64,000 bases of DNA from Alphaproteobacteria bacterium. Its GTDB lineage: Bacteria; Pseudomonadota; Alphaproteobacteria; Caulobacterales; Hyphomonadaceae. The notes beneath the pieces are model-generated. The model had not been told where the DNA came from. It worked only from the letters and a program-made list of their open reading frames with translations, and ran no database searches. Where the stretch lies: positions 1 through 64,000 of the forward strand of contig JAHJSB010000023.1 of NCBI GenBank assembly GCA_018830285.1, given 5' to 3'. The first letter of the stretch is position 1. Each line of letters starts with the position of its first letter. Below are positions 1-64,000 of this stretch, piece after piece. The position numbers and the translations under genes were made by a program.

Positions 1-1470
1 AAATTGCAGCAACAGCTTGCCAATATCCGCACATGGACCTATGCGGCGCACCGGCCTGACTGGCTTGAAAACCCGTCCAGGTGGCAGGATCGCACGCGCG
101 AGATTGAAGACACCCTGTCAGATGCGCTACACATTGCCCTGACCGCACGGTTTGTGGATCGACGTACGACGGCCCTCTTGGCCAGCCTGAAGAAGGAAGA
201 CGCCCTCGTGACTGACCTGACGCCGGATGGCGACGTGACCGTAGAAGGCCATCTCGTCGGCCGCTTGAAGGGCCTCACCTTCGAGCCTGTGCTCGATGCC
301 CGCACGCTGGAAGGCAAGGCCGTGCGCGGCGCCGCGCTCGCCGCGATCCGCCCCATGCTGGTCGAACGCCTCGGCCAGATTGCCGGCGCGCCATCCGATG
401 CGTTCAGGCTAAACGATCAGGGCGACGTGGAATTCGGCGGCAACGTCATCGCCCGCCTTGCCCGGGGCCCGGACTGGATGAGCCCCGGCGTCGACCTTGT
501 CGGTGCCTCGGAAGTCGAACCATCAGACCGCGATGCTGCCCGGGCGCGCATTGCCGACTGGCTCGCTGCCGAGATGACCCGCATCCTGCCGACGCACTGG
601 AAGCTGCGCCACGAGAAAGCCGGCGACACGCTAGAAGGCCTCGCCCGGGGCCTCGCCTTCCGCATTCTCGAAAGCGGCGCCAGCGTCGACCTGCGCCAGG
701 ATGATCCCGGCGCCCGTCTCACGCCGGAACAACGCGAATCCCTCAAGGCCCTCGGCTTGCGCGCTGGCCGGGTTGCCGCCCATGCGCCTGACGCCCAGAA
801 ACCGGCTGCCCAGCGCCTGATCGCCATCCTGCGCGCCGTACAGGCCGGCTCGCCCTTCCCGCTCGCACCGGAAGGCGCGGGTTCTTTCCCGCTCGACGGC
901 ACATGGCCGGAAGAGGCGCTCGCCGCCAATGGCTATCTCCGCTTCGGCCGCCGCGCCGTGCGCGCTGACCTTGCCGAACGTTTGGGCTGGGAAATCGCCA
1001 AGCGCCGCAAGGACGCCGACAAGAACGCCTTCGCCATCCCGATCGACCTCGCCTCCGTCGTCTCCTGCCCGTCGGATGACTGGCCCGCCGTGCTGAAAGG
1101 CTTCGGCCTCGCGCCCGCCGAGAAGGACAAGGAGACTGAAGCCGTCCTGCTCTGGCGCTATGCCGCCCGCGCGCGGCCTGACGCGCGGCCTGCCACGCCG
1201 CGCGAGGACCGGCCCAAGGGTCGCCAGGGCAAGCCGGGAGAGCGTCCACCCCGCGTCAATGGCGGCGGCTCACGTCCGCCACGCGCGGACGCACCACGCC
1301 CTCGCCACACCCCTGCCGCCCGCAAGGTAGACCCCGACAGCCCCTTTGCCGCCCTCGCAGCGCTTCTGCCACCTGCCCCTCCGGCGCGGGACAAGCCCCG
1401 GCGCAAGCGCAAGCCGAAGGGTGGAGAGGGCAAGGCCACTCCAGCCTTCGCGTACACGCCTTTCCAGTGA
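1..1470 (+). CDS. ATP-dependent helicase (SUV3-like), C-terminal part, truncated by window start
   Basis: The reading frame is open from base 1, so the 489 residues seen are the C-terminal part of a larger protein whose motor domains lie outside the window. The visible part matches what I know of the C-terminal region of alphaproteobacterial helicases related to mitochondrial SUV3: a helical segment opening with LANIRTWTYAAHRPDWLENP, mixed alpha/beta stretches, then a basic, low-complexity tail (about residues 390-480) rich in Pro, Arg and Lys, typical of RNA-binding extensions. No Walker or DEAD motifs are visible because they would lie upstream. The stop overlaps the GTG start of the S4-domain gene (GTGA), which implies translational coupling. 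An RNA-remodelling role is inferred from the family only. Confidence 0.75.
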   Translation, partial: KLQQQLANIRTWTYAAHRPDWLENPSRWQDRTREIEDTLSDALHIALTARFVDRRTTALLASLKKEDALVTDLTPDGDVTVEGHLVGRLKGLTFEPVLDARTLEGKAVRGAALAAIRPMLVERLGQIAGAPSDAFRLNDQGDVEFGGNVIARLARGPDWMSPGVDLVGASEVEPSDRDAARARIADWLAAEMTRILPTHWKLRHEKAGDTLEGLARGLAFRILESGASVDLRQDDPGARLTPEQRESLKALGLRAGRVAAHAPDAQKPAAQRLIAILRAVQAGSPFPLAPEGAGSFPLDGTWPEEALAANGYLRFGRRAVRADLAERLGWEIAKRRKDADKNAFAIPIDLASVVSCPSDDWPAVLKGFGLAPAEKDKETEAVLLWRYAARARPDARPATPREDRPKGRQGKPGERPPRVNGGGSRPPRADAPRPRHTPAARKVDPDSPFAALAALLPPAPPARDKPRRKRKPKGGEGKATPAFAYTPFQ

Positions 1471-1754
1471 ACGCTCCGGAGGTTGTCAGGCTGGATATCT
1501 GGCTCTGGCGCGCGCGCTTTTTCCGCACCCGCACCCTCGCCACGGATCACCTCAAGGGCAAAGGCGCCCGCATCTCCCGCAGCGGCCAGACCCGCCGCAC
1601 CGACAAGCCGGGTGTGGCGATTTCCATAGGTGACATTGTGACTTTCGGCCGGGGAGAGCATATACGGACCGTGGAAATCCTCGACCTCGGTGAGCGCCGA
1701 GGTCCGGCAGAAGAAGCGCAGGCCCTGTACCGCCTGCTGGAGAACGACACATGA
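1467..1754 (+). CDS. S4 domain RNA-binding protein (Hsp15-like)
   Basis: A 95-residue protein that is essentially a single S4 RNA-binding domain: the N-terminus VRLDIWLWRARFFRTRTLA is the classic S4 helix-turn opening of Hsp15/YrfH-type proteins, followed by a basic strand region and a short acidic tail. Hsp15 in E. coli binds stalled 50S subunits carrying nascent chains; whether this homologue does the same is unknown. The start is GTG at 1467, overlapping the helicase stop. Its own stop overlaps the ATG of the next gene (ATGA). The three genes therefore look like one co-translated unit of RNA-related functions. Confidence 0.85.
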   Translation: MNAPEVVRLDIWLWRARFFRTRTLATDHLKGKGARISRSGQTRRTDKPGVAISIGDIVTFGRGEHIRTVEILDLGERRGPAEEAQALYRLLENDT

Positions 1755-2197
1755 TGAACGCGATCAAACGCATGTTTGCGCCCAAGACTCCCGCTTCGAA
1801 GGCCATGGAGCCACAGGTGGCTGCTGCCGCGCTGATGGTCGAGGCTGCGCTGATTGACGGCGTTTACGTCAATATCGAGAGCGACATGATCGCCGAAATC
1901 CTGCTCGAAGCCTTCGGATTCGATGCTGACCGGGCTGATGCCGTGCTGGCCGAAGGCGAGACGCTGGCCGAAGAAGCGGTCGATTCCTACCAGTTTACCC
2001 GCCACGTCAAGAAACTCGGCATGGCCGAGCGTGTTGCGATCATCGAGGGCCTGTATCGCGTCGCCCTGTCCGATGGCGAGAAGAGCCCGATCGAAGAGGC
2101 CTATATCCGGCAGGTCGCCTCGCTGCTCTATGTCGATGATGTGTCCCGCGCCGGGGCGCGCCAGCGCGCTGAAGCCCGGATTGCCGGAACGACCTGA
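1751..2197 (+). CDS. TerB-like (tellurite resistance family) protein
   Basis: A 148-residue acidic, mostly helical protein with TerB-type features: paired acidic helices such as ALIDGVYVNIESDMIAEILLEAFGF and VALSDGEKSPIEEAYIRQVASLL, the latter resembling the DG(E/K)-x-x-x-EE-x-x-I signature of the family. TerB-like domains bind metal and serve as accessory modules in stress or membrane systems; tellurite resistance itself should not be assumed. The start ATG overlaps the stop of the S4 gene; an ATG at 1754 is an alternative. It is the last gene of the overlapping trio. Confidence 0.75.
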   Translation: MMNAIKRMFAPKTPASKAMEPQVAAAALMVEAALIDGVYVNIESDMIAEILLEAFGFDADRADAVLAEGETLAEEAVDSYQFTRHVKKLGMAERVAIIEGLYRVALSDGEKSPIEEAYIRQVASLLYVDDVSRAGARQRAEARIAGTT

Positions 2198-2236
2198 CCT
2201 GTCCTAAACGCACGGCGCAGCTTGTCTCATTGACAC

Positions 2237-2255
2237 ATGGCCGCCCCGAGGCCAT
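2237..2255 (+). other. Short hairpin upstream of fdxA
   Basis: ATGGCC (2237-2242) and GGCCAT (2250-2255) form a perfect 6-bp stem with a 7-base loop in the gap between the TerB-like gene and fdxA. There is no U-run, so it is not a convincing terminator. It may shape the fdxA leader. Confidence 0.3.
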
Positions 2256-2294
2256 TTCGCCCGCTGCACACCTGTTCAAGAGGCCCTCCGTTTT

Positions 2295-2636
2295 ATGACC
2301 TATATCGTCGTCGATGCCTGCATCCGCTGCAAATACATGGATTGCGTCGAAGTCTGCCCGGTAGACTGCTTCTATGAGGGCGAAAACATGCTCGTCATCG
2401 ATCCCGATGAGTGCATTGATTGCGGTGTGTGCGAGCCCGAATGCCCGGTTGAGGCGATCAAGCCCGACACCGAGGATGACCCGGACGGCAAATGGCTGAA
2501 GCTGAACAGTGAATTCGCCAAGACCTGGCCGAACATTACCCGATTGAAAGAGCCGCCTGCGGATCGCGAAAAATTTGCGCAGGAAACGGGTAAATTGGAA
2601 AAATATTTCAGTCCTGCGCCCGGCACCGGCGACTGA
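2295..2636 (+). CDS. fdxA: Ferredoxin FdxA, 7Fe (3Fe-4S/4Fe-4S) type
   Basis: A 113-residue ferredoxin, the normal length for the FdxA family. Cysteines near the N-terminus ([14 protein letters not shown], about residues 9-22) and a second set ([12 protein letters not shown], about residues 39-50) provide ligands for one 3Fe-4S and one 4Fe-4S cluster. The C-terminal extension containing [10 protein letters not shown] and ending near KYFSP is characteristic of Azotobacter-type 7Fe ferredoxins. It is a soluble cytoplasmic low-potential electron carrier; its partners are not evident here. The next gene on the same strand is the CarD-type regulator, a pairing I recall as common in alphaproteobacteria. 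Confidence 0.95.
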
Positions 2637-2884
2637 GCCTGTGCGCAACGCCGTCTGCAACGGCCATTGCAGGGATCGCGAAAGGTTAACGAAGTTATTG
2701 ATTTCATTGGCGGCGCGCGCCCGGTCAATCTGCCGTACCCTGTTGTAAAACCTGCACGATTGTGATAGTCTTACGACTTGAGCAATAATTGAACCAGAGC
2801 TGAAAAGTCTCCTCTCAGGCCGTGATGTGCGGACTGGGCAAAGACTGATTGGCTCTGAATGCGTAGAAAAGGGCGATACACTTC

Positions 2885-3442
2885 ATGGCTAAAAAAGCAG
2901 ACACCGCAGCACTCGCATTCGGAGTTGGTCAGAGCGTCGTATATCCTGCGCATGGTGTAGGAAAGATTACCAGCGTTGAAAAACAGACCGTCGCTGGCAT
3001 GGAACTCGAAGTTTATGTCGTCGCATTCGACCAGGACAAGATGATCCTGCGCGTGCCGACCAATCGCGCCGAAGCCTCTGGCATGCGCGCGCTGGCCGGG
3101 TCCAAGCTGGTTGAGGACGCGCTGAAGACACTCGGCGGACGTGCCCGGGTCAAGCGCACCATGTGGTCGCGCCGCGCCCAGGAATACGAAGCCAAGATCA
3201 ATTCCGGCGACCTCATCTCCATTGCGGAAGTCGTTCGCGACCTGCACCGCGGTGAAGACCAGCCAGAGCAGTCCTATTCGGAGCGCCAGCTGTATGAAAG
3301 CGCGCTCGACCGGATGGCCCGTGAGCTGGCTGCCGTTGAGAGCATCGACAAGGCAACTGCCATGGAAAAGCTGGCAAAAGGCCTGGCCGCCAAGAAAAAA
3401 GTGGTTACGGCAGCGGCCGCTGCAGCTGCGGCTGCCGCATAG
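2885..3442 (+). CDS. cdnL: CarD/CdnL-type RNA polymerase-binding transcription regulator
   Basis: A 185-residue CarD_CdnL_TRCF family protein. The N-terminal RNAP-interacting domain is recognisable (FGVGQSVVYPAHGVGKI, about residues 14-30), followed by the helical C-terminal domain with the conserved segment containing MWSRRAQEYEAKINSGD. Family members bind the RNAP beta subunit and stabilise open complexes, often at rRNA promoters. It ends in a basic stretch and a ten-residue poly-alanine tail, which is unusual. A 248-base gap with no gene precedes it, and an intrinsic terminator follows closely. Confidence 0.92.
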   Translation: MAKKADTAALAFGVGQSVVYPAHGVGKITSVEKQTVAGMELEVYVVAFDQDKMILRVPTNRAEASGMRALAGSKLVEDALKTLGGRARVKRTMWSRRAQEYEAKINSGDLISIAEVVRDLHRGEDQPEQSYSERQLYESALDRMARELAAVESIDKATAMEKLAKGLAAKKKVVTAAAAAAAAAA

Positions 3443-3465
3443 CGACCACTTCTTCAGACAACAGG

Positions 3466-3498
3466 AAAAACCCCGCACCGAAAGGCGCGGGGTTTTTT
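3466..3498 (+). terminator. Intrinsic terminator after cdnL (possibly bidirectional)
   Basis: CCCCGC (3471-3476) pairs with GCGGGG (3487-3492), extended by CC/GG across one mismatch around a GAAA loop, followed by TTTTTT (3493-3498). Five A residues on the upstream side would give a U-run for the convergent acyl-CoA ligase transcript as well. Confidence 0.9.
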
Positions 3499-3509
3499 GT
3501 GCCTGAATT

Positions 3510-5078
3510 TCAACCGACCCGGCGCGTCTGTCCGGCCCAATAGGGTTCGCGCAGGTCCTTGCGCAGGATCTTGCCTGACGGATTACGGGGCAGGACGTCG
3601 ACGAAATCGACTGTTTTCGGGCATTTGTACCCGGCGATACGGTCCTTCGCCCAGGCAATGATGTCGTCAGCCGTTGGATGTTCGCCGGGCTTCGGAACGA
3701 CGATGGCCTTCACCGACTCGCCCCATTTCTCGTCCGGCACGCCGATCACCGCGACGTCGGCCACGCAGGGGTGCCCGAACACGGCGTTCTCGACCTCGGC
3801 CGGGTACACATTCTCGCCGCCGGACACGATCATGTCCTTCACCCGGTCATGGATGTAGAGAAAGCCGTCCTCGTCGAAATAGCCGGCATCGCCAGTGTAA
3901 AAGAAGCCGCCGCGGATGGCCTCTTCTGTGGCTTCGGGCCGGTTCCAGTAGCCCTTCATCACGAAGCCCGCCTTGATCGCGATCTCGCCGACCTCGCCCG
4001 TCGGCACCGGATTGCCCTCACTGTCGAGACAGCGCACGATGGCGCCCGGCCACGGTACGCCGCAGCTGCGCAGCTTGCCCCATGCCGGGTCATGCGCCTG
4101 CGGCGGCAAGTAGGTGCCCGCGCCAACGGTTTCGGTCAGGCCATAGAGCTGGTTGAACCCGGCATTCATGATCCGCTTGGCATCCAGCAGCAGGCTCTCG
4201 GCAATCGGTGAGGCGCCGTAGGAGACAAGCTTGAGCGAGGAGAAGTCTGTCGCCCCCACATCCTTGTGCTGCACCAGCATCATGATCACGGCGGGCACCC
4301 AGAAGGCATGTGCGATTCTATGCTCCGGGATCAGTTTCAGGATCGCGGTGGGGTCGATCTCGCGCAGCACGACGGTTTTCGCTCCCTGCGCGGCGGCCAG
4401 GACGCCGACATTCACCCCGGCGACATGGAAAAGCGGCATCGCGTTCATCACGGCTTCTCCCGCGGCATAGCTCGACCAGTCGAGCATGGCGGCTTGCCGG
4501 AAGAAGGCATTGTAGTTGGCATTGGTCAGCTGCACGCCCTTGGGCTTGCCGGTCGTGCCGGACGTGTAGAGCTGGATGACATCGTCATCGGCCAGAGCGG
4601 TCAGGCCCGGCGCCGTGGCGGGTTTGGAATTGCGCCAGCTTGGATAATAATCCCAGTCCTCGCGGTCGCCATCGATCGTGATGACACGCATCAGGTCAGG
4701 CAGGTAGTCCCGAATCTGGTCGATGATCGCATAGAATTCCTTGCCGACAAACAGGACCCTGGCCCGCGAATCGGCCAGGATGAACTGGATCTCGGGAGCA
4801 GCGAGGCGCGTGTTCACGCCGGTCATAACCGCCCGCGCCTTGGCGCAGCCGAACAGCATTTCGTAATAGGCGTCGGTATTCTTGGCGAGATAGGCAACCC
4901 GGTCGCCGGGTTCGACACCATGGCCGATCAGGCCGTTGGCGACCTGGTTCGACCGCGTCTCCAGTTCGCCGAAACTGGTGGACTGGCCTTCAAACCAGAA
5001 GGCGGTCTCACCGGCGCGCCGTTCGGCCTGCACCCGCGGAATATCAGCGATAAAAGGCATAGCCTGAACGTCAATCAT
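3510..5078 (-). CDS. Acyl-CoA synthetase / fatty-acid--CoA ligase (AMP-binding)
   Basis: A 522-residue ANL-superfamily adenylating enzyme. The P-loop-like motif YTSGTTGKPKG lies at residues 171-181, followed by the YGLTET motif, the hinge region containing YTGDAGYFDEDGFLYIHDRVKD, and the catalytic lysine segment PSGKILRKDLR near the C-terminus. Such enzymes activate a carboxylate as acyl-AMP and transfer it to CoA. The chain length or substrate cannot be read from sequence; medium/long-chain fatty acids are the default guess. It is a single gene on the minus strand, convergent with cdnL and divergent from proA. Confidence 0.9.
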   Translation of the reverse strand: MIDVQAMPFIADIPRVQAERRAGETAFWFEGQSTSFGELETRSNQVANGLIGHGVEPGDRVAYLAKNTDAYYEMLFGCAKARAVMTGVNTRLAAPEIQFILADSRARVLFVGKEFYAIIDQIRDYLPDLMRVITIDGDREDWDYYPSWRNSKPATAPGLTALADDDVIQLYTSGTTGKPKGVQLTNANYNAFFRQAAMLDWSSYAAGEAVMNAMPLFHVAGVNVGVLAAAQGAKTVVLREIDPTAILKLIPEHRIAHAFWVPAVIMMLVQHKDVGATDFSSLKLVSYGASPIAESLLLDAKRIMNAGFNQLYGLTETVGAGTYLPPQAHDPAWGKLRSCGVPWPGAIVRCLDSEGNPVPTGEVGEIAIKAGFVMKGYWNRPEATEEAIRGGFFYTGDAGYFDEDGFLYIHDRVKDMIVSGGENVYPAEVENAVFGHPCVADVAVIGVPDEKWGESVKAIVVPKPGEHPTADDIIAWAKDRIAGYKCPKTVDFVDVLPRNPSGKILRKDLREPYWAGQTRRVG

Positions 5079-5245
5079 GGTGTCCTCCCGTGTTTTTTGT
5101 CTCTGTCATGAACTTAGGGCTTTCTGCGCCAGAGTCAGCCAGCGAATGCGTGCAGGCGAAAGAACCGTGCTTCAACCCTGTTCCAGCTGCCCGCGCGCGC
5201 CATCCGGGGCTTGCAGCTGGCCAGTGTTTCCGGCACCACAGGCAC

Positions 5246-6532
5246 ATGACCGCACAAACTCAATCGTCCGATGCCGCCCTGACCGAAACAATGCTGGATA
5301 TGGGTGCTCGCGCCCGTGCCGCATCCCGCGCCCTGGGCCGACTTGGCCCCGATGATCGCACGCGTGGCCTGAAGGCCATTGCCGTTGCCATTCGGGCTGC
5401 CGCGCCGGCCATACTGGCGGCCAACAAGCAGGACATGGATGCGGCCCGGAAAAAGGGCCTCAGCGATGCCATGCTTGACCGCCTGGCCCTCGATGCGGCG
5501 CGTGTCGACGGCATCGCATCCGGCGTCGATGCGATTGCCGCCCTGCCTGATCCGCTTGGCCGGGAACTGGCACGCTGGCAGCAGCCGAACGGATTGGACT
5601 TTGCTCGCGTGGCCGTGCCGCTCGGCGTCATCGGAATCATCTATGAAAGCCGCCCGAATGTCACTGCAGATGCGGGCACGCTCTGCCTGCGCTCGGGCAA
5701 TGCAGCCATCCTGCGCTGCGGCTCGGAAAGCACGCATTCCTCGCACGCCCTCGTCGATGCCATGCGCGCCGCGCTCGAGGCCGAAGGCCTGCCAGCGGAT
5801 GCGATCCAGCTTGTCGGCACCACAGACCGCGCTGCTGTCGGCCAGATGTTGTCCGGCCTTGATGGCCAGGTCGATGTCATCGTGCCGCGCGGTGGCCGCA
5901 GCCTGGTCGAACGCGTGCAGAAGGATGCCCGCGTCCCGGTGATCGGCCACCTCGAAGGCCTGTGCCACATGTATGTCGATGGGGCCGCTGATCCGCAGAA
6001 GGCCGTAGACCTCGTGGTCAATGCCAAGATGCGCCGAACCGGTGTCTGCGGTTCGCTCGAAACGCTGCTGATTGATGCCGCCGTGGCCGACACCTTGTTG
6101 CCAAGGATTGCGTCTGCGCTTGTCGATGCTGGCTGCGAGCTTCGCGGCGATGCGCGTGCCCGCGTGATCGTGCCGGGCATGAAGACCGCGACCGAGGAAG
6201 ACTGGGGCACGGAATACCTGGCGCCAATTCTTGCAATCACCGTGGTCGATGGCCTCGACGGCGCCCTTGCGCACATTGAACGCTGGTCCTCGGGCCACAC
6301 GGATTCGATCGTCACCGAGGACAAGGATGTGGCCGAGCGCTTCCTCGCGCGGGTCGACAGCGCCATCGTGCTGCACAACGCATCCACCCAGTTTGCCGAT
6401 GGTGGCGAGTTCGGGTTCGGTGCCGAGATCGGCATCGCCACGGGGCGCATCCATGCGCGCGGACCTGTCGGCGCCGAACAGCTCACGATCTACAAATATG
6501 TCGTGAGAGGCACGGGGCAGACGCGTCCTTGA
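5246..6532 (+). CDS. proA: Glutamate-5-semialdehyde dehydrogenase (gamma-glutamyl phosphate reductase)
   Basis: A 428-residue ProA: NADPH-dependent reduction of gamma-glutamyl phosphate to glutamate semialdehyde, the second step of proline synthesis. The frame is open further upstream, but residues before MTAQTQS do not look like ProA, so the ATG at 5246 is chosen. The catalytic cysteine lies in RRTGVCGSLETLL, and the conserved GVIGIIYESRPNVT and HASTQFADGGEFGFGAEIGI-type segments are present. The stop overlaps the TTG start of nadD, and nadD overlaps the next gene, giving a three-gene coupled operon. proB is not adjacent. I see no proline-codon-rich leader upstream. Confidence 0.95.
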   Translation: MTAQTQSSDAALTETMLDMGARARAASRALGRLGPDDRTRGLKAIAVAIRAAAPAILAANKQDMDAARKKGLSDAMLDRLALDAARVDGIASGVDAIAALPDPLGRELARWQQPNGLDFARVAVPLGVIGIIYESRPNVTADAGTLCLRSGNAAILRCGSESTHSSHALVDAMRAALEAEGLPADAIQLVGTTDRAAVGQMLSGLDGQVDVIVPRGGRSLVERVQKDARVPVIGHLEGLCHMYVDGAADPQKAVDLVVNAKMRRTGVCGSLETLLIDAAVADTLLPRIASALVDAGCELRGDARARVIVPGMKTATEEDWGTEYLAPILAITVVDGLDGALAHIERWSSGHTDSIVTEDKDVAERFLARVDSAIVLHNASTQFADGGEFGFGAEIGIATGRIHARGPVGAEQLTIYKYVVRGTGQTRP

Positions 6533-7122
6533 CCCAGCTGGCGCTTCCGGGACCGACACGGGGCCTGCGCATCGGCCTGTTTGGCGGAAGCTTCAATCCG
6601 GCGCATTCCGGTCATCTTCACGTTGCCGAAACGGCGATGAAACGTCTCCAGCTCGACTGGGTCTGGTGGATCGTCGCACGCGGCAATCCGCTCAAGTCCG
6701 CGCATGGAGATTTTGAAACCCGCCTCGCCTCGGCCCGCGCGGTTGCACATAGTCCGCGCATGATCGCCACCGACATCGAGGCACGCCTCGGCCTGACCTA
6801 TACGTTCGACACGCTGGCCGCGATTGTCGCACGCGCCCCGGAGGCACACTTCGTCTGGCTCATGGGCGCGGACAATATGACCGGGTTTCATCACTGGCAG
6901 AACTGGCAGGGGATTGCCCATAGGCTGCCCATCGCGGTCATCGCGCGGCCGGGGGTCGGTCCGGGGGCGCGCAATTCACCTTTCGCGCGGCGGTTTGCAA
7001 AAAACCGGATTCCCTCCGCCGCCGCCCGCACCCTTGCCACCACCCCGCCACCTGCCTGGACCTACCTTGCCGCCCCCCTCGACCCCTCGTCCTCCACAGC
7101 TTTGCGCGCAGCCCGCCTATGA
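6529..7122 (+). CDS. nadD: Nicotinate-nucleotide adenylyltransferase
   Basis: A 197-residue NadD, which adenylates nicotinate mononucleotide in NAD synthesis. The nucleotidyltransferase signature GLFGGSFNPAHSGHLHVAE holds the (H/T)xGH motif, and the C-terminal SSTALR corresponds to the second family motif (ISSTxIR). The start appears to be TTG at 6529 within TTGA overlapping the proA stop; no better-placed ATG precedes the conserved core. proA-nadD adjacency is frequent in alphaproteobacteria. The last third is unusually rich in Ala and Pro codons, which probably reflects high GC rather than a special domain. Confidence 0.93.
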   Translation: MTQLALPGPTRGLRIGLFGGSFNPAHSGHLHVAETAMKRLQLDWVWWIVARGNPLKSAHGDFETRLASARAVAHSPRMIATDIEARLGLTYTFDTLAAIVARAPEAHFVWLMGADNMTGFHHWQNWQGIAHRLPIAVIARPGVGPGARNSPFARRFAKNRIPSAAARTLATTPPPAWTYLAAPLDPSSSTALRAARL

Positions 7123-7856
7123 GTCTCACGCCCACCGATATCGACCGTCACAAGCGCCATATCCTGCTCAAGGAAATCGGCGGCCCCGGGGTGCAGAAGC
7201 TGCGCGCGGCCTCGGTGTCGATCATCGGGGCAGGGGCTTTGGGCGGCCCCTGCGCGCTCTATCTTGCTGCCGCCGGGATCGGCCAGATCGAGATTTGGGA
7301 CGATGACCTGGTCGACCGTTCGAACCTGCAGCGGCAGATACAATTTGGCGAATCCGATATCGGCCTCCCGAAGGCCGAAATCCTGGCCGCCCGCCTCCAG
7401 GACGCGCACCCGGACTCGCATATCCGCTGGCACCAGCACCGCTGGAGCGAAAGCCATCCCCTGGCGGGCGAGATACTGGTCGACGCCTCCGACAATTACC
7501 CGACACGCTATGCCCTGAACGCCATCGCGCACGGTACTCACCGCCCCATGGTGCATGGCGCCGCCGCCGGCTGGACCGGGCAGGTCAGCGTCTTCGCGTC
7601 CGGCCTGCGGCCGGATGCACCCTGCTATCGCTGCTGGGTTCCCGAGACGCCGCCGGATGCCCAGGCCTGCGATGAAGTCGGGGTCGTCGGGGCGCTGACC
7701 GGGATCGTCGGCTCGTCCATGGCGCTGGAGGTCGTGAAGCTCGTGACCAGCGCCGGAGCGCCGCTGGCCGGCCGGCTTCTGCTGATAGACGGCCTCGCTG
7801 GTGTGCCAAGAGTGGTCGGGTTGAAAAAAGATGCGACCTGCAGGGATTGCAACTGA
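7119..7856 (+). CDS. ThiF/MoeB/HesA-family adenylyltransferase (E1-like)
   Basis: A 245-residue E1-like enzyme that would adenylate the C-terminal Gly of a ubiquitin-like sulfur carrier (ThiS or MoaD type). It has the nucleotide-binding GAGALGGPCALYLAAAGIG, the conserved DDDLVDRSNLQRQIQF with its Arg finger region, and two zinc-binding pairs (CYRCW near residue 170 and CRDC at the C-terminus). There is no rhodanese domain, as in ThiF/MoeB rather than MOCS3. Partner carriers are not encoded nearby, so thiamine and molybdopterin roles cannot be told apart. The ATG overlaps the nadD stop. Confidence 0.85.
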   Translation: MSLTPTDIDRHKRHILLKEIGGPGVQKLRAASVSIIGAGALGGPCALYLAAAGIGQIEIWDDDLVDRSNLQRQIQFGESDIGLPKAEILAARLQDAHPDSHIRWHQHRWSESHPLAGEILVDASDNYPTRYALNAIAHGTHRPMVHGAAAGWTGQVSVFASGLRPDAPCYRCWVPETPPDAQACDEVGVVGALTGIVGSSMALEVVKLVTSAGAPLAGRLLLIDGLAGVPRVVGLKKDATCRDCN

Positions 7857-7867
7857 TCCGACATCAA

Positions 7868-7896
7868 TTGACAGGCGGCGCCGGGTCGACCCTATT
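7868..7896 (+). promoter_or_regulatory. Possible promoter for the alpha/beta hydrolase gene
   Basis: TTGACA at 7868-7873 is a perfect -35 hexamer, followed after 17 bases by CCTATT as a weak -10. It lies 41 bases before the preferred start of the hydrolase gene. Only the hexamer and spacing support it. Confidence 0.35.
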
Positions 7897-7937
7897 GCGG
7901 CCTGAACATGAATCAGATCCGGGGAGGGACCTATTCA

Positions 7938-8942
7938 ATGCTGCGACGCCTGATGGCTATCTTTGTGACGGTTGCAATCATTCTGGGGGCGGGATGGTTC
8001 GTGATGCGCCGGTCGGACATCGGCTATGACCGGCTGGAATCCATGTATGCCAACACCGACAGCTGGTTTATGCCGATGGGTGGGGACATGCGGGTCCATT
8101 ACCGGGATCTCGGCCCGCGCAACGCGCCCGTCCTGGTCCTGGTGCACGGTTTCTCGGCCTCGCTGCACACATGGGAGCCCTGGGTCCAGGGATTGCGCAA
8201 GGACTATCGCGTCGTGTCGCTCGACCTGCCGGGCCACGGCCTGTCGCGCTGCCTCGATGTCTCGGAGACGGGCATCCCCCAGTTCGTCGACACGATTGAC
8301 CATGTGACGCGGGAACTCGGCATCGCGCACTTCACGCTCGTCGGCAGCTCGATGGGTGGCCACACCGCCTGGAACTATGCGCTGGCCCACCCGGACAGGC
8401 TCGACGGCCTGGTCCTGGTCGATGCGTCCGGCTGGCCGAAATCCGAGGAAGAGGCCGACGCGTCGCCCCTCGTCTTCAAGCTGCTGGCCAATCCGCTCGC
8501 GCGCAGCGTGATGAAGGATCTCGACATGACGGGCATGATCCGGGGCGGGCTCGAGGACAGTTTTGTCGACCAGGCCCTGGTGACCGAAGAAATGGTCCAG
8601 CGCTATGCCGCGCTTGGCCGGGCGCCCTGCCATCGCGAAGCCATCCTCAACCTGATGACAGGCCGGAACGGGAGAACCGAAGCGAACGCGGGGGCTCTTG
8701 CAGCGATCACTGTCCCGACCCTGATCCTGCAAGGCGAGCAAGACAATCTCGTTCCGGCATCCCATGCAGAGAAGTTCAATGAGGCCATCGCGGGCTCAAC
8801 GCTGAAACTCTATGCCAATGTTGGCCACCTGCCTCAGGAAGAGGCGACGGACCAGTCGCTCGCCGATATGCGATATTTCCTCGAAACGCAGGTCTATGCG
8901 CCAGCCGAGCCACCTGAAGAGGACGAGGCCGGGGTCAACTGA
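7938..8942 (+). CDS. Membrane-anchored alpha/beta hydrolase
   Basis: A 334-residue alpha/beta-fold hydrolase with an N-terminal membrane anchor (LMAIFVTVAIILGAGWFVM). The oxyanion segment VLVHGFSASLHTWEPW, the nucleophile elbow GSSMGGHTAW (Ser in GxSxG), an acid near LILQGEQDNLVP and a His in NVGHLPQEE form the expected triad. The ATG at 7938 is preferred over 7908 because GGGGAGGG lies about nine bases before it and it begins the hydrophobic anchor. The active site would face the periplasm if the anchor is an uncleaved signal. The substrate is unknown. It is convergent with sdhB, with only 15 bases between stops. Confidence 0.85.
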   Translation: MLRRLMAIFVTVAIILGAGWFVMRRSDIGYDRLESMYANTDSWFMPMGGDMRVHYRDLGPRNAPVLVLVHGFSASLHTWEPWVQGLRKDYRVVSLDLPGHGLSRCLDVSETGIPQFVDTIDHVTRELGIAHFTLVGSSMGGHTAWNYALAHPDRLDGLVLVDASGWPKSEEEADASPLVFKLLANPLARSVMKDLDMTGMIRGGLEDSFVDQALVTEEMVQRYAALGRAPCHREAILNLMTGRNGRTEANAGALAAITVPTLILQGEQDNLVPASHAEKFNEAIAGSTLKLYANVGHLPQEEATDQSLADMRYFLETQVYAPAEPPEEDEAGVN

Positions 8943-8957
8943 CCTCGGCATCTGCGA

Positions 8958-9740
8958 TCAGGAAACGCGTTCAACCATCATGTGCTTGATCTTGGCGATT
9001 GCCTTGGCCGGGTTCAGGCCTTTCGGGCAGACCTGCGCGCAGTTCATGATCGTGTGGCAGCGATACAGCTTGAACGGGTCTTCGAGGTCGTCAAGGCGCT
9101 CGCCGGTGGCTTCGTCGCGGCTGTCGATCAGCCAGCGATAGGCCTGCAGCAGGGCCGCCGGGCCGAGATACTTGTCGCCATTCCACCAATAAGACGGGCA
9201 AGAGGTCGAGCAGCACGCGCACAGGATGCACTCGTAAAGTCCGTTGAGTTCGTTGCGGTCCTCTTCCGACTGCTTCCATTCCTTCTCCGGATTGGGCGTG
9301 ACCGTCTTCAGGAAGGGCTGCACATAGGCGTGCTGGGCATAGAAGTTCGTCAGGTCCGGGATCAGGTCCTTGACCACGGGCAGGTGGGGCAGGGGGGAGA
9401 TCGAGATCACGCCGCCCGGCAGTTCGTCGAAGCCCTTGGTACAGGCAATCGTGTTGCTGCCGGCAATGTTCATGGAGCACGATCCGCACACGCCTTCACG
9501 GCACGAGCGGCGGAACGCGAGCGTCGGATCGACATTGTTCTTGATGTAGAGCAGGACGTCCAGGATCATCGTCCCGGCCTTGTCCATGTCGACCCAATAC
9601 AGGTCCCAGCGCGGGTTGCCGCCCTCTTCGGGACTGTAGCGGTAGATGCGGAACTGGCGCAGGTTCGTGGCGCCCTGCGGCTTCGGCCAGGTCTTGCCCT
9701 TGCCGACTCTGGAGTTCTTCGGAAGCGTTAGCTGGACCAT
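8958..9740 (-). CDS. sdhB: Succinate dehydrogenase iron-sulfur subunit
   Basis: A 260-residue SdhB carrying electrons from the SdhA flavin to quinone through 2Fe-2S, 4Fe-4S and 3Fe-4S clusters. The plant-type ferredoxin cluster ([15 protein letters not shown]) and the C-terminal cysteine sets ([17 protein letters not shown] and [21 protein letters not shown]) are complete. The open frame extends upstream, but conserved sequence begins at MVQLTLP, so the ATG at 9740 is used; it sits 10 bases after the sdhA stop. It is the last gene of sdhCDAB. Confidence 0.97.
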
Positions 9741-9750
9741 CTGTAAACCC

Positions 9751-11538
9751 CTAGTAAACCCGTGCTTTTGGTTCGATATACGCAATCTCGTTCGACATCG
9801 TGTAATCGTGCACACCGCGATAATCGATCGTCACCTTGCCGGCGTCAGAGACCCAGGCGAGCGTGTGCTTCATCCATTTCGCGTCATTGCGCTCGGAGAA
9901 ATCCTCGCGCGCATGCGCGCCGCGGCTTTCTTCACGGTTGGCCGCCGAATTCACGGTGACGGCGGCCTGCGCGATCAGGTTGTCGAATTCGAGCGCCTCG
10001 AGAAGGTCCGTATTCCAGACCAGGCCGCGATCCTTCACGTCCAGGCCGGGCAGTTTCTTGTAGACGTCGTCGATGGCTTCGACACCCTCGCGCAGCACGT
10101 CGCCGGTGCGGAACACCGCGCAATTGCCCTGCATCGCTTTCTGCATCTCAAGGCGCAGCTTGGCGACGGGCTGGTCGCCGGTCGCGTTGCGGATCCTGTC
10201 GAAGCGGGCGAGGTGGCTGTCGGTGGCGCCCTTGGGAAGCGTCGGCTGCGTTGCGCCGGCTTCCGTCGTGGCGCCGCAGCGAAGGCCTGCCGCGCGGCCA
10301 AACACGACAAGGTCAATCAGCGAGTTGGACCCGAGGCGGTTGGCGCCGTGAACCGACACGCAGGCGGCTTCACCGACGGCCATGAGGCCCGGCACAACGG
10401 AGTCCGCGTCGTCACCTTTCTTGGTCAGCACTTCGCCATGATAATTGGTCGGAATGCCGCCCATATTATAGTGTACGGTCGGCAGGACCGGGATCGGCTC
10501 CTTGGTGACATCGACGCCGGCGAAGATTTTCGCCGTTTCCGAAATACCGGGCAGCCGCTCGGCCAGGACGGCGGCGCCAAGGTGTTCAAGGTGGAGGTAG
10601 ATATGATCCTTTTCGGGACTGACACCGCGGCCCTCACGGATTTCCAGTGTCATCGCGCGTGAAACCACATCGCGTGAGGCGAGATCTTTTGCGGAAGGCG
10701 CATACCGCTCCATGAAGCGTTCGCCTTCGGAATTGGTCAGGTAACCGCCTTCGCCGCGCGAGCCTTCCGTGATCAGGCAGCCCGAGCCGTAGATGCCGGT
10801 CGGGTGGAACTGGACGAATTCCATGTCCTGCAACGGCAGGCCGGCGCGCAGCACCATGGCATTGCCGTCACCGGTACAGGTGTGGGCCGAGGTGCACGAG
10901 AAGAAGGCGCGGCCATAGCCACCCGTCGCAAGGATCGTTTTCTGCGCGCGGAAGCGGTGCAACGTGCCGTCGTCGAGCTTCCAGGCGGTCACGCCGCGGC
11001 AGACGCCGTCATCGTCCATGATCAGGTCGAGCGCGATATATTCGATGAAGAATTCGGTCTCTTCGCGAACGCACTGGCCGTAGAGCGTGTGAAGCATGGC
11101 GTGACCGGTCCGGTCCGCTGCAGCGCACGTGCGCTGCACGGGGCCTTCGCCGAAGTCGCGCGTCATGCCGCCAAAGGCGCGCTGGTAGATCTTGCCTTCG
11201 TCGGTGCGGCTGAAGGGCATGCCCCAGTGCTCGAGTTCGTACACGGCGGCAGGCGCTTCGCGGCAGAGATATTCAATGGCGTCCTGGTCTCCGAGCCAGT
11301 CGGAGCCCTTGACGGTGTCATACATGTGCCAGCGCCAGTTATCTTCGCCCATGTTGCCGAGCGACGCGGCGATGCCGCCCTGCGCTGCAACCGTGTGCGA
11401 GCGGGTTGGGAAAACCTTGGTGATACAGGCGGTCTTCAGGCCGGCCTGTGCGGCGCCAAGCGCGGCCCGAAGGCCCGAGCCGCCTGCGCCGACAACGACG
11501 ACGTCATAGGTATGGTCAATGAATTTATAGTCGGTCAT
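9751..11538 (-). CDS. sdhA: Succinate dehydrogenase flavoprotein subunit
   Basis: A 595-residue SdhA, which oxidises succinate to fumarate with covalent FAD. The dinucleotide fold [21 protein letters not shown], the flavinylation His region [11 protein letters not shown] and the catalytic Arg/His segments (including [20 protein letters not shown]) are present, with the usual C-terminal capping domain. The ATG at 11538 is preferred because GGAGAAACC lies just upstream; an in-frame ATG at 11562 would overlap sdhD. Order and strand agree with a single sdhCDAB transcript. Confidence 0.97.
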
Positions 11539-11561
11539 CTTGGTTTCTCCCGCGGCCGCCA

Positions 11562-11957
11562 TCAGGCGCCAGCGCCAATCCAGAGTTTCAGCACAGACAG
11601 GGCCACTGTCACGAACAGGGCGATCACCGCGAAACTGTTCAGGATCAGCAGCGCCGAACGCGTGCTCGTCTTAGCGATATAGTCCTCAATGACGATCTGC
11701 ATACCAATCCGCATGTGATAGAACGCCGCGCCGGCCGTCAGGATCAGCAGGATGGCGTTCCACGGCTTGCCGGCCCACTCGGCGGCCCCGGCATAGCCGA
11801 TGGATGACGCGTTGATCACCGAGTACAGGAACCATGGAACCAGGAAAACGAGCGCGATCGCGGTGACGCGTTGGCGGATATGATCGGAAGTCCCGGATTT
11901 TGCTGAACCAAGGCCGCGGGTGATCTTTGCGGGCGTGACGAATTCGCTTTTTGCCAT
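11562..11957 (-). CDS. sdhD: Succinate dehydrogenase hydrophobic membrane anchor subunit
   Basis: A 131-residue protein with three predicted membrane helices. The [16 protein letters not shown] segment supplies the SdhD haem-ligand His and the Asp-Tyr pair near the quinone site. The N-terminal region ([19 protein letters not shown]) is typical of alphaproteobacterial SdhD. It lies 12 bases after sdhC and just upstream of sdhA. Confidence 0.93.
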
Positions 11958-11969
11958 TTTGAGGACTCC

Positions 11970-12368
11970 TTAAAGCCAGAGAACAGCGGCCCAGATGGCC
12001 ACCGATCCCAGAACGGCAAAGACATAGAGAAAAACGGAGACGGCGCTGGCCGTCTTTGGCTTGAACCCAGCATGTGGGCCGTCCCAGAGCAGGAAGCGTA
12101 TTCCGCCCGCGAAGTGGAACAGCACTGCCACGGTCCAGACAAACAGGATTACCTGGGCCGGGACACCGGAAATGACCGCCTCGGCCTGCGCATAGGCCTC
12201 AGGTCCGGTCGCAAGTGCAATCAGCCAGGCTGCGATCAGGAATGTTCCGAAATAGAGCCCCATGCCGGTAATGCGGTGCGTGATCGACGCGAACATGGTT
12301 GCGTGCGGTCGCCAAATTTGCAGGTGGGGCGACAGGGGGCGGGGATCGGCCCGGTTGGTGCCTGACAT
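11970..12368 (-). CDS. sdhC: Succinate dehydrogenase cytochrome b556 subunit
   Basis: A 132-residue three-helix anchor subunit. The N-terminal RPLSPHLQIW and SITHRITGMGLYFG segments are the SdhC family signature, with the Ser/Arg/His near the quinone site; HFAGGIRFLLWD provides the haem-side His. It is the first gene of the operon. Its start faces the divergent DUF885 gene, leaving 92 bases in which both promoters must lie. Confidence 0.95.
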   Translation of the reverse strand: MSGTNRADPRPLSPHLQIWRPHATMFASITHRITGMGLYFGTFLIAAWLIALATGPEAYAQAEAVISGVPAQVILFVWTVAVLFHFAGGIRFLLWDGPHAGFKPKTASAVSVFLYVFAVLGSVAIWAAVLWL

Positions 12369-12460
12369 GGAAGCTTACCTTACCTGTAATGAAACGCTTG
12401 GCTTCGGGTTCTAGGCGCCTCTATGATCCTGTCAACGTGAAGGGCGACAGGAGCGACAAA

Positions 12461-14209
12461 ATGAAACCGCTGATTCTTGGTCTGGGCCTGTTGGTCATGT
12501 CGCTTGGGGCTCATGCAGAGACCGCGCCGGACCCGATGGAAACGCTCGTCGTCGAATACGAAACCTATGTTCGTGCAGTCAATCCTGACCAAGCGGCGCG
12601 GGTCGACGGCACCGCAGCGCGCCAGTGGCGCGACGTGAGCCCAGATGCGGTCGCAGTTCAGGCCACAAGGGCGCAAGACCTGTTGCAGCGCATTAAGTCG
12701 GCCGAGACGTCGCGCACCGTCGACAAGGCAATCCTTGAGCGTCTCCTGCGATCAGACCTCGACGATGCGCAATATGACGCGGCGCGCATCCCGTTCACCG
12801 GCGACTGGGGATTCCAGGCCGAACCGATCTTCGCGGCCATGCAGACCACGCTCGACTCGCAGGAAGATGCCGAAGCCTGGATCGCCCGGCTCAATGACGT
12901 TCCCCGCTATTTCGCCGAGAATATCGAGAATATGCGCCGGGGCATCGCAACCGGCTGGACGGCGAATGCCGATCCGTTGGGCACGATGACCGACCAGATC
13001 CGCGAGCAGATCGTGACGGATCCGGCAGAGAGCAGCCTGCTCACGCCATTCGCCAGCCTGCCGGCGGACATGGACGCCGAGACGGCGGCGCGCCTGCGCG
13101 CCGAGGGACTGGAGGCGGCTTCGCACGCTGTGACGGCGTATCGGGACACGTTGCATTTCATCGTCACGGAATATGCACCGTATGCACGACCGGGCGCGGG
13201 GATTGCTGCGCTGCCGGGCGGCAGGGAAATCTATACGGCGCTGGTCGAGCATCACACGGCTGGCGCGGGCTACACGCCGGTCGAAATCCATGAGCTCGGC
13301 AATCGCGAAGTCGCGCGTATCCGCGCAGAAATGGAAGACATCATTGCGGAGATCGGTTTCGACGGCAGCTTTGCCGACTTTCTCGCCTTCCTGCGCGCCG
13401 ATCCGCAATTCTATGCCACGTCTGACACAGACCTGATGACAAAGGCCAAGGCGATTGCCGCGCGGATGGACGCGATGCTGCCCGACTATTTCGGTCGCCT
13501 GCCCAAGCTTGCCTATGATGTTGAGCCTGTGCCGAATGCCATCGCGCCGGGTTACACGTCGGCCCGCTATGTTGAGGGCGATCCCTCAGAAGGGCGCCAC
13601 GGCATCTATTGGGTCAACACCTACGCCCTTGAACAGCGCCCGCTCTACGAACTCCCGGCCCTCACGGCGCATGAGGCTGTTCCCGGCCATCACCTGCAGA
13701 TCGCGCTCTCACAGGAAATGAGCGACCAGCCGAAATTCCGCCAGGACTATTACGCCACCGCCTTCGGAGAAGGCTGGGGCCTCTATTCGGAACATCTTGC
13801 CGGCGAAGCGGGAATGTATGAGACGCCCTATGAGCGCTTTGGCGGCCTGTCGATGGAGATGTGGCGGGCCTGCCGCCTCGTCGCGGATACCGGCCTGCAC
13901 TGGTATGGCTGGACTCGGGAAGAGGCCGAGGCCTGTTTCAAGGACAATAGCGCGCTCGCCCCGCTCAATATCGATATCGAGGTGACGCGCTATATCGGCT
14001 GGCCGGGCCAGGCGGTCGCCTACAAGATGGGCGAGCTGAAAATCCGCGAATTGCGGGCCGAGGCCAAGGCCGCGCTGGGCGAGCAATTCGACATCAGGGC
14101 GTTCCATGATGCCGTGCTGGAAGAGGGCGCCGTGCCGCTCGATGTACTCGAGGCGCATATCAAGGCCTGGGTTGCCGGGCAGCGGCCTGCGGTGCCGCCC
14201 GCTCCATGA
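12461..14209 (+). CDS. Secreted DUF885 family protein (putative metallopeptidase-like)
   Basis: A 582-residue DUF885 protein. The open frame continues upstream, but ATG 12461 follows an AGGAG-like site (ACAGGAGCGACAAA) and begins a clear Sec signal peptide (KPLILGLGLLVMSLGAHA, cleavage near residue 19). The family hallmark ALTAHEAVPGHHLQIAL contains an HExxxGHH arrangement resembling a zinc site, with a downstream Glu-rich YATAFGEGWGLYSE segment. DUF885 proteins are predicted peptidases of unknown substrate. A second DUF885 protein is encoded at 28288-30177. The stop overlaps the following amidotransferase start (ATGA). Confidence 0.88.
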   Translation: MKPLILGLGLLVMSLGAHAETAPDPMETLVVEYETYVRAVNPDQAARVDGTAARQWRDVSPDAVAVQATRAQDLLQRIKSAETSRTVDKAILERLLRSDLDDAQYDAARIPFTGDWGFQAEPIFAAMQTTLDSQEDAEAWIARLNDVPRYFAENIENMRRGIATGWTANADPLGTMTDQIREQIVTDPAESSLLTPFASLPADMDAETAARLRAEGLEAASHAVTAYRDTLHFIVTEYAPYARPGAGIAALPGGREIYTALVEHHTAGAGYTPVEIHELGNREVARIRAEMEDIIAEIGFDGSFADFLAFLRADPQFYATSDTDLMTKAKAIAARMDAMLPDYFGRLPKLAYDVEPVPNAIAPGYTSARYVEGDPSEGRHGIYWVNTYALEQRPLYELPALTAHEAVPGHHLQIALSQEMSDQPKFRQDYYATAFGEGWGLYSEHLAGEAGMYETPYERFGGLSMEMWRACRLVADTGLHWYGWTREEAEACFKDNSALAPLNIDIEVTRYIGWPGQAVAYKMGELKIRELRAEAKAALGEQFDIRAFHDAVLEEGAVPLDVLEAHIKAWVAGQRPAVPPAP

Positions 14210-14919
14210 AGCTCACGATCGTCGAAACCGGCCTCGTTCCGGAGCCTATCCGGGCTGCGTTCATGGATTATCCGGGCATGCTTCGTGCACTTGTTCGTGC
14301 ATCCGATCCGGCCATGGATTTCGAAACCGTCTCCGTGATCAAGGGCGAGACCTTGCCGGATCCGACCTCGCTGGAGGCCATCCTGATCACCGGTTCGCCA
14401 GCCGGCGTCTATGATGACGACCCGTGGATCGGCCCCCTGATGGACTTCGCCCGCGCAGCCGCTGCTGCAGCTGTGCCGCAGGTCGGCATCTGTTTCGGGC
14501 ACCAGCTCCTCGCCGAAGCCCTCGGCGGCAAGGTGATCAAATCCCCCAAGGGCTGGGGCGTCGGGCGTCACACCTATGAAGTGCTGGACTGTCCCGGCCT
14601 TGTCGCAAAAAATTGTCCAAAAACGGTCTCTGTCGCGGTCAGCCATCAGGACCAGGTTGTCATCCCGCCGCCGGGCGCCGACGTGATCGCGCGGTCGGAC
14701 TTCACGCCCTATGCGAGTCTCAATTACGCGAATGGTCCCGCTATCAGTTTCCAGTGCCATCCCGAGTTCGACGATACCTATTCTGCAGCGCTCTATACAG
14801 CGCGCGCGGACCGTCTCGGCCCGGCCGCCGCGCCGGCCGTGACGTCGCTCGCGGTGCCGGGCGATAATGCCCTTGTCGGCAAATGGATCGCCGGCTTCCT
14901 GAAAAGCCATGCCCGCTGA
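14206..14919 (+). CDS. Class I glutamine amidotransferase domain protein
   Basis: A 237-residue stand-alone GATase1 protein. The nucleophile elbow QVGICFGHQLLAEALGG carries the catalytic Cys, and the C-terminal SFQCHPEFDDTY supplies the His and Glu of the triad. Such stand-alone proteins (GMP synthase glutamine-amidotransferase-like or gamma-glutamyl hydrolase-like) transfer or release the glutamine amide; the acceptor is unknown. Translation is probably coupled to the DUF885 gene by the 4-base overlap. Confidence 0.85.
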   Translation: MKLTIVETGLVPEPIRAAFMDYPGMLRALVRASDPAMDFETVSVIKGETLPDPTSLEAILITGSPAGVYDDDPWIGPLMDFARAAAAAAVPQVGICFGHQLLAEALGGKVIKSPKGWGVGRHTYEVLDCPGLVAKNCPKTVSVAVSHQDQVVIPPPGADVIARSDFTPYASLNYANGPAISFQCHPEFDDTYSAALYTARADRLGPAAAPAVTSLAVPGDNALVGKWIAGFLKSHAR

Positions 14920-15024
14920 GCGATTGGGCGGTTAACATATCGCCTCTGGCGCGAAACCTGCATCCTGTTGCCAGAGACGCCAGACTTGTGTTGAACACCT
15001 GCTGAAACCCGGAGACAGCCCGCC

Positions 15025-16542
15025 ATGATGCCGAAGCCGCTCGCCCATATCGACGACAATACGCTCGAATTCGAGATTCTGCCTTTGGTGAAGCCAACAG
15101 GCTTCCGCGAATATGATGCGCGCTGGTGGTTCAATGGCATCGGTCATGAAAAGCCGCCGGAACTGAACTATACCGGCGTCCAGGCTCTCGGCCTTGGCAT
15201 GGCGACCCTGTTCCATGAAATGGGCGTGACGCCGAAGGTTGTGACCGGGCATGATTTCCGCTCGATCAGCCAGCCGATCAAGAACGCGCTGGTCCTGGGC
15301 ATGGTGCAGGGTGGCTGCGAAGTGCTGGATGTCGGCCTCGCCCTCTCGCCAATGGTCTACTGGAGCCAGTTCGAACTGGATGCTGCTTGCTGCGCCATGG
15401 TAACGGCAAGCCATAACGAGAATGGCTGGACCGGCGTGAAAATGGGCGCCGACCGCCCGCTGACCTTCGGGCCGGTCGAGATGGGCCGCCTCAAGGAAAT
15501 CGTCATGGGCGGCAACTTCACGCCGCGCGCCGGCGGGGCGCACTATCGCGTCGACGGCATGCGCGAAAAATACATCGCGTCGGTGGCTGAAGGCGTGAAA
15601 CTGTCGCGTCCGATCAAGGTGATTGCGGCCTGCGGAAACGGTACGGCGGGCGCCTTTGCGCCGGACGCGCTGCGGGCGATGGGCGCTGAAGTGATCGAGA
15701 TGGACTGCAATCTCGACAACACGTTCCCGAAATACAACCCGAACCCCGAAGACGCCGAAATGCTGCACGAAATGTCGAAAGCCGTGAAGGAACTCGGCGC
15801 CGATGTCGTGCTCGGCTTTGATGGCGACGGCGATCGCTGCGGCGTGGTCGACAATACGGGCGAGGAAATCTACGCCGACAAGATCGGCCTGATGCTGGCC
15901 CGCGACCTGTCGAAAAACTACAAGAACGCGACCTTCGTCGTCGATGTGAAGTCCACAGGCCTCTACAAGACGGATCCGATCCTCAAGGAAAACGGTGCGA
16001 CGGTCGATTATTACAAGACCGGCCACTCCTACATCAAGCGCCGCACCAATGAACTCGGCGCCCTCGCAGGCTTCGAGAAGTCCGGTCACTTCTTCTTCCG
16101 TCCGCCCATCGGGCTTGGCTATGACTGCGCCCTGACGGCCGCCAAGGCGATCCTCGAAATGCTCGATCGCAACCCCGGAAAGACCATGGCCGACCTCCGC
16201 GACGAACTCGGCGTCGCTTATACATCGCTGACCATGTCGCCGCATTGCGGTGACGAAGTGAAATATGACGTGGTTGATAAGATGGTTGCTGAATACGAAG
16301 CGCTTAACGGCACCGAGATTCTTGGCCGCAAGGTGATTGACGTGAACACCGTCAACGGCGCGCGTGTGACGCTCGACGATGGCAGTTGGGTGCTTGTGCG
16401 CGCCTCATCGAACAAGCCCGAACTGGTCGTGGTTGTCGAATCCATGGCGAGTGGCGACGACATGCGCGATCTCTTCCACAAGGAAGTCAAACCACGCCTC
16501 GGAAAGCATGCCGAAGTCGGAGCCTACAACCAGGAGATTTGA
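15025..16542 (+). CDS. Phosphomannomutase/phosphoglucomutase (alpha-D-phosphohexomutase)
   Basis: A 505-residue phosphohexomutase interconverting hexose 6- and 1-phosphates for sugar nucleotide supply. Domain 1 has the phosphoserine loop in MVTASHNENGWTGVK, domain 2 the Mg site GFDGDGDRCGVVD, domain 3 the sugar-binding GFEKSGHFFF, and domain 4 a phosphate-binding segment near VRASSNKPELVVVVES. It is slightly longer than typical 460-residue enzymes. The start is ATG 15025 or 15028. It sits upstream of a UDP-sugar dehydrogenase, suggesting provision of precursors for envelope polysaccharide. Confidence 0.92.
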   Translation: MMPKPLAHIDDNTLEFEILPLVKPTGFREYDARWWFNGIGHEKPPELNYTGVQALGLGMATLFHEMGVTPKVVTGHDFRSISQPIKNALVLGMVQGGCEVLDVGLALSPMVYWSQFELDAACCAMVTASHNENGWTGVKMGADRPLTFGPVEMGRLKEIVMGGNFTPRAGGAHYRVDGMREKYIASVAEGVKLSRPIKVIAACGNGTAGAFAPDALRAMGAEVIEMDCNLDNTFPKYNPNPEDAEMLHEMSKAVKELGADVVLGFDGDGDRCGVVDNTGEEIYADKIGLMLARDLSKNYKNATFVVDVKSTGLYKTDPILKENGATVDYYKTGHSYIKRRTNELGALAGFEKSGHFFFRPPIGLGYDCALTAAKAILEMLDRNPGKTMADLRDELGVAYTSLTMSPHCGDEVKYDVVDKMVAEYEALNGTEILGRKVIDVNTVNGARVTLDDGSWVLVRASSNKPELVVVVESMASGDDMRDLFHKEVKPRLGKHAEVGAYNQEI

Positions 16543-16547
16543 GACGC

Positions 16548-16976
16548 ATGTCGCTCAACCCGAACTATGCAGCCGTATCCGGTCACCAGCAGGCTACCTC
16601 CCGGTGGGCGATCACCCTGCCCGGCCAGTTCAATCGGCGCGAAGAGGACGCGGGTCTGTGCTATTGGCGTCCGGGCCTCACGCTGTGGCTCAAGGCGTAT
16701 GGTACTGAAGACGGCGTTTCCGTCGAAGACCGCATGCTGCGAGATCGCGCGAATGTGCCCAGCGCGGCGACCGATATCACGGAAAGCGTGGAAGGTGGCG
16801 TCAGTCGCCTGTCCTACCGTCTTTCGGAGACCCGCGCCGATGGCGTGGTTGTAAAAGGGCTTTACAGTTTCGCCCATGGAGAGGCCGGCCAGGCCATGCT
16901 GGCAGCCTATGCCGACGATGATTCCGAACTGGAAGCCGCACGTCTTGTGTCCGCTTCCCTCTCCTATATCGCTTGA
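16548..16976 (+). CDS. Hypothetical protein downstream of phosphomannomutase
   Basis: A 142-residue soluble protein I do not recognise. It starts five bases after the phosphomannomutase stop at ATG 16548; the longer frame upstream overlaps the mutase and is not credible as coding. The sequence has no signal peptide, cysteine motif or membrane helix. It contains a beta-rich middle (VSRLSYRLSETRADGVVVKGLYSFAHGE) and an acidic C-terminal helix. The tight spacing suggests co-transcription with the mutase. Confidence 0.7.
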   Translation: MSLNPNYAAVSGHQQATSRWAITLPGQFNRREEDAGLCYWRPGLTLWLKAYGTEDGVSVEDRMLRDRANVPSAATDITESVEGGVSRLSYRLSETRADGVVVKGLYSFAHGEAGQAMLAAYADDDSELEAARLVSASLSYIA

Positions 16977-17072
16977 CGACGCCGCACTGCTGGCGCGCCC
17001 ACTTGACCTGATGGCACAAAAATCGCACCCGTCGCCCGATTGGCGTCAGGGGCTTTCGAAAAGGACTATTCC

Positions 17073-18377
17073 ATGCGCGTTGCGATGATCGGCACTGGCT
17101 ATGTTGGACTGGTATCGGGAGCCTGCTTTGCAGATTTCGGTCACGTCGTGACCTGCGTTGACAAGGATGCGTCGAAAATCGAACGCCTGAAAAATGGCAT
17201 CATGCCGATTTTCGAGCCGGGTCTCGACGCGCTTGTCGCGAGCAATGTCGAGGAAGAGCGCCTGTTCTTCACGACCGATGCTGCTGACGCGATCAAGGAT
17301 GCCGACGCGGTGTTCATCGCGGTTGGCACGCCTTCGCGGCGCGGCGATGGCCACGCAGACTTGTCCTATGTTTACGCCGCCGCCAAGGAAATTGCCGGTC
17401 TGATGGATGGCTTCACTGTTATCGTGACCAAGTCGACCGTTCCGGTGGGCACAGGCGATGAAGTTGAGCAGATCATGCGCGACGCCTGCCCCGATGGCGA
17501 TTTTGCAGTCGTGTCCAACCCCGAATTCCTGCGCGAAGGCGCTGCGATCAAGGACTTCAAGATTCCCGATCGTATCGTCGTCGGCACGGAAGACGAGCGC
17601 GCCCGCCAGTTGATGCGCGAACTCTACCGCCCGCTATTCCTCAACGAGACGCCCATCCTGTTTACGGACCGGCGTACGTCGGAACTGATCAAGTATGCGG
17701 CGAACGCCTTCCTGGCGGTCAAGATCACTTTCATCAACGAGATGGCAGACCTGTGCGAGAAGGTGGGCGCGAATGTGCAGGAAGTCTCTCGTGGAATCGG
17801 GCTGGACAACCGGATCGGGAGGAAATTCCTGAATGCTGGACCGGGCTATGGCGGCAGCTGCTTCCCGAAAGACACGCTGGCGCTTACCAAGACTGCGAAT
17901 GATGCGGGTGCGCCTGTGCGGATCATCGACACGGTCGTTGAAGTGAATGCAGCGCGCAAGAAAGCCATGGCTGCCAAGATCATTCGCGCGATGGGCGGCG
18001 ACGTGACTGGCAAGACGATCGGTGTGCTGGGACTCGCATTCAAACAGAATACCGACGACATGCGCGACGCGCCGAGCCTCGATATCTTGCCAGCCCTGAT
18101 AGCAGCCGGCGCCAAGATCCGCGCCTATGACCCCGAAGCCATGACCGAGGCATCGCACCTGCTCGATGGCGTCGAATTCGCCACAGGCCCGTATGAGGCG
18201 ATCAAGGGTGCCGACGCGATGGTGATCATTACCGAATGGGACCAGTTCCGCGCGCTCGATTTCGACCGGGTGAAGGCTGCGCTCAATAGCAATATCGTGG
18301 TAGACTTGCGCAATATCTATTCGCCCGAAGACATGGCGGCCCACGGGTTTGCCTATACGTCTATCGGGCGACCGTAG
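17073..18377 (+). CDS. ugd: UDP-glucose/GDP-mannose dehydrogenase family (probable UDP-glucose 6-dehydrogenase)
   Basis: A 434-residue sugar-nucleotide dehydrogenase: two NAD-dependent oxidations of UDP-glucose to UDP-glucuronate (or of GDP-mannose). The Rossmann start [20 protein letters not shown] fixes the ATG at 17073. The catalytic Cys lies in [16 protein letters not shown], with Lys in the conserved [17 protein letters not shown] segment. UDP-glucose is the likelier substrate by overall similarity but is not proven. It belongs with the phosphohexomutase to a sugar nucleotide supply group. Confidence 0.9.
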
Positions 18378-18411
18378 TTTTTCGAAACCCCTTCAAGACC
18401 GGATCCCAGAC

Positions 18412-19062
18412 ATGAAATTCTTCGTCGACACCGCCGACACCAAGGATATTGCCGAACTCGCCGCGACCGGCCTGATCGATGGTGTCACGACCAATCCCTC
18501 CCTGATCGCAAAATCCGGTCGCCCTTTTGCGGAAGTGATCAAGGAAATTTGTGGACTGACAGATGGTCCGGTCAGCGCGGAAGTCGTCGCGACAGACACC
18601 GAAGGCATGGTGCGCGAAGGCCGCAAGCTCGCCAAGATCGCCGAGAACGTGGCCGTGAAGCTGCCGCTGACCTGGGACGGGCTCAAGGCCTGTCGTACCC
18701 TGTCGGACGAAGGAACAGCTGTAAATGTGACGCTTTGCTTCTCGGCCAATCAGGCCTTGCTCGCCGCCAAGGCCGGCGCGGCATTCATCTCGCCATTCAT
18801 TGGACGTCTAGACGATATCAATATCGACGGCATGGAACTGATCAGCGACATCCGCCAGATTTATGACAACTATCTTTTCGATACCGAGATCCTGGCTGCG
18901 TCGATCCGCACGCCGAACCATGTCAAACTGTCGGCCCTTGCCGGCGCTGACGTTGCAACGATGCCGCCAAACGTGATCAAGAGCCTGGTCAACCATCCGC
19001 TGACGGACAAGGGACTTGAAGCCTTCCTCGCGGACGCGAAGAAGGCGGACATCAAGGTCTGA
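18412..19062 (+). CDS. Transaldolase / fructose-6-phosphate aldolase (TalC/FSA type)
   Basis: A 216-residue short transaldolase. The ATG at 18412 starts the canonical [27 protein letters not shown] follows, and the Schiff-base lysine lies in [13 protein letters not shown]. This length is typical of the FSA/TalC subfamily, whose members act either as transaldolase in the pentose phosphate pathway or as fructose-6-phosphate aldolase; sequence alone does not decide which. It is eight bases before the thiD start. Confidence 0.93.
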
Positions 19063-19070
19063 CGCGTCCC

Positions 19071-19886
19071 ATGAAAATGGCCGAAGGCCCCGAGGGCCGG
19101 GTCCTCATCATCGCCGGGTCGGACTCAGGCGGCGGTGCCGGCATTCAGGCTGACATCAAGACGGTGACGATGCTGGGTGGATACGCCATGACCGCGATTA
19201 CCGCGATCACCATGCAGGATACCAAAGGCGTGCACGGCGTCTGGCCGGTCCCCGTGGACGCTGTCGTTGGGCAGATTCAGGTGACACTGGCCGATATTGG
19301 CACCGACGTGATCAAGACAGGCATGCTGGGTTCGGCGGCGCTGGTCGAGGCGATTGCCGAGTGCCTGGCAGACGCGGCGTCGATGGCGCCGCGCGTGATC
19401 GATCCGGTCATGGTTGCGACGTCTGGTGACCGGCTGGTTGATGCCAAGGCGGTTGAAGCGATTCGTTCCGAACTGGTGCCGCGCGCGCGTCTCGTCACGC
19501 CGAATGCGCCTGAGGCGGAAGTGCTGACAGGCAAGGTCGTCGAGACGGTGGACGGTCAGCGCCGGGCCGCTGAACGCCTGTTGGAGCTCGGTGCGCATGG
19601 CGCGCTGGTCAAGGGCGGGCATATTGGTGGCAACAAGATCACGGACGTGCTGCAAACAACAACGGGAGAGTGGATATTCGAAAGTCCCCGCATCGTGACG
19701 ATGTCGACCCACGGAACGGGCTGCACGCTCGCGTCGGCGATTGCTGCCCACCTTGCGCAAGGAGCGAGCGTGCCTGATGCAGTCGAGCGCGGCCGCGCGT
19801 ATTTGATCGGTGCGATCCGGGCGGCCAGACCGTTCGGCAAGGGCCATGGTCCCGTCAACCATGGATGGGTCCTGGACAAGGATTGA
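19071..19886 (+). CDS. thiD: Hydroxymethylpyrimidine/phosphomethylpyrimidine kinase
   Basis: A 271-residue ribokinase-fold kinase phosphorylating HMP and HMP-P in thiamine synthesis. Diagnostic segments are VLIIAGSDSGGGAGIQADIK, the DPVMVATSGDRLVD region, NAPEAEVLTG and the anion hole STHGTGCTLASAIAAHLAQG with the catalytic Asp equivalent nearby. The start may be 19071 or the internal ATG at 19077. No thiCEG genes are adjacent and no TPP riboswitch was recognised upstream. Confidence 0.95.
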   Translation: MKMAEGPEGRVLIIAGSDSGGGAGIQADIKTVTMLGGYAMTAITAITMQDTKGVHGVWPVPVDAVVGQIQVTLADIGTDVIKTGMLGSAALVEAIAECLADAASMAPRVIDPVMVATSGDRLVDAKAVEAIRSELVPRARLVTPNAPEAEVLTGKVVETVDGQRRAAERLLELGAHGALVKGGHIGGNKITDVLQTTTGEWIFESPRIVTMSTHGTGCTLASAIAAHLAQGASVPDAVERGRAYLIGAIRAARPFGKGHGPVNHGWVLDKD

Positions 19887-20126
19887 AGTGCGCCATTGAA
19901 CGCGAGAGTGCCCGAGGGTGTGGCCAAGGCGGTTAACCGTGAAATTCGGAAGAGCCGGCCAACCTCTGCCATCGAATGATGCGTTCCAGGAATGGTGCGG
20001 CCGATGATAAATGGCGGCTGAACACGCTGAGAAGCGATAGAAAAGCTGAACGCCCCGTTACGAATTCTGGTTTTTCCCGGTTGCCGGACTGTGCGAAACA
20101 GAGTGATCGTTGACGGAGATCGCCCC

Positions 20127-20945
20127 ATGCCTGCGCTGCCATTCTACCAGGTCGACGCCTTTGCTTCCCGCGCCTTCGAGGGAAACCAGGCCTGCATCAT
20201 GCCGCTGGAGGTCTTTCCAGCCGACGATGTCATGTTGGCAATTGCGGCAGAGAACAATGTCGCCGAGACGGCCTATATTGTTCGTACGGGAGAATCGAGT
20301 TGGAACCTGCGATGGTTCACCCCGGCAGTTGAAGTGCCGCTGTGCGGCCATGCGACACTTGCTGCCGCCCATGTTCTGTTTGCGCATGAAGGCTTTGTCG
20401 GAGACGCTATTTCTTTCGACACAGTCAAATCCGGTCGTTTGACGGTGCGCCAGCTGGAGGATGGGCGTCTGGAGATGGATTTCCCCTCGGCCCCTGTGAA
20501 GGAAATCGTGGTGACTGATGACGTGGCTGCCGCGCTGGGCGCAAGGCCTGTCCAGGCCTGGGGCGGCATGTTCTATGCGGCCATGTTCGAGACGCCGGAG
20601 GCGGTTCGCGCGCTGGCGCCTGATCTCAAGGCGTTGAAGTCCCTAGGCGTTCCGGGTGAGGGCTGGGATCGCGGCAATTTCGGCTGCTTTGCCCCGGGGG
20701 GCGCGAGTGTCGACGTTACGAGCCGCTTTTTCGCACCGGGCAGCGGCATCGATGAGGATCCCGCCACCGGTAGCTGGCACACTATGCTGGCGCGCGTGAT
20801 GTCGGAGCGGTTCGGGCAGGATGCGCTTGGCTGCTTCCAAGCCTATCCCGGCCGAGGCGCGCGTATCGATACCGTGTTACAAGGTGACCGGGTGAAGCTC
20901 ATCGGCCGCGCTGTCACGACGATCGAGGGCCGGTTCTTCCTTTAG
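20127..20945 (+). CDS. PhzF family isomerase/epimerase
   Basis: A 272-residue protein of the PhzF/diaminopimelate-epimerase-like fold. The N-terminal LPFYQVDAFASRAFEGNQACIMPLE, the catalytic Glu region ENNVAETAYIV, the VPLCGHATLAAAHVLF motif and the GSGIDEDPATGSWHTMLA motif are all present. The ATG at 20127 has a GGAG site about 8 bases upstream. Most PhzF-like proteins outside phenazine clusters have unknown substrates; phenazine synthesis should not be inferred. The gene is preceded by 240 bases without a gene. Confidence 0.9.
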   Translation: MPALPFYQVDAFASRAFEGNQACIMPLEVFPADDVMLAIAAENNVAETAYIVRTGESSWNLRWFTPAVEVPLCGHATLAAAHVLFAHEGFVGDAISFDTVKSGRLTVRQLEDGRLEMDFPSAPVKEIVVTDDVAAALGARPVQAWGGMFYAAMFETPEAVRALAPDLKALKSLGVPGEGWDRGNFGCFAPGGASVDVTSRFFAPGSGIDEDPATGSWHTMLARVMSERFGQDALGCFQAYPGRGARIDTVLQGDRVKLIGRAVTTIEGRFFL

Positions 20946-20947
20946 TG

Positions 20948-22114
20948 TCAGTCGGCAATGCCACCCGGGCGCGCCAATGCCCGCCCGCCCGGAAAACGCA
21001 AGAGCTGCACCTCGGCCTTGTTGAGCATTTCGCGAAGCCAGGCGCCAATGACGGGCTCGGCAATCCAGGCGATTAGCCACGCCAGTCCGATCACGGCCCC
21101 AAGCGCGAACACCAGGGCCAGATAAGGCCTCATGCCCGTCTGGATGAGCACATGCATCAAGCCGGCGCCAACCACATTGTGAACGAGATATAGGGGATAG
21201 GTTGCCTGCCCGAGTTTTCGCGTCAGGGCGCGCGTGCCCACCGAACGCGGACGGAACGTGCCGGGCCAGCGGGTGAACACGAACATGAAGGCGAGGATGA
21301 CCAACCAGACAACCATTGGCTCCTCGATCGAGAATCCTGAAGCCGCGGGCGCCTCGACCACCTGGAGCGACTCCGCTCGCAGGCCGATACCGATGAGTGC
21401 GACCCCGACCGCCGTGCCGAGGCCGATATAGTCCAGGATCGCATTGCGCCGACCGCTGGACTTCCACATCCAGATTCCGATCGCGAAAAGAGCACCGTGT
21501 TGCAGCAAGAGGATATCGGAATGGAGCCATACCCATCCGGACTCCGGCAGCATTCCTAAGCTGATTGCACCAAGATAGGCGCCGCTCAGCAGCGTCAAAA
21601 CCCATGCGTACAAAGTGATATGCTTGAATTGGTGGAAAACGAGCAAAAGGAAGACTGTGGCGTAGAAGCAGACTTCGACGGCCAGCGACCAATACACACC
21701 GTCGATCCAGTTTGGCAGGGGCCAGAGCGCCATGGCGTGAATATAGGGGCCCATGAGTTCCGAGGGCGGCCGGTGCGCGATGACGATCCATGCCATCAGC
21801 GTGATGGTCGCGCAAATCCATGCCGCTGGGTACAGTCGGAGCGCCCGGCTCTTGAGGAAGGAAATGGGCGACGCCCCATTGGCTGAATTTGCAATGACGA
21901 AGCCGGATATCACGAAGAAGACGTTGACGCCGATCCAGCCGAACCAGGTGACCGATGCCAGTTTCGGGAGGGCATCGACGTGCGCAAAGATAAGCGACGT
22001 TGAAGAGGTTTCCGAGGCCCAGGAATAGAAGCCGAGATGGAACATGGCGACGGAAAGCGCTGCCACAAAGCGAATGGCATCCAGCGGGTAGTGGTAGGTT
22101 CGATCCTTCCCCAT
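20948..22114 (-). CDS. Acyltransferase-3 family membrane protein (OafA/YrhL type)
   Basis: A 388-residue polytopic protein with about ten hydrophobic helices. The N-terminal YHYPLDAIRFVAALSVAMFHLGFY holds the conserved Arg and the FH motif of the AT3 family, and NVFFVISGFVIANS the conserved phenylalanine-glycine region. These proteins O-acylate (usually O-acetylate) surface sugars at the cytoplasmic membrane. It faces divergently from the polysaccharide deacetylase gene, and together with the following SGNH/MBOAT pair suggests an envelope carbohydrate modification locus. Confidence 0.9.
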   Translation of the reverse strand: MGKDRTYHYPLDAIRFVAALSVAMFHLGFYSWASETSSTSLIFAHVDALPKLASVTWFGWIGVNVFFVISGFVIANSANGASPISFLKSRALRLYPAAWICATITLMAWIVIAHRPPSELMGPYIHAMALWPLPNWIDGVYWSLAVEVCFYATVFLLLVFHQFKHITLYAWVLTLLSGAYLGAISLGMLPESGWVWLHSDILLLQHGALFAIGIWMWKSSGRRNAILDYIGLGTAVGVALIGIGLRAESLQVVEAPAASGFSIEEPMVVWLVILAFMFVFTRWPGTFRPRSVGTRALTRKLGQATYPLYLVHNVVGAGLMHVLIQTGMRPYLALVFALGAVIGLAWLIAWIAEPVIGAWLREMLNKAEVQLLRFPGGRALARPGGIAD

Positions 22115-22305
22115 CAGGTCTCCGGCATCTTCGGAACGCGCGTCGAAGGCTGCGATGGAATATTAGGACCCGGAATTAACCAAATACAAGAATGTTCGCG
22201 TGTCGGGAGTCTTCCCTCGGTCTCTTCGGTGCGGTTTGCGGAGATCGCCAAAGCCGGATAATACTAGAACTTGCGGACGTCGGTATGTCTATTGGATTGT
22301 TTTAC

Positions 22306-23082
22306 ATGAAAATTCGTCAGGGAATGCATGCGTGGCACCAGGCCGGAATATCGATTGTGTGCGCCTTGGCGATAGCGGCCTGTTCCGATGCGACGCCGAC
22401 CGAGGCGCCGGTGATCGCGTGCGATAATACCAAGCTCGGCGTTGAGCGGACGATCACCGTGACGGCGGATACCGGATCGATTGAGACCCTTCTGAATGAC
22501 CGGGAAGTTGTCCTCACATTTGACGACGGTCCTGATCCGAGACGGACGCTGCCCGTGCTCGACCAGCTCGATCTCCAATGCACCAAGGCAACATTCTTTT
22601 TGCTCGGCGAGCAGGCGGATCGGCACCCGGATATCATCCGCGAGATCGGCAGGCGCGGTCATTCTCTGGGTGGCCATTCCTGGTCACATGCCAACCTGCC
22701 AACCCTGACGACTGAAGCGGCGCATGGCGAAGTATCGACGGGCATGGACGCGGTTAACGCGGCTCTCTCCGGAACAGGCGCGACGGCGATCATGTTCCGG
22801 TTTCCCTTTGTTGCGACGAATGCTGAACTGTCCGCCGATGTGCGCGAAATGGGATTGCTCGAGGTTGGCGTCACAGCAGACGGAGCCGATTGGACCAAAA
22901 ACCGTCCGGAGGCCTCCGTGGAGATGATCCTTCAGAAGCTAGGCCTGGCTGGCAGGAAAGGGGTTATCCTTCTTCACGATCCGTTCGATAAATCTGATGA
23001 GCGAGTTAGCCTGTTGCTGTCACGCCTTAAGCAGGATGGTTACAAGGTTGTGGCGCTCGGCTCGGCAGAAACCGGCCAGTAA
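22306..23082 (+). CDS. Polysaccharide deacetylase (NodB homology), predicted lipoprotein
   Basis: A 258-residue NodB-type carbohydrate esterase. The N-terminal hydrophobic segment ends in IAAC, a plausible lipobox, so the protein would be lipid-anchored. Catalytic motifs: REVVLTFDDGPDP (Asp-Asp), GHSLGGHSWSHANLP (HSxxH metal ligands), FRFPF (motif 3 Arg), ADWTKN, and LLHDPF (motif 5 His). The start is uncertain: ATG 22306 puts the lipobox at a normal distance; in-frame ATGs at 22285 and 22324 are possible, and none has a strong ribosome site. The probable role is de-N-acetylation of an exported polysaccharide or peptidoglycan. Confidence 0.87.
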   Translation: MKIRQGMHAWHQAGISIVCALAIAACSDATPTEAPVIACDNTKLGVERTITVTADTGSIETLLNDREVVLTFDDGPDPRRTLPVLDQLDLQCTKATFFLLGEQADRHPDIIREIGRRGHSLGGHSWSHANLPTLTTEAAHGEVSTGMDAVNAALSGTGATAIMFRFPFVATNAELSADVREMGLLEVGVTADGADWTKNRPEASVEMILQKLGLAGRKGVILLHDPFDKSDERVSLLLSRLKQDGYKVVALGSAETGQ

Positions 23083-23184
23083 CCATTCCCACCCCATGGC
23101 ATGATATGTGCAACCGGAACCGGGAATCCGGCGCTATGCCCGGTCGCGACTTTTCGCCCTGCAGCCATAGGGGAGGGCTTCTTT

Positions 23185-24273
23185 TTGTCGGAACGCGGAA
23201 ATCTCGCGCAGGCGCGCGCTGCGCTGGTGCCGACTCTGCTCATGGTTGTAACCTTCGCGGTGATTGCCAGCGGATTCTCGCTGCTTCTGCGTCACCAGGC
23301 GCCCGTGCCCGACATGAATGTGCTCAGCCCCAAACTGGCTGCCTACCAGGCGCATGCCGACGCGTACGATACGGTGTTCATCGGCACGTCCCGCACCTTT
23401 TACCATGTCGTGCCTGATGAAGTGGAGGCCGCGGTGGAATCCGCTGGCTGCCCGCGTCCCAACGTTTTCAATTTCGGCGTCTTCGGGCTGACCGGCGCCG
23501 AGCAGGACTGGCTTGTCGATCAGGTGCTCGAGGCAGGAAAAGGCGCGCTTCGCACGGTTGTCATCGAGGACCCGCTGCCAGAGGCACGGACGTTGGACAA
23601 TGCCACAAACGAACGCGCGCGATTTTTCCATGGACCGGCAGAATACAAATCGACGCTGAAAAGCATTGCGTCCTTTCCAGAGTCGACTCCGAAGAAGATA
23701 TTCAGGATAGGCATTTTCGGCGCCGGCGCCGCTTATGATCTTTCGGGTGTCGGACGCGCTGCGGCGCTGTTATTCCCGGCCCCGGAACAGCCGGCCCCGT
23801 TCAAGCTCGATATGGGGTATGACGGGTTCGAGATCCTTGGGTCCCACCCGACGCCGGACATTGAGGCGCGCCGGAAAGATTTCCTCGAACATCCAGACAA
23901 GTTCGACGCCGCGATGGCGCGCTACGGCGCGGCGAGCGATGAGAACGTTGCCGCTCGCGCGATCTATCTTCAAGACCGCTTGCGGCGCATCCGGGCGCTC
24001 GGGCTCAACGCCGCGCTTTTCATATCTCCGGATCCTGAAGAACTTGACCGCACGCCGCGTGTCGGTGTGGAGCTTGCACGCATCGCGCCTGACCTGCCGG
24101 TGCTGAATTTCAATCGGCCGGACGCCTATCCGGACCTTTTTGAACGCGGCCTATGGTTTGATCACAGCCACTATGGCGAAGCCGGCGCCCGGGCGCTCAG
24201 CCGGGTCGTGGGCGCCGGATTGTGCAGCGAACTGAAGCGGTCTGATGCGGGAGCACAGCATGCTATTCGTTGA
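23185..24273 (+). CDS. SGNH-like membrane-anchored protein paired with MBOAT acyltransferase
   Basis: A 362-residue protein with an N-terminal membrane anchor (LVPTLLMVVTFAVIASGFSLLL) and a periplasmic domain resembling SGNH hydrolases: VFIGTSRTF as the nucleophile block (Ser in GTS) and WFDHSHYGEAGA as the Asp-x-x-His block. This arrangement is known in AlgJ/AlgX-like and PatB-like proteins that receive acyl groups from an MBOAT partner. A TTG at 23185 with GGGGAGGG about 8 bases upstream is the best start; the ATG at 23101 gives an implausible N-terminus. The gene overlaps the MBOAT start by 14 bases. Confidence 0.75.
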   Translation: MSERGNLAQARAALVPTLLMVVTFAVIASGFSLLLRHQAPVPDMNVLSPKLAAYQAHADAYDTVFIGTSRTFYHVVPDEVEAAVESAGCPRPNVFNFGVFGLTGAEQDWLVDQVLEAGKGALRTVVIEDPLPEARTLDNATNERARFFHGPAEYKSTLKSIASFPESTPKKIFRIGIFGAGAAYDLSGVGRAAALLFPAPEQPAPFKLDMGYDGFEILGSHPTPDIEARRKDFLEHPDKFDAAMARYGAASDENVAARAIYLQDRLRRIRALGLNAALFISPDPEELDRTPRVGVELARIAPDLPVLNFNRPDAYPDLFERGLWFDHSHYGEAGARALSRVVGAGLCSELKRSDAGAQHAIR

Positions 24274-25672
24274 GCCGCGCTTTTTCCTGTTTTTCGGTAT
24301 CGTGTTCGCTTTGGCCTGGGCGCTGCGCAGCAATCTCTGGCGCAAGCGGGTCCTGACGCTTGCGTCCTATGTGTTCTATGGCGCGTGGGATTGGCGCTTT
24401 CTCGGCCTGATCCTCTTGATCACCGTGATCAGCTATGTCGTCGGCGTGGCAGCGAACCGCTATCCGCCGGGACACAGGACCCGCAAACTCGCGCTTGCGG
24501 CCGGGATCACAGCGTCGCTCGGCGTGCTTGGCGTGTTCAAGTATTTCAACTTCTTTGCCGACAGTTTTGTCGATTTTGCCGGCCTCATGGGTTTCAGCGC
24601 CGGTTCGGTGACGCTGAACCTGGTCCTGCCGGTCGGGATCAGTTTCTATACGTTCCAGGCCATCTCCTACATGGTCGACACACACCGCGGCGATATCGGT
24701 GCGCGCCGCTCGTTTCTGGATGTCGCCTTCTACATCGCCTTCTTTCCGCAACTCGTCGCAGGCCCGATCGTGCGGGCCTCCGAATTTATCCCGCAGATGG
24801 ATACAGCGCGGAAATGGGCGGATGTCAGTGTTCGGGCGTGCCTCACACTCTTCCTGATCGGTTTCATCAAGAAGGCCTGCATCTCCGATAATATCGCGCA
24901 ATATGTCGACGTCATCTTCGCCGACCCGTCGTCCTTTGCCGCCTCGCAGGTTGTCGCTGGCGTGTTGCTCTACGGCATCCAGATCTATTGCGATTTCTCG
25001 GGCTACTCAGACATGGCGATCGCGTGTGCGGGCCTGCTTGGGTACAAGTTCCCGGCCAACTTCGACTCGCCCTACCTGTCGCCCGACATACAGGACTTCT
25101 GGCGCCGCTGGCATATCAGCCTGTCATCCTGGTTACGCGACTACCTCTACATCCCGCTGGGCGGTAACAGGCGCGGCAACGGGCGGCGAGACGTCAACCT
25201 GATGACGACAATGGTGCTGGGCGGGTTGTGGCACGGCGCCTCGTTCAATTTTGTGATCTGGGGGTTCCTGCACGGCATCGCGCTGATTGTGCAGCGGGGC
25301 TGGAACAACCTGGTTGCCCGCCGCGTGCCGGCAATGGGGCTCCTCGGCGGCTTCATTGGCGGGGCCGTGACATATTACTGGGTGAACCTGGCCTGGATTT
25401 TCTTCCGCGCGGCAGACCTCGGCGAGGCGCTGGCGATCTCACGCACCTACATCACCTGGTCGTCGCCGGGCGACAATGTGCTGCCAATCGCCGTCTGGCC
25501 CCTTCTGGCGGGCCTGGGCCTGGTACACTGGCTGTCGCACCGTTTCGGCGCACAGGAAATGATCGAACGCCTCGGGCCGAACCGGTTTGCTGTGACCTAT
25601 GGTGCCATGGCAGCCATCGCCATCGTCTTCGTGCCGCTTGGCTACCGCCCCTTCATCTACTTCCAGTTCTAA
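24260..25672 (+). CDS. MBOAT family O-acyltransferase (AlgI-like)
   Basis: A 470-residue polytopic membrane-bound O-acyltransferase. The AlgI/DltB core is clear: PVGISFYTFQAISYMVD, AFFPQLVAGPIVRASEFIPQ, CDFSGYSDMAIACAGLLGY, FWRRWHISLSSWLRDYLYIPLGGNR (split here across the conserved His region) and LGGLWHGASFNFVIWGFLHG with the catalytic His. It moves acyl groups across the membrane, with the upstream SGNH-like protein the likely periplasmic transferase. The ATG at 24260 has GGGAG eight bases upstream and lies inside the preceding gene. Confidence 0.93.
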   Translation: MLFVEPRFFLFFGIVFALAWALRSNLWRKRVLTLASYVFYGAWDWRFLGLILLITVISYVVGVAANRYPPGHRTRKLALAAGITASLGVLGVFKYFNFFADSFVDFAGLMGFSAGSVTLNLVLPVGISFYTFQAISYMVDTHRGDIGARRSFLDVAFYIAFFPQLVAGPIVRASEFIPQMDTARKWADVSVRACLTLFLIGFIKKACISDNIAQYVDVIFADPSSFAASQVVAGVLLYGIQIYCDFSGYSDMAIACAGLLGYKFPANFDSPYLSPDIQDFWRRWHISLSSWLRDYLYIPLGGNRRGNGRRDVNLMTTMVLGGLWHGASFNFVIWGFLHGIALIVQRGWNNLVARRVPAMGLLGGFIGGAVTYYWVNLAWIFFRAADLGEALAISRTYITWSSPGDNVLPIAVWPLLAGLGLVHWLSHRFGAQEMIERLGPNRFAVTYGAMAAIAIVFVPLGYRPFIYFQF

Positions 25673-25689
25673 CTCTCGCCAGGTCCGGG

Positions 25690-25776
25690 TGGTACCTCTG
25701 GCCGGACTCGAACCGGCACTCTGTCACCAGAAACGGATTTTGAATCCGTCGCGTCTACCAGTTCCGCCACAGAGGC
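25690..25776 (-). tRNA. tRNA-Leu (anticodon CAA)
   Basis: On the minus strand the sequence folds as an 87-nt class II tRNA. The acceptor stem GCCTCTG pairs with CAGAGGT (first pair G-U), the D-arm includes GGCGGAACTGGTAGACGC, the anticodon stem ACGGA/TCCGT encloses the loop TTCAAAA (anticodon CAA), a variable arm follows, and the T-arm contains GGTTCGAGTCC. CCA is encoded. It decodes UUG. Confidence 0.96.
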
Positions 25777-25865
25777 CCTTTGCAGGGAAGGCTTCTCCTG
25801 CCGCATGGCAGCATGTGCTGTCAATCGTCTCGACGCCGCTGGCAAAGATCGGTAACACGGCGCGC

Positions 25866-26474
25866 ATGACAACTGCTTCGATCCCCGCCGAGCGCACCCT
25901 GCTGCAAACCCTTGAGGCCATGGCCGCGCGCGCGCCGGAAGAGGGGTTCACTTTGCACGAAATCATGGACCAGCTCGACGAAAGCGCGTTCGGCGCGGGG
26001 CTCTTCTTCCTCGCGCTGCCCTGCTGTATCCCGTTCCTCTACGGCGTGCCGCAGGTCGTGTCGCTGCCCATGATGGCGCTGGCGGGGCAGATGGTCGCTG
26101 GCCGGGAACAACCGTGGATGCCCGAGAAGTTCGGCCAGCGCAAAATTGACCGCAAGGGCCTGACTCAAATGGCGACCGGCGGGCGTAAATGGCTCGGCTG
26201 GATCGAAACCTTTGCCAAGCCGCGCCTGACCGGGATTACGGGCAAGAAGTCTGAACGCGTGATCGGCTTCTTCCTCTGCCTGTTCAGCGCCTCGATCCTC
26301 GTTCCGTTGCCAATGACCAATACGGTGCCCGGCTTCGGCGTCGCGCTCGCCAGCTTCGGTCTGATGCAGAAAGATGGCCTGATGGTAATTGGCGGAATGG
26401 TCATCGGCTCGGCCTGGATCATGGGCCTTCTGACGGCTGTTGCGCTCGGCCTGAGCACGCTCACCGGATCGTGA
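25866..26474 (+). CDS. Exopolysaccharide synthesis protein ExoD family
   Basis: A 202-residue membrane protein of the ExoD family, first described in rhizobial exopolysaccharide and alkaline-tolerance work. The signature segments are GFTLHEIMDQLDESAFGAGLFFLALPCCIPF near the N-terminus, PMMALAGQMVAGREQPWMP, and three C-terminal hydrophobic helices (VIGFFLCLFSASILVPLP onward). The longer upstream frame runs through the tRNA and is discounted; ATG 25866 begins the conserved region. The biochemical role of the family is unresolved. Confidence 0.87.
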   Translation: MTTASIPAERTLLQTLEAMAARAPEEGFTLHEIMDQLDESAFGAGLFFLALPCCIPFLYGVPQVVSLPMMALAGQMVAGREQPWMPEKFGQRKIDRKGLTQMATGGRKWLGWIETFAKPRLTGITGKKSERVIGFFLCLFSASILVPLPMTNTVPGFGVALASFGLMQKDGLMVIGGMVIGSAWIMGLLTAVALGLSTLTGS

Positions 26475-26521
26475 CGCTGCGCCGCATTGTGGGCGGTGGG
26501 CCAAGCGGTGTTAGTGGTGCC

Positions 26522-27028
26522 ATGTCGAAACTGGAAATGCTCATCAAGGACTGGACGTGGCCGGTCGCCGCGACGGTCATGTCGGCGTTCATGCTTGCTG
26601 CAGCGCATGCATTCGAACGGTTCGGCCATCTACCGCCATGCCCGCTATGCCTGCGCCAGCGGGAAGTCTACTGGGCCCTGATCGCCATGACGCTCACGGG
26701 TCTCACTATCTGGAAAATCTGGCCAAAGCGGCGGTTTTTGGTGGCGCTTAATGTGCTGATCGGGCTGGTGTTCGGGGTTGGCGCTGTCGTGGCGGCCTAC
26801 CATGCGGGGGTGGAATGGCAGATATTTCCCCCGCCAGCAGGATGTGCCGCCGCTGCCATGATCGATCCGTTCGCCGTGAAGGACCTGAACCAGTCTTTCC
26901 ACGTGGCAGACTGCACGGCAGCGCCATTCTACATTCTCGGCCTGTCGATGGCAGGCTGGAACGGCGTCATGTCCCTGGTCCTGTCTGCAACCAGCTTTTT
27001 CGCTGCAGCGGCGACAGTCCGGCGCTAG
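26522..27028 (+). CDS. dsbB: DsbB-like disulfide bond formation protein
   Basis: A 168-residue four-helix membrane protein. The first periplasmic CxxC appears as LPPCPLCLRQREVYW, and a second Cys pair (GCAAAAMID... VADCTAAPF) occupies the second periplasmic loop, as needed to reoxidise a DsbA-type protein and pass electrons to quinone. ATG 26522 begins the first helix; a GTG at 26471 overlapping the exoD stop (GTGA) is possible. No dsbA is adjacent. The stop overlaps that of the convergent acyl-CoA dehydrogenase by three bases. Confidence 0.88.
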   Translation: MSKLEMLIKDWTWPVAATVMSAFMLAAAHAFERFGHLPPCPLCLRQREVYWALIAMTLTGLTIWKIWPKRRFLVALNVLIGLVFGVGAVVAAYHAGVEWQIFPPPAGCAAAAMIDPFAVKDLNQSFHVADCTAAPFYILGLSMAGWNGVMSLVLSATSFFAAAATVRR

Positions 27029-28209
27029 AGCCCCAGGACCTTGCGGGCGATGATGGTGCGCTGGATTTCATTCGTGCCGCCATAGATCGACTGGGCGCGC
27101 CCGGCAAAATAGGCCGAGACGTCCCGCGCAGCATGGAGAGGCAGGCCCATGTCCGACGCATTGGCGCTGAAGCCCGGCTGGCCAAAGGCGGCGGCTGTAT
27201 CAAGGAAAAGCTCGGTGATCTGCTGGTGGGTCTGGGTCGCCAGGATCTTGATTGTCGAGGCTTCGTTGCCCGGAGATCCGCCCGAAGAAAGCCCGGACAG
27301 GACACGGAAGACCGTCATTTCGAGCCCGTCAACGGCCATTTCGGCATCGGTCAGCTTCCGGGCGAAGGCCGGATCGTCGATCAGCCTGTGATTGCCGCCA
27401 TCGGGCATGGCTGTGGCCAGCTCGCGCGCGTGGCGCAGCATGGCGCGCTTGCCGCCGATACGGGCATAGGACGTGCGCTCGAAGCCGAGCAGGTATTGGG
27501 AATAGGACCAGCCCTTGCCCTCGTCGCCGATCCGATAGTCTTCCGGCACTTTCACATTGTCGAACAGGACCTCGTTGAGGACATGCTTGCCATCAATCGT
27601 GATGATCGGGATGAGCGTGACGCCGGGCGCATCCATCGGGCAGCAGATGAAGGTGATGCCCTCCTGCTTCTTGCCTTCATTGCTGGTGCGCGCGAGCAGG
27701 AAGATCCAGTCGGCATGCTGGGCGGCTGACGTCCATATCTTGTGCCCGTTCAAAGTGTACGTTCCGTTCTCCAGGACGGCACTGAACTGCAATGAGGCGA
27801 GATCGGAGCCCGAGCCCGGTTCGGAATAGCCCTGGGCCCAGCCAACCGAGCCGTCGCGGATGCCCGGCAGCCATTTGGCCTTCTGGTCGTCGGACGCGAA
27901 TGTGTAGAGTACCGGGCCGACATAGACGACGCCCATCGGCGTGACCGTCGGCACGCCGGCGCGTTCAAGCTCTTCATCGAAAACGTATTGTTCCTCAACC
28001 GACCAGCCGGGGCCGCCAAACTCGGCCGGCCAGGCGCTGGCGAGCCAACCCTTCGCGCCGAGCGCCATTTCCGAACGGCGGATGTCTTCGGTCATGAGCG
28101 GCTTGCCCGACCTGTTCTTCGCGATGATGTCTGCGGGAAATTCGGTTTCGAAGAATTGCCGCACTTTGGCACGGAAAATCTCGGTCTCAGGGCTGAAAGT
28201 CAGGTTCAT
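27025..28209 (-). CDS. Acyl-CoA dehydrogenase
   Basis: A 394-residue FAD-dependent acyl-CoA dehydrogenase. The family signature WAQGYSEPGSGSDLASLQ, the KIWTSAAQHADWIFLLART strand region and the C-terminal SIYGGTNEIQRTIIARKVLGL are present. The enzyme introduces a trans-2 double bond into an acyl-CoA and passes electrons to ETF. The subfamily (short-branched, pimeloyl- or aromatic acyl-CoA types) cannot be assigned. No other beta-oxidation genes adjoin, so it may be monocistronic. Confidence 0.92.
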   Translation of the reverse strand: MNLTFSPETEIFRAKVRQFFETEFPADIIAKNRSGKPLMTEDIRRSEMALGAKGWLASAWPAEFGGPGWSVEEQYVFDEELERAGVPTVTPMGVVYVGPVLYTFASDDQKAKWLPGIRDGSVGWAQGYSEPGSGSDLASLQFSAVLENGTYTLNGHKIWTSAAQHADWIFLLARTSNEGKKQEGITFICCPMDAPGVTLIPIITIDGKHVLNEVLFDNVKVPEDYRIGDEGKGWSYSQYLLGFERTSYARIGGKRAMLRHARELATAMPDGGNHRLIDDPAFARKLTDAEMAVDGLEMTVFRVLSGLSSGGSPGNEASTIKILATQTHQQITELFLDTAAAFGQPGFSANASDMGLPLHAARDVSAYFAGRAQSIYGGTNEIQRTIIARKVLGL

Positions 28210-28287
28210 ATGCTCGCTCCCTTTTCAGGGGCAAGCGTAGGGCAGGCCCGGCTCGTGGCAAGGCCTGCCCCAACGTCTGGTTTGGCC

Positions 28288-30177
28288 TCAGGCCGCTTTC
28301 ACTTCCTCGATCCAGGCATCGACCTTGCGCTCGAGCAGTTCGAGCGGCAGGGCGCCGCCACCGAGTACGGTGTCGTGGAAGCCACGAATGTCGAACTTGT
28401 CACCAAGTTCGGCTTCAGCGTTCGCGCGGAGTTCCTGGATCTTGATCATGCCGATCTTGTAGGCGGTCGCCTGGCCCGGCATCACGATATAGCGCTGCAC
28501 TTCCGAGCGCGCCTGCGTTTCGGTAATCGCCGCGTTTGCGAGGAAGTACTGAACAGCCTGTTCCTCGGTCCAGCCTTTCGAGTGGAGGCCGGTGTCGATG
28601 ACAAGGCGGATGGCGCGCCAGATTTCAGAGCCGAGGCGGCCGAAGTCCGAATACGGGTCATCATAGGTGCCCGGCATTTCCTTGGCGAGCCATTCGGAAT
28701 AGAGCCCCCAGCCTTCGGCATAGGCTGTGAAGTTCGCCTGCGTCCGGAACTGCGGCACGCCGGTCAGTTCCTGCGCAATCGCGATCTGCATGTGGTGGCC
28801 AGGAATGCCTTCATGATAGGCGATGACTTCGAGTTCGCGCTTCGGCATGGCGGTCATGTCCGACAAGTGGGCATAGTAGATGCCAGGGCGTGTGCCATCG
28901 GGCGTGCCGGGGAAGTAGTGCTGGGCGGCACCATCCTGTTCGCGGAAGGCTTCAACCCGCTTCACGACAAGGTCAGCTTTCGGCAGGATGCCGAAATAGT
29001 TCGGCAGTTCGGCCTTGATCCGGTCGATGTCTGCTGTCGCGTCAGCGATATAGGCGGCGCGGCCTTCATCCGTGTTCGGGTAGTAGAAGCGTTCGTCATC
29101 CTTGCTGTCGCGCAGCATGGTGAAGAACTCATTCAGCGTGCCTTCGAACCCGACGGATGCCTTGATGGCCTCCATGTCGCCACGTATGCGCGCGACTTCT
29201 GCCAGGCCCAGATCATGGATCTCGTCAGCAGTCATGGCGGTCGTTGTCTGGGTTTTCAGACGGTAATTGTAGTAGTCGGCGCCATCCGGCTGCAGGTAGG
29301 CCCCGACGGGCTGGGTCGAATCCGGCGAGTTGACCATGTCTGCCGTGGCGAAGGCGATGACGTCATTATAGGCGCCGAGGAAGTCGCCCTTGAGGGCCTC
29401 TTCAGCTTCGGCGAGGAAGACGCCGCCCTGCACTTCGTCAATGCTGCCAGCGTCGACGAGCGACTGAATGTCGGACTTGATGTCAGCCAGGATGGCGCTG
29501 TCTTCACCTTCAGTGAACGGTGCGCCGGTGATGATTTTCTTCGACTGGTCGATCACGCCTTCATAGGCGAATTTGGGTGCGTGCACGCCGCGATCGGCCG
29601 ACTCCTGCGCGACGTCAATGCCTTCGCGCAATGCCCGGGCGCCTGCGCTGATCCGTTTGATATAGGCCGCCATGTCATCCGGGGTGTCGACGGCGTGGAA
29701 GCTGATCAGGAAGGTCGGCAGGAAGTTCTGGATGCCGTTCATCTGGTCGAAAACGAAACCGTTATGCCGGTACGCGGCGCCTTCGGCGGCCTGATCGTAT
29801 TGGTATTTCCAGAGGTCGTAGGACATCTTGTCCTCGGCGGAGAGGACGTCATAGTCGAAAGAGGCTTCCATTTCCTCGGTCGCTGCCTTTTGCCATGCCA
29901 GTTGTTCATCCTGGCAGGCGAAGGTCATGCAGTCGATTTCGTCATTCCTGTCCTTGCGTCCCTGAAAGGACAGTCCGATCGGGCTGAATTGCAGCTGCTC
30001 TTCATATTTCTCATCGAACCATGTGTTCAGGCGCGCGCTCAATTCTTCAGCGGTCTGCGCTGGCGCTTCGACGGCGGCACCCGTCTCGACAGGGGTGAGG
30101 TTGTCGACGGGGACGCTTTGGCTGGCACAGGCCGACAGGACAAAAGCGAGGGCGAGGGCAGAAACTGAACTGCGCAT
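28288..30177 (-). CDS. DUF885 family lipoprotein (second copy in the window)
   Basis: A 629-residue DUF885 protein with a lipoprotein signal (SALALAFVLSACAS, lipobox LSAC), so it is probably anchored in the envelope. The core motif is YHEGIPGHHMQIAIAQEL, matching the HE-x-x-x-GHH motif of the copy at 12461-14209, and the downstream YAEGWGLYSEWLAKEMPG is conserved too. The two proteins are clear paralogues but only moderately similar. It is transcribed away from hemC, with 108 bases between the divergent starts. Peptidase activity is inferred, not shown. Confidence 0.88.
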   Translation of the reverse strand: MRSSVSALALAFVLSACASQSVPVDNLTPVETGAAVEAPAQTAEELSARLNTWFDEKYEEQLQFSPIGLSFQGRKDRNDEIDCMTFACQDEQLAWQKAATEEMEASFDYDVLSAEDKMSYDLWKYQYDQAAEGAAYRHNGFVFDQMNGIQNFLPTFLISFHAVDTPDDMAAYIKRISAGARALREGIDVAQESADRGVHAPKFAYEGVIDQSKKIITGAPFTEGEDSAILADIKSDIQSLVDAGSIDEVQGGVFLAEAEEALKGDFLGAYNDVIAFATADMVNSPDSTQPVGAYLQPDGADYYNYRLKTQTTTAMTADEIHDLGLAEVARIRGDMEAIKASVGFEGTLNEFFTMLRDSKDDERFYYPNTDEGRAAYIADATADIDRIKAELPNYFGILPKADLVVKRVEAFREQDGAAQHYFPGTPDGTRPGIYYAHLSDMTAMPKRELEVIAYHEGIPGHHMQIAIAQELTGVPQFRTQANFTAYAEGWGLYSEWLAKEMPGTYDDPYSDFGRLGSEIWRAIRLVIDTGLHSKGWTEEQAVQYFLANAAITETQARSEVQRYIVMPGQATAYKIGMIKIQELRANAEAELGDKFDIRGFHDTVLGGGALPLELLERKVDAWIEEVKAA

Positions 30178-30285
30178 GATGAGGGAACTCCCAAAGATTA
30201 TTTCCGATTAACGATAAGGCGACCTATCGCCTTCTGCGGCGCGCTGTCAATTGGCAAGCCGGTGGATGGCGGCTAGAGGAGTGTG

Positions 30286-31269
30286 ATGACAGACCCACGC
30301 CGCTCTCCCGACAATGCTGCGCGCAGCGATCAGAAAATCGTGCGCATCGGCACGCGCGGATCTCCGCTTGCGCTGGTGCAGGCGCGCCAGATTGCAGCCT
30401 CGCTTGAAGTGAGCTCCGGCGGCGCGCTGCGCGGCGAAATTGTCCCGTTCACGACGAGTGGCGACCAGTTGACGACGGAACGCCTGATCAATTCCGGGGG
30501 CAAGGGACTTTTTACCCGTGAGCTCGATACGGCGCTGGATCGTGGCGAGGTAGATATCAACGTGCACAGCCTGAAGGACGTGCCGGTCCTCTTGCCAGAT
30601 GGCCAGATATTCGCGGCCTATCCGGAGCGCGAGGACCCGCGCGAAGGGTTCCTGTCGCCAAAGGCCGACCGTCTATCGGACCTGCCGCCCGGCGCGAAGG
30701 TCGGCACGGCCTCGCTGCGGCGCGAATCGCAGACGCTGGCCAGGAGATCCGATGTCGAGATCGTGATGTTCCGGGGCAATGTTGCGACGCGCATGCGCAA
30801 GCTGGAAGAAGGACTGGCGGACGCCACCTATCTGGCAATGGCGGGGTTGACGCGGCTTGGGCTGGCGCACCTGGCCACGCCGATCGCGATGGACGAAATG
30901 CTGCCGTCGGCGGGGCAGGGGATCATCTGCGTCGTGGCGCGCGAGGATGGCCGGGCCGACGTGCGTGAGGCGCTCAGCCTGATAGATCATGCCGAGACCC
31001 GCGCGGCTGCGACAGCCGAGCGCGCCTTCCTGGCGGCCCTCGATGGCAGTTGCCGGACGCCGATTGCGGCGCACCTGTTTGACAGGGGCGAGGACTGGCA
31101 GCTGGTCGGCGAAGTCCTGGCGCTGGATGGGCAGCAACGCTGGCGGGCCGACGGCACGTGCCGCAAGGGGGCGAGCGAGGCGCAACTGACGGCGCTGGGG
31201 CGCGCCGTGGGTGCAGACATCCGTGCGGCGGCTGGCGGAACACTGCCTGCTTTCGTGGGGGACTGGTGA
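30286..31269 (+). CDS. hemC: Porphobilinogen deaminase (hydroxymethylbilane synthase)
   Basis: A 327-residue HemC joining four porphobilinogens into hydroxymethylbilane. Recognisable parts are [67 protein letters not shown] (split here for length at the conserved Arg residues) and the dipyrromethane-cofactor Cys in [12 protein letters not shown]. An AGAGGA site precedes ATG 30286; a GTG at 30283 is in frame. The stop overlaps the hemD GTG start. It is the first gene of a four-gene haem-related operon. Confidence 0.95.
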
Positions 31270-31979
31270 GCCTTCCTGTCATTGTGACACGGGCCGAACC
31301 TGCAGCGGCCGACACAGTCGCGCGACTGAAAGCGGCTGGGTACGAAGCGATCCTGTCGCCGGCCCTGACGCTGGAAAGCCTGCCGGATGCGGGGCTCGAA
31401 TTGGACGGTGTGCGCCACCTGATTTTCACCAGCGCCAATGGCGCGCGCTACTTTCTTGAGCGCCGCGCCGTGGGGACGCTGACGGTGTGGTGTGTGGGTG
31501 AGGCGACTGCGACAGTGGTACGGCAGGGCGGTGGTGAGGACGTGCGGGAAGGCGATGGAAACGCCGCCGATCTCGCAGCGATGATTCTCGCCGCGCCTGA
31601 GGCGCAGACGGGCGGGCTGCTGCATATTGCGAATGAGGCGGCGGCGGGCGACCTGGTGGCCACCCTCGAAAAGGCGGGACTCGACGCGCGGTTTGCCGCG
31701 CTTTACCGGACCGTGCCGGTCAAGGACCTCACCCCCCGAGCCGCCAGCGCGCTGGACGCGGCGCCGGGGGTGGTGGTGCTGGTTCACTCCGCGAAGGGCG
31801 CGGCCGCTTTCCGCGACGCGGCGCGGGGAATCGACCTGTCCCGGGTTGTCTTTGTCGCCATTTCGCCCGCTGCCAGCCAGCCGCTGGCCGGGTGCGGCGC
31901 GCGGGCCATTGTCAATGCAGCCCATCCGAATGAGACAGCCCTGATGGACGCGCTCGATACAGCTGTGCTGGCCCTCTGA
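31266..31979 (+). CDS. hemD: Uroporphyrinogen-III synthase
   Basis: A 237-residue HemD, which cyclises hydroxymethylbilane with ring D inversion. HemD is poorly conserved in sequence; the call rests on the N-terminal [19 protein letters not shown], the [13 protein letters not shown] motif, the [11 protein letters not shown] motif in the second domain, family length and direct overlap with hemC. The start is the GTG at 31266 (GTGA with the hemC stop). Confidence 0.88.
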
Positions 31980-32053
31980 GGGCGACCTTTGATCGACGAT
32001 GACGTATATGTCAGTGTGATTCCAAATCCCGCCTGCGAGGAGCAGACAGACAG

Positions 32054-33256
32054 ATGAGCGACGATCCCGAGGACGACACCCCGGTCACTTCCACTGAGCC
32101 GATCGATGCCGATTTCGAACCGGCTTTCGATGACGTGGCTGACACGCCTTCCAATGGCGCGGACGGCTCCGGGCCGGGCTGGCTGGGCGTGGCCGTGGCT
32201 GCCCTGATCGCGGCAGGTATTGGCGGCGCGATCGGCATCATCGCGACCATGGCGATTCCGGATAAGGGCGACAGCGGCGACGTTGCGGCGCTGACGGCGG
32301 AACTCGACGCATTGAAGGCGGGCCAGGAGGCGGCCGACCTGGAGCGCAACAAGGTGATCCGGGATGCCGCAGAAATGCAGTCGCGGCTGAACACGGGCCT
32401 GAATTCGGCGGCGTCCGGCAGCCAGGACCTGAGCCCACTGCAGGATGAGCTTGATGCCCTGTCAAGGCGTCTCGATGCGGCGATGGCCTCAGATAACGGG
32501 GACGCGGTGGCGAACCTGTCCACGCGACTCGATGCCTTGGAAGCAGTCGATACGAGCGGCGAGGCGACGGCGGCGGAACTTGCCCGCTCGCTCGGCGCGC
32601 TGTCGGAACGGGTTACGGCGCTTGAGACACGGCTCGCCAGCCTTGAGTCCGACATGCTGCGCAGCAGCGGGGACACGACTGAACTGACAAGCCTGATCGA
32701 GCGGATGCGAAACGATGAGGCGGCGGTGCGCGCGAAGGCGGAAGCGTCCGAAATCAATGCCGACGCCGCGCTGGCCCTGTCGGCGATAGAGGCGGCATCG
32801 CGCCGGGGCGGGTCGTTCGAATCCGATTATCGCAAGCTGCGGGCCGTGATGCCGAAATCGGCGACGGTGCGGACCCTGGGCGAGGTGGCGACAACCGGCG
32901 CGCCGACCCTGGCCGAATTGCAGCAAAGCTTCGGCCCGGCCAGTGCCAGGGCGCGCGCGGCGGAGCCTGCCGAGAGACAAGGTGCGCTGGGCTGGCTGAA
33001 CAACATGTTCGGCGATGCCGTGACGGTGCGCGGCGCCGAGGGCGAGGAAGACGGCGCAGCGATGACGCTGTCGCGCGCCAAGGCGGCGCTGGACGCAGGT
33101 GACCTGGAAGGGGCTGTCAGCGCGCTCGGCACGCTGTCCGGCGAACCGGCGGCCGCCATGGCTGACTGGACCGGATCGGCAAACCGGCGCATCACACTTG
33201 AAGCGGGCCTCGAAGCCCTTCGGCTGAGCATGATCGATGGGGAGGGCCAGAACTGA
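32054..33256 (+). CDS. Mitofilin/Mic60-like inner membrane protein
   Basis: A 400-residue protein with an acidic N-terminus, a single membrane helix (GWLGVAVAALIAAGIGGAIGIIATMAI, about residues 42-68), a long coiled-coil segment (about residues 75-230) and a C-terminal mitofilin-type domain (from about residue 250, including LGWLNNMFGDAVTVR). This layout and the position between hemD and hemY match alphaproteobacterial Mic60, the ancestor of mitochondrial cristae organisers, which shapes inner membrane and contacts outer membrane proteins. Its stop overlaps the hemY start (TGATG). Confidence 0.82.
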   Translation: MSDDPEDDTPVTSTEPIDADFEPAFDDVADTPSNGADGSGPGWLGVAVAALIAAGIGGAIGIIATMAIPDKGDSGDVAALTAELDALKAGQEAADLERNKVIRDAAEMQSRLNTGLNSAASGSQDLSPLQDELDALSRRLDAAMASDNGDAVANLSTRLDALEAVDTSGEATAAELARSLGALSERVTALETRLASLESDMLRSSGDTTELTSLIERMRNDEAAVRAKAEASEINADAALALSAIEAASRRGGSFESDYRKLRAVMPKSATVRTLGEVATTGAPTLAELQQSFGPASARARAAEPAERQGALGWLNNMFGDAVTVRGAEGEEDGAAMTLSRAKAALDAGDLEGAVSALGTLSGEPAAAMADWTGSANRRITLEAGLEALRLSMIDGEGQN

Positions 33257-34695
33257 TGAACCGGATATTCCTCTTCATCGTCATTCTCGTGATCATTGTC
33301 GGCGGCGCCCTTGTCGGCTTCTGGGCCGTAACGCTGCCAGGCAGTGTGGTGATCAATGACAGCCGCGGCGAGCTTGTGTCGCTGCATTCCGGTGTCGCCG
33401 CCATCGCGCTGATCGTGTTTGGCGGCCTTGTCGCGGCGGCCTGGTGGGTGATCAGCGGCCTGTTCGTGTTGCCGGGCAAGATTGGCCGCTCGCGCCAGTC
33501 GAACCGCGCCCGCAAGGCAAACATGGCCCTGGCCGAGGGCCTGCTGGCGGCCGAGGCCGGCGATTCCACGCATGCGCTGAAACTGGCCCGCAAGGCGGTG
33601 AAGCATGCCGAGGACGAACGCCTGAAACTGCTGCTGGAAGCGCGCGCCGCCGAAGCCAATGACGACTGGGCCGGCGCCGAGCGCGCCTGGGGCCAGCTGG
33701 CCCGCCTGCCCGGCGGGCACCTGGCCGGCCTGCGCGGGTCGGCGATGGCCGCAGCCGAGCGCGGCGATCACGCAACAGCGGAAGCGCGCGCACTGGAAGC
33801 GCTCGGCCTGAAATCAAACGCCGACTGGCCGTTCAATTCGCTGTTCGACCTGCAGGTCGCGCGCGGCGAGTGGGACAAGGCGCTGGAGACGCTGGCGATC
33901 GGCGAGAAGCGCGGACTGATTTCGGGCGACAGCCTGAGGCGGCGCCGCGCCGTGCTGCTGACAGCGCGGGCTGTGGGCTTGCCCGAAGACCGCAAGCAGG
34001 ATGCCCAGAAGGCGCTGGCGGAAGCGATCCGCGCGGCGCCCGGCCTGCCGCCTGCGGCCTGGCATGGCGCACGCCAGCTGATGATCGATGACAAGGCGAA
34101 GGCGGCGCAAGGCGTGCTGGAGCTGGCCTGGAAGGCGCGGCCGCACCCGGCGCTGGCGCAATTATCGCGCCGCCTGGTGCCGCAGGACAGCCGCGAGAAC
34201 ATTGCGGCGCGTCTGAGGGGGCTGGTCGCGGCCCTGCCGAACCACCGGGAAAGCCGCATCCTGGCGGGCGAACTGGCGATGGACGAGGCCGACTGGGTCG
34301 GCGCGGTGAAGACCCTCGCCCTGCTGGTCGAGGAGAACCCGACGGCGCGGCTGTGCCTGCTGATGGAGCGGGCGCTGAAGGGCTATGGCGACACGGACGA
34401 GGCCCAGCGCTGGGGGCGGATGGCGGCATCGGCGTCGCGCGAGGCCGACTGGTCGGACATCGACCCGAAGGGCAATGCCTTCGATTTCGCCCAGCGCGAC
34501 TGGAGCCGGCTGGTCTATGCCTTTGGCGATGTCGGGGACCTGGTGCACCCGCGCTATGAATCCTATGGCCGGGAACTGGAGGCCGGGCGCGTGCTGGCGA
34601 TTGCCGGGCCGGACGACGAGGACAAGGTGGCCCCGCCCAAGGCGCCGACGGGCCGGCTGACGCCGCCGCTCGACTATGTCTCGGATGATGACTGA
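33256..34695 (+). CDS. hemY: HemY-like membrane protein with TPR repeats
   Basis: A 479-residue protein with two N-terminal membrane helices (residues about 4-26 and 45-72) forming the HemY N-terminal domain, followed by a helical TPR-like cytoplasmic or periplasmic region extending to about residue 400. It is the proteobacterial HemY linked to late haem synthesis by operon position, not the Bacillus oxidase of the same name; its biochemical role is unclear. It closes the hemCD-Mic60-hemY operon and is followed by a tRNA gene. Confidence 0.87.
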   Translation: MNRIFLFIVILVIIVGGALVGFWAVTLPGSVVINDSRGELVSLHSGVAAIALIVFGGLVAAAWWVISGLFVLPGKIGRSRQSNRARKANMALAEGLLAAEAGDSTHALKLARKAVKHAEDERLKLLLEARAAEANDDWAGAERAWGQLARLPGGHLAGLRGSAMAAAERGDHATAEARALEALGLKSNADWPFNSLFDLQVARGEWDKALETLAIGEKRGLISGDSLRRRRAVLLTARAVGLPEDRKQDAQKALAEAIRAAPGLPPAAWHGARQLMIDDKAKAAQGVLELAWKARPHPALAQLSRRLVPQDSRENIAARLRGLVAALPNHRESRILAGELAMDEADWVGAVKTLALLVEENPTARLCLLMERALKGYGDTDEAQRWGRMAASASREADWSDIDPKGNAFDFAQRDWSRLVYAFGDVGDLVHPRYESYGRELEAGRVLAIAGPDDEDKVAPPKAPTGRLTPPLDYVSDDD

Positions 34696-34776
34696 CCGGC
34701 GAAGGCGCCAACAGGCAAAAGCGTCTTGCGCGCTGCCGCCCGTATGGGTATTCAGGCCGGACGCTCCCTGGAGCAG

Positions 34777-34852
34777 GCCGCTATAGCTCAGCTGGTAGAG
34801 CATCGCATTCGTAATGCGGGGGTCAGGTGTTCAAGTCACCTTAGCGGCACCA
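34777..34852 (+). tRNA. tRNA-Thr (anticodon CGT)
   Basis: A 76-nt cloverleaf with CCA encoded: acceptor GCCGCTA pairing with TAGCGGC, D-arm GCTCAGCTGGTAGAGC, anticodon stem TCGCA/TGCGG around TTCGTAA (anticodon CGT) and T-arm AGGTGTTCAAGTCACCT. It decodes ACG. Accessory DNA begins right after its 3' end, so it may have served as an integration site. Confidence 0.96.
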
Positions 34853-34892
34853 TTTTTCTCCAATAATAACATCGAGTTAGCCAAGCGTTACG

Positions 34893-34910
34893 AGTGATCG
34901 CGCGATCACT
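34893..34910. repeat. 18-bp perfect palindrome 40 bases after tRNA-Thr
   Basis: AGTGATCGCGCGATCACT is its own reverse complement. It lies in the gene-free stretch 34853-35118, where nothing else clear is seen. It could be a protein-binding site of the element (recombination directionality factor or regulator) or a terminator stem, though only a short T-rich stretch follows. Confidence 0.5.
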
Positions 34911-35118
34911 TATTTCGTGTGCCCGCACCATGTTCGCACCGAATGGCGTGATCTGTAAATTTGACGGGGGTAGTTTTTTTGGATGCCTGCGGTCAAGAAG
35001 GCTTCAAGAGTGGGACAAAAAGGCTGGATCTGGACCTCTTCCGCGTTGGCGCTCCTGCATCCGAAATAAGGCCGCTCCCAAACTGCCATCTTTCGAGGCC
35101 GGAGTTTTCGGCACTACC

Positions 35119-35595
35119 TCAGCTTGGCGGGTTGACGCTGCAAGCGTAGTTGGTCGGCACATTCGGCTCAATGTCACGCAAAATGCTTCGAAGGAGCAAG
35201 TGGACTTCCTTGTTCTCATCGGGATGAACGAGCGCCAAGGCAACAAGCAACTTGCTCGAGAGCCCATGCGTTGTCGTTGCCTCTGATTTTGATATCCTGC
35301 CGAGCAACTTCTTATTCAGTGCGTAAAGCGCATCAAGACGATCGCTGATCACATCCAAGGGAGCAGCCTCAACGTAGTCTGCAAGCTCCTGTTCGCTGCG
35401 TTGAAACAAATTGTGCTCGCGCATCAAAAAGGTTTCAAGTTTTTGCCAACGCTCCGCAAGTTTTCTTTGATCGGAATGTCGATCCAGCCACTCGGCACAG
35501 ACTTTGGCTGCTGGGTCGGGATGGAACGTGCTAAAGTTTGACCGCAAGGGAGAATCATGTTTCGCAACGGGGCGAAAATTTAACTTGCTGATCAT
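35119..35595 (-). CDS. Hypothetical protein, island gene divergent from XRE regulator
   Basis: A 158-residue, mostly helical soluble protein I do not recognise. Coding is supported by a good ribosome site (AGGAGACG about 5 bases before the ATG), plausible amino-acid composition, and the shared divergent promoter region with the XRE gene. The centre (residues about 40-110) is rich in Leu, Glu and Lys and may be helical or coiled. There is no signal peptide or membrane helix. In island context it could be a cargo or regulatory protein; no function is proposed. Confidence 0.6.
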   Translation of the reverse strand: MISKLNFRPVAKHDSPLRSNFSTFHPDPAAKVCAEWLDRHSDQRKLAERWQKLETFLMREHNLFQRSEQELADYVEAAPLDVISDRLDALYALNKKLLGRISKSEATTTHGLSSKLLVALALVHPDENKEVHLLLRSILRDIEPNVPTNYACSVNPPS

Positions 35596-35647
35596 GCAAC
35601 GTCTCCTGGCGATGGCTGTCCGAAAAGCGAAACGCCAACTGAATACA

Positions 35648-35657
35648 TACTATAGTA
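35648..35657. promoter_or_regulatory. Palindromic operator candidate between divergent hypothetical and XRE genes
   Basis: TACTATAGTA is a perfect 10-bp palindrome with ACAT on both sides, inside the 98-base divergent intergenic region. The surroundings are AT-rich and likely carry both promoters. It is a reasonable binding site for the small XRE protein encoded 37 bases away (inference). Confidence 0.4.
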
Positions 35658-35693
35658 CATAACACTAAAATATGTAAGCGTTAATCTGCCCGC

Positions 35694-35903
35694 ATGGATA
35701 TGCGAAAGCTGGTAGGCCGTAATTTTGCGCGCATTCGTCGTGAAAAACACCTCACGCAGGAGGAGGTCGAAGCACGCTCAGGATTCAGTCAGCAGTATTT
35801 GAGTGGATTGGAGCAGGGTAGACGCAATCCGACGGTAGTGACTCTCTATGAACTGGCGCGGGCGCTTGGGGTTTCGCACGTCGACTTGGTGATGCCGGAT
35901 TGA
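35694..35903 (+). CDS. XRE-family helix-turn-helix regulator
   Basis: A 69-residue protein consisting of one HTH_3 domain: helix 1 LVGRNFARIRREK, helices 2-3 LTQEEVEARSGFSQQYLSGLEQG, then PTVVTLYELARALGV. The length is typical of stand-alone Cro/CI-type repressors found in mobile elements. The start is ATG 35694, or the in-frame ATG at 35700. It is divergent from the 35119-35595 gene and probably represses the shared promoter region. Confidence 0.88.
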   Translation: MDMRKLVGRNFARIRREKHLTQEEVEARSGFSQQYLSGLEQGRRNPTVVTLYELARALGVSHVDLVMPD

Positions 35904-36373
35904 CTATTCCGTTCTTGCATCCTTGCGCATCGCGGATCCGGCAATAGCCCCTGTTTTGTAGAGTGGTCGGCCAGCAGAGAGGTCTTTCTGGAGACGGCGC
36001 TCAAGGGAGGCGCGATTTTGCTTTCGCATGGGTTTAGCAAAGCTGACTGACGTGTTCCCCGTCAGCGACTGTGAGACAGGTCAGGAATTGCGACTGTCTG
36101 CGCGTTTCGGAACCGCGCGTGCCCATACCGGGAGCGCACAGGCTCGATATGGGGCGGATCGAACACGCCGAGAAAGAGGTCAGACACGAGAAGCTGCATG
36201 ACCCTATCACCGCTGATTCCCACATCTAGCGATTCAGGGAGTTCTGCCAGCTCTGCGAGCCGGGAAAACCGGGCTTCGTCGGCAAGTGACAGCGCGAGAT
36301 TCGGAATGGCCGACTCCATCATTATTAGAATCTTGGCAAAGCACAATTGATACCAAAAGGGCCGTCGAGGCAC
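35904..36373 (-). other. Low-confidence coding remnants between XRE and Fic genes
   Basis: Two short minus-strand frames look partly protein-like: 36062-36373 (up to 103 codons, with LADEARFSRLAELAELPESLDVGI from near an internal ATG) and 35904-36029 (41 codons, basic, starting MRKQNRASLERRL). They are in different frames, neither has a convincing ribosome site, and I recognise neither. They may be pieces of one decayed gene, or chance ORFs. Nothing else is seen in this 480-base stretch. Confidence 0.3.
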
Positions 36374-36385
36374 TTTTTGACGGGA

Positions 36386-37942
36386 TCAATCGTATGCGGC
36401 TGCAGAATAGTCCGCGAATGCGACTTGTACGATCTCTTCCAGTTCGGTGACTTCCGCATCGGTCAGCTTGGCGAAAGCGCGGGTCCGTCTCGCCTTGGAC
36501 AGATGGCCGTTGTTCTGCCGAACGAACATGATGAAGTCCTTGGCCAGACGGTCCGGCATTTCGACGCGGTTCATGATATTGCGTTCAGCGTCATCATGGG
36601 CTCGAAGATAGGCGATTTCCTTTGGGAGGTCGGTCTCGATGGTTCGCTGGACGCAGGCATACAAGAACTCTGCTGCTTCTGTTGCGTCGAAGTAGCGATA
36701 GAGATCGCCCGTGTCATTGAGCACTTCGACATTGCGCTCAGGCGTGGCGCGCCAATTGATGAATGGCATCAACGGAGCGGAGTGGGCTTGCAGCGTTGCC
36801 CTGTATTCGTCGATCCGGTCGAGCATGACGCTGGAGACCGGAAACACCATGCCCGCAGGCGCAAATTTCCGTTCGGCCAGGACATGATGGATCAGGCAGC
36901 GGTGCAGGCGTCCGTTTCCGTCCTCGAGCGGGTGAATATAGACAAAGCCGAACGCAAGGACGGCCGCCTGAATGACTGCATCGACCTTCGTTACGCGCAA
37001 CCGATTGTTGCAAGTGTTCCAGGCAAGCATCATGTCCGGTAGATCGTCCGGTCTTGCACCAATGAATTCGGGCAGTGGGTCCTGATTGTGGTCGCGTTCA
37101 CCCAGAAACACACCGGCAGTCCGATACCCGACCGAGGTGAAGCGGTCGTCTCCCAGCAGAATAGTGTGTAGCCGATAGATCTCCGTCTGGTTCATTGGGC
37201 GTTTGCCGGCCTCCTTGATGGCGTTGGCCCAGCGTTCAAGACGGTTGCGCGGGGGACGTTCGCCCTCGATTGCAAAACTCGCCTGACTGTCTGCCAGAAG
37301 CATGAAGCTGGCGGCTCGGGAAATCAGATGCGCGCCGGTCTGGCCCACGGTTTCCTGCGCTGCGTATGCAAGGTCTCTGGCAATGAAGCCTTGCAGAGCC
37401 TCGGTTCTGCGCACGATCGGGCAGAAACCCTTGCTGCCCAGCAGATTGTCCCTGACGCGGTGGCGCTGCGAAAGATGCGGACGATCAAGGGTAATATAGT
37501 CACCGGGATCAAGCGCATCGACCGCCGCGATGCTTGCCGCGTCGGGGATATCCAGTTTCTGGCCCGTGAACTCTTCGTAGAAGAACCAGAGCCTGCGGGC
37601 GAATACGCCTGTTGGTGCGCTTGCAATATAGGCTTCAAGAGGTTTCGGGCCGAGGGCATCGAATGCGCGCTTCAGAACCAGCAGGTCGAGTGTTTCGTTG
37701 CGGAGCGCGAAGACTATGTGGGCGATTGGATCCTCGCCCGGATTGTATCTCTTGTCGAACAGCCGCCAGGTTCCTTCGCGCCGCTGACTTCCGCTGATAT
37801 GGCCCGACGAGACACAGGCGGGATCGCGTACAGGTGCGTCAAGCCCGAGACCGTGCACGAGGGCGGCCCATCCGATCAGGCGGGAGTTTTCCGGGAGCAG
37901 TTCGTCCTGAAAGCTGGCGGGAGAGGCTGAAAGGAAGGCCAT
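36386..37942 (-). CDS. Fic family protein (class II, N-terminal inhibitory helix)
   Basis: A 518-residue Fic protein. The catalytic loop HPLEDGNGRLHR lies at residues 337-348, matching HxFx(D/E)GNGRxxR except for Leu in place of Phe. The auto-inhibitory motif SFAIEGE at residues 222-228 fits (S/T)xxxE(G/N), placing it in class II, where the inhibitory helix precedes the Fic core. Fic proteins usually AMPylate protein hydroxyls; the target is unknown. The roughly 200-residue N-terminal and 150-residue C-terminal extensions are unassigned. The ATG at 37942 is preferred over 38035 because the longer form would translate the repeat array. Context: accessory island, integrase remnant upstream. Confidence 0.88.
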   Translation of the reverse strand: MAFLSASPASFQDELLPENSRLIGWAALVHGLGLDAPVRDPACVSSGHISGSQRREGTWRLFDKRYNPGEDPIAHIVFALRNETLDLLVLKRAFDALGPKPLEAYIASAPTGVFARRLWFFYEEFTGQKLDIPDAASIAAVDALDPGDYITLDRPHLSQRHRVRDNLLGSKGFCPIVRRTEALQGFIARDLAYAAQETVGQTGAHLISRAASFMLLADSQASFAIEGERPPRNRLERWANAIKEAGKRPMNQTEIYRLHTILLGDDRFTSVGYRTAGVFLGERDHNQDPLPEFIGARPDDLPDMMLAWNTCNNRLRVTKVDAVIQAAVLAFGFVYIHPLEDGNGRLHRCLIHHVLAERKFAPAGMVFPVSSVMLDRIDEYRATLQAHSAPLMPFINWRATPERNVEVLNDTGDLYRYFDATEAAEFLYACVQRTIETDLPKEIAYLRAHDDAERNIMNRVEMPDRLAKDFIMFVRQNNGHLSKARRTRAFAKLTDAEVTELEEIVQVAFADYSAAAYD

Positions 37943-37944
37943 GC

Positions 37945-38138
37945 GTCGAAAAACTCTTACTGGTGTCGAAATACGATTGTATTTTTGTAGTGTCGTCGAA
38001 AAAGAAGAATTACTCGATAATGTCGAAAACTGCAATCAATCGTCGAAAATAGCATCAAGCGAGCTCAATTTGTCGAAAAACATATTAATAGTGCGTACTT
38101 GAGCCCATCAGTCCATGGGCTAACTCATCCTGTCGAAA
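37945..38138. repeat. Phased array of seven GTCGAAA repeats upstream of the Fic gene
   Basis: GTCGAAA occurs at 37945, 37965, 37995, 38022, 38042, 38072 and 38132, all in the same orientation and usually as (C/T)GTCGAAAAAC-like units. The start-to-start distances are 20, 30, 27, 20, 30 and 60 bases, close to multiples of the helical repeat, so the copies lie roughly on one face of DNA. The array fills the gap between the Fic start and the integrase remnant. The A-tracts may also bend the DNA. Most likely it is an operator array or iteron-like site. Confidence 0.75.
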
Positions 38139-38640
38139 CACCCAATGCGGCTGCCACCATGTCCGATACATCATTGGCCGCTTGTCTTGCTGCGATGTCG
38201 GTCAGGTGTGCGTAGCGCTGAGTGGCCGAGCAGGGCGCCGATGATGGGGAGTGACAGCCCGTTGGCTGCACCGAAGCTGGCAAAGCTGTGCCGCAGGTCG
38301 TGCATGCGAAAATCTTCCAGATCGGCAGCCTCGCGCACCTCGCGCCAGATCTTGGGGAGGCCCTGATAAGGGCCCGTGCCTTTTGCATCCGGAAAAACCC
38401 AGGTTTCGTGAGCGCGCGGCGCTTCAGACAGGAGCTTTTGAGCCGCGCCTGAGATGGGTCGGATAGACTTGCCGGATTTCGTGGCATCCAGCCGAAGGAA
38501 GCCGCGCTCGAAATCAATCTCGGACCATTTCAATTCCATAATTGCGCCGCGTAGCGCACCAGAAAATTGGTATCTGCCGTGTCGGCGGGCCTCCTGGACG
38601 GCGATTCGGCCGTCGATTTCGCTGAAATCTGCCAGCCGGC
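38125..38640 (-). pseudogene. Tyrosine recombinase (phage integrase) remnant, truncated and frameshifted
   Basis: The C-terminal catalytic half is recognisable: LRGAIMELKWSEIDFERG, the HDLRHSFAS box (His-x-x-Arg) and PIIGALLGHS. Directly after GHS the frame breaks: the catalytic Tyr segment QRYAHLTDIAARQ continues in another frame (Tyr codon at 38212-38214), consistent with loss of a few codons by a deletion that is not a multiple of three near 38219-38222. The N-terminal half is missing, with sequence ending against the SMR gene stop. The recombinase is therefore very likely inactive. Confidence 0.8.
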
Positions 38641-39009
38641 TCAGGACTGGACGACGAAGAGGCCGGCGATGATCAGACAGGCGCCAATGGCGTATTTCAG
38701 GGTCAGCGGCTCCTTCAGGAAAAAGGCGGCCATCAGCGGCACCAGCACGAAGGTGAGGGCCATGAAGGAATAGGCCATCGAGAGCGGCACCATTTTCAGG
38801 ACATAGACCCAGGCGAGCGTGGCAATGCCATAGAGGGTGACAGCGACGAGGAAGACCGGGCTGAAGAAGACCGAATAGAAGGGCGCCTCCGGCCGGTCCG
38901 CGAGCTGCGTGCCGGCCTGCTTGAACAGGACCTGCCCGAACGCGATCGTCATCGGAGTCAGCACGAGCAGGCCGTAGACAGGCAGCGTGAGGGCTTTCAT
39001 CGCGCTCAT
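38641..39009 (-). CDS. Small multidrug resistance / EamA-like four-helix transporter
   Basis: A 122-residue protein with four membrane helices of the DMT superfamily (SMR or ArnE/ArnF-like): MTIAFGQVLFKQAG in helix 1, AWVYVLKMVPLSMAYSFMAL in helix 3 and the C-terminal LKYAIGACLIIAGLFVVQS. Given the overlap with a GT2 gene resembling lipid-phosphate sugar synthases, a role in flipping a lipid-linked sugar is more attractive than drug export (inference). The ATG overlaps the GT2 stop; a second ATG is at 39000. Confidence 0.8.
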   Translation of the reverse strand: MSAMKALTLPVYGLLVLTPMTIAFGQVLFKQAGTQLADRPEAPFYSVFFSPVFLVAVTLYGIATLAWVYVLKMVPLSMAYSFMALTFVLVPLMAAFFLKEPLTLKYAIGACLIIAGLFVVQS

Positions 39010-40052
39010 TGGCCGTCAGCGGCCCGCTGGGCCGGAGAGCCGCCTGGCTGCTGGTCCTGCCGGCGCTCGGCGAGCGGCGTGGTGCCGGAACGGTAATGCT
39101 CTCCCCGTGACGGGGCGATCGAGAGATAATGGATCCGCTTCTGTTCAGCGCGCCCACGGGCGACCGAGTCGAGGACGACGCCGGCAATGAAGGTCATCAT
39201 TGCGCCGAGCAGGAGCGTCATGGCGAGCATCCATGTCGGGATGCGGTCGACAAGGCCGGTGGCGAGATAGTCGCGGATCACCGGCGCCATCAGGAAGACC
39301 GAGGCGGCCAGAAGGGCGGTGGCAACATAGGCGAAGAACAGGAAGGGGCGCGTTTCCTTCATCAGCATGCCCATCATGCGCAGTATGCGGAATCCGTCGC
39401 GAAATGTGGAGAGCTTGCTTTCGGAGCCGTCCATGCGCCGGCCATAGCTGAACTCGACCTCCGATACCGGCAGGCGCAGCATCGACGCGTGCACGGACAT
39501 TTCGGTTTCGATCTCGAAGCCGGGCGACGAGGCCGGAAAGCTCTTGGCGAAACGGCGCGTAAAGGCGCGGTAGCCGGAGAAGATGTCGGTAAACTCGTTG
39601 CCGAAGATCGCCTTGTACACCGTATTGAAGAGGCGATTTCCGAACGCATGGCCGTTGCGGCCGGCGTCCTGGTGAACATTGCGGCGGGTCCCCACGACCA
39701 TGTCGGCGCGGTCGTCAAGGAGGGTCTGGATCATTTTCGGCGCAGCGGTCGGATCATAGGTGCCGTCGCCATCAGCCATGAGATAGATGTCGGCATCAAT
39801 GTCGGCGAACATCTGGCGCACGACATTGCCCTTGCCCTGACGCCGCGACGGCACAACCGTGGCACCCGCGAAGACCGCCTGCCGGGATGTGTCGTCGCTG
39901 GAATTGTTGTCGTAGACAAAGATGCGGGCGCCAGGGAGCGCCTTGCGGAATCCGAGCACAACGGCGGCAATCGACTTGCCCTCATTGTAGCAAGGCAGAA
40001 GTACTGCGATATTCAGGTCGCTGAAAGATATGTCGGTCACGCGTCCACCCAT
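39006..40052 (-). CDS. Family 2 glycosyltransferase with C-terminal membrane helices
   Basis: A 348-residue GT-A enzyme: NIAVLLPCYNEGKSIAAVV at the N-terminus, FVYDNNSSDDTS, the metal-binding MADGDGTYDP, and FSGYRAFTRRFAKSFP in the acceptor region. Two hydrophobic helices near residues 235-260 and 270-297 anchor it in the membrane. It resembles polyprenyl-phosphate sugar synthases of the DPM1/GtrB group. Paired with the SMR-like gene, it may build and flip a lipid-linked sugar. Divergent from the 40130 gene. Confidence 0.85.
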   Translation of the reverse strand: MGGRVTDISFSDLNIAVLLPCYNEGKSIAAVVLGFRKALPGARIFVYDNNSSDDTSRQAVFAGATVVPSRRQGKGNVVRQMFADIDADIYLMADGDGTYDPTAAPKMIQTLLDDRADMVVGTRRNVHQDAGRNGHAFGNRLFNTVYKAIFGNEFTDIFSGYRAFTRRFAKSFPASSPGFEIETEMSVHASMLRLPVSEVEFSYGRRMDGSESKLSTFRDGFRILRMMGMLMKETRPFLFFAYVATALLAASVFLMAPVIRDYLATGLVDRIPTWMLAMTLLLGAMMTFIAGVVLDSVARGRAEQKRIHYLSIAPSRGEHYRSGTTPLAERRQDQQPGGSPAQRAADGQ

Positions 40053-40129
40053 TGCCTCAATTTAGGCATTTCTACACGGGCGAAGGTTAAGGTCGCCTTT
40101 CAGGCAAACGACGGGGCAGGGGACGCAAA

Positions 40130-41890
40130 ATGGACAGACCAGCCAAAACCGGAATGGCAGACCTGGCTATTGCGCTTGGCTTCGGCCTGGTGATCGTAAC
40201 CTCCCTTTTCGTGGTGAGCGCCGTGTCGGGACTGTTTTCCGCAGGTGCCATGGACGCCGACAATGCGATGCGGCTGGTCGAGATACAGGATTATCTTGGC
40301 GGCCAGAACTGGTTCGATGTCAGCCAGGCGCGGCTCGGGCCGGACGGCGGAACGGCAATGCACTGGTCGCGGCTGGTGGACCTGCCTGTCCTGGCGCTCT
40401 CGTCGCTTCTGGATGTTTTCCTGCCATCGGAGGCCGCCTTGCATTGGGCAACCGTAATCTGGCCGCCGATCAGCGTGGTGTTGCTGGTCGGGGCGCTTGT
40501 CACCGGTGCGCGTTTCCTCGGTGGGCGCGAGACACTTGTCTTCACCTGCATCATCGCTGCGACGATCCTGTTCCGGCACCAGAACTTCCTGAGCGGCAGT
40601 ATCGACCACCACAATTTGCAGCTCGGGCTCCTGGCCCTGGCGCTTGCCTTTTCGATTGACCCGCAACGCCGGGCGATCAGTCTTGCGATTGCGGGCGCGG
40701 CGCTGGCCTCGTCGGTGGCCATTGGCGCGGAAGTCTATCCGTTCGTTGCGGTGATCTGTGCTTTCCATGCGCTCGACTGGGCCCTGGCCGGACGTGCGGC
40801 GCAGCGCGGCGCAATGGCGTTCGGCCTGAGCTTTGCCACCATGACGTCCGTTTTCTTTGCCGCATCGGTCGCCCCCGCGAATTATGCTGCGGTGTATTGC
40901 GATGCGCTGTCGCTTGTGACCGCGAGCGCCGCCCTGCTGGGCGGCGCGGGCCTCGCGCTTGCGGCGGCGAGCCTGTCCAATGCCTCTCGGCCGTGGCGTC
41001 TGGCGGGACTGGGCATGATCGGGCTTGGCTGCGGACTGCTCCTGACATGGCAGGCACCGCAATGCCTCGCGAACCCGCTGGATGGGCTGCCGTCGATCGT
41101 GCGGACGCTCTGGCTGGAGAAAGTGGATGAGGCGCGGCCGCTGTTTGCGGCGCGGCGGGGCGCCTGGCAGGAAATTCCGTTCATGGTCGGGATTTCCCTC
41201 GTCGCCGCGATCGTTTCCATCTTCCAGATCGAATTGGGGATCAACCGGCGCGCCCACATCCTGTTCCTGCTCCTGCTGGTGCTGGGCCTCGTGCTGACAT
41301 TGCAGCAGGTGCGGTTCTATGCCTTCGGACACATTTTCGCGATCCTGCCGCTTGGTGCCTGGGTGGGGGGGCTGTTCACCGGCAAGCCGGACGGAAGCAA
41401 GCGAGGGGTGGGCTATATATTGGCCCTCGCCGCGTCGGTGCCGCTGGTCTGGGGCGCGCCGGGCATGTTCCTGAAACCGATCCCGGCCAGCAACGCGCCC
41501 GTCACGGCAGCGACCTGCGCCAGCACGGACATCCTGTCGGCGCTCGATGCACAACCCGAGGGACTTGTGCTGTCAGTGGCGGACGCGGCGCCGGATATCC
41601 TGCGATACACGCGCCACCGGGCTCTTCATGGCCATTATCACCGCAATGCTGCCGGGATCGAAATGGCCCTTCGCATTTTCATCTCAACGCCGGCAGAGGC
41701 CGCAGACCTGATGCGCGCCGATGGAGTCGATTACCTGCTTGTGTGCCCATCACACGGCGAAATGCAGATGCTCGCTAAAGCACATCCGGAAGGACTGGCC
41801 GGTCGGCTCGAGGCTGGGGACAGAATGGATTTCCTGACGCGCGTGGCAGGCAATGATGCCGGCGAAACGCTCTATGCCGTGGCACGCTGA
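40130..41890 (+). CDS. Large polytopic membrane protein, GT-C/STT3-like
   Basis: A 586-residue protein with about ten to twelve hydrophobic helices followed by a soluble C-terminal domain from about residue 450. An acidic motif in the first extracytoplasmic loop (GAMDADNAMRLVEIQDYL) followed by TAMHWSRLVDLPV, and later SGSIDHHNLQ, recall GT-C glycosyltransferases that use lipid-linked sugar donors (STT3, ArnT, PMT). I cannot place it in a named family. The neighbouring GT2 and SMR genes would supply the lipid-linked donor, so a three-gene sugar-transfer module is plausible (inference). Confidence 0.65.
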   Translation: MDRPAKTGMADLAIALGFGLVIVTSLFVVSAVSGLFSAGAMDADNAMRLVEIQDYLGGQNWFDVSQARLGPDGGTAMHWSRLVDLPVLALSSLLDVFLPSEAALHWATVIWPPISVVLLVGALVTGARFLGGRETLVFTCIIAATILFRHQNFLSGSIDHHNLQLGLLALALAFSIDPQRRAISLAIAGAALASSVAIGAEVYPFVAVICAFHALDWALAGRAAQRGAMAFGLSFATMTSVFFAASVAPANYAAVYCDALSLVTASAALLGGAGLALAAASLSNASRPWRLAGLGMIGLGCGLLLTWQAPQCLANPLDGLPSIVRTLWLEKVDEARPLFAARRGAWQEIPFMVGISLVAAIVSIFQIELGINRRAHILFLLLLVLGLVLTLQQVRFYAFGHIFAILPLGAWVGGLFTGKPDGSKRGVGYILALAASVPLVWGAPGMFLKPIPASNAPVTAATCASTDILSALDAQPEGLVLSVADAAPDILRYTRHRALHGHYHRNAAGIEMALRIFISTPAEAADLMRADGVDYLLVCPSHGEMQMLAKAHPEGLAGRLEAGDRMDFLTRVAGNDAGETLYAVAR

Positions 41891-41899
41891 GACCTGGCA

Positions 41900-42436
41900 T
41901 CAGTCATCCAGCACATAGTCGGCCTCGGCAACGTAGCGGCTGGGGCCATCGCCCATATGGCTGGAATAGAGGTGGAAGCTGTCCGCCCAGAAGGTATCGC
42001 TGCAATAGGCGTGGCGCGGTTCGGCCCAGGCGGTGACCTCTTGCGGCGTGGTGCCATGCAGGTAGGCGAGGGTGACGTGCGGTGTGAAATTGCGGCGGTC
42101 CGCCGGCAGGCCGAGACGCCGGGCGGCGCGTTCGCACTGGCCGGCCAGCGCGCGAAGCGCGTCTGTCCCGCGGACCCGTGCCCAGACGGCGCTCGGCTCG
42201 CGTCGGCCGAACCAGCCGATCCCTTCCAGCCGGATCTCAAGCCCGGGTGCGCGGATCTCTCCGAGCAGGTCGTCAAGGTCGCGGGCCTGTGCATGGCCCA
42301 GGTCTCCGAAGAAGCGAAGCGTGATGTGGAAATTGCGCTCAGGGCGCCAGCTGGCCCCGGCGAGGCCCGTCTGAAGGGCCTTCAGGCCGGGCGCGATGTC
42401 CGGATCGACAGGAAGGGCAGCGAACAAACGGTACAT
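41900..42436 (-). CDS. thpR: RNA 2',3'-cyclic phosphodiesterase (2H superfamily, LigT/ThpR)
   Basis: A 178-residue 2H phosphoesterase. The two HxT motifs are NFHITLRFFGD (about residue 37) and FTPHVTLAYLHG (about residue 120), and MYRLFAALPVD is the usual family N-terminus, which sets the ATG at 42436. It opens 2',3'-cyclic phosphates at RNA ends. A terminator-like hairpin lies just upstream, separating it from the DUF2853 gene. Confidence 0.9.
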   Translation of the reverse strand: MYRLFAALPVDPDIAPGLKALQTGLAGASWRPERNFHITLRFFGDLGHAQARDLDDLLGEIRAPGLEIRLEGIGWFGRREPSAVWARVRGTDALRALAGQCERAARRLGLPADRRNFTPHVTLAYLHGTTPQEVTAWAEPRHAYCSDTFWADSFHLYSSHMGDGPSRYVAEADYVLDD

Positions 42437-42464
42437 GCAGCCAATCTGAAACAGGATTGCGGGC

Positions 42465-42493
42465 AAAAGAAAACCCGGCCCCACCTGGCCAGG
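42465..42493 (-). terminator. Intrinsic terminator after the DUF2853 gene (minus strand)
   Basis: Read on the minus strand, CCTGGCC, a 6-base loop and GGCCGGG form a 7-bp stem (one T-G pair) followed by TTTTCTTTT. It ends the DUF2853 transcript 28 bases before the thpR start, so thpR needs readthrough or a promoter in very little space. Confidence 0.75.
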
Positions 42494-42521
42494 TTCCCAA
42501 TTCGCACACAAATCACACCGT

Positions 42522-42854
42522 TCAGCGGGCGAGATCGCCGAGTTTGCCGAAATGTTCAGCCAGCAAGTAATAGAAGGTCACTCGTGACTTGGTGCCGCCC
42601 TCTGGTTGCATCTTGTCGCAGACGGCCTTGATCGCTGCATCGAGATCGTTCTTGTTTTGGGCGAGCCCGAGCTTGCCACGGCACCAGCGCTCACGCACCC
42701 GGTCCAGTTCCCCGGAATCTGAGCAAGCAACCATGGAACTGTCCCGGTTACGTAGCGCAATGCCAAGGTGGCCCACGATTTTCTCTGCCGCGGCCTGATT
42801 GTAGCCGTTTGCATACTTCTTGATGTTTTCGGCGTAAGCCGATGCGTCTGCCAT
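42522..42854 (-). CDS. DUF2853 family protein
   Basis: A 110-residue soluble helical protein matching DUF2853 in length and sequence character (YAENIKKYANGYNQAAAEKIVGHLGIALRNRDSSMVA at the N-terminus, split here at the family core, and VTFYYLLAEHFGKLGDL at the C-terminus). Three cysteines are present, without a metal-site pattern. Function unknown. It stands alone, with a terminator downstream and a long gene-free region upstream. Confidence 0.85.
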   Translation of the reverse strand: MADASAYAENIKKYANGYNQAAAEKIVGHLGIALRNRDSSMVACSDSGELDRVRERWCRGKLGLAQNKNDLDAAIKAVCDKMQPEGGTKSRVTFYYLLAEHFGKLGDLAR

Positions 42855-43216
42855 TGTATATCCCCTTAGTTTTCCCGGTGCCCCAACCGTTGGAACTACA
42901 CCAGATTGGGGAAATTACCCCTTGGTTAATATGAGTCAATGCAAAACCCGAAAGTCCTTTCTCTTGGACTCGGGCCATCATGGGTATTGTTCACTTGATT
43001 GATGTAGTAATATTGAAGCAGAGGGGCAGTATAGTTTCTCTATGCTGCGACTGTGTTGAGATCAATGAGCTGTATTCGTGCCGGCGCCGTTGCAGCGGGG
43101 ATGATACCGTCAAGGGCCCGCGCCCGGTTCTCCTTGCGGACGGCGCCAAGTTTCACCATATTCCATGCTAGGCGCACGTGTTTACGTGTGGATCAAAACA
43201 GAAGGGTATTAAACCT
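42855..43216. other. Gene-free region between DUF2853 and BI-1 genes
   Basis: This 362-base divergent stretch should hold both promoters. A GGGG/CCCC hairpin with a 6-base loop is at 42908-42921. The AT-rich stretch around 42995-43040 is the likeliest promoter area, but no hexamer pair stands out. I see no credible small gene. Confidence 0.4.
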
Positions 43217-43963
43217 ATGAACGAATTCAATCGGGCCTATACGCCAAACACCGGCGCCGACTCGATGGACACGTCTGTCAATGAAGGCCTTCGCGCCTTC
43301 ATGCTCGGCGTTTACAACAAGATGGCGCTCGGCCTCCTGCTGACAGCCGGCCTCGCCTACGCCTTTGGGGCCATGGTTCCGGAGAACGTGACGCTGACCC
43401 TGCTGACCGGGCCGATCGGCCTGGTTATCATGTTCGCGCCGCTGGCCATCCTGCTCCTGTCCAGCTTCGTTATGAAGAACCCGTCGCCGTTGGCGGCAAA
43501 CCTCGTCTACTGGTCGGTCGTGTCGCTGATCGGTGTCGGGATGGGTGCCATCGTGTATGTCTACGCGCGCCAGCCTGACGGGATGATGATCGTCTCGAAG
43601 GCCTTCCTGACGACCGCAATCTCCTTTGGTGGCCTGTCGCTCTACGGCTACACGACCAAGCGCGACCTGTCGGGCTTCGGCACGTTCCTGATCATGGGCG
43701 TGATCGGCATCATCGTCGCTTCGCTGCTGAACATGTTCATCTTCAAGTCGAGCATGATGCACATGGTGATCTCGGTTGTCGGCCTGTTGATTTTCGCTGG
43801 CCTGACCGCGTTTGATACGCAGCGCCTGAAGAACATGTATTTCCAGCTTGTCGGCGATTCACGGGCGATGGCGGTGGCCACCACCTATGGCGCGCTGAGC
43901 CTCTACCTGGACTTCGTGAACATGTTCCAGTTCCTGCTGGCACTGATGTCCGGTCGCGACTAG
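43217..43963 (+). CDS. Bax inhibitor-1/YccA family membrane protein
   Basis: A 248-residue protein with seven predicted membrane helices after a soluble N-terminus (MNEFNRAYTPNTGADSM). The C-terminal signature AGLTAFDTQRLKNMY and LYLDFVNMFQFLLALMSGRD identify the BI-1/YbhL-type group; bacterial relatives are pH-sensitive calcium leak channels or FtsH modulators. The ATG at 43217 begins the conserved part; the ribosome site is weak. It is followed by a strong terminator. Confidence 0.92.
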   Translation: MNEFNRAYTPNTGADSMDTSVNEGLRAFMLGVYNKMALGLLLTAGLAYAFGAMVPENVTLTLLTGPIGLVIMFAPLAILLLSSFVMKNPSPLAANLVYWSVVSLIGVGMGAIVYVYARQPDGMMIVSKAFLTTAISFGGLSLYGYTTKRDLSGFGTFLIMGVIGIIVASLLNMFIFKSSMMHMVISVVGLLIFAGLTAFDTQRLKNMYFQLVGDSRAMAVATTYGALSLYLDFVNMFQFLLALMSGRD

Positions 43964-43984
43964 GCGCCGATCCAGATGCAAACC

Positions 43985-44021
43985 AAAAAGCCCCGCCCTC
44001 ACCGGCGGGGCTTTCCTTTTT
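43985..44021 (+). terminator. Intrinsic terminator after BI-1 gene
   Basis: AAAGCCCCGCC (43987-43997) pairs perfectly with GGCGGGGCTTT (44004-44014) around a 6-base loop, followed by CC and a T-run. Confidence 0.93.
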
Positions 44022-44097
44022 GGCGCATTGCGAAATGCCGGTGGCTCGGCTAACCCTCCGGGCCAGACATATCCCTAACGCTTTCAGGAGTTATTGA

Positions 44098-45063
<966 letters not shown>

Positions 45064-45072
45064 GAGCCTGCC

Positions 45073-45621
45073 ATGGCCATCGGGCCAACGATTGAAACAG
45101 ATCGCCTGATCCTCCGCCCGCCAAGGGCGGAGGATTTTGACTCATGGGTCGCCTTTCACGGCGACGCCGAGGTGATGGAACACCTTGGCGGCGTGCAGGG
45201 GCCAGAGCTGACATGGCGGTCGATTTGCACGATGACCGGTGCCTGGACGATCCGGGGCTTCTCGATGTTCTCGGTGATCGAGAAGGCGACGGGCAGCTGG
45301 GTCGGGCGCCTCGGCCCATGGCAGCCCGAAGGCTGGCCGGGCACGGAAGTCGGCTGGGGGCTGGCGCGGGGCGCCTGGGGCAAGGGCTATGCGACCGAAG
45401 GCGCTTCGGCGGCGATCGACTATGCCGTGGACATCCTCGGCTGGGATGAAGTGATCCATACGATCGACCCGGCGAATAAAGGGTCGATCAAGGTGGCCGA
45501 GCGGCTCGGCAGCCGGGTGCTGCGCCAGGCCATGGCTCCACCGCCCTATGAAGGTACGCACTGGGATGTCTATGGCCAGAGCGGCGATGACTGGCGGTCA
45601 CGCCGGATCAAACACGCGTGA
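45073..45621 (+). CDS. GNAT family N-acetyltransferase (RimJ/RimL type)
   Basis: A 182-residue acetyltransferase. The N-terminal ETDRLILRPPRAEDFDSWVAFHGD and the acetyl-CoA-binding region EVGWGLARGAWGKGYATEGASAA are typical of the RimJ/RimL-like Acetyltransf_3 group, with the HTIDPANKGSIKVAERLG motif near the end. The substrate (protein N-terminus or small molecule) is unknown. It starts nine bases after mdh and may share its transcript. Confidence 0.9.
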   Translation: MAIGPTIETDRLILRPPRAEDFDSWVAFHGDAEVMEHLGGVQGPELTWRSICTMTGAWTIRGFSMFSVIEKATGSWVGRLGPWQPEGWPGTEVGWGLARGAWGKGYATEGASAAIDYAVDILGWDEVIHTIDPANKGSIKVAERLGSRVLRQAMAPPPYEGTHWDVYGQSGDDWRSRRIKHA

Positions 45622-45695
45622 GGCGGGCCTGAACCGGCTCGCCGGGCGCGCACTTTGTGGCTAGCGTATCGCTCAACCGCTCAAGGAGACTGCCC

Positions 45696-46316
45696 GTGTT
45701 GCGCACCCTTTCCCTCGCTTCCGTGATTGCCCTCTTGCCCGCCGTCACAGGCGCGCAGACGGGGACGGATACCGAACTGCACACAAAATCCGTCGAAGCC
45801 GAGAAGGCTGTTGCGGCATTGGCAGAGACGCCAGCGATCGGGCTCGCTGACGGCATGCAGGCGCCAGCCGTTGTGCTGGTCGATACGGGCGGGGCAACGC
45901 AATCATTCGAAACGCTCGCCGGCGCCAAGGGCACGGTCGTGGCGTTCGTGCGCTCAGCCGACTGGTGCCCCTTCTGCAAGAAGCAGCTGATCGACCTCGA
46001 AGCAGCCGCAGCGCCGTTGGCGGACGCAGGCTGGACGCTGGTGGCTGTGTCCTACGACCCGGTCGAAACGCTGGCCGGTTACAAGGCGGACAAGGCCCTG
46101 TCATATGAGCTCCTCTCCGATGAAGGCTCGGTCGCAATCAAGGCATTTAACCTGCTCAATACGGATATGAAGCCCGGCTCGCGCTATGACGGCATCCCGC
46201 ACCCGGCCATCGTGTTCATCGCCGCGGATGGCACGATCGCCAGGACGCTGCGTGAGGGCGGCTACAAGACGCGTCCGGCGGTCGATCTGATGATCGAGAC
46301 GGCTGAGGGCTTGTAG
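45696..46316 (+). CDS. Secreted redoxin / peroxiredoxin-like protein
   Basis: A 206-residue thioredoxin-fold protein with a Sec signal (LRTLSLASVIALLPAVTGAQ). The active site FVRSADWCPFCKKQLIDLE is a CxxC in the AhpC/TSA-type position, and GIPHPAIVFIAADG gives the cis-Pro region. The GTG at 45696 is chosen because AAGGAG lies seven bases upstream. It probably acts in the periplasm as a peroxide reductase or thiol-disulfide protein; the partner is unknown. Confidence 0.82.
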   Translation: MLRTLSLASVIALLPAVTGAQTGTDTELHTKSVEAEKAVAALAETPAIGLADGMQAPAVVLVDTGGATQSFETLAGAKGTVVAFVRSADWCPFCKKQLIDLEAAAAPLADAGWTLVAVSYDPVETLAGYKADKALSYELLSDEGSVAIKAFNLLNTDMKPGSRYDGIPHPAIVFIAADGTIARTLREGGYKTRPAVDLMIETAEGL

Positions 46317-46392
46317 TTTTCGTGGCCGTCGCCCTTTCATGGTGCGGCAGGGTGGCTTAGCGTACCGGCATCAGACAGCCGGAGAGAGAGCC

Positions 46393-47811
46393 ATGTTGAG
46401 ATCCCTTACCCCGTTCGCGCTTGCCGCCATTGTCGCTGCAATGCCAGCCGCCGCCGATGAAATCGGTGTGCTGGATCCGGCGATCAGGGCGCAGGCCACG
46501 GCGTTGATGGAAGCGGGGCTGCAGGATGATGTCGGGCTGGAATTCACCGAAAGCCTGACGACCGAGATTGGCCCGCGAATGGCGGGTTCCGACGCGGAAT
46601 GGCGTGCCCGGCAATGGGCGATGACCAAGCTGAAGGACCTGAACTTCCAGCAGGTCTATATCGAGGATTTCAACATTCCCTATTGGGAACGCGTGACGGA
46701 GACTGCTTCAGTCACGGGCAACAACCCCCAGGACCTGGCCATCACGGCGCTGGGCGGTTCGAAATCCACTGCCAAGGGCGGCGTGGAGGCAGAGATTGTC
46801 CGGTTTGCGAGCCTTGCCGAGCTGAAGTCGGCGCCGGCAGACTCGTTGAAAGGCAAGATTGCCTTCATCGACGAGCGCATGGTGCGTAGCCAGGACGGGT
46901 CCGGCTATGGCGTGGCGGTTGCGAAACGTGGCGGCTGCGCGAAGGCGGCAGCAGACCTCGGCGCAGTAGCGTGCCTCATCAGGTCGGTCGGTACGGATTC
47001 GCACCGTATGCCGCATACGGGCGGCATGTCGCGCGAAGGCGCATTTGGGGCGCTGCCGGCTGGGGCGCTTGCCGCGCCGGATGCCGACCAGCTGGCGCGC
47101 CTGCTGGAGCGCGGGCCGGTCAAGGTGAAGCTGAACATCCAGGTGAAAACGTCGGTCTCGGCAGCCTCCGGCAATGTCATCGCGGAAGTAGAGGGCTCCA
47201 GCCGGAAGGACGAGATCGTGCTGATCGGCTGTCATCTCGACAGCTGGGATCTCGGTACAGGCGCGATCGATGACGCGGCCGGGTGCGGGATCGTGGTGGC
47301 GGCGGCGAACCTGATCCAGCAATTGCCGCAAAAGCCCAAGCGGACGATTCGGGTCGTACTCTATGGGTCAGAAGAAGTCGGCCTGTTCGGCGGTCGCGCC
47401 TATGCAGCAGCCCATGCAGACGAACTGGACAAGCATGTGCTGGCCGCTGAAAGCGACTTTGGTGCCGGGCGTATCTGGCGCCTGGCAAGTGGAGTCGGGG
47501 AGGGCGCGCTGGAATATGTCGCTGCGATGCAGGGCGTTGTCGCGCCGCTTGGCATTATTCCGGCCGACAACAATTCGAAGGGCGGCCCGGATATCATGGT
47601 TCTGGGGGCGTCAGGCGTGCCGGTCCTGGAGCCCGGACAGGACGGGACAGACTATTTCGACCTGCATCACACGCCGGACGACACGTTCGACAAGATTGAT
47701 CCGGCTGCCTTCCGGCAGAACGTCGCGGCTTATGCGGCGCTGACATATATGGCTGCGCAGACGGATTGGGATTTCCGCAAGGCGGCGACGCCAGAGAGCG
47801 AAGACCAGTAG
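46393..47811 (+). CDS. Secreted M28 family metallopeptidase
   Basis: A 472-residue zinc aminopeptidase-like protein with a signal peptide (LRSLTPFALAAIVAAMPAAA). Metal ligands are visible: IGCHLDSWDLGTGAIDDAAG (His, Asp), YGSEEVGLFGG (Glu-Glu), AESDFGAG (Asp) and DLHHTPDDTFD (His). A PA-like insertion probably occupies residues 140-240. It would hydrolyse peptides in the periplasm. The ATG at 46393 follows a GGAGAGAGAG ribosome site. Confidence 0.92.
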   Translation: MLRSLTPFALAAIVAAMPAAADEIGVLDPAIRAQATALMEAGLQDDVGLEFTESLTTEIGPRMAGSDAEWRARQWAMTKLKDLNFQQVYIEDFNIPYWERVTETASVTGNNPQDLAITALGGSKSTAKGGVEAEIVRFASLAELKSAPADSLKGKIAFIDERMVRSQDGSGYGVAVAKRGGCAKAAADLGAVACLIRSVGTDSHRMPHTGGMSREGAFGALPAGALAAPDADQLARLLERGPVKVKLNIQVKTSVSAASGNVIAEVEGSSRKDEIVLIGCHLDSWDLGTGAIDDAAGCGIVVAAANLIQQLPQKPKRTIRVVLYGSEEVGLFGGRAYAAAHADELDKHVLAAESDFGAGRIWRLASGVGEGALEYVAAMQGVVAPLGIIPADNNSKGGPDIMVLGASGVPVLEPGQDGTDYFDLHHTPDDTFDKIDPAAFRQNVAAYAALTYMAAQTDWDFRKAATPESEDQ

Positions 47812-47813
47812 CG

Positions 47814-48347
47814 ATGACGGACCGGCGGGGGCGGATCGCTGCCAGCCTGGATTCAGTCCATGAGGCCCTTCGCATGGCACGGCGGGAAGTGTCGGGTGTG
47901 GGCGAGGATAAGCAGCGGTGGCGCTGGGCGTCGGTCGGGCTGGTGATTGGGCTTCAGGGCGCGCTTGTCGCGGCGCTGAGCGGATATGAGACGGCGGCAG
48001 ATGCGGATGTGGTCGATCCTTCCAGTCCGGAGCGGTACGCGCCGGTCACGCTGCTTTTGCGGCGGGCCCGATCGACGGACTATCTCAATGCGCCGGAACG
48101 GCTCGAAATGACCGGTTCGACCCTGCACCAGATCGAGCGCCTGATCGCCTACCGTAATGCCGTCGTGCACGGGCTGGGCGTGGGCGACGCCGAGGGCGTC
48201 GCCAAGGGATGCCGGAAGGTGCTGGGCGTTGTGCGCCATCTGGTATTGTCGCATCCCGCGTTCGACGCGTCGGCGCACCATCTTGTGTGTACCCTGATTT
48301 CCGATGAGATTTCAGGGATCGAGCGCCTGCTCCTGGACAGGTGTTAA
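47814..48347 (+). CDS. Hypothetical protein with a HEPN-like RNxxxH motif
   Basis: A 177-residue protein, start two bases after the M28 stop. It is helical, and its segment containing IERLIAYRNAVVHGLG resembles the RNxxxH core of HEPN-domain proteins (RX4-6H). HEPN proteins include RNases and toxin components, but also non-catalytic members. No nucleotidyltransferase antitoxin gene lies alongside, so a toxin role is not supported. The motif similarity alone does not establish the fold. Confidence 0.65.
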   Translation: MTDRRGRIAASLDSVHEALRMARREVSGVGEDKQRWRWASVGLVIGLQGALVAALSGYETAADADVVDPSSPERYAPVTLLLRRARSTDYLNAPERLEMTGSTLHQIERLIAYRNAVVHGLGVGDAEGVAKGCRKVLGVVRHLVLSHPAFDASAHHLVCTLISDEISGIERLLLDRC

Positions 48348-48374
48348 TATCCGGGTCATGCGGGCATGGCATGA

Positions 48375-49607
48375 ATGCCCGCCATGCGACCTCTCCTGCG
48401 CCCGCTTCTTTTGTCATGTGCTGCCTTCGCGCTGATCGCGGCGGCACCGGCCACGTTCACGCGCGAACAACTTGAAGCGCTGGAAGCCGAGCGCCAGGCC
48501 GCCGTGACCCGGCTGGCGGCCTTGGAGGCCGCAGGTGAGGAGACCGAGACAGACCTTCGCCAGATCGACAGCAAGCTGATTTCCGCCGCGATGGAGTCGC
48601 GCCGCCGGGAAGAACAGGCTTCGGCATCCGAAAAGGCGCTGATCGATCTCGGCACACGACGCGCGGTCGCGCAGGAAAGCCTGCTTGTCGATCGCCAGGC
48701 GCTGGAAGACCTTCTGGCAGCGCTGGCGGCGTCGAACCGCCGCAAGCCGCCGGCGCTGATCGTTTCGCCCGGCAAGGCGAATACCGCTGTGCGCCGGGCG
48801 ATCCTGATGAGCCAGACGACACCGCGGCTGGCGGCCCGCGCCGACGACCTGTCAGGCGAGATCGACGAGCTCAACCTGCTCGAGCGTCAGATTCGGGGCG
48901 AACGCGCGCGGCTTGAGGCGGCCGAGGCGACGCTGGCGCTGAAGCGGGTCGAAATCGAACGGCTCGCGGCGGCCAAGCGTGGCAGTTTCGAAGATATTTC
49001 CGGCGACATCGATGAATTGCGCGCGCGGGCCGATACGCTGGGCCGGGAGGCGAAAACATTGCGCGACCTGCTTGCGGCACTCGAGTCGGACGCGCCGTCG
49101 GCGCCCGGGATGAAGCCGAGCCTGCGGCCGAAGCTCGTCTCGGCCACCACATCTTCCTCGCGGACGAAACCACCCGCTTCGACTGTACGACGCACGCCGG
49201 TCTCGCGCCCGCTCGGCAAGGCGGCTCTCGGCGGACTGATGCAACCGACGGCCGGCAATGTCGTGTATGGGTTCGGCGACAAGATGCCGACCGGCGGCAA
49301 GACGGAATGGGTCACATTTTCGACACGGCAGGCTGCGCAAGTGGTGGCGCCGATCGACGGTACTGTCGAGTATGCGCGACCATTTCGCAGCTATGGATCA
49401 ATGTTAATTTTGCGCACAAGCGACGGATACCATGTTATTCTTACCGGCATGAGCCGGATCTATGTCACCGAAGGCCAGACAGTGTCAGCGAAAGAGCCAG
49501 TTGGGCGCATGCCAGACCGTGCCGACCCGCCTCCGCAGCTCAATATGGAATTAAGGCTTGGCGACAAGGTAATGAATCCGGCACAGTGGTTGCCGAGTGA
49601 CAAATAG
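48375..49607 (+). CDS. EnvC-like murein hydrolase activator with degenerate LytM domain
   Basis: A 410-residue periplasmic protein: signal peptide (residues about 3-24), long coiled coil (about 28-245) with alanine- and glutamate-rich heptads, linker, and C-terminal LytM/M23 domain (about 290-405). The zinc ligands are missing: the HxxxD site reads TEWVTFSTRQAA and the HxH site reads QLNMELRLG. As in E. coli EnvC, it should activate amidases rather than cut peptidoglycan. It begins the EnvC-CtpA-deacetylase-RppH series. Confidence 0.88.
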   Translation: MPAMRPLLRPLLLSCAAFALIAAAPATFTREQLEALEAERQAAVTRLAALEAAGEETETDLRQIDSKLISAAMESRRREEQASASEKALIDLGTRRAVAQESLLVDRQALEDLLAALAASNRRKPPALIVSPGKANTAVRRAILMSQTTPRLAARADDLSGEIDELNLLERQIRGERARLEAAEATLALKRVEIERLAAAKRGSFEDISGDIDELRARADTLGREAKTLRDLLAALESDAPSAPGMKPSLRPKLVSATTSSSRTKPPASTVRRTPVSRPLGKAALGGLMQPTAGNVVYGFGDKMPTGGKTEWVTFSTRQAAQVVAPIDGTVEYARPFRSYGSMLILRTSDGYHVILTGMSRIYVTEGQTVSAKEPVGRMPDRADPPPQLNMELRLGDKVMNPAQWLPSDK

Positions 49608-49616
49608 AGGTCACGC

Positions 49617-50957
49617 ATGACGGAGGATTGGAATATGCGTTCACTGCTGACAGGAGCCGCACTCGGGATTGTGCTGGGTGGCGCAGCGGTCGGGTTTTCC
49701 GCCCTTGCATGGCCTCAGGAAAAACCTGCCGATCCGCGCATGGTGACCTACCAGCAGCTGGAGCTGTTCGCCGAAATCCTCGCGCGTGCCCGTCAGGACT
49801 ACGTGGTCGAAGTTGACGAGAGCGCGGCAATGGAAGCTGCCATCAACGGCATGCTGACCTCGCTGGATCCGCATTCGGGCTATCTGAACCCCGACGATTT
49901 CCGCTCGATGCAGGTGCAGACTTCCGGCGAGTATGGCGGGCTCGGCATCGAAGTGACGATGGAAGATGGCTTTGTCAAAGTCATCTCGCCAATGGACAAC
50001 ACGCCCGCAAGCCGGGCAGGCATCCAGAGCGGTGACCTGATCACCGCGATCAATGGCAAGCCGATCATCGGCCAGACCCTGAACGACGCCGTCAAAGAGA
50101 TGCGCGGCGACAAGGGCACGGACATCCTGATCACCATCCTGCGCGTCGGCGAGGATCCGTTCGACGTGACACTGACACGCGAAGTGATCGAGCAGAAGTC
50201 GGTCACCTGGAAAATGCAGAAGAACGATGTCGGCTACTTGCGGATATCCAGCTTCAACGAGCGCACGACCTTGCTGCTCGAAGAGGGGATCGAGGGTATT
50301 TCCAAAGCGACTGGCGGCCGTCCGAAAGGCCTGATCGTCGACCTGCGCAACAATGGCGGCGGATTGCTGGACCAGGCCGTGTCAGTGTCCGACATGTTCC
50401 TGTCGGGCGGTGAAGTCGTCTCGACGCAAGGTCGGCGCGCGTCTGACATCGAGCGCTATAATGCTCGCACGGGCGAAGTCTTCAAGGGCGTGCCGGTCAT
50501 CGTTCTGATCAATGGCGGCTCGGCGTCTGCATCGGAAATCGTTGCCGGGGCGCTGAAGGACAGGGGCCGCGCGACGATCATTGGAACGACCAGTTTCGGC
50601 AAGGGATCGGTCCAGACCGTTATTCCGCTGGGCGCTGATCGCGGGGCCATCCGCCTGACGACAGCGCGCTATTACACGCCGTCCGGCCGCTCGATCCAGG
50701 CGCTTGGTATTGACCCGGATATCGAGATCGCCCAGGCGCGCCTGACCGAGGAAGAACTGGCCAAGATCAAGCGCTGGTCGGAAGCTGACCTGCCGCATGC
50801 CCTTGCCAATGAAGACGGTGAGAAACGCCACGAAATGACGATGCCTGACGAGCAGCCGCCCGAAGACTACAAGGGCGAGGATTTCCAACTGGAACGGGCT
50901 GTTCAGATGTTGAACGAAGGCACGGTTACTGCCAGTGCATTTCGCCGCGCAGGTTAA
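49617..50957 (+). CDS. ctpA: Carboxyl-terminal processing protease (S41)
   Basis: A 446-residue S41 protease with an N-terminal signal or anchor (about residues 8-30), PDZ domain (about 100-185) and catalytic core. The catalytic Ser lies in NGGSASASEIVAG (residues 300-311) and the Lys is at about residue 329 in TTSFGKGSVQT. It degrades or trims periplasmic proteins, often peptidoglycan enzymes, which fits the adjoining EnvC-like activator. The start lies nine bases after the EnvC-like stop. Confidence 0.95.
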   Translation: MTEDWNMRSLLTGAALGIVLGGAAVGFSALAWPQEKPADPRMVTYQQLELFAEILARARQDYVVEVDESAAMEAAINGMLTSLDPHSGYLNPDDFRSMQVQTSGEYGGLGIEVTMEDGFVKVISPMDNTPASRAGIQSGDLITAINGKPIIGQTLNDAVKEMRGDKGTDILITILRVGEDPFDVTLTREVIEQKSVTWKMQKNDVGYLRISSFNERTTLLLEEGIEGISKATGGRPKGLIVDLRNNGGGLLDQAVSVSDMFLSGGEVVSTQGRRASDIERYNARTGEVFKGVPVIVLINGGSASASEIVAGALKDRGRATIIGTTSFGKGSVQTVIPLGADRGAIRLTTARYYTPSGRSIQALGIDPDIEIAQARLTEEELAKIKRWSEADLPHALANEDGEKRHEMTMPDEQPPEDYKGEDFQLERAVQMLNEGTVTASAFRRAG

Positions 50958-51038
50958 GGTCTGTTTGCAACCTGTTAACCAGATTGCCGCATTCTAGGTT
51001 GTTCAGGATTCCATTTGTTGATCACATGAGGTCGCCGC

Positions 51039-52349
51039 ATGCCTTATCGGAGAGACGTTGAACCGTCTCCCCTTCGCACCGGAATTGTCCATGCAGGCCT
51101 GAGCCTGCTTGTATTCGGCGGTGTGGCGGGAGCTCTCGGCATGGGTATCCAGTTTTCTGGTGACCCGTCCGCAGCAGGTCCGCGCCAGCAGCTTGCCCTG
51201 TTTGAAACGGTCGACGATGCTAAGCCAGCGCTCAAGTCGCGGCTGAAGACGGATTCGTCTGACACGGTCATGCTCGCTGTCCTTGATGATGATGGTTATG
51301 CCGAGGTCGATAGCGGCGATGAGCCGAGCCTCGGGATCGATTATGCCGACGGGGCGGAAGCGACCGGAACCGGTGGCCCTTCGGATGATCCGGTTGCCGA
51401 TGCGGACGGCACGGGCGTGCGCATCAATGGCAAGCTTGTGAAGCCCGGCGAATCCTATGGCGAAGTCACGGCGATCGTCTCGCTTGGCAGGGTGCCGATC
51501 TCGGGCTTGTCGGAAACCGTCAATGGTGTGCGCCTGCCGCGCATCGCTGCAGACGGTCGGGCGCCCGCGGAGGCCTACGCGCGGCCATTCGCTAATCCGG
51601 GCCAGCAGCCGGTTGTGGCGCTTGTTGTCGGCGGTCTCGGAATCAATGCCACGCACACGAAATCAGCGATCGAGGAATTGCCGCCGGAAGTGACGCTGTC
51701 CTTCGCGCCGGATGCCCAGCGCCTGCAATACTGGATCGATCGCGCTCGCGCGTCCGGCCACGAAGTGCTGATCGAACTGCCGATGGAAAACTACGACTAT
51801 GGGCGCATGAAGATGCACCCGCAGACCCTGCTCGCCGGACGGGGCGCCGACGTGAACGTGTCGCGCCTGAATACGTTGCTGGGACGCGCTTCGGGGTATT
51901 TCGGCGTGATCAATTACCAGGGTGCGAAATTCTCGGGCGATGCCGCCGCCGTGCGGCCGGTGCTTGAAGCCTTGAGCCAGCGCGGCGTTGCGCTCGTCGA
52001 GGATGGCAGCCTTGAGGATGCAAGTTTCGACGCGGTGGCTGATGAAACGCGGGTGCGCTACGTCAAGGCGTCCTCTCCCATCGACACCAAGCTGACAGCG
52101 GACGATATCAATCTGGAGCTGCTCGAGCTGGAAACGCTCGCCAAGGAAAAAGGCGCTGCCATGGGGGCTGGCTATGCCTTCCCGATCACCATCGAGATGG
52201 CGAAGATCTGGACCAGCGAACTTGGTCAGAAGGGCATCCTGCTGGCACCCGTGTCCGCGCTTGTCGGCACGACGCCTGCAGAATTGGTCGAAGTCGACCG
52301 AGTCCACACTGGCAGCATTGCCCCGGCTCCTGTAAACCCTGCCGGGTGA
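51039..52349 (+). CDS. Divergent polysaccharide deacetylase family protein (YibQ/DUF610-like)
   Basis: A 436-residue protein with an N-terminal membrane helix (about residues 15-35), an acidic linker of about 130 residues, and a divergent polysaccharide deacetylase domain from about residue 185: VVALVVGGLGINATHTKSAI, TLSFAPDAQRLQYW, HEVLIELPMENYDY. Family members mostly keep the fold but lack the classic NodB metal motif. Conserved linkage with EnvC and CtpA points to a cell-wall role. The stop overlaps the rppH start. Confidence 0.87.
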   Translation: MPYRRDVEPSPLRTGIVHAGLSLLVFGGVAGALGMGIQFSGDPSAAGPRQQLALFETVDDAKPALKSRLKTDSSDTVMLAVLDDDGYAEVDSGDEPSLGIDYADGAEATGTGGPSDDPVADADGTGVRINGKLVKPGESYGEVTAIVSLGRVPISGLSETVNGVRLPRIAADGRAPAEAYARPFANPGQQPVVALVVGGLGINATHTKSAIEELPPEVTLSFAPDAQRLQYWIDRARASGHEVLIELPMENYDYGRMKMHPQTLLAGRGADVNVSRLNTLLGRASGYFGVINYQGAKFSGDAAAVRPVLEALSQRGVALVEDGSLEDASFDAVADETRVRYVKASSPIDTKLTADDINLELLELETLAKEKGAAMGAGYAFPITIEMAKIWTSELGQKGILLAPVSALVGTTPAELVEVDRVHTGSIAPAPVNPAG

Positions 52350-52861
52350 AACCATCAATTGTCGATCCTGAACGCTACCGGCCGAATGTCGGACTCGCCC
52401 TCTTTTCGAAGGCGGGCCATGTCTTCATAGGCCGCAGGATCAATGGCCGCGGCGCCTTTCAGTGGCAGATGCCGCAGGGCGGCGTCGACAAGGGCGAGTC
52501 CGCGCGCGACGGGGCCCTGCGTGAACTGGAAGAGGAAATCGGGGTTCCCGAGAAACTGGTCGATGTTCTCGAAGAGACCGACGACTGGCTGTATTATGAT
52601 TTTCCGCCTGACCTGAAGAAGCGTTTGCCCGGCCCCTATATCGGGCAGCGCCAGAAATGGTTCGCGTTCCGTTTCAAGGGGTCTGACAGCGATGTGCGGC
52701 TCGACCGGCATACGCCGGAATTCGATGCCTGGCGCTGGGCGCCGCTCGATGAGACGCCCGCACTGGTTGTGCCGTTCAAGCGGCTCGTCTATTCCGAGGT
52801 TGCCGAGCGGTTCCAGCGCTGGACCGAACCTGTGCAGGGTGGCAAGATCGCGCAGGGTTGA
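52346..52861 (+). CDS. rppH: RNA pyrophosphohydrolase (Nudix)
   Basis: A 171-residue RppH. The Nudix box (residues 45-67) includes GGVDKGESARDGALRELEEE, matching GX5EX7REUXEEXGU; the N-terminal RPNVGLALFSKAGHVFIGRR and the WQMPQGG segment are standard. It converts 5'-triphosphate RNA ends to monophosphate and so starts mRNA decay. The start is probably GTG at 52346 overlapping the deacetylase stop (GTGA). Position after the divergent deacetylase is typical in alphaproteobacteria. Confidence 0.93.
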   Translation: MKPSIVDPERYRPNVGLALFSKAGHVFIGRRINGRGAFQWQMPQGGVDKGESARDGALRELEEEIGVPEKLVDVLEETDDWLYYDFPPDLKKRLPGPYIGQRQKWFAFRFKGSDSDVRLDRHTPEFDAWRWAPLDETPALVVPFKRLVYSEVAERFQRWTEPVQGGKIAQG

Positions 52862-52871
52862 GGGAGGGCCT

Positions 52872-53645
52872 ATGGCCAAGACGCTATTGATGATTCACGG
52901 CATCGGGTGCGGCGGCGACGCCTGGGATCGGATGCGGCCCGGGTTCGAAGCGGCTGGCTGGGCGTGCGAAGCGCCAACCCTGTTTCCCGACCAGCGGACC
53001 CGCGACAATCCGCCTGCGACCCTCTCCGACCTTGGCTTTGATGACTATGTTGCCGCGATGGCGGAAACAGCGCGCAAGATTGCGCGTGATACGGGCACCA
53101 AGCCGGCTGTGATCGGGCATTCGATGGGCGGGCTGATCGCGCAATGCCTGGCGGAGCGGGGCCTGGTTTCGCAGGCCGTGTTCCTGACGCCGGCCCAGCC
53201 GAAGGACTGTTCTGAAGTCGGCCTTTCAGTCGCCTATACATTCCTCAACATCCTTCTGACGCGCGACCGCAAGCGCGCCTACAAGGTCTGGCGATCAGGT
53301 TTCCGTTTCGGCGTTCTCAATCGCGTTCCGAGGCGGCGGCATGAGGCGATCTATGCGCGTGCGCGGTTTGATTCCGGCAAGGTGTATGGCGACCTGACCG
53401 ACGGCATCGAGGTCGATGAAGGCTTGGTCAACGTTCCGACCCTGACGATCGCAGCGTCGCACGATCGCGCGACGCTGGCGCGCGCTGTACGCAAAGTGGG
53501 TGAGAAATATGCCCGTGCGCCGGTTCCGGGGGACTTTTTCGAATATCCCGACAATGCGCACTGGATCCTCGACGAGCCGGGAACAGATGCCGTCGTGGCC
53601 GATATCGTGGAATGGCTGGAACACCCGTTTGGAGACCATGCGTGA
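52872..53645 (+). CDS. Alpha/beta hydrolase
   Basis: A 257-residue cytoplasmic alpha/beta hydrolase: oxyanion segment LLMIHGIGCGGDAWD, nucleophile elbow VIGHSMGGLIAQ, and a C-terminal His in YPDNAHWILDEPG. ATG 52872 follows an AGGGAGGG ribosome site; the longer upstream frame overlaps rppH and is rejected. The substrate is unknown. The stop overlaps the GTG of the aminotransferase gene, and that gene in turn overlaps the next, so three genes appear translationally coupled. Confidence 0.88.
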   Translation: MAKTLLMIHGIGCGGDAWDRMRPGFEAAGWACEAPTLFPDQRTRDNPPATLSDLGFDDYVAAMAETARKIARDTGTKPAVIGHSMGGLIAQCLAERGLVSQAVFLTPAQPKDCSEVGLSVAYTFLNILLTRDRKRAYKVWRSGFRFGVLNRVPRRRHEAIYARARFDSGKVYGDLTDGIEVDEGLVNVPTLTIAASHDRATLARAVRKVGEKYARAPVPGDFFEYPDNAHWILDEPGTDAVVADIVEWLEHPFGDHA

Positions 53646-54571
53646 TCGAGGAAGAAGCCCACGGCGTGCACGACTATGTTGCCGATCCGAGAAATGCCGA
53701 TGTGCTGATCTCGGTGAATGGCGACATGAAACACCGCGACGCAGCGGTCGTGTCTGTCTTCGACAGCGGCTACATCCTCGGTGACGGCGTCTGGGAAGGC
53801 CTGCGTGTTTCGAATGGCGGCGTCGCCTTCCTGCCGGAACATCTCAAGCGGCTCTATGCCGGCGCCAAGACGATCGACATGGATATCGGCCTGACCAGGG
53901 ACGAGCTGACGGCGCGCCTGATGGATTGCCTCAAGGCCAATGGCATGACGGATGGCGTGCATATCCGGCTGATGGTGACGCGCGGAATCAAGAAGACGCC
54001 TTACCAGGGGCCGCGCTTTACGATCGGCAAACCGACCATCGTGATCATCCCGGAATACAAGACGCCTGTGCCAGAAATTGTCGCCAAGGGCGTGACCCTG
54101 TTTACCGTGCACCAGCGCCGGACGGGCCCGGCCGAACAGGACCAGAAACTGAATTCACATTCGAAGCTCAACTGTATCCTCGCTTGCATCCAGGCCGACA
54201 AGGCCGGGGCTGACGAAGCCCTCATGCTCGATGCTGACGGCTTTGTGGCGACCTGCAACTCGACCCATTTCTTCATCGTGCGCGATGGCGAAGTCTGGAC
54301 CAGCCCACCGGACTATTGCCTAGGCGGGATCACGCGCGGGAACATTATCCGGGTCTGCCGCGAGGCCGGCATTCCGGTCTTCGAGAAGCGCTTCTCCCTG
54401 TTCGATGTCTACTCGGCGGACGAGGCCTTTATCACCGGCACGTTTGCGGGCCTCACGCCGGTGCGGGAAGTGGACGGGCGGACGATCGAACATGTCGGCG
54501 GGCCGGTGAGCCAGCGTGTCAGCGGGCTTTACAAGCAGCTTGCCGCCAAGAGCCTGACGTCCATCTCATGA
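53642..54571 (+). CDS. Class IV PLP-dependent aminotransferase
   Basis: A 309-residue fold-type IV PLP enzyme related to branched-chain and D-amino-acid aminotransferases. VFDSGYILGDGVWEGLRV gives the N-terminal phosphate/carboxylate region, and the PLP Lys is in LNSHSKLNCILA. The segment that usually reads E-x3-(S/T)N appears as VATCNSTHFF, so the conserved Glu seems replaced by Thr or shifted; the substrate or reaction may differ. The GTG start overlaps the upstream hydrolase stop, and its own stop overlaps the sulfotransferase-like gene. Confidence 0.85.
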   Translation: MIEEEAHGVHDYVADPRNADVLISVNGDMKHRDAAVVSVFDSGYILGDGVWEGLRVSNGGVAFLPEHLKRLYAGAKTIDMDIGLTRDELTARLMDCLKANGMTDGVHIRLMVTRGIKKTPYQGPRFTIGKPTIVIIPEYKTPVPEIVAKGVTLFTVHQRRTGPAEQDQKLNSHSKLNCILACIQADKAGADEALMLDADGFVATCNSTHFFIVRDGEVWTSPPDYCLGGITRGNIIRVCREAGIPVFEKRFSLFDVYSADEAFITGTFAGLTPVREVDGRTIEHVGGPVSQRVSGLYKQLAAKSLTSIS

Positions 54572-55296
54572 GCCCTGTACGGCGCATTGCCATGTGGTCT
54601 GGCCCGCGCAACATGTCGACGACAATGATGCGGTGCTTTGGCGCGCGGGCCGATTGTGCGGCGCTGGACGAGCCGTTCTATGCGGCGTGGCTGGTTGCGG
54701 CCGGCCAGACGCATCCGATGCAGGCCGAGATCCTGGCGAGCCAGTCCGATGATCCGCGCCGCGTATCGGAGCGGCTGCTGGCGCCGCTGCCGGATGGCAA
54801 GACGGTGCAATACCAGAAGCAGATGACGCATCACATGATGCCGGACTTTCCGCTCGATTGGGCGGCGCAATGCGACCATGCCTTCCTGATCCGGCATCCG
54901 GCCCGGGTGATCGCGTCCTATGCGAAGAAGATGGACGATGTGAGCCTCGAGGCGATCGGGTTTCCGCAACAGGCGCGCCTGTTCGATGACATGCGCGCGC
55001 GGACGGGTAAAGTGCCGCCGGTGGTCGATTCAGACCGCATCCTCGAGGACCCGCGCAACGTCCTGACGCGTCTTTGCGCGGCGCTGGATCTTGCCTGGGA
55101 TGAGGCGATGCTGGCCTGGACGCCGGGGCCGAAGCCGGAAGACGGGGCCTGGGCGCCACACTGGTATGATGCCGTTTGGACGTCCGAGGGATTCGGGGCC
55201 GAAGCGGGACCGTTGCCGGTGCTGTCGGGCGAGGTCGCGGATATCGAAAAGGAGGCGCTCGCGATTTACGAACGCCTCCTCGAATGTCACGTCTGA
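54568..55296 (+). CDS. Sulfotransferase-like family protein
   Basis: A 242-residue protein with a P-loop-like PAPS-binding motif at the N-terminus (RIAMWSGPRNMSTTMMRCFG) and a downstream FLIRHPARVIASY, which matches the 3'-phosphate-binding RxxRxxxxS-type segment of sulfotransferases. It starts at ATG 54568, overlapping the aminotransferase stop (ATGA). Stand-alone proteins of this group often sit beside class IV aminotransferases; the substrate is unknown. It is convergent with the small secreted-protein gene. Confidence 0.8.
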   Translation: MSPVRRIAMWSGPRNMSTTMMRCFGARADCAALDEPFYAAWLVAAGQTHPMQAEILASQSDDPRRVSERLLAPLPDGKTVQYQKQMTHHMMPDFPLDWAAQCDHAFLIRHPARVIASYAKKMDDVSLEAIGFPQQARLFDDMRARTGKVPPVVDSDRILEDPRNVLTRLCAALDLAWDEAMLAWTPGPKPEDGAWAPHWYDAVWTSEGFGAEAGPLPVLSGEVADIEKEALAIYERLLECHV

Positions 55297-55304
55297 CGAC
55301 TGGC

Positions 55305-55631
55305 CTATTCGGCGACGGCCGTGATCGTGGCGGTTCCGGTCGCGCCTGCCGTGTTCGTGTAGCCGGTAGAGAAGCCGACATCGGTGCCTGTCTCATCGAA
55401 CGTGGCGCAGAGGTCGCCGTCCGGGGTCTGGCCGCAAACGGTATGTGTCTCATCATCCATCGTGTAGGGAATGGCGTCGCCGCCATCCATCGTCGCTGTG
55501 CCGTCCGTATTGAACACGACGACCGAGGTCGTGCCGTCGGCGGCCGCAAATTCCACGGTCGTCGAGCCCGCGAGTGCAGGCATTGCGGCGAAGGCGAGCG
55601 CCGCAGCGCTGCACAGGATTGTCTTTTTCAT
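55305..55631 (-). CDS. Small secreted protein of unknown function
   Basis: A 108-residue protein with a Sec signal (KKTILCSAAALAFAAMPALA) and a mature region rich in Thr, Ala, Asp and Gly, probably beta-sheet. Two cysteines (in HTVCGQ and DLCATF) could form one disulfide. The ATG at 55631 has GGGAG upstream; the ATG at 55664 is an alternative without a ribosome site. Family not recognised; a periplasmic or outer-surface location is expected. Confidence 0.78.
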   Translation of the reverse strand: MKKTILCSAAALAFAAMPALAGSTTVEFAAADGTTSVVVFNTDGTATMDGGDAIPYTMDDETHTVCGQTPDGDLCATFDETGTDVGFSTGYTNTAGATGTATITAVAE

Positions 55632-55796
55632 ATTCCAAACTCCCTTTGATTTTTCTGTGGCCATGTCTCTGGCAAGGCATTTGGTAGCAGCGCCGGGCGC
55701 GCCTTCAAAATGAATAGATTGCGAATTGCCCTGCGCATGCGGCGCCCGTGAGGGCGCTTCGGGGGTGGGGCTGGGTTCTCGGACGGCGGATGCGGG

Positions 55797-56147
55797 TCAG
55801 GTGTCGGGAATGGGGCCAGCACATCCGAATTCCAGGCGCGGGCCGGGATCTCTTGCGGCACGTGCGCACAGGATGTCCTGAGGCCCCGGCATGCGCCGGG
55901 ACCACGGAAGCGGGTCGCCCGCCAGCGCGCGCCTGAGCCGGTCCGAGACGGGTGCACGGAAACAGCCCGGACGATGCCCGGAAAGATCATCCGGCACGCG
56001 CAGAAGCACGACGCGGCCGTTCCACATCACGCCCCAGAGCATTTCGGACCCTGGGCCGCCGTTTGCGCGGAACCATGCCTTGAGGCGCTGGATGCGCCAG
56101 AAGATGAGCGGCCAGAGCGGCAGCAGGTGCCAGGGCAGGCCAGGCAT
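55797..56147 (-). CDS. Hypothetical basic protein downstream of folE
   Basis: A 116-residue frame from ATG 56147 (or 140 residues from 56219). The N-terminus has a hydrophobic Trp-rich stretch (GLPWHLLPLWPLIFWRIQRLKAWF) and a basic C-terminal half with MWNGRVVLLRVPDDL. I do not recognise a family and no ribosome site is clear. Protein-like composition and its position in the folE direction support it moderately; it might also be a chance frame in GC-rich DNA. Confidence 0.45.
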   Translation of the reverse strand: MPGLPWHLLPLWPLIFWRIQRLKAWFRANGGPGSEMLWGVMWNGRVVLLRVPDDLSGHRPGCFRAPVSDRLRRALAGDPLPWSRRMPGPQDILCARAARDPGPRLEFGCAGPIPDT

Positions 56148-56211
56148 GGGCGTGAGAAGCGGGGCATCGCGGCGGATTATACGCGCAGCCAGGGAGGGGG
56201 TGGATAAGTTC

Positions 56212-56250
56212 GCCCTCACCTCCCGTCGCGAAGGGGCGGGAGGTGAGGGC
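56212..56250. repeat. Large 14-bp perfect hairpin between folE and the next gene
   Basis: GCCCTCACCTCCCG (56212-56225) is perfectly complementary to CGGGAGGTGAGGGC (56237-56250), with an 11-base loop. There is no T-run on either strand, so it is not a standard terminator. It may be a dispersed REP-like element or a transcript-stabilising stem. Confidence 0.6.
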
Positions 56251-56260
56251 AGAGGCCAGT

Positions 56261-56881
56261 CTACTGGTTGGCGACCCGCAGGAAGCGGTTGCGCAGGTCT
56301 GCGTCAGACTTGAACACGCCGGTAAACTGGGTCGTGATCGTGGTGACGTCCTTGTGGTGGACGCCCCGGGTCGACATGCACTCGTGCACGGCTTCGATCA
56401 GGACGGCGGTTCCCATCGGCGCAAGGCTGTCAGTGATCGCATCGCAGATCTGTGCGGTCATCGTTTCCTGCGTCTGGAGGCGCTTGGAAAAGATCTCGAC
56501 CACACGGGCCAGCTTGGAAATACCGACCACGGCGGCGGATGGCTTGTAGGCGACATAGGCCTTGCCGATGAAGGGTGCCATGTGGTGCTCACAATGGCTC
56601 TCGACGTCGATATTGCGCAGGATGACGATGTCGTCATAGCCCTGAACGTCTTCGAACGTCCGTGACAGGTACTTCACGGGGTCTTCGTCATAGCCCGCAA
56701 ACCACTCCTTGTAGGCGTTGACGACACGCTTGGGCGTGTCGAGCAGGCCTTCGCGGCGTGGGTCGTCACCTGCCCATGCAATGAGCGTGCGCACGGCGTC
56801 TTCAGCCTCTTGCACAGTGGGGCGAACCAAGGGTTCTCCGCGAGACGTTTCGTTCTTGGGAGTGATGGCATCCATGGCCAT
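56261..56881 (-). CDS. folE: GTP cyclohydrolase I
   Basis: A 206-residue FolE converting GTP to dihydroneopterin triphosphate, the first step of folate synthesis. Zinc ligands are visible in VESHCEHHMAPF (Cys, His) and EAVHECMSTRGV (Cys), and the GISKLARVVEIFSKRLQTQE segment is highly conserved. The start is ATG 56881 (or 56875). It is divergent from cysS with a 362-base gap that also holds the cysS leader. Confidence 0.97.
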   Translation of the reverse strand: MAMDAITPKNETSRGEPLVRPTVQEAEDAVRTLIAWAGDDPRREGLLDTPKRVVNAYKEWFAGYDEDPVKYLSRTFEDVQGYDDIVILRNIDVESHCEHHMAPFIGKAYVAYKPSAAVVGISKLARVVEIFSKRLQTQETMTAQICDAITDSLAPMGTAVLIEAVHECMSTRGVHHKDVTTITTQFTGVFKSDADLRNRFLRVANQ

Positions 56882-57075
56882 GGTTAAGTGTCCTTCGACT
56901 GAGGGACGGAGGTCGAGCCGAGGCTTGGTCTGGGAAACCGGATGGCTCCCTGCCCGGACTTAACGCCCGCCCGAGTTGATACCCTCAGGGCGATGATTGG
57001 AAAGATAGGCGCGCGAATGCGCTGTTTCCAGAGAATTCTACGGTGACGCCGAGTAAATGGATGTCGTAAATTTTA

Positions 57076-57104
57076 TTGCCCGGCGTCGGGCCGGGTGATA
57101 TTGC
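57076..57104 (+). promoter_or_regulatory. Candidate promoter of the cysS leader transcript
   Basis: TTGCCC (57076-57081) and TATTGC (57099-57104) are spaced by 17 bases. The expected transcription start is then at or next to the ATG at 57111, so the leader ORF would be leaderless. A CCCGGC/GCCGGG inverted repeat (57079-57095) occupies the spacer. Hexamer matches are moderate. Confidence 0.45.
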
Positions 57105-57110
57105 GCCAAT

Positions 57111-57161
57111 ATGGATATGAACCGGCGTGCCTGCAGATTGCCAAAAGGCTGTTGTTGTTAA
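57111..57161 (+). CDS. Cys-rich leader peptide upstream of cysS
   Basis: A 16-codon ORF reading MDMNRRACRLPKGCCC, ending in three consecutive TGT codons directly followed by TAA. Four of 16 residues are Cys, in the leader of the cysteinyl-tRNA synthetase gene 82 bases downstream. The TGT run is itself the 5' arm of a hairpin (57152-57169). The start lacks a ribosome site but lies six bases after a candidate -10, consistent with leaderless translation. Shortage of Cys or Cys-tRNA would stall ribosomes on this run and change the folding of the RNA ahead. The internal ATG at 57117 is an alternative start. Confidence 0.65.
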   Translation: MDMNRRACRLPKGCCC

Positions 57162-57204
57162 GACAACAAGCGCCCATTAGGGCATCTCGCCCTCTCAATA
57201 GGGC
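57151..57204 (+). promoter_or_regulatory. Candidate attenuator hairpins in the cysS leader
   Basis: TTGTTGT (57152-57158) pairs with ACAACAA (57163-57169). Next come GCCC (57172-57175), GGGC (57180-57183), GCCC (57189-57192) and GGGC (57201-57204), which can pair as 1:2, 2:3 or 3:4, each choice excluding a neighbour. The last stem is followed by AATTTCATTTCCATTTTT, a weak U-rich tail. This is the arrangement expected of a ribosome-controlled attenuator, but stems are only 4 bp. Confidence 0.5.
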
Positions 57205-57243
57205 AATTTCATTTCCATTTTTCTCGTTCGAGCCCGAAATTCC

Positions 57244-58629
57244 ATGACTCTTCGTATCTATGACACCGCAAAACGCGCGAAACGCGTGTTTGAACCGCAG
57301 GACCCTGCCCGCATCACGCTCTATGTCTGCGGGCCAACGCCGTACAATTATGCCCATATCGGGAATGCGCGGCCACCGATAGTGTTCGATGTGCTGCGGC
57401 GGGTGCTGGCCAGCCGGTATGGCGCCAAGGCGATCTTGTACGCCCGCAACATCACCGACATTGAAGACAAGCTGATCGCCGCATCCCTGGAGACGGGCGA
57501 GTCCATCGAGGCGATCGCGCAGAAGTTCGCGAAAATCTACAATGACGACATGGTCGCGCTGAACGTCGCGCCGCCGACGATCGAGCCGTGGGCGACAGGG
57601 CATGTGCCGGAAATGATCGAGATGATCGAGAAGCTGGTGCGCAAGAAATACGCCTATGTCGGCGCGCAGGGCGTCTGGTTCTCGGTCAGTTCGATGCCGG
57701 ACTATGGCAAGCTGTCAGGGCGCAAGCCGGAGGACAATGAAGCTGGCGCGCGGGTCGAGATCGACACCGACAAGCGCGAACCGGCCGATTTTGCGCTCTG
57801 GAAATTCGCCAAGCCCGGTGAACCGGAAGATGCGATCTGGGACAGTCCGTGGGGCCGCGGCCGGCCCGGCTGGCATATCGAGTGCTCGGCCATGGCGGCC
57901 AAGCATCTCGGCAAGACCATCGACATCCATGGCGGCGGGATCGACCTGCAGTTCCCGCACCATGAGAACGAGATTGCGCAGTCGGAATGCGCGCATGGCG
58001 AGGTGATGGCGAATTACTGGATGCATAATGGCTTTCTCGACATGGGCGGGGAGAAGATGTCGAAATCGCTCGGCAATGTCGTGCTGATCCATGACCTGCT
58101 GGAAGCCTGGCCGGGCGAGGTGCTGCGCTTCGCGATGCTGAGCGGGCATTACCGCGCGCCGCTGGACTGGAACGAGGACCTGTTGAAACAGGCCAAGACC
58201 ACGCTTGACCGGGTGTATGGCGCGTTGCGGCGCGTGTGGGATGAAGAGGGGGGGCATGGGGGTGACAAGGGGGTGCTGAGGGCGTTGTCCGATGACCTCA
58301 ACACGCCCGAGGCGCTGGCCGAACTGTCTCGCCTCGCCAGTGAGGCGAACATGGCCGCTGACCACAAGGACCCTGACGCCATGGCGAATTCCCGGGTGAA
58401 CCTGCTGGCAGCGGGTGAGCTTCTGGGCCTGCTGACCAAGACTCCGAAAGAATGGGAGCAAGGCGTCGATGCTGGTGGAAACGCCCGGATCGATGCGCTG
58501 GTACAAGGGCGGATCGATGCGCGCGCGGCGCGCGACTGGGCCGAGGCGGACAGGATCCGGGACGAACTGGCCGCTGAAGGCATCGAGATCATGGACGGGC
58601 CTTCCGGCTCGACGTGGCGGCGGGCCTAG
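57244..58629 (+). CDS. cysS: Cysteinyl-tRNA synthetase
   Basis: A 461-residue class I synthetase charging tRNA-Cys. The HIGH-type motif is YNYAHIGNARPP, KMSKS is present as GEKMSKSLGN, and zinc ligands lie in LYVCGPT, in the IECSAMAAKHLG segment and in HHENEIAQSECAHGE. The C-terminal anticodon-binding domain ends with GIEIMDGPSGSTWRRA. There is no strong ribosome site at the ATG. It is preceded by the Cys-codon leader ORF and hairpins, and followed by a strong terminator 138 bases later. Confidence 0.97.
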   Translation: MTLRIYDTAKRAKRVFEPQDPARITLYVCGPTPYNYAHIGNARPPIVFDVLRRVLASRYGAKAILYARNITDIEDKLIAASLETGESIEAIAQKFAKIYNDDMVALNVAPPTIEPWATGHVPEMIEMIEKLVRKKYAYVGAQGVWFSVSSMPDYGKLSGRKPEDNEAGARVEIDTDKREPADFALWKFAKPGEPEDAIWDSPWGRGRPGWHIECSAMAAKHLGKTIDIHGGGIDLQFPHHENEIAQSECAHGEVMANYWMHNGFLDMGGEKMSKSLGNVVLIHDLLEAWPGEVLRFAMLSGHYRAPLDWNEDLLKQAKTTLDRVYGALRRVWDEEGGHGGDKGVLRALSDDLNTPEALAELSRLASEANMAADHKDPDAMANSRVNLLAAGELLGLLTKTPKEWEQGVDAGGNARIDALVQGRIDARAARDWAEADRIRDELAAEGIEIMDGPSGSTWRRA

Positions 58630-58797
58630 GCAAGCGTCAAATTTGGTCGAAATTCGCATTGCGGTGCGAACGCGATCTTTCTGTCTGTCGCCTATGCAGG
58701 TTTTCCCACCTCCCGTCGGGGTCCGGTTGTCATCAACCGCGGGCCGCGCGGAAATCATACGACCTCAGTCCCCCGATTCGTCGGGGGACTTTTTTTT
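58630..58797 (+). ncRNA. Possible small RNA or structured 3' UTR after cysS
   Basis: This gene-free stretch contains TTCGCA/TGCGAA (58653-58670), a tight CGGTTG-TCAT-CAACCG stem-loop (58724-58739) and then the strong terminator at 58767-58797. The order is that of a processed or independent small RNA of about 130-170 nt. No promoter is evident, and it resembles no RNA I know (not SRP, 6S or tmRNA). The remaining bases to 59000 show nothing else. Confidence 0.3.
58767..58797 (+). terminator. Strong intrinsic terminator downstream of cysS
   Basis: AGTCCCCCGA (58767-58776) pairs perfectly with TCGGGGGACT (58781-58790) around a TTCG tetraloop, followed by seven more T residues. It ends the cysS transcript or a small RNA following it. 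Confidence 0.95.
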
Positions 58798-59000
58798 GCC
58801 GGCGTTTCCTGTCTGATCGTTAAATTGACCGCGCCGGGCGGCGCATGGGACGAATAAGCCTCGGGCCTAGAACCCCCGTTTCAATGCACCCAATCTCCTT
58901 CAGGGCCGTCCTCTTCCCAGCGGTTGAGGATGGCTCCTTTTTGCCTGCACCTGATGCGGCTGCTTGCGATCATGGCAGGCCGGGTCCATCTTTGCCGGTG

Positions 59001-59459
59001 ATGAGCGACCTGTACCACAACCGTATCCTCGAACTGGCGGCGAACATTCCGCATCTCGGCACCCTTGAGGGTGCCGAAGCCTCGGTGCTGAAAGTGTCCC
59101 GCGTCTGTGGATCGACCGTCAATGTCGAGATCATCCTCGATGAAAGCGGCGACCATATCGCAGCTATTGCGGTGGACCCGAAGGCCTGCGCGCTGGGCCA
59201 GGCGGCGACGGCGATCCTGTCGGAATATGCTGTCGGCGCGTCCGTGGACGAGGTGATTGCCGCGCGTGATGCGATGAAGACGATGCTGAAGGAAAATGGC
59301 CCGCCGCCGGAAGGCCGGTTCTGGGAGTTGCGCCACCTCCAGCCTGTCGCCGACTATCCACCCCGCCATACATCGACGCTGCTGGCCTTTGAGGCCGCTG
59401 TGGCGGCGATCGAGCAGGCGCGTGTGGCGCGAGGTCTCGCGCCCGCGATTGTGAGCTGA
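59001..59459 (+). CDS. Iron-sulfur cluster assembly scaffold protein (NifU/IscU-like)
   Basis: A 152-residue NifU-N/IscU-type protein. ATG 59001 begins the conserved MSDLYHNRILELAANIPHLGTL. Two candidate ligand Cys residues are in SRVCGSTVNVEIILDESG and PKACALGQAATAILSE; the third Cys found in IscU/SufU near the C-terminal half is absent, as in a divergent alphaproteobacterial subgroup. It would hold nascent Fe-S clusters in the cytoplasm. The longer upstream frame is not credible. It starts two bases before-coupled with yidD, whose start follows its stop by two bases. Confidence 0.85.
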   Translation: MSDLYHNRILELAANIPHLGTLEGAEASVLKVSRVCGSTVNVEIILDESGDHIAAIAVDPKACALGQAATAILSEYAVGASVDEVIAARDAMKTMLKENGPPPEGRFWELRHLQPVADYPPRHTSTLLAFEAAVAAIEQARVARGLAPAIVS

Positions 59460-59461
59460 CG

Positions 59462-59800
59462 ATGGCCGGGATACGCCGAAAGGTCGCCTATGGGCTGCTG
59501 CGCGTCTACAAGGCCAGTTTTTCCCTGATCTTCTATGCGGCGGGCGCGCGCTGCCAGCACAAGCCGAGCTGCAGCGAATATGGCGCCGAATGCATCGCGC
59601 GGCACGGCTGGTGGGCAGGCGGCTGGATGGCCTTTGCCCGGTTTACACGGTGCCGGCCCGGCGGCAGTTTCGGCCATGATCCCGCGCCGGCGCAAAAGCC
59701 CGACGTGCCAGCCTGGCAGCCGTGGCGCTATGGCGACTGGAAATCCGGCGGGCGGGCGGTCCCGGCGTCGCCGGTGGTTGAAAATCCCCCGGAGGGATGA
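59462..59800 (+). CDS. yidD: Membrane protein insertion efficiency factor YidD
   Basis: A 112-residue YidD. The family core LLRVYKASFSLIFYAAGARC (split at the conserved Cys) and KPSCSEYGAECIARHG, then ARFTRCRPGGSFGHDPAP are diagnostic. YidD assists YidC in inner-membrane insertion and is membrane-associated through an amphipathic N-terminus. It is usually near rpmH-rnpA-yidC, but in alphaproteobacteria it is often near the NifU-like gene and thrS, as here. Its last codons overlap the candidate thrS leader promoter. Confidence 0.93.
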   Translation: MAGIRRKVAYGLLRVYKASFSLIFYAAGARCQHKPSCSEYGAECIARHGWWAGGWMAFARFTRCRPGGSFGHDPAPAQKPDVPAWQPWRYGDWKSGGRAVPASPVVENPPEG

Positions 59801-59808
59801 GATATAGA
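59778..59808 (+). promoter_or_regulatory. Candidate promoter of the thrS leader transcript
   Basis: TTGAAA (59778-59783) lies 17 bases before GATATA (59801-59806) or 19 before TATAGA (59803-59808). The expected start site falls at about 59813, the first base of the Thr-rich leader ORF, so that ORF could be leaderless. The promoter lies inside the 3' end of yidD. Confidence 0.45.
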
Positions 59809-59812
59809 TCCT

Positions 59813-59878
59813 ATGACCTGTTCGTACCGTATCCAGCCCACCAGCGGCCTGACCACGCGAACCCGCCCGGGTGCATGA
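59813..59878 (+). CDS. Thr-rich leader peptide upstream of thrS
   Basis: A 21-codon ORF ending in LTTRTRPGA, with Thr at positions 2, 10, 14, 15 and 17 (four ACC, one ACG): 5 of 21 residues, three of them clustered near the end just before the first hairpin. It precedes the threonyl-tRNA synthetase gene by 203 bases. No ribosome site lies at a normal distance, but a candidate -10 is five to seven bases upstream, as for a leaderless ORF. Stalling at Thr codons could alter the downstream RNA fold. Weaker than the cysS case, since GC-rich DNA makes ACC and ACG codons fairly common. Confidence 0.45.
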   Translation: MTCSYRIQPTSGLTTRTRPGA

Positions 59879-59986
59879 TACTCCGCAGGGCGCCGCGGCG
59901 CACCTGAGACTCATGTACCCCGCACACTCCCCTCGACCCGGCTGCCCGGCCTGATGAGATCGCCCCTGTAATTGGGGTGGGATTTT
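59861..59986 (+). promoter_or_regulatory. Candidate attenuator hairpins in the thrS leader
   Basis: ACCC (59861-59864) pairs with GGGT (59869-59872); GGTGC (59870-59874) can instead pair with GCACC (59900-59904), which in turn competes with a strong CAGG-GCGCC/GGCGC-A-CCTG hairpin (59886-59906). A last stem CGCCCC/GGGGTG (59961-59979) is followed by GGATTTT, a weak terminator-like end. Mutually exclusive pairings fit attenuation but are not proof. Confidence 0.35.
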
Positions 59987-60080
59987 CGGTGAACTCGCGT
60001 TAAGCAGACCGCCGCAGGCAGGCCTTCCCGGACAAGACTTGCCGCGCCTCGTGCGCCAGACCGCTGAAGAAGACTGAAAC

Positions 60081-62051
60081 ATGATCAAAGTATCCCTGCC
60101 CGATGGATCGGTGCGCGAATTTGAAGAGGGCGCCAGCCCGTTCGATGTCGCCAGTTCGATCTCGAACTCCCTTGCCAAAAAGGCGATTGCCGCCCGTGTG
60201 GACGGCGAATTGCGCGATCTGAAACGGCCGCTGGACGGCGATGCGCGCGTCGAAATCGTGACGCCGAACGACCCCGAAGGCCTCGAGCTGATCCGGCATG
60301 ATGCCGCGCACGTGCTGGCGCAGGCCGTGCAGGCGCTCTACCCGGACACGCAGGTGACCATCGGTCCGGTGATCGATGACGGGTTCTATTACGATTTTGC
60401 CCGCGAGGCGCCGTTCTCGACCGAGGATTTCGACCGAATCGAAGCGAAGATGCGCGAGATTGTCGATGCCGATTATCCCATCGTCCGCGAGGTCTGGGAG
60501 AAGGACGCCGCGATTGCCGAGTTCAAGCGGATCGGGGAAGACTACAAGGCCCGGATCATCGACGACATCATCCCGCCGGGCGAGGCGATCACGCTGTACC
60601 GCCAGGGCGACTGGTTCGACCTGTGCCGCGGGCCGCACCTGCCCTCGACGGGCAAGCTGCCGAAAGCGTTCAAGCTGATGAAACTGGCCGGCGCCTATTG
60701 GCGCGGCGATTCCAAGAACGAGATGCTGCAGCGCATGTACGGCACGGCCTGGGCGAACGAGAAGGACCTGAAGGCCCATCTCGTGCGGCTTGAAGAGGCC
60801 GAGAAGCGCGATCACCGCAAGGTCGGTGCGGCGCTCGACCTGTTCCACTTCCAGCCGGAAGCGCAGGGGTCTGTCTTCTGGCATCCGAAAGGCTTCATGA
60901 TCTGGCGCCAGCTGGAGGCCTATATCCGCCGCCAGCAGGACGCGGACGGCTATGTCGAAGTGAAGACGCCGCAACTCCTGAACTCGGTGTTCTGGGAACA
61001 GTCCGGCCACTGGTCGAAATTCCGCGAGAACATGTTTGTCGTGCCGGACGAGATTCCCTCGATCGAGGATGAGGGTCCGATCCTGACGGGCGACAGCGAC
61101 CTGATGGCGCTGAAGCCGATGAACTGCCCGGCCCACGTCCAGATATTCAAGAACGGGCAGCGCTCGTATCGCGACCTGCCGATCCGCATGGCCGAGTTCG
61201 GCTGCTGCCATCGCAACGAGGCCCATGGCGCGCTGCACGGCCTGATGCGCGTGCGCCAGATGACGCAGGACGATGCGCACATCTTCTGCCGCGAGGACCA
61301 GATTGCCGACGAGACGCTGCGCTTCCTGAAACTGTTCGAGCGCGTCTATGGCGATTTCGGCCTGTCGGAGATTTCCTACAAGCTGGCGACGCGGCCCGAG
61401 ATGCGCGCGGGTAGCGACGAGACATGGGACCGGGCCGAGAAAGCCCTGTCCGATGCGCTGACGGCGGCCGGCATGACATTCGAGATCGCCGTGGGCGAAG
61501 GCGCCTTCTATGGCCCGAAACTCGAATTCCACCTGACGGATGCGATTGGCCGGACCTGGCAGTGCGGCACGTTCCAGCTCGACTATGTGCTGCCGGAACG
61601 CCTCGACGCCGAATATACGGGCTCGGACGGCGCCAAGCACCGGCCGGTCATGCTGCACCGGGCCGTGTTCGGCACGTTCGAGCGCTTCATGGGTATCCTG
61701 ATCGAGCACTATGCCGGCGCGTTCCCGCTCTGGCTGTCGCCTGTGCATGTCGTGGTGGCGGCGATCACGGACGCGGCCAATGACTATGCCCACGAAGCGG
61801 CGGACGCCCTGCGCAAGGCGGGGCTCCGGGTCGAGGTCGATACGCGCAACGAGAAGATCAATTACAAGGTTCGCGAGCATTCGGTGCAGAAAGTGCCGAT
61901 CATTGCTGTTGTCGGTGGCCGTGAGGCGGAGGAGCGCACGCTGGCGCTGCGCCGGCTGGGCAGCCAGGGGCAGCAGATGATCAGCCTGGACGAGGCTTGT
62001 GTGAGCCTTGCCGAGGAAGCGCTGGCGCCCGATCTCAAACGCCCCGCGTGA
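60081..62051 (+). CDS. thrS: Threonyl-tRNA synthetase
   Basis: A 656-residue class II synthetase: TGS domain (residues 1-62, [18 protein letters not shown]), editing domain with [16 protein letters not shown] (HxxxH site), catalytic core with zinc Cys in [10 protein letters not shown], motif 2 near [20 protein letters not shown], zinc His in [13 protein letters not shown], and the anticodon-binding domain at the C-terminus. It charges tRNA-Thr and edits Ser-tRNA. The leader upstream has a Thr-rich ORF. A GAAGA stretch 10 bases before the ATG is a weak ribosome site. Confidence 0.98.
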
Positions 62052-62097
62052 GCGACGCACCGTGACAAGCCGGGGCGTTGGCGACAGAGTGAAGCCC

Positions 62098-63342
62098 ATG
62101 TCCTACGCGCCCATCCTTGCAGCTGCGTTCGTGCTCTGGCCGGTCATGGGGCTGCTCGGCGCGCAAGGGTACGGGCCCTTGCTGGCCCTTGCCGCGCTGC
62201 CGGCGCTGGCCCTGGCGCGACCGAAAATGCCGCCGGAAAGCTACGCCCTGATGGCGCTGACTTTCGTCGCGTGGGCGGCGATCAGCGAGGCCTGGTCGCC
62301 GGCATCGCGCGGCCTGATTTCGGGCAACCTGCTGGAGGGCAATTTCGCGATCCGCGCGTCGAGTGTGCGGATCGTCCTGACAGCGCTGTTCGGGGCGCTG
62401 GCGGTTGCCGGCGCGCTGCGTATTGCGAACGGCACGGCCCAGGTATCGACGCGGGTGATGCTGGGGGCGTTCGCGGTGCAGGGCCTTCTGGTGGCTGCGA
62501 GCGCTGTGTTCGGCGCTCCGGTCGTGGCGATGATTTACGGGCCGGACCCGATGGAGCAGGCCAAGGGTTTCCAGAATATCGGGCGCAATGCCAATGCCTT
62601 CATGCTCGTACTGCCGATTCTGGCCGCCTATCTCGCGGCGCGTCCCGGATGGCGCTGGAAAGCGGTGGCGGGCGGCGTCATCCTGGCGAGCGTTGTCGCC
62701 GTCGTGCGGGCAGATTCGCAATCGGCACTGGTTGGCGTGGTGTTCATGCTGCTGGCATGGGCGATCGTCTGGCTGGTCCCGCGCACGGGCTATCGCTGGC
62801 TGGTCTGCCTGATGGCGGGATACGTTGCCTCGGCGCCTGTGCTTATCGGCTTTGCCATCAACCTGATGCGCCAGGCGGGGATCAGCCTGCCGGGATCATT
62901 CCAGTCGCGGGCCTGGGCATGGGAGGTGGTCATCGGCAAGGCTGTCGAGAAGCCGCTCCTTGGACACGGGATTGCCGCGTCGAAGACCTGGCGGGAGACC
63001 TATGCCGACCATCCGGCCTGGCTGGCGCAATTGCCGGACTTCTGGGCCGCCTATCCGGTCGTGCCGGGCCATCCGCACAATATGGCGCTGCAGATCTGGG
63101 CGGAGACGGGCGTCGTGGGAGCTGTGCTGGCGGGGCTGACGCTGGTGGTCATCGCCTTCCGGCTGCCGACGCCGCGATCCCTGCGGCCCGATGTGCGCTA
63201 TGCGATTGCGGGCCTTGTCGGCGTCGTCGCCAGCCTGTTCAGCTTTGCCTACAATGTGTGGAATGATTCCTTCTGGGCCAGCGTGATCCTCGCCGCCTGC
63301 GCGATCATTCTCCTGTCGCGGCGCAACCGGTCGTCGATATGA
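62098..63342 (+). CDS. O-antigen ligase / polymerase-like membrane protein
   Basis: A 414-residue polytopic protein with about 10-12 helices and a large periplasmic loop (about residues 290-350) holding VVPGHPHNMALQIWAETGVVGAVLAG (split here), the Wzy_C/WaaL signature with its conserved His. Such proteins ligate O-antigen to lipid A-core or polymerise repeat units; sequence does not decide which. ATG 62098 or GTG 62089 are possible starts. The stop overlaps the GT2 gene, so a polysaccharide operon probably continues beyond the window. Confidence 0.85.
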   Translation: MSYAPILAAAFVLWPVMGLLGAQGYGPLLALAALPALALARPKMPPESYALMALTFVAWAAISEAWSPASRGLISGNLLEGNFAIRASSVRIVLTALFGALAVAGALRIANGTAQVSTRVMLGAFAVQGLLVAASAVFGAPVVAMIYGPDPMEQAKGFQNIGRNANAFMLVLPILAAYLAARPGWRWKAVAGGVILASVVAVVRADSQSALVGVVFMLLAWAIVWLVPRTGYRWLVCLMAGYVASAPVLIGFAINLMRQAGISLPGSFQSRAWAWEVVIGKAVEKPLLGHGIAASKTWRETYADHPAWLAQLPDFWAAYPVVPGHPHNMALQIWAETGVVGAVLAGLTLVVIAFRLPTPRSLRPDVRYAIAGLVGVVASLFSFAYNVWNDSFWASVILAACAIILLSRRNRSSI

Positions 63343-64000
63343 GCGGAATGGCGACGGTCTCCGCCATCGTCGTGTCCTATCGGACCGGCCCGCGTCTGCA
63401 AGAATGCCTGTACGCCCTGAAATCGGATCCGGATATTTCCGAGATCATCCTCGTCGACAATGGCAACCCGCCGGACGCCGAGGCCTGGATCGATGGCTTT
63501 ATCGCCCGAACCGACAAGGCGCGCCTCATCCGGTCGGGGGATAATCCGGGATTCGGAACGGCTGTGAACCAGGGCGCGGCGAGCGCACTGGGCGAGATCC
63601 TGCTTGTGATCAATCCGGACGCCGTGATCCGTCGCGGCTCGGTCGGGCCACTGCTTGCGGCGCGGCAGGGGCACCCAGAACCGGTGCTGGTCGGAGGCAA
63701 GATTTTCGATACGGGCGGCCATGAAGAGCGTGGGTGCCGGCGCAATACGCTGACGCTGTGGCGCGCCTTTGGCCTGGGTAAATGGACGCTGGAAGACCAG
63801 CCGACACCGACCGGACCGATCCCTGTCGGCGCTGTGTCCGGTGCCTTTTTCCTGATGGGGCGAAAGGCGTTTCGCAAGCTGGGCGGTTTCGACGAGACTT
63901 ACTTCCTGCATGTCGAAGACGTCGACCTCTGCCGCCGCGTGGCCGAAGCGGGCGGCAGTGTCATCTACCAGCCGCTTGCCGGCGCGCTGCACTACGGGTC
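63339..64000 (+). CDS. Family 2 glycosyltransferase, cut by window end
   Basis: The frame opens at ATG 63339, overlapping the previous stop (ATGA), and stays open for 220 codons to the window edge. The sequence is that of WcaA/rhamnosyltransferase-type GT2 proteins: TVSAIVVSYRTGPRLQECL, EIILVDNGNPPD, GDNPGFGTAVNQGA, LLVINPDAVI (the DxD region as NPDA), and GGFDETYFLHVEDVDLCRR near the acceptor site. It probably builds a surface polysaccharide handled by the adjoining ligase or polymerase. The C-terminus is outside the window. Confidence 0.9.
   Translation, partial: MSGMATVSAIVVSYRTGPRLQECLYALKSDPDISEIILVDNGNPPDAEAWIDGFIARTDKARLIRSGDNPGFGTAVNQGAASALGEILLVINPDAVIRRGSVGPLLAARQGHPEPVLVGGKIFDTGGHEERGCRRNTLTLWRAFGLGKWTLEDQPTPTGPIPVGAVSGAFFLMGRKAFRKLGGFDETYFLHVEDVDLCRRVAEAGGSVIYQPLAGALHYG

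Follow-up and report, generated by a model that had tools for sequence, protein, structure and literature searches.

The cysteinyl-tRNA synthetase gene (cysS) of a Hyphomonas-related alphaproteobacterium is preceded by a very short open reading frame that ends in three tandem Cys codons, raising the question of whether this frame encodes a leader peptide that senses cysteine and controls cysS, and through which output it would do so. The window analyzed here is a stretch of 64,000 nucleotides (positions 1 to 64,000 of contig JAHJSB010000023.1, assembly GCA_018830285.1) from a genome whose genus is g1 in GTDB; its named relatives are Hyphomonas, and the cysS of Hyphomonas beringensis is 83% identical. 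In the window, folE (56261–56881, minus strand) and cysS (57244–58629, plus strand), the presumed controlled gene, form a divergent pair, and a promoter for cysS is therefore needed between them.

The initial annotation had placed a 16-codon ORF with four Cys codons upstream of cysS, and this upstream ORF (uORF) was found exactly at 57111–57161 on the plus strand, with its ATG at 57111–57113, the TGT TGT TGT run at 57150–57158 and the TAA stop codon at 57159–57161. The encoded peptide, MDMNRRACRLPKGCCC, has Cys residues at positions 8, 14, 15, and 16. The Cys run was also correctly described as a hairpin arm, since in the window it forms one arm of a perfect 7-bp repeat (TTGTTGT, 57152–57158; TAAG; ACAACAA, 57163–57169). 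The 12-base pattern TGYTGYTGYTRA occurs at 11 places in the genome versus three for a control pattern, and 3 of its 10 other places (L301, L306, and L311) end a reading frame with an ATG at most 40 codons away. As the pattern by itself is thus not rare, the evidence for a leader lies in its conservation before cysS and not in the Cys run.

Conservation of the leader ORF across Hyphomonas

A strong cysS match was detected in 41 of 42 Hyphomonas genomes, G031 giving a weak match only and G036 having cysS split over two contigs. Usable upstream DNA was available for 40 genomes, with G031 (no strong cysS) and the contig-edge locus of G018 (L109) left out. Also left out were L003 and L004 (the same loci as L106 and L112), L120 (the same leader as L093), L265 (contig edge), and the further genomes G072, G042, and G083, the last two of which gave no match. 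We defined a leader as an ORF of 8 to 30 codons with at least three Cys codons among its last eight and a stop codon 20 to 200 nt upstream of cysS. The comparison of relatives that the initial annotation had called for revealed such a short ORF with terminal Cys codons in 36 of the 40 Hyphomonas upstream regions, whereas no reverse complement did (0 of 40) and dinucleotide shuffles averaged 0.3 of 40, indicating that the Hyphomonas leader is not a chance occurrence.

The 36 leader-bearing genomes yielded 35 distinct leader sequences, every one of which has an ATG start and a length of exactly 16 codons. Cys occupies codons 14 and 15 without exception, as TGT in all 35 at codon 14 and as TGC (29) or TGT (6) at codon 15. 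Codon 16 encodes Cys in 20 leaders and Arg in 15. The stop codon is retained throughout but varies in type (TGA in 25, TAA in 8, and TAG in 2). The peptide is otherwise poorly conserved, with wide variation at codons 2–4 and 7–13; codons 2–13 drift, and Cys occurs in 11 to 17 of the 35 leaders at each of codons 9–13. Changes of stop type without loss of the stop, together with TGC/TGT exchange, suggest selection for translation of the uORF. A translated, Cys-ending leader peptide before cysS is therefore strongly supported by comparative genomics.

Four genomes depart from this pattern. In G033, G034, and G038 (L118, L116, and L117), both the promoter described below and the leader are missing, while the folE side is retained. 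In G016 (L119), codon 11 is a stop, and the peptide would therefore terminate at Cys10, its first Cys, with the promoter, the later Cys codons, and the hairpin region retained. These exceptions either argue against an indispensable role of the leader or reflect recent decay or assembly error. The four genomes are natural knock-outs of the leader.

Predicted promoter and fixed geometry of the leader

A predicted −35 element, TTGCCC, lies at 57076–57081, and a predicted extended −10 element, TGaTATTGC, at 57096–57104 (TG, 57096–57097; TATTGC, 57099–57104), both on the plus strand. TTG and TG-n-TA are present in all 35 distinct sequences, always in step and with a 17-nt spacer between −35 and −10. 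Relative to the uORF ATG, TTG begins at −36, TG at −16, and TA at −13 in 28 sequences; in the other 7, including the window, TTG (then at −35), TG, and TA are all one base closer. The first T of TATTGC (57099) is 12 nt upstream of the uORF's first base, which places the predicted +1 position at 57111. A simple promoter scan with an Escherichia coli–like consensus found no site at the locus, as expected of a scan that asks for that consensus.

These positions predict that the uORF is leaderless, with its AUG at the 5′ end of the transcript or no more than one base from it. The transcription start predicted in the window lies at the uORF and not downstream of 57161. With duplicates included, 33 of 38 rows have C immediately before the ATG. 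A Shine-Dalgarno–like run of at least 3 nt is absent before the uORF in 22 of 35 sequences and present in 13, in 3 of which it is 5 or 6 nt long; since a leaderless start would not need such a run, we counted these 13 against the prediction. Before cysS, the Shine-Dalgarno–like run is 3 nt in all 35 sequences.

The most striking fact beyond the initial annotation is the strict geometry of this block. The distance from the ATG to a conserved CAT(T)AGG motif downstream of the uORF is 64 nt, and that from the stop codon to the motif is 16 nt, in all 35 distinct sequences; from the −35 element to the motif it is 100 nt in 28 and 99 nt in 7. The flanks vary in length, with nine different distances (62–73) between the motif and cysS among the 35 sequences and five on the folE side among the 25 sequences with an anchor. 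No earlier report of this promoter-leader-motif geometry was found in the open-licence literature searched.

Predicted RNA structure of the leader

In the window, positions 57144–57210 are predicted to fold as three tandem hairpins, P1, P2, and P4 (z = −4.16, with 0 of 200 shuffles as good). Longer stretches were less striking (57111–57243, z = −2.31, 7 of 200 shuffles as good; 57100–57260, z = −1.39, 17 of 200). In P1 (57148–57171), the Cys-codon run pairs with the bases directly after the stop codon. P2, a predicted pairing (57172–57183; GCCC-ATTA-GGGC), contains the CAT(T)AGG motif, and the spacing of this motif from the ATG and from the stop codon is identical in 35 of 35 sequences. P4 (57189–57204; GCCCT-CTCAAT-AGGGC) is terminator-like with an imperfect U-tract. 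An alternative pairing read from the sequence (57179–57193; AGGGC-ATCTC-GCCCT) is exclusive with P2 and P4, and the partner of AGGGC differs between clades. All of these elements are on the plus strand.

With either of two registers, about 92% of cells permit P1, whose columns hardly vary. Covariation of its pairs in alignment A1 was not above shuffles in the two registers, a weak test because in A1 the window's clade has its 3′ arm shifted by 3 nt from the proper place. When 3′ arms were permuted among 29 distinct pairs, the energies of 1 of 2000 permutations were as good as those of the native set, a figure inflated by kinship among the sequences. An earlier arm swap gave mixed results, with swaps beating the native pair in L100 (34 of 34), L106 (33 of 34), and L110 (33 of 34), all of which have a poor P1. 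Shuffling the 13 nt after the stop codon gave z-scores below −1 in 20 of 29 sequences and below −2 in 7. For P3, the next hairpin, which starts from the AGGGC of the motif and has different partners in different clades, 69 of 2000 permutations were as good, a weak signal carried mainly by one clade and inflated by related sequences. P1 is thus moderately backed by arm permutation, and structural support across the genus as a whole is weak to moderate.

We also simulated folding with the ribosome stalled at codon 14 or positioned at the stop codon. The mean probability that AGGGC pairs downstream was 0.62 in both states, and it changed by more than 0.5 in only 4 of 35 sequences: down at the stop in L084 and L085 (0.89 versus 0.01) and up at the stop in L104 (0.06 versus 0.93) and L099 (0.14 versus 0.70). 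Terminator-like sites, P4 among them, were found in 4 of the 35 distinct sequences, namely the window and three close relatives, all of the window's clade. The initial annotation had proposed ribosome-mediated attenuation for the locus, of which the Cys leader peptide is strongly supported, whereas the classical terminator/antiterminator switch appears not to be borne out as a general device: neither an intrinsic terminator (no terminator-like site in 31 of 35) nor a stall/stop fold switch (a change of at most 0.5 in 31 of 35) was retained as the common output. Rfam gave no family match at the leader locus. Downstream of cysS, a perfect 9-bp stem with a TTCG loop followed by eight T (58768–58797) has the appearance of a standard intrinsic terminator, which suggests that clean U-tracts are in use elsewhere in this genome, unlike in the leader.

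Specificity and distribution of Cys leaders upstream of cysS

A covariance model (R1) was built from the Hyphomonas cysS leaders, that of G016 not among them. In 37 Hyphomonas genomes R1 gave a single strong site, located at cysS in every case and with at least 60 bits, scores that are high in part because the model was made from those sites; the next-best match anywhere in the 105 genomes of the family reached 24 bits. Across 142 alphaproteobacterial genomes, R1 scored strongly only in the window's own genome. The nine matches outside it were weak (E = 0.001–0.009) and did not lie at cysS in the five comparable genomes (G126, G137, G138, G207, and G216). Among 79 assorted cysS neighborhoods (80 loci, L013 having been dropped for its edge), there were, beyond two Hyphomonas, four loose matches, none with a terminal triple Cys.

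Applied elsewhere, the leader definition identified candidates in 14 of 28 upstream regions of the sister genus g3, 1 of 32 of other Hyphomonadaceae, and 10 of 30 of Rhodobacteraceae, the last being a biased sample of the best-scoring matches from 61 genomes searched. In other alphaproteobacterial families it identified 7 of 87 (shuffle mean, 0.5; reverse complements, 1 of 87); this sample was drawn from 241 genomes and comprised 28 best-scoring regions and 59 chosen at about one per family.

Under a looser rule, in which the most Cys-rich candidate was taken with no null, a Cys-containing ORF of 11 to 18 codons was present in 25 of the 30 Rhodobacteraceae regions, 14 of the 25 being 13 codons long. 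These ORFs often have Ile beside Cys, as in MKSICIICCIIPC, and tandem Cys, placed within codons 4 to 11, was counted by eye in 11 of 25. A TTGGC or TTGAC element starts between −37 and −35 in 14 of 25, and C occupies −1 in 23 of 25. The Rhodobacteraceae leaders are therefore probably leaderless, sharing in part a similar promoter-to-AUG layout with a different peptide. The leaders of g3, exemplified by MPLRVICCVCICG, are mostly preceded by AAGGAG or GAGGAG and so appear to be Shine-Dalgarno–led. In family f4, the endings LCCCA (L194) and WCCA (L208, read by eye) were seen. Together, these candidates suggest that the cysteine-leader logic recurs, by common descent or by convergence, while its architecture changes.

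Several further loci showed features of their own. Upstream of cysS in the Rhodobacteraceae loci L216, L229, L233, L235, and L239, among others, leaders of 13 to 15 codons consist largely of Cys and Ile codons and are probably leaderless; they are followed by a long-range GCGGGC...GCCCGC repeat around a pyrimidine-rich stretch. The g3 loci L127, L133, L134, L142, and L146 carry a Shine-Dalgarno–led Cys leader with ICCVCICG or ICCICICG, in which CCTAAGGC upstream of the ribosome site is complementary to a GCCTTAG that follows the stop codon (GTCTTAG in L127). In family f10 (L184, L185, and L189), a short ORF upstream of cysS, whose peptide opens with MTCRCCRK or MTCRSCRQ as read by eye, has its Cys codons at the start, not the end. 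Paracoccus homiensis G344 (L035) has two cysS copies (C35:6219–7568 and C26:43992–45305), and the copy most like that of Hyphomonas is without a Cys leader.

Relation to known leader peptides

The enterobacterial trp, his, and pheST leaders carry codons for the cognate amino acid in the leader ORF, as does the Hyphomonas cysS leader, but they differ in being Shine-Dalgarno–led and in their U-tract terminators. Hyphomonas is now classed in Hyphomonadales; the genus and the Hyphomonadaceae were formerly filed in Rhodobacterales. The initial annotation knew of no described leader for alphaproteobacterial cysS, a statement that is superseded by uORFC-8-2, already predicted computationally (Brewer et al. 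2021, PMC8632094). As described there, uORFC-8-2 has 145 examples upstream of cysS in Rhodobacterales, with an AUG-started uORF, tandem Cys usually at codons 14 and 15, UGC dominant, a first stem that holds the Cys codons, a second stem after it, and a U-run closing the 3′ end of every example, and ribosome-mediated attenuation was proposed. The Hyphomonas leader likewise lies directly upstream of cysS in Alphaproteobacteria with Cys14 and Cys15 in 35 of 35 sequences. In codon usage the comparison is mixed (codon 14 TGT in 35 of 35 and codon 15 TGC in 29 of 35, versus dominant UGC), and the 3′ end differs from that description (no terminator-like site in 31 of 35, versus a U-run). Set against the published stems, P1 has an arm-permutation result of 1 in 2000 with covariation not above shuffles, and the second stem one of 69 in 2000. 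As tandem Cys in the sampled Rhodobacteraceae occurs at codons 4–11, the positions given for uORFC-8-2 fit Hyphomonas better. By comparison with the published description rather than the alignment, uORFC-8-2 would either include the Hyphomonas element or be its near kin.

Leaderless polycysteine uORFs of mycobacteria, summarized in a review (Canestrari et al. 2020, via PMC9031893), contain tandem Cys and confer cysteine-dependent attenuation with an experimentally observed response. They share with the Hyphomonas leader a short ORF, leaderless there and predicted to be so here, with tandem Cys codons near the stop; they differ in belonging to another phylum and in preceding operonic genes (by the title of the work) and not cysS, and the Hyphomonas response is a prediction from sequence. 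For mycobacterial cys operons, a 2005 study of Actinobacteria (PMC1262725) had already remarked that a terminator is lacking and suggested Rho. The Sinorhizobium meliloti trpL mRNA starts with the AUG of its 14-aa leader peptide (PMC10117765). Like the Hyphomonas uORF, for which this is a prediction, trpL is an alphaproteobacterial leaderless leader peptide; it differs in its Trp codons, its target trpE, and its known trans functions. By analogy, and as far as these sources describe them, the mycobacterial uORFs and trpL show that each ingredient of the Hyphomonas leader has a precedent. In the open-licence literature searched, no work was found that had tested the cysteine response experimentally in Hyphomonas. 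The Hyphomonas leader ORF itself is confirmed, is functional as judged by its comparative signs, and belongs to an already known kind.

Probable cysteine sensing and alternative explanations

The conservation data make it probable that a cysteine-sensing leader peptide controls cysS, and cysteine sensing by a stalled ribosome appears to be the best reading of the leader. As predicted from the promoter, the transcript would begin with the uORF AUG, give or take one base, and a ribosome would load at the very 5′ end of this leaderless RNA and read the 16 codons. With ample Cys-tRNA, the ribosome would pass codons 14–16 and leave at the stop codon, the RNA behind it would fold, and cysS would be held down. 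With scarce Cys-tRNA, it would halt at codons 14–15, keeping the Cys-run arm of P1 inside the ribosome, which would change RNA folding from the CAT(T)AGG motif on and allow cysS expression. Since the U-tract is missing in most sequences, we think that the output acts through Rho or on cysS translation and not through a textbook intrinsic terminator.

The fixed distances would also be compatible with a more specific, rather unlikely form of this mechanism, in which the decision would depend on how far the RNA extends from its 5′ end and not on an antiterminator. Here, the ribosome loaded at the 5′ end would read a 16-codon ruler with Cys at codons 14–15, CAT(T)AGG would stand at its fixed 64 nt without a U-tract terminator, acting as an RNA-polymerase pause, Rho, or translation signal, and Hyphomonas and Rhodobacteraceae would have acquired or retained a similar layout while their peptides differ.

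Textbook transcription attenuation, as proposed by the initial annotation and by Brewer et al., would add an intrinsic terminator (P4/P3) and an antiterminator to the leader described here. It draws on the three tandem hairpins of the window with their exclusive alternative pairing (z = −4.16), on the terminator-like sites in the window and three close relatives, on the in silico switch of L084 and L085 (L104 and L099 go the opposite way), and on the U-run of the consensus described in PMC8632094. We nevertheless regard it as unlikely, considering the 31 sequences without a terminator-like site, the 31 without a simulated change above 0.5, and the clean stem with eight T at the 3′ end of cysS (58768–58797), unlike the leader. 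Action in trans of the peptide or of a short leader RNA, or sensing of a stress that depletes or modifies cysteine and not of Cys-tRNA, seems improbable to us: the fixed geometry would suit the release of a leader RNA of defined length, and S. meliloti trpL, a leaderless 14-codon leader, is described as having trans functions (PMC10117765, PMC7298713), but the peptide is poorly conserved outside its Cys codons.

The conserved unit might instead be promoter DNA plus an RNA hairpin, with the ORF incidental, given that the block comprising promoter and leader hardly varies in length and that P1 needs GTTG within the Cys codons, so that part of their conservation could be structural. This is very improbable, because the third base of codon 15 gives only TGC or TGT, ATG is kept and the stop changes type yet stays a stop in 35 of 35 sequences, and Cys leaders with other sequences occur in g3 and Rhodobacteraceae. 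As for a chance ORF without function, which the loss or premature stop in 4 of 40 genomes might suggest, the contrast between 36 of 40 regions and the other strand (0 of 40) or shuffles (0.3) leaves it a negligible prospect. A Cys-codon leader before the cysteinyl-tRNA synthetase gene has thus been kept in nearly all of the genus, and related groups have such leaders too, though their peptides and start modes differ. It combines strict geometry with no evident terminator and no Rfam match at the locus, and the output step of leaderless attenuators in Alphaproteobacteria becomes directly testable in culturable marine bacteria.

The folE side of the intergenic region

In the 5′ region of folE, a block at 56899–56988 (minus strand) is also present in other Hyphomonas (L003 and L116–L118). 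The fold of 56882–57010 was not better than shuffles (z = −1.05), and Rfam gave noise only for this region. The block has an inverted repeat, CTGAGGG (56899–56905)/CCCTCAG (56982–56988), between folE and the cysS promoter, and is possibly a cis-element of folE. Similar CCCTCAGGG stretches occur in other Hyphomonadaceae.
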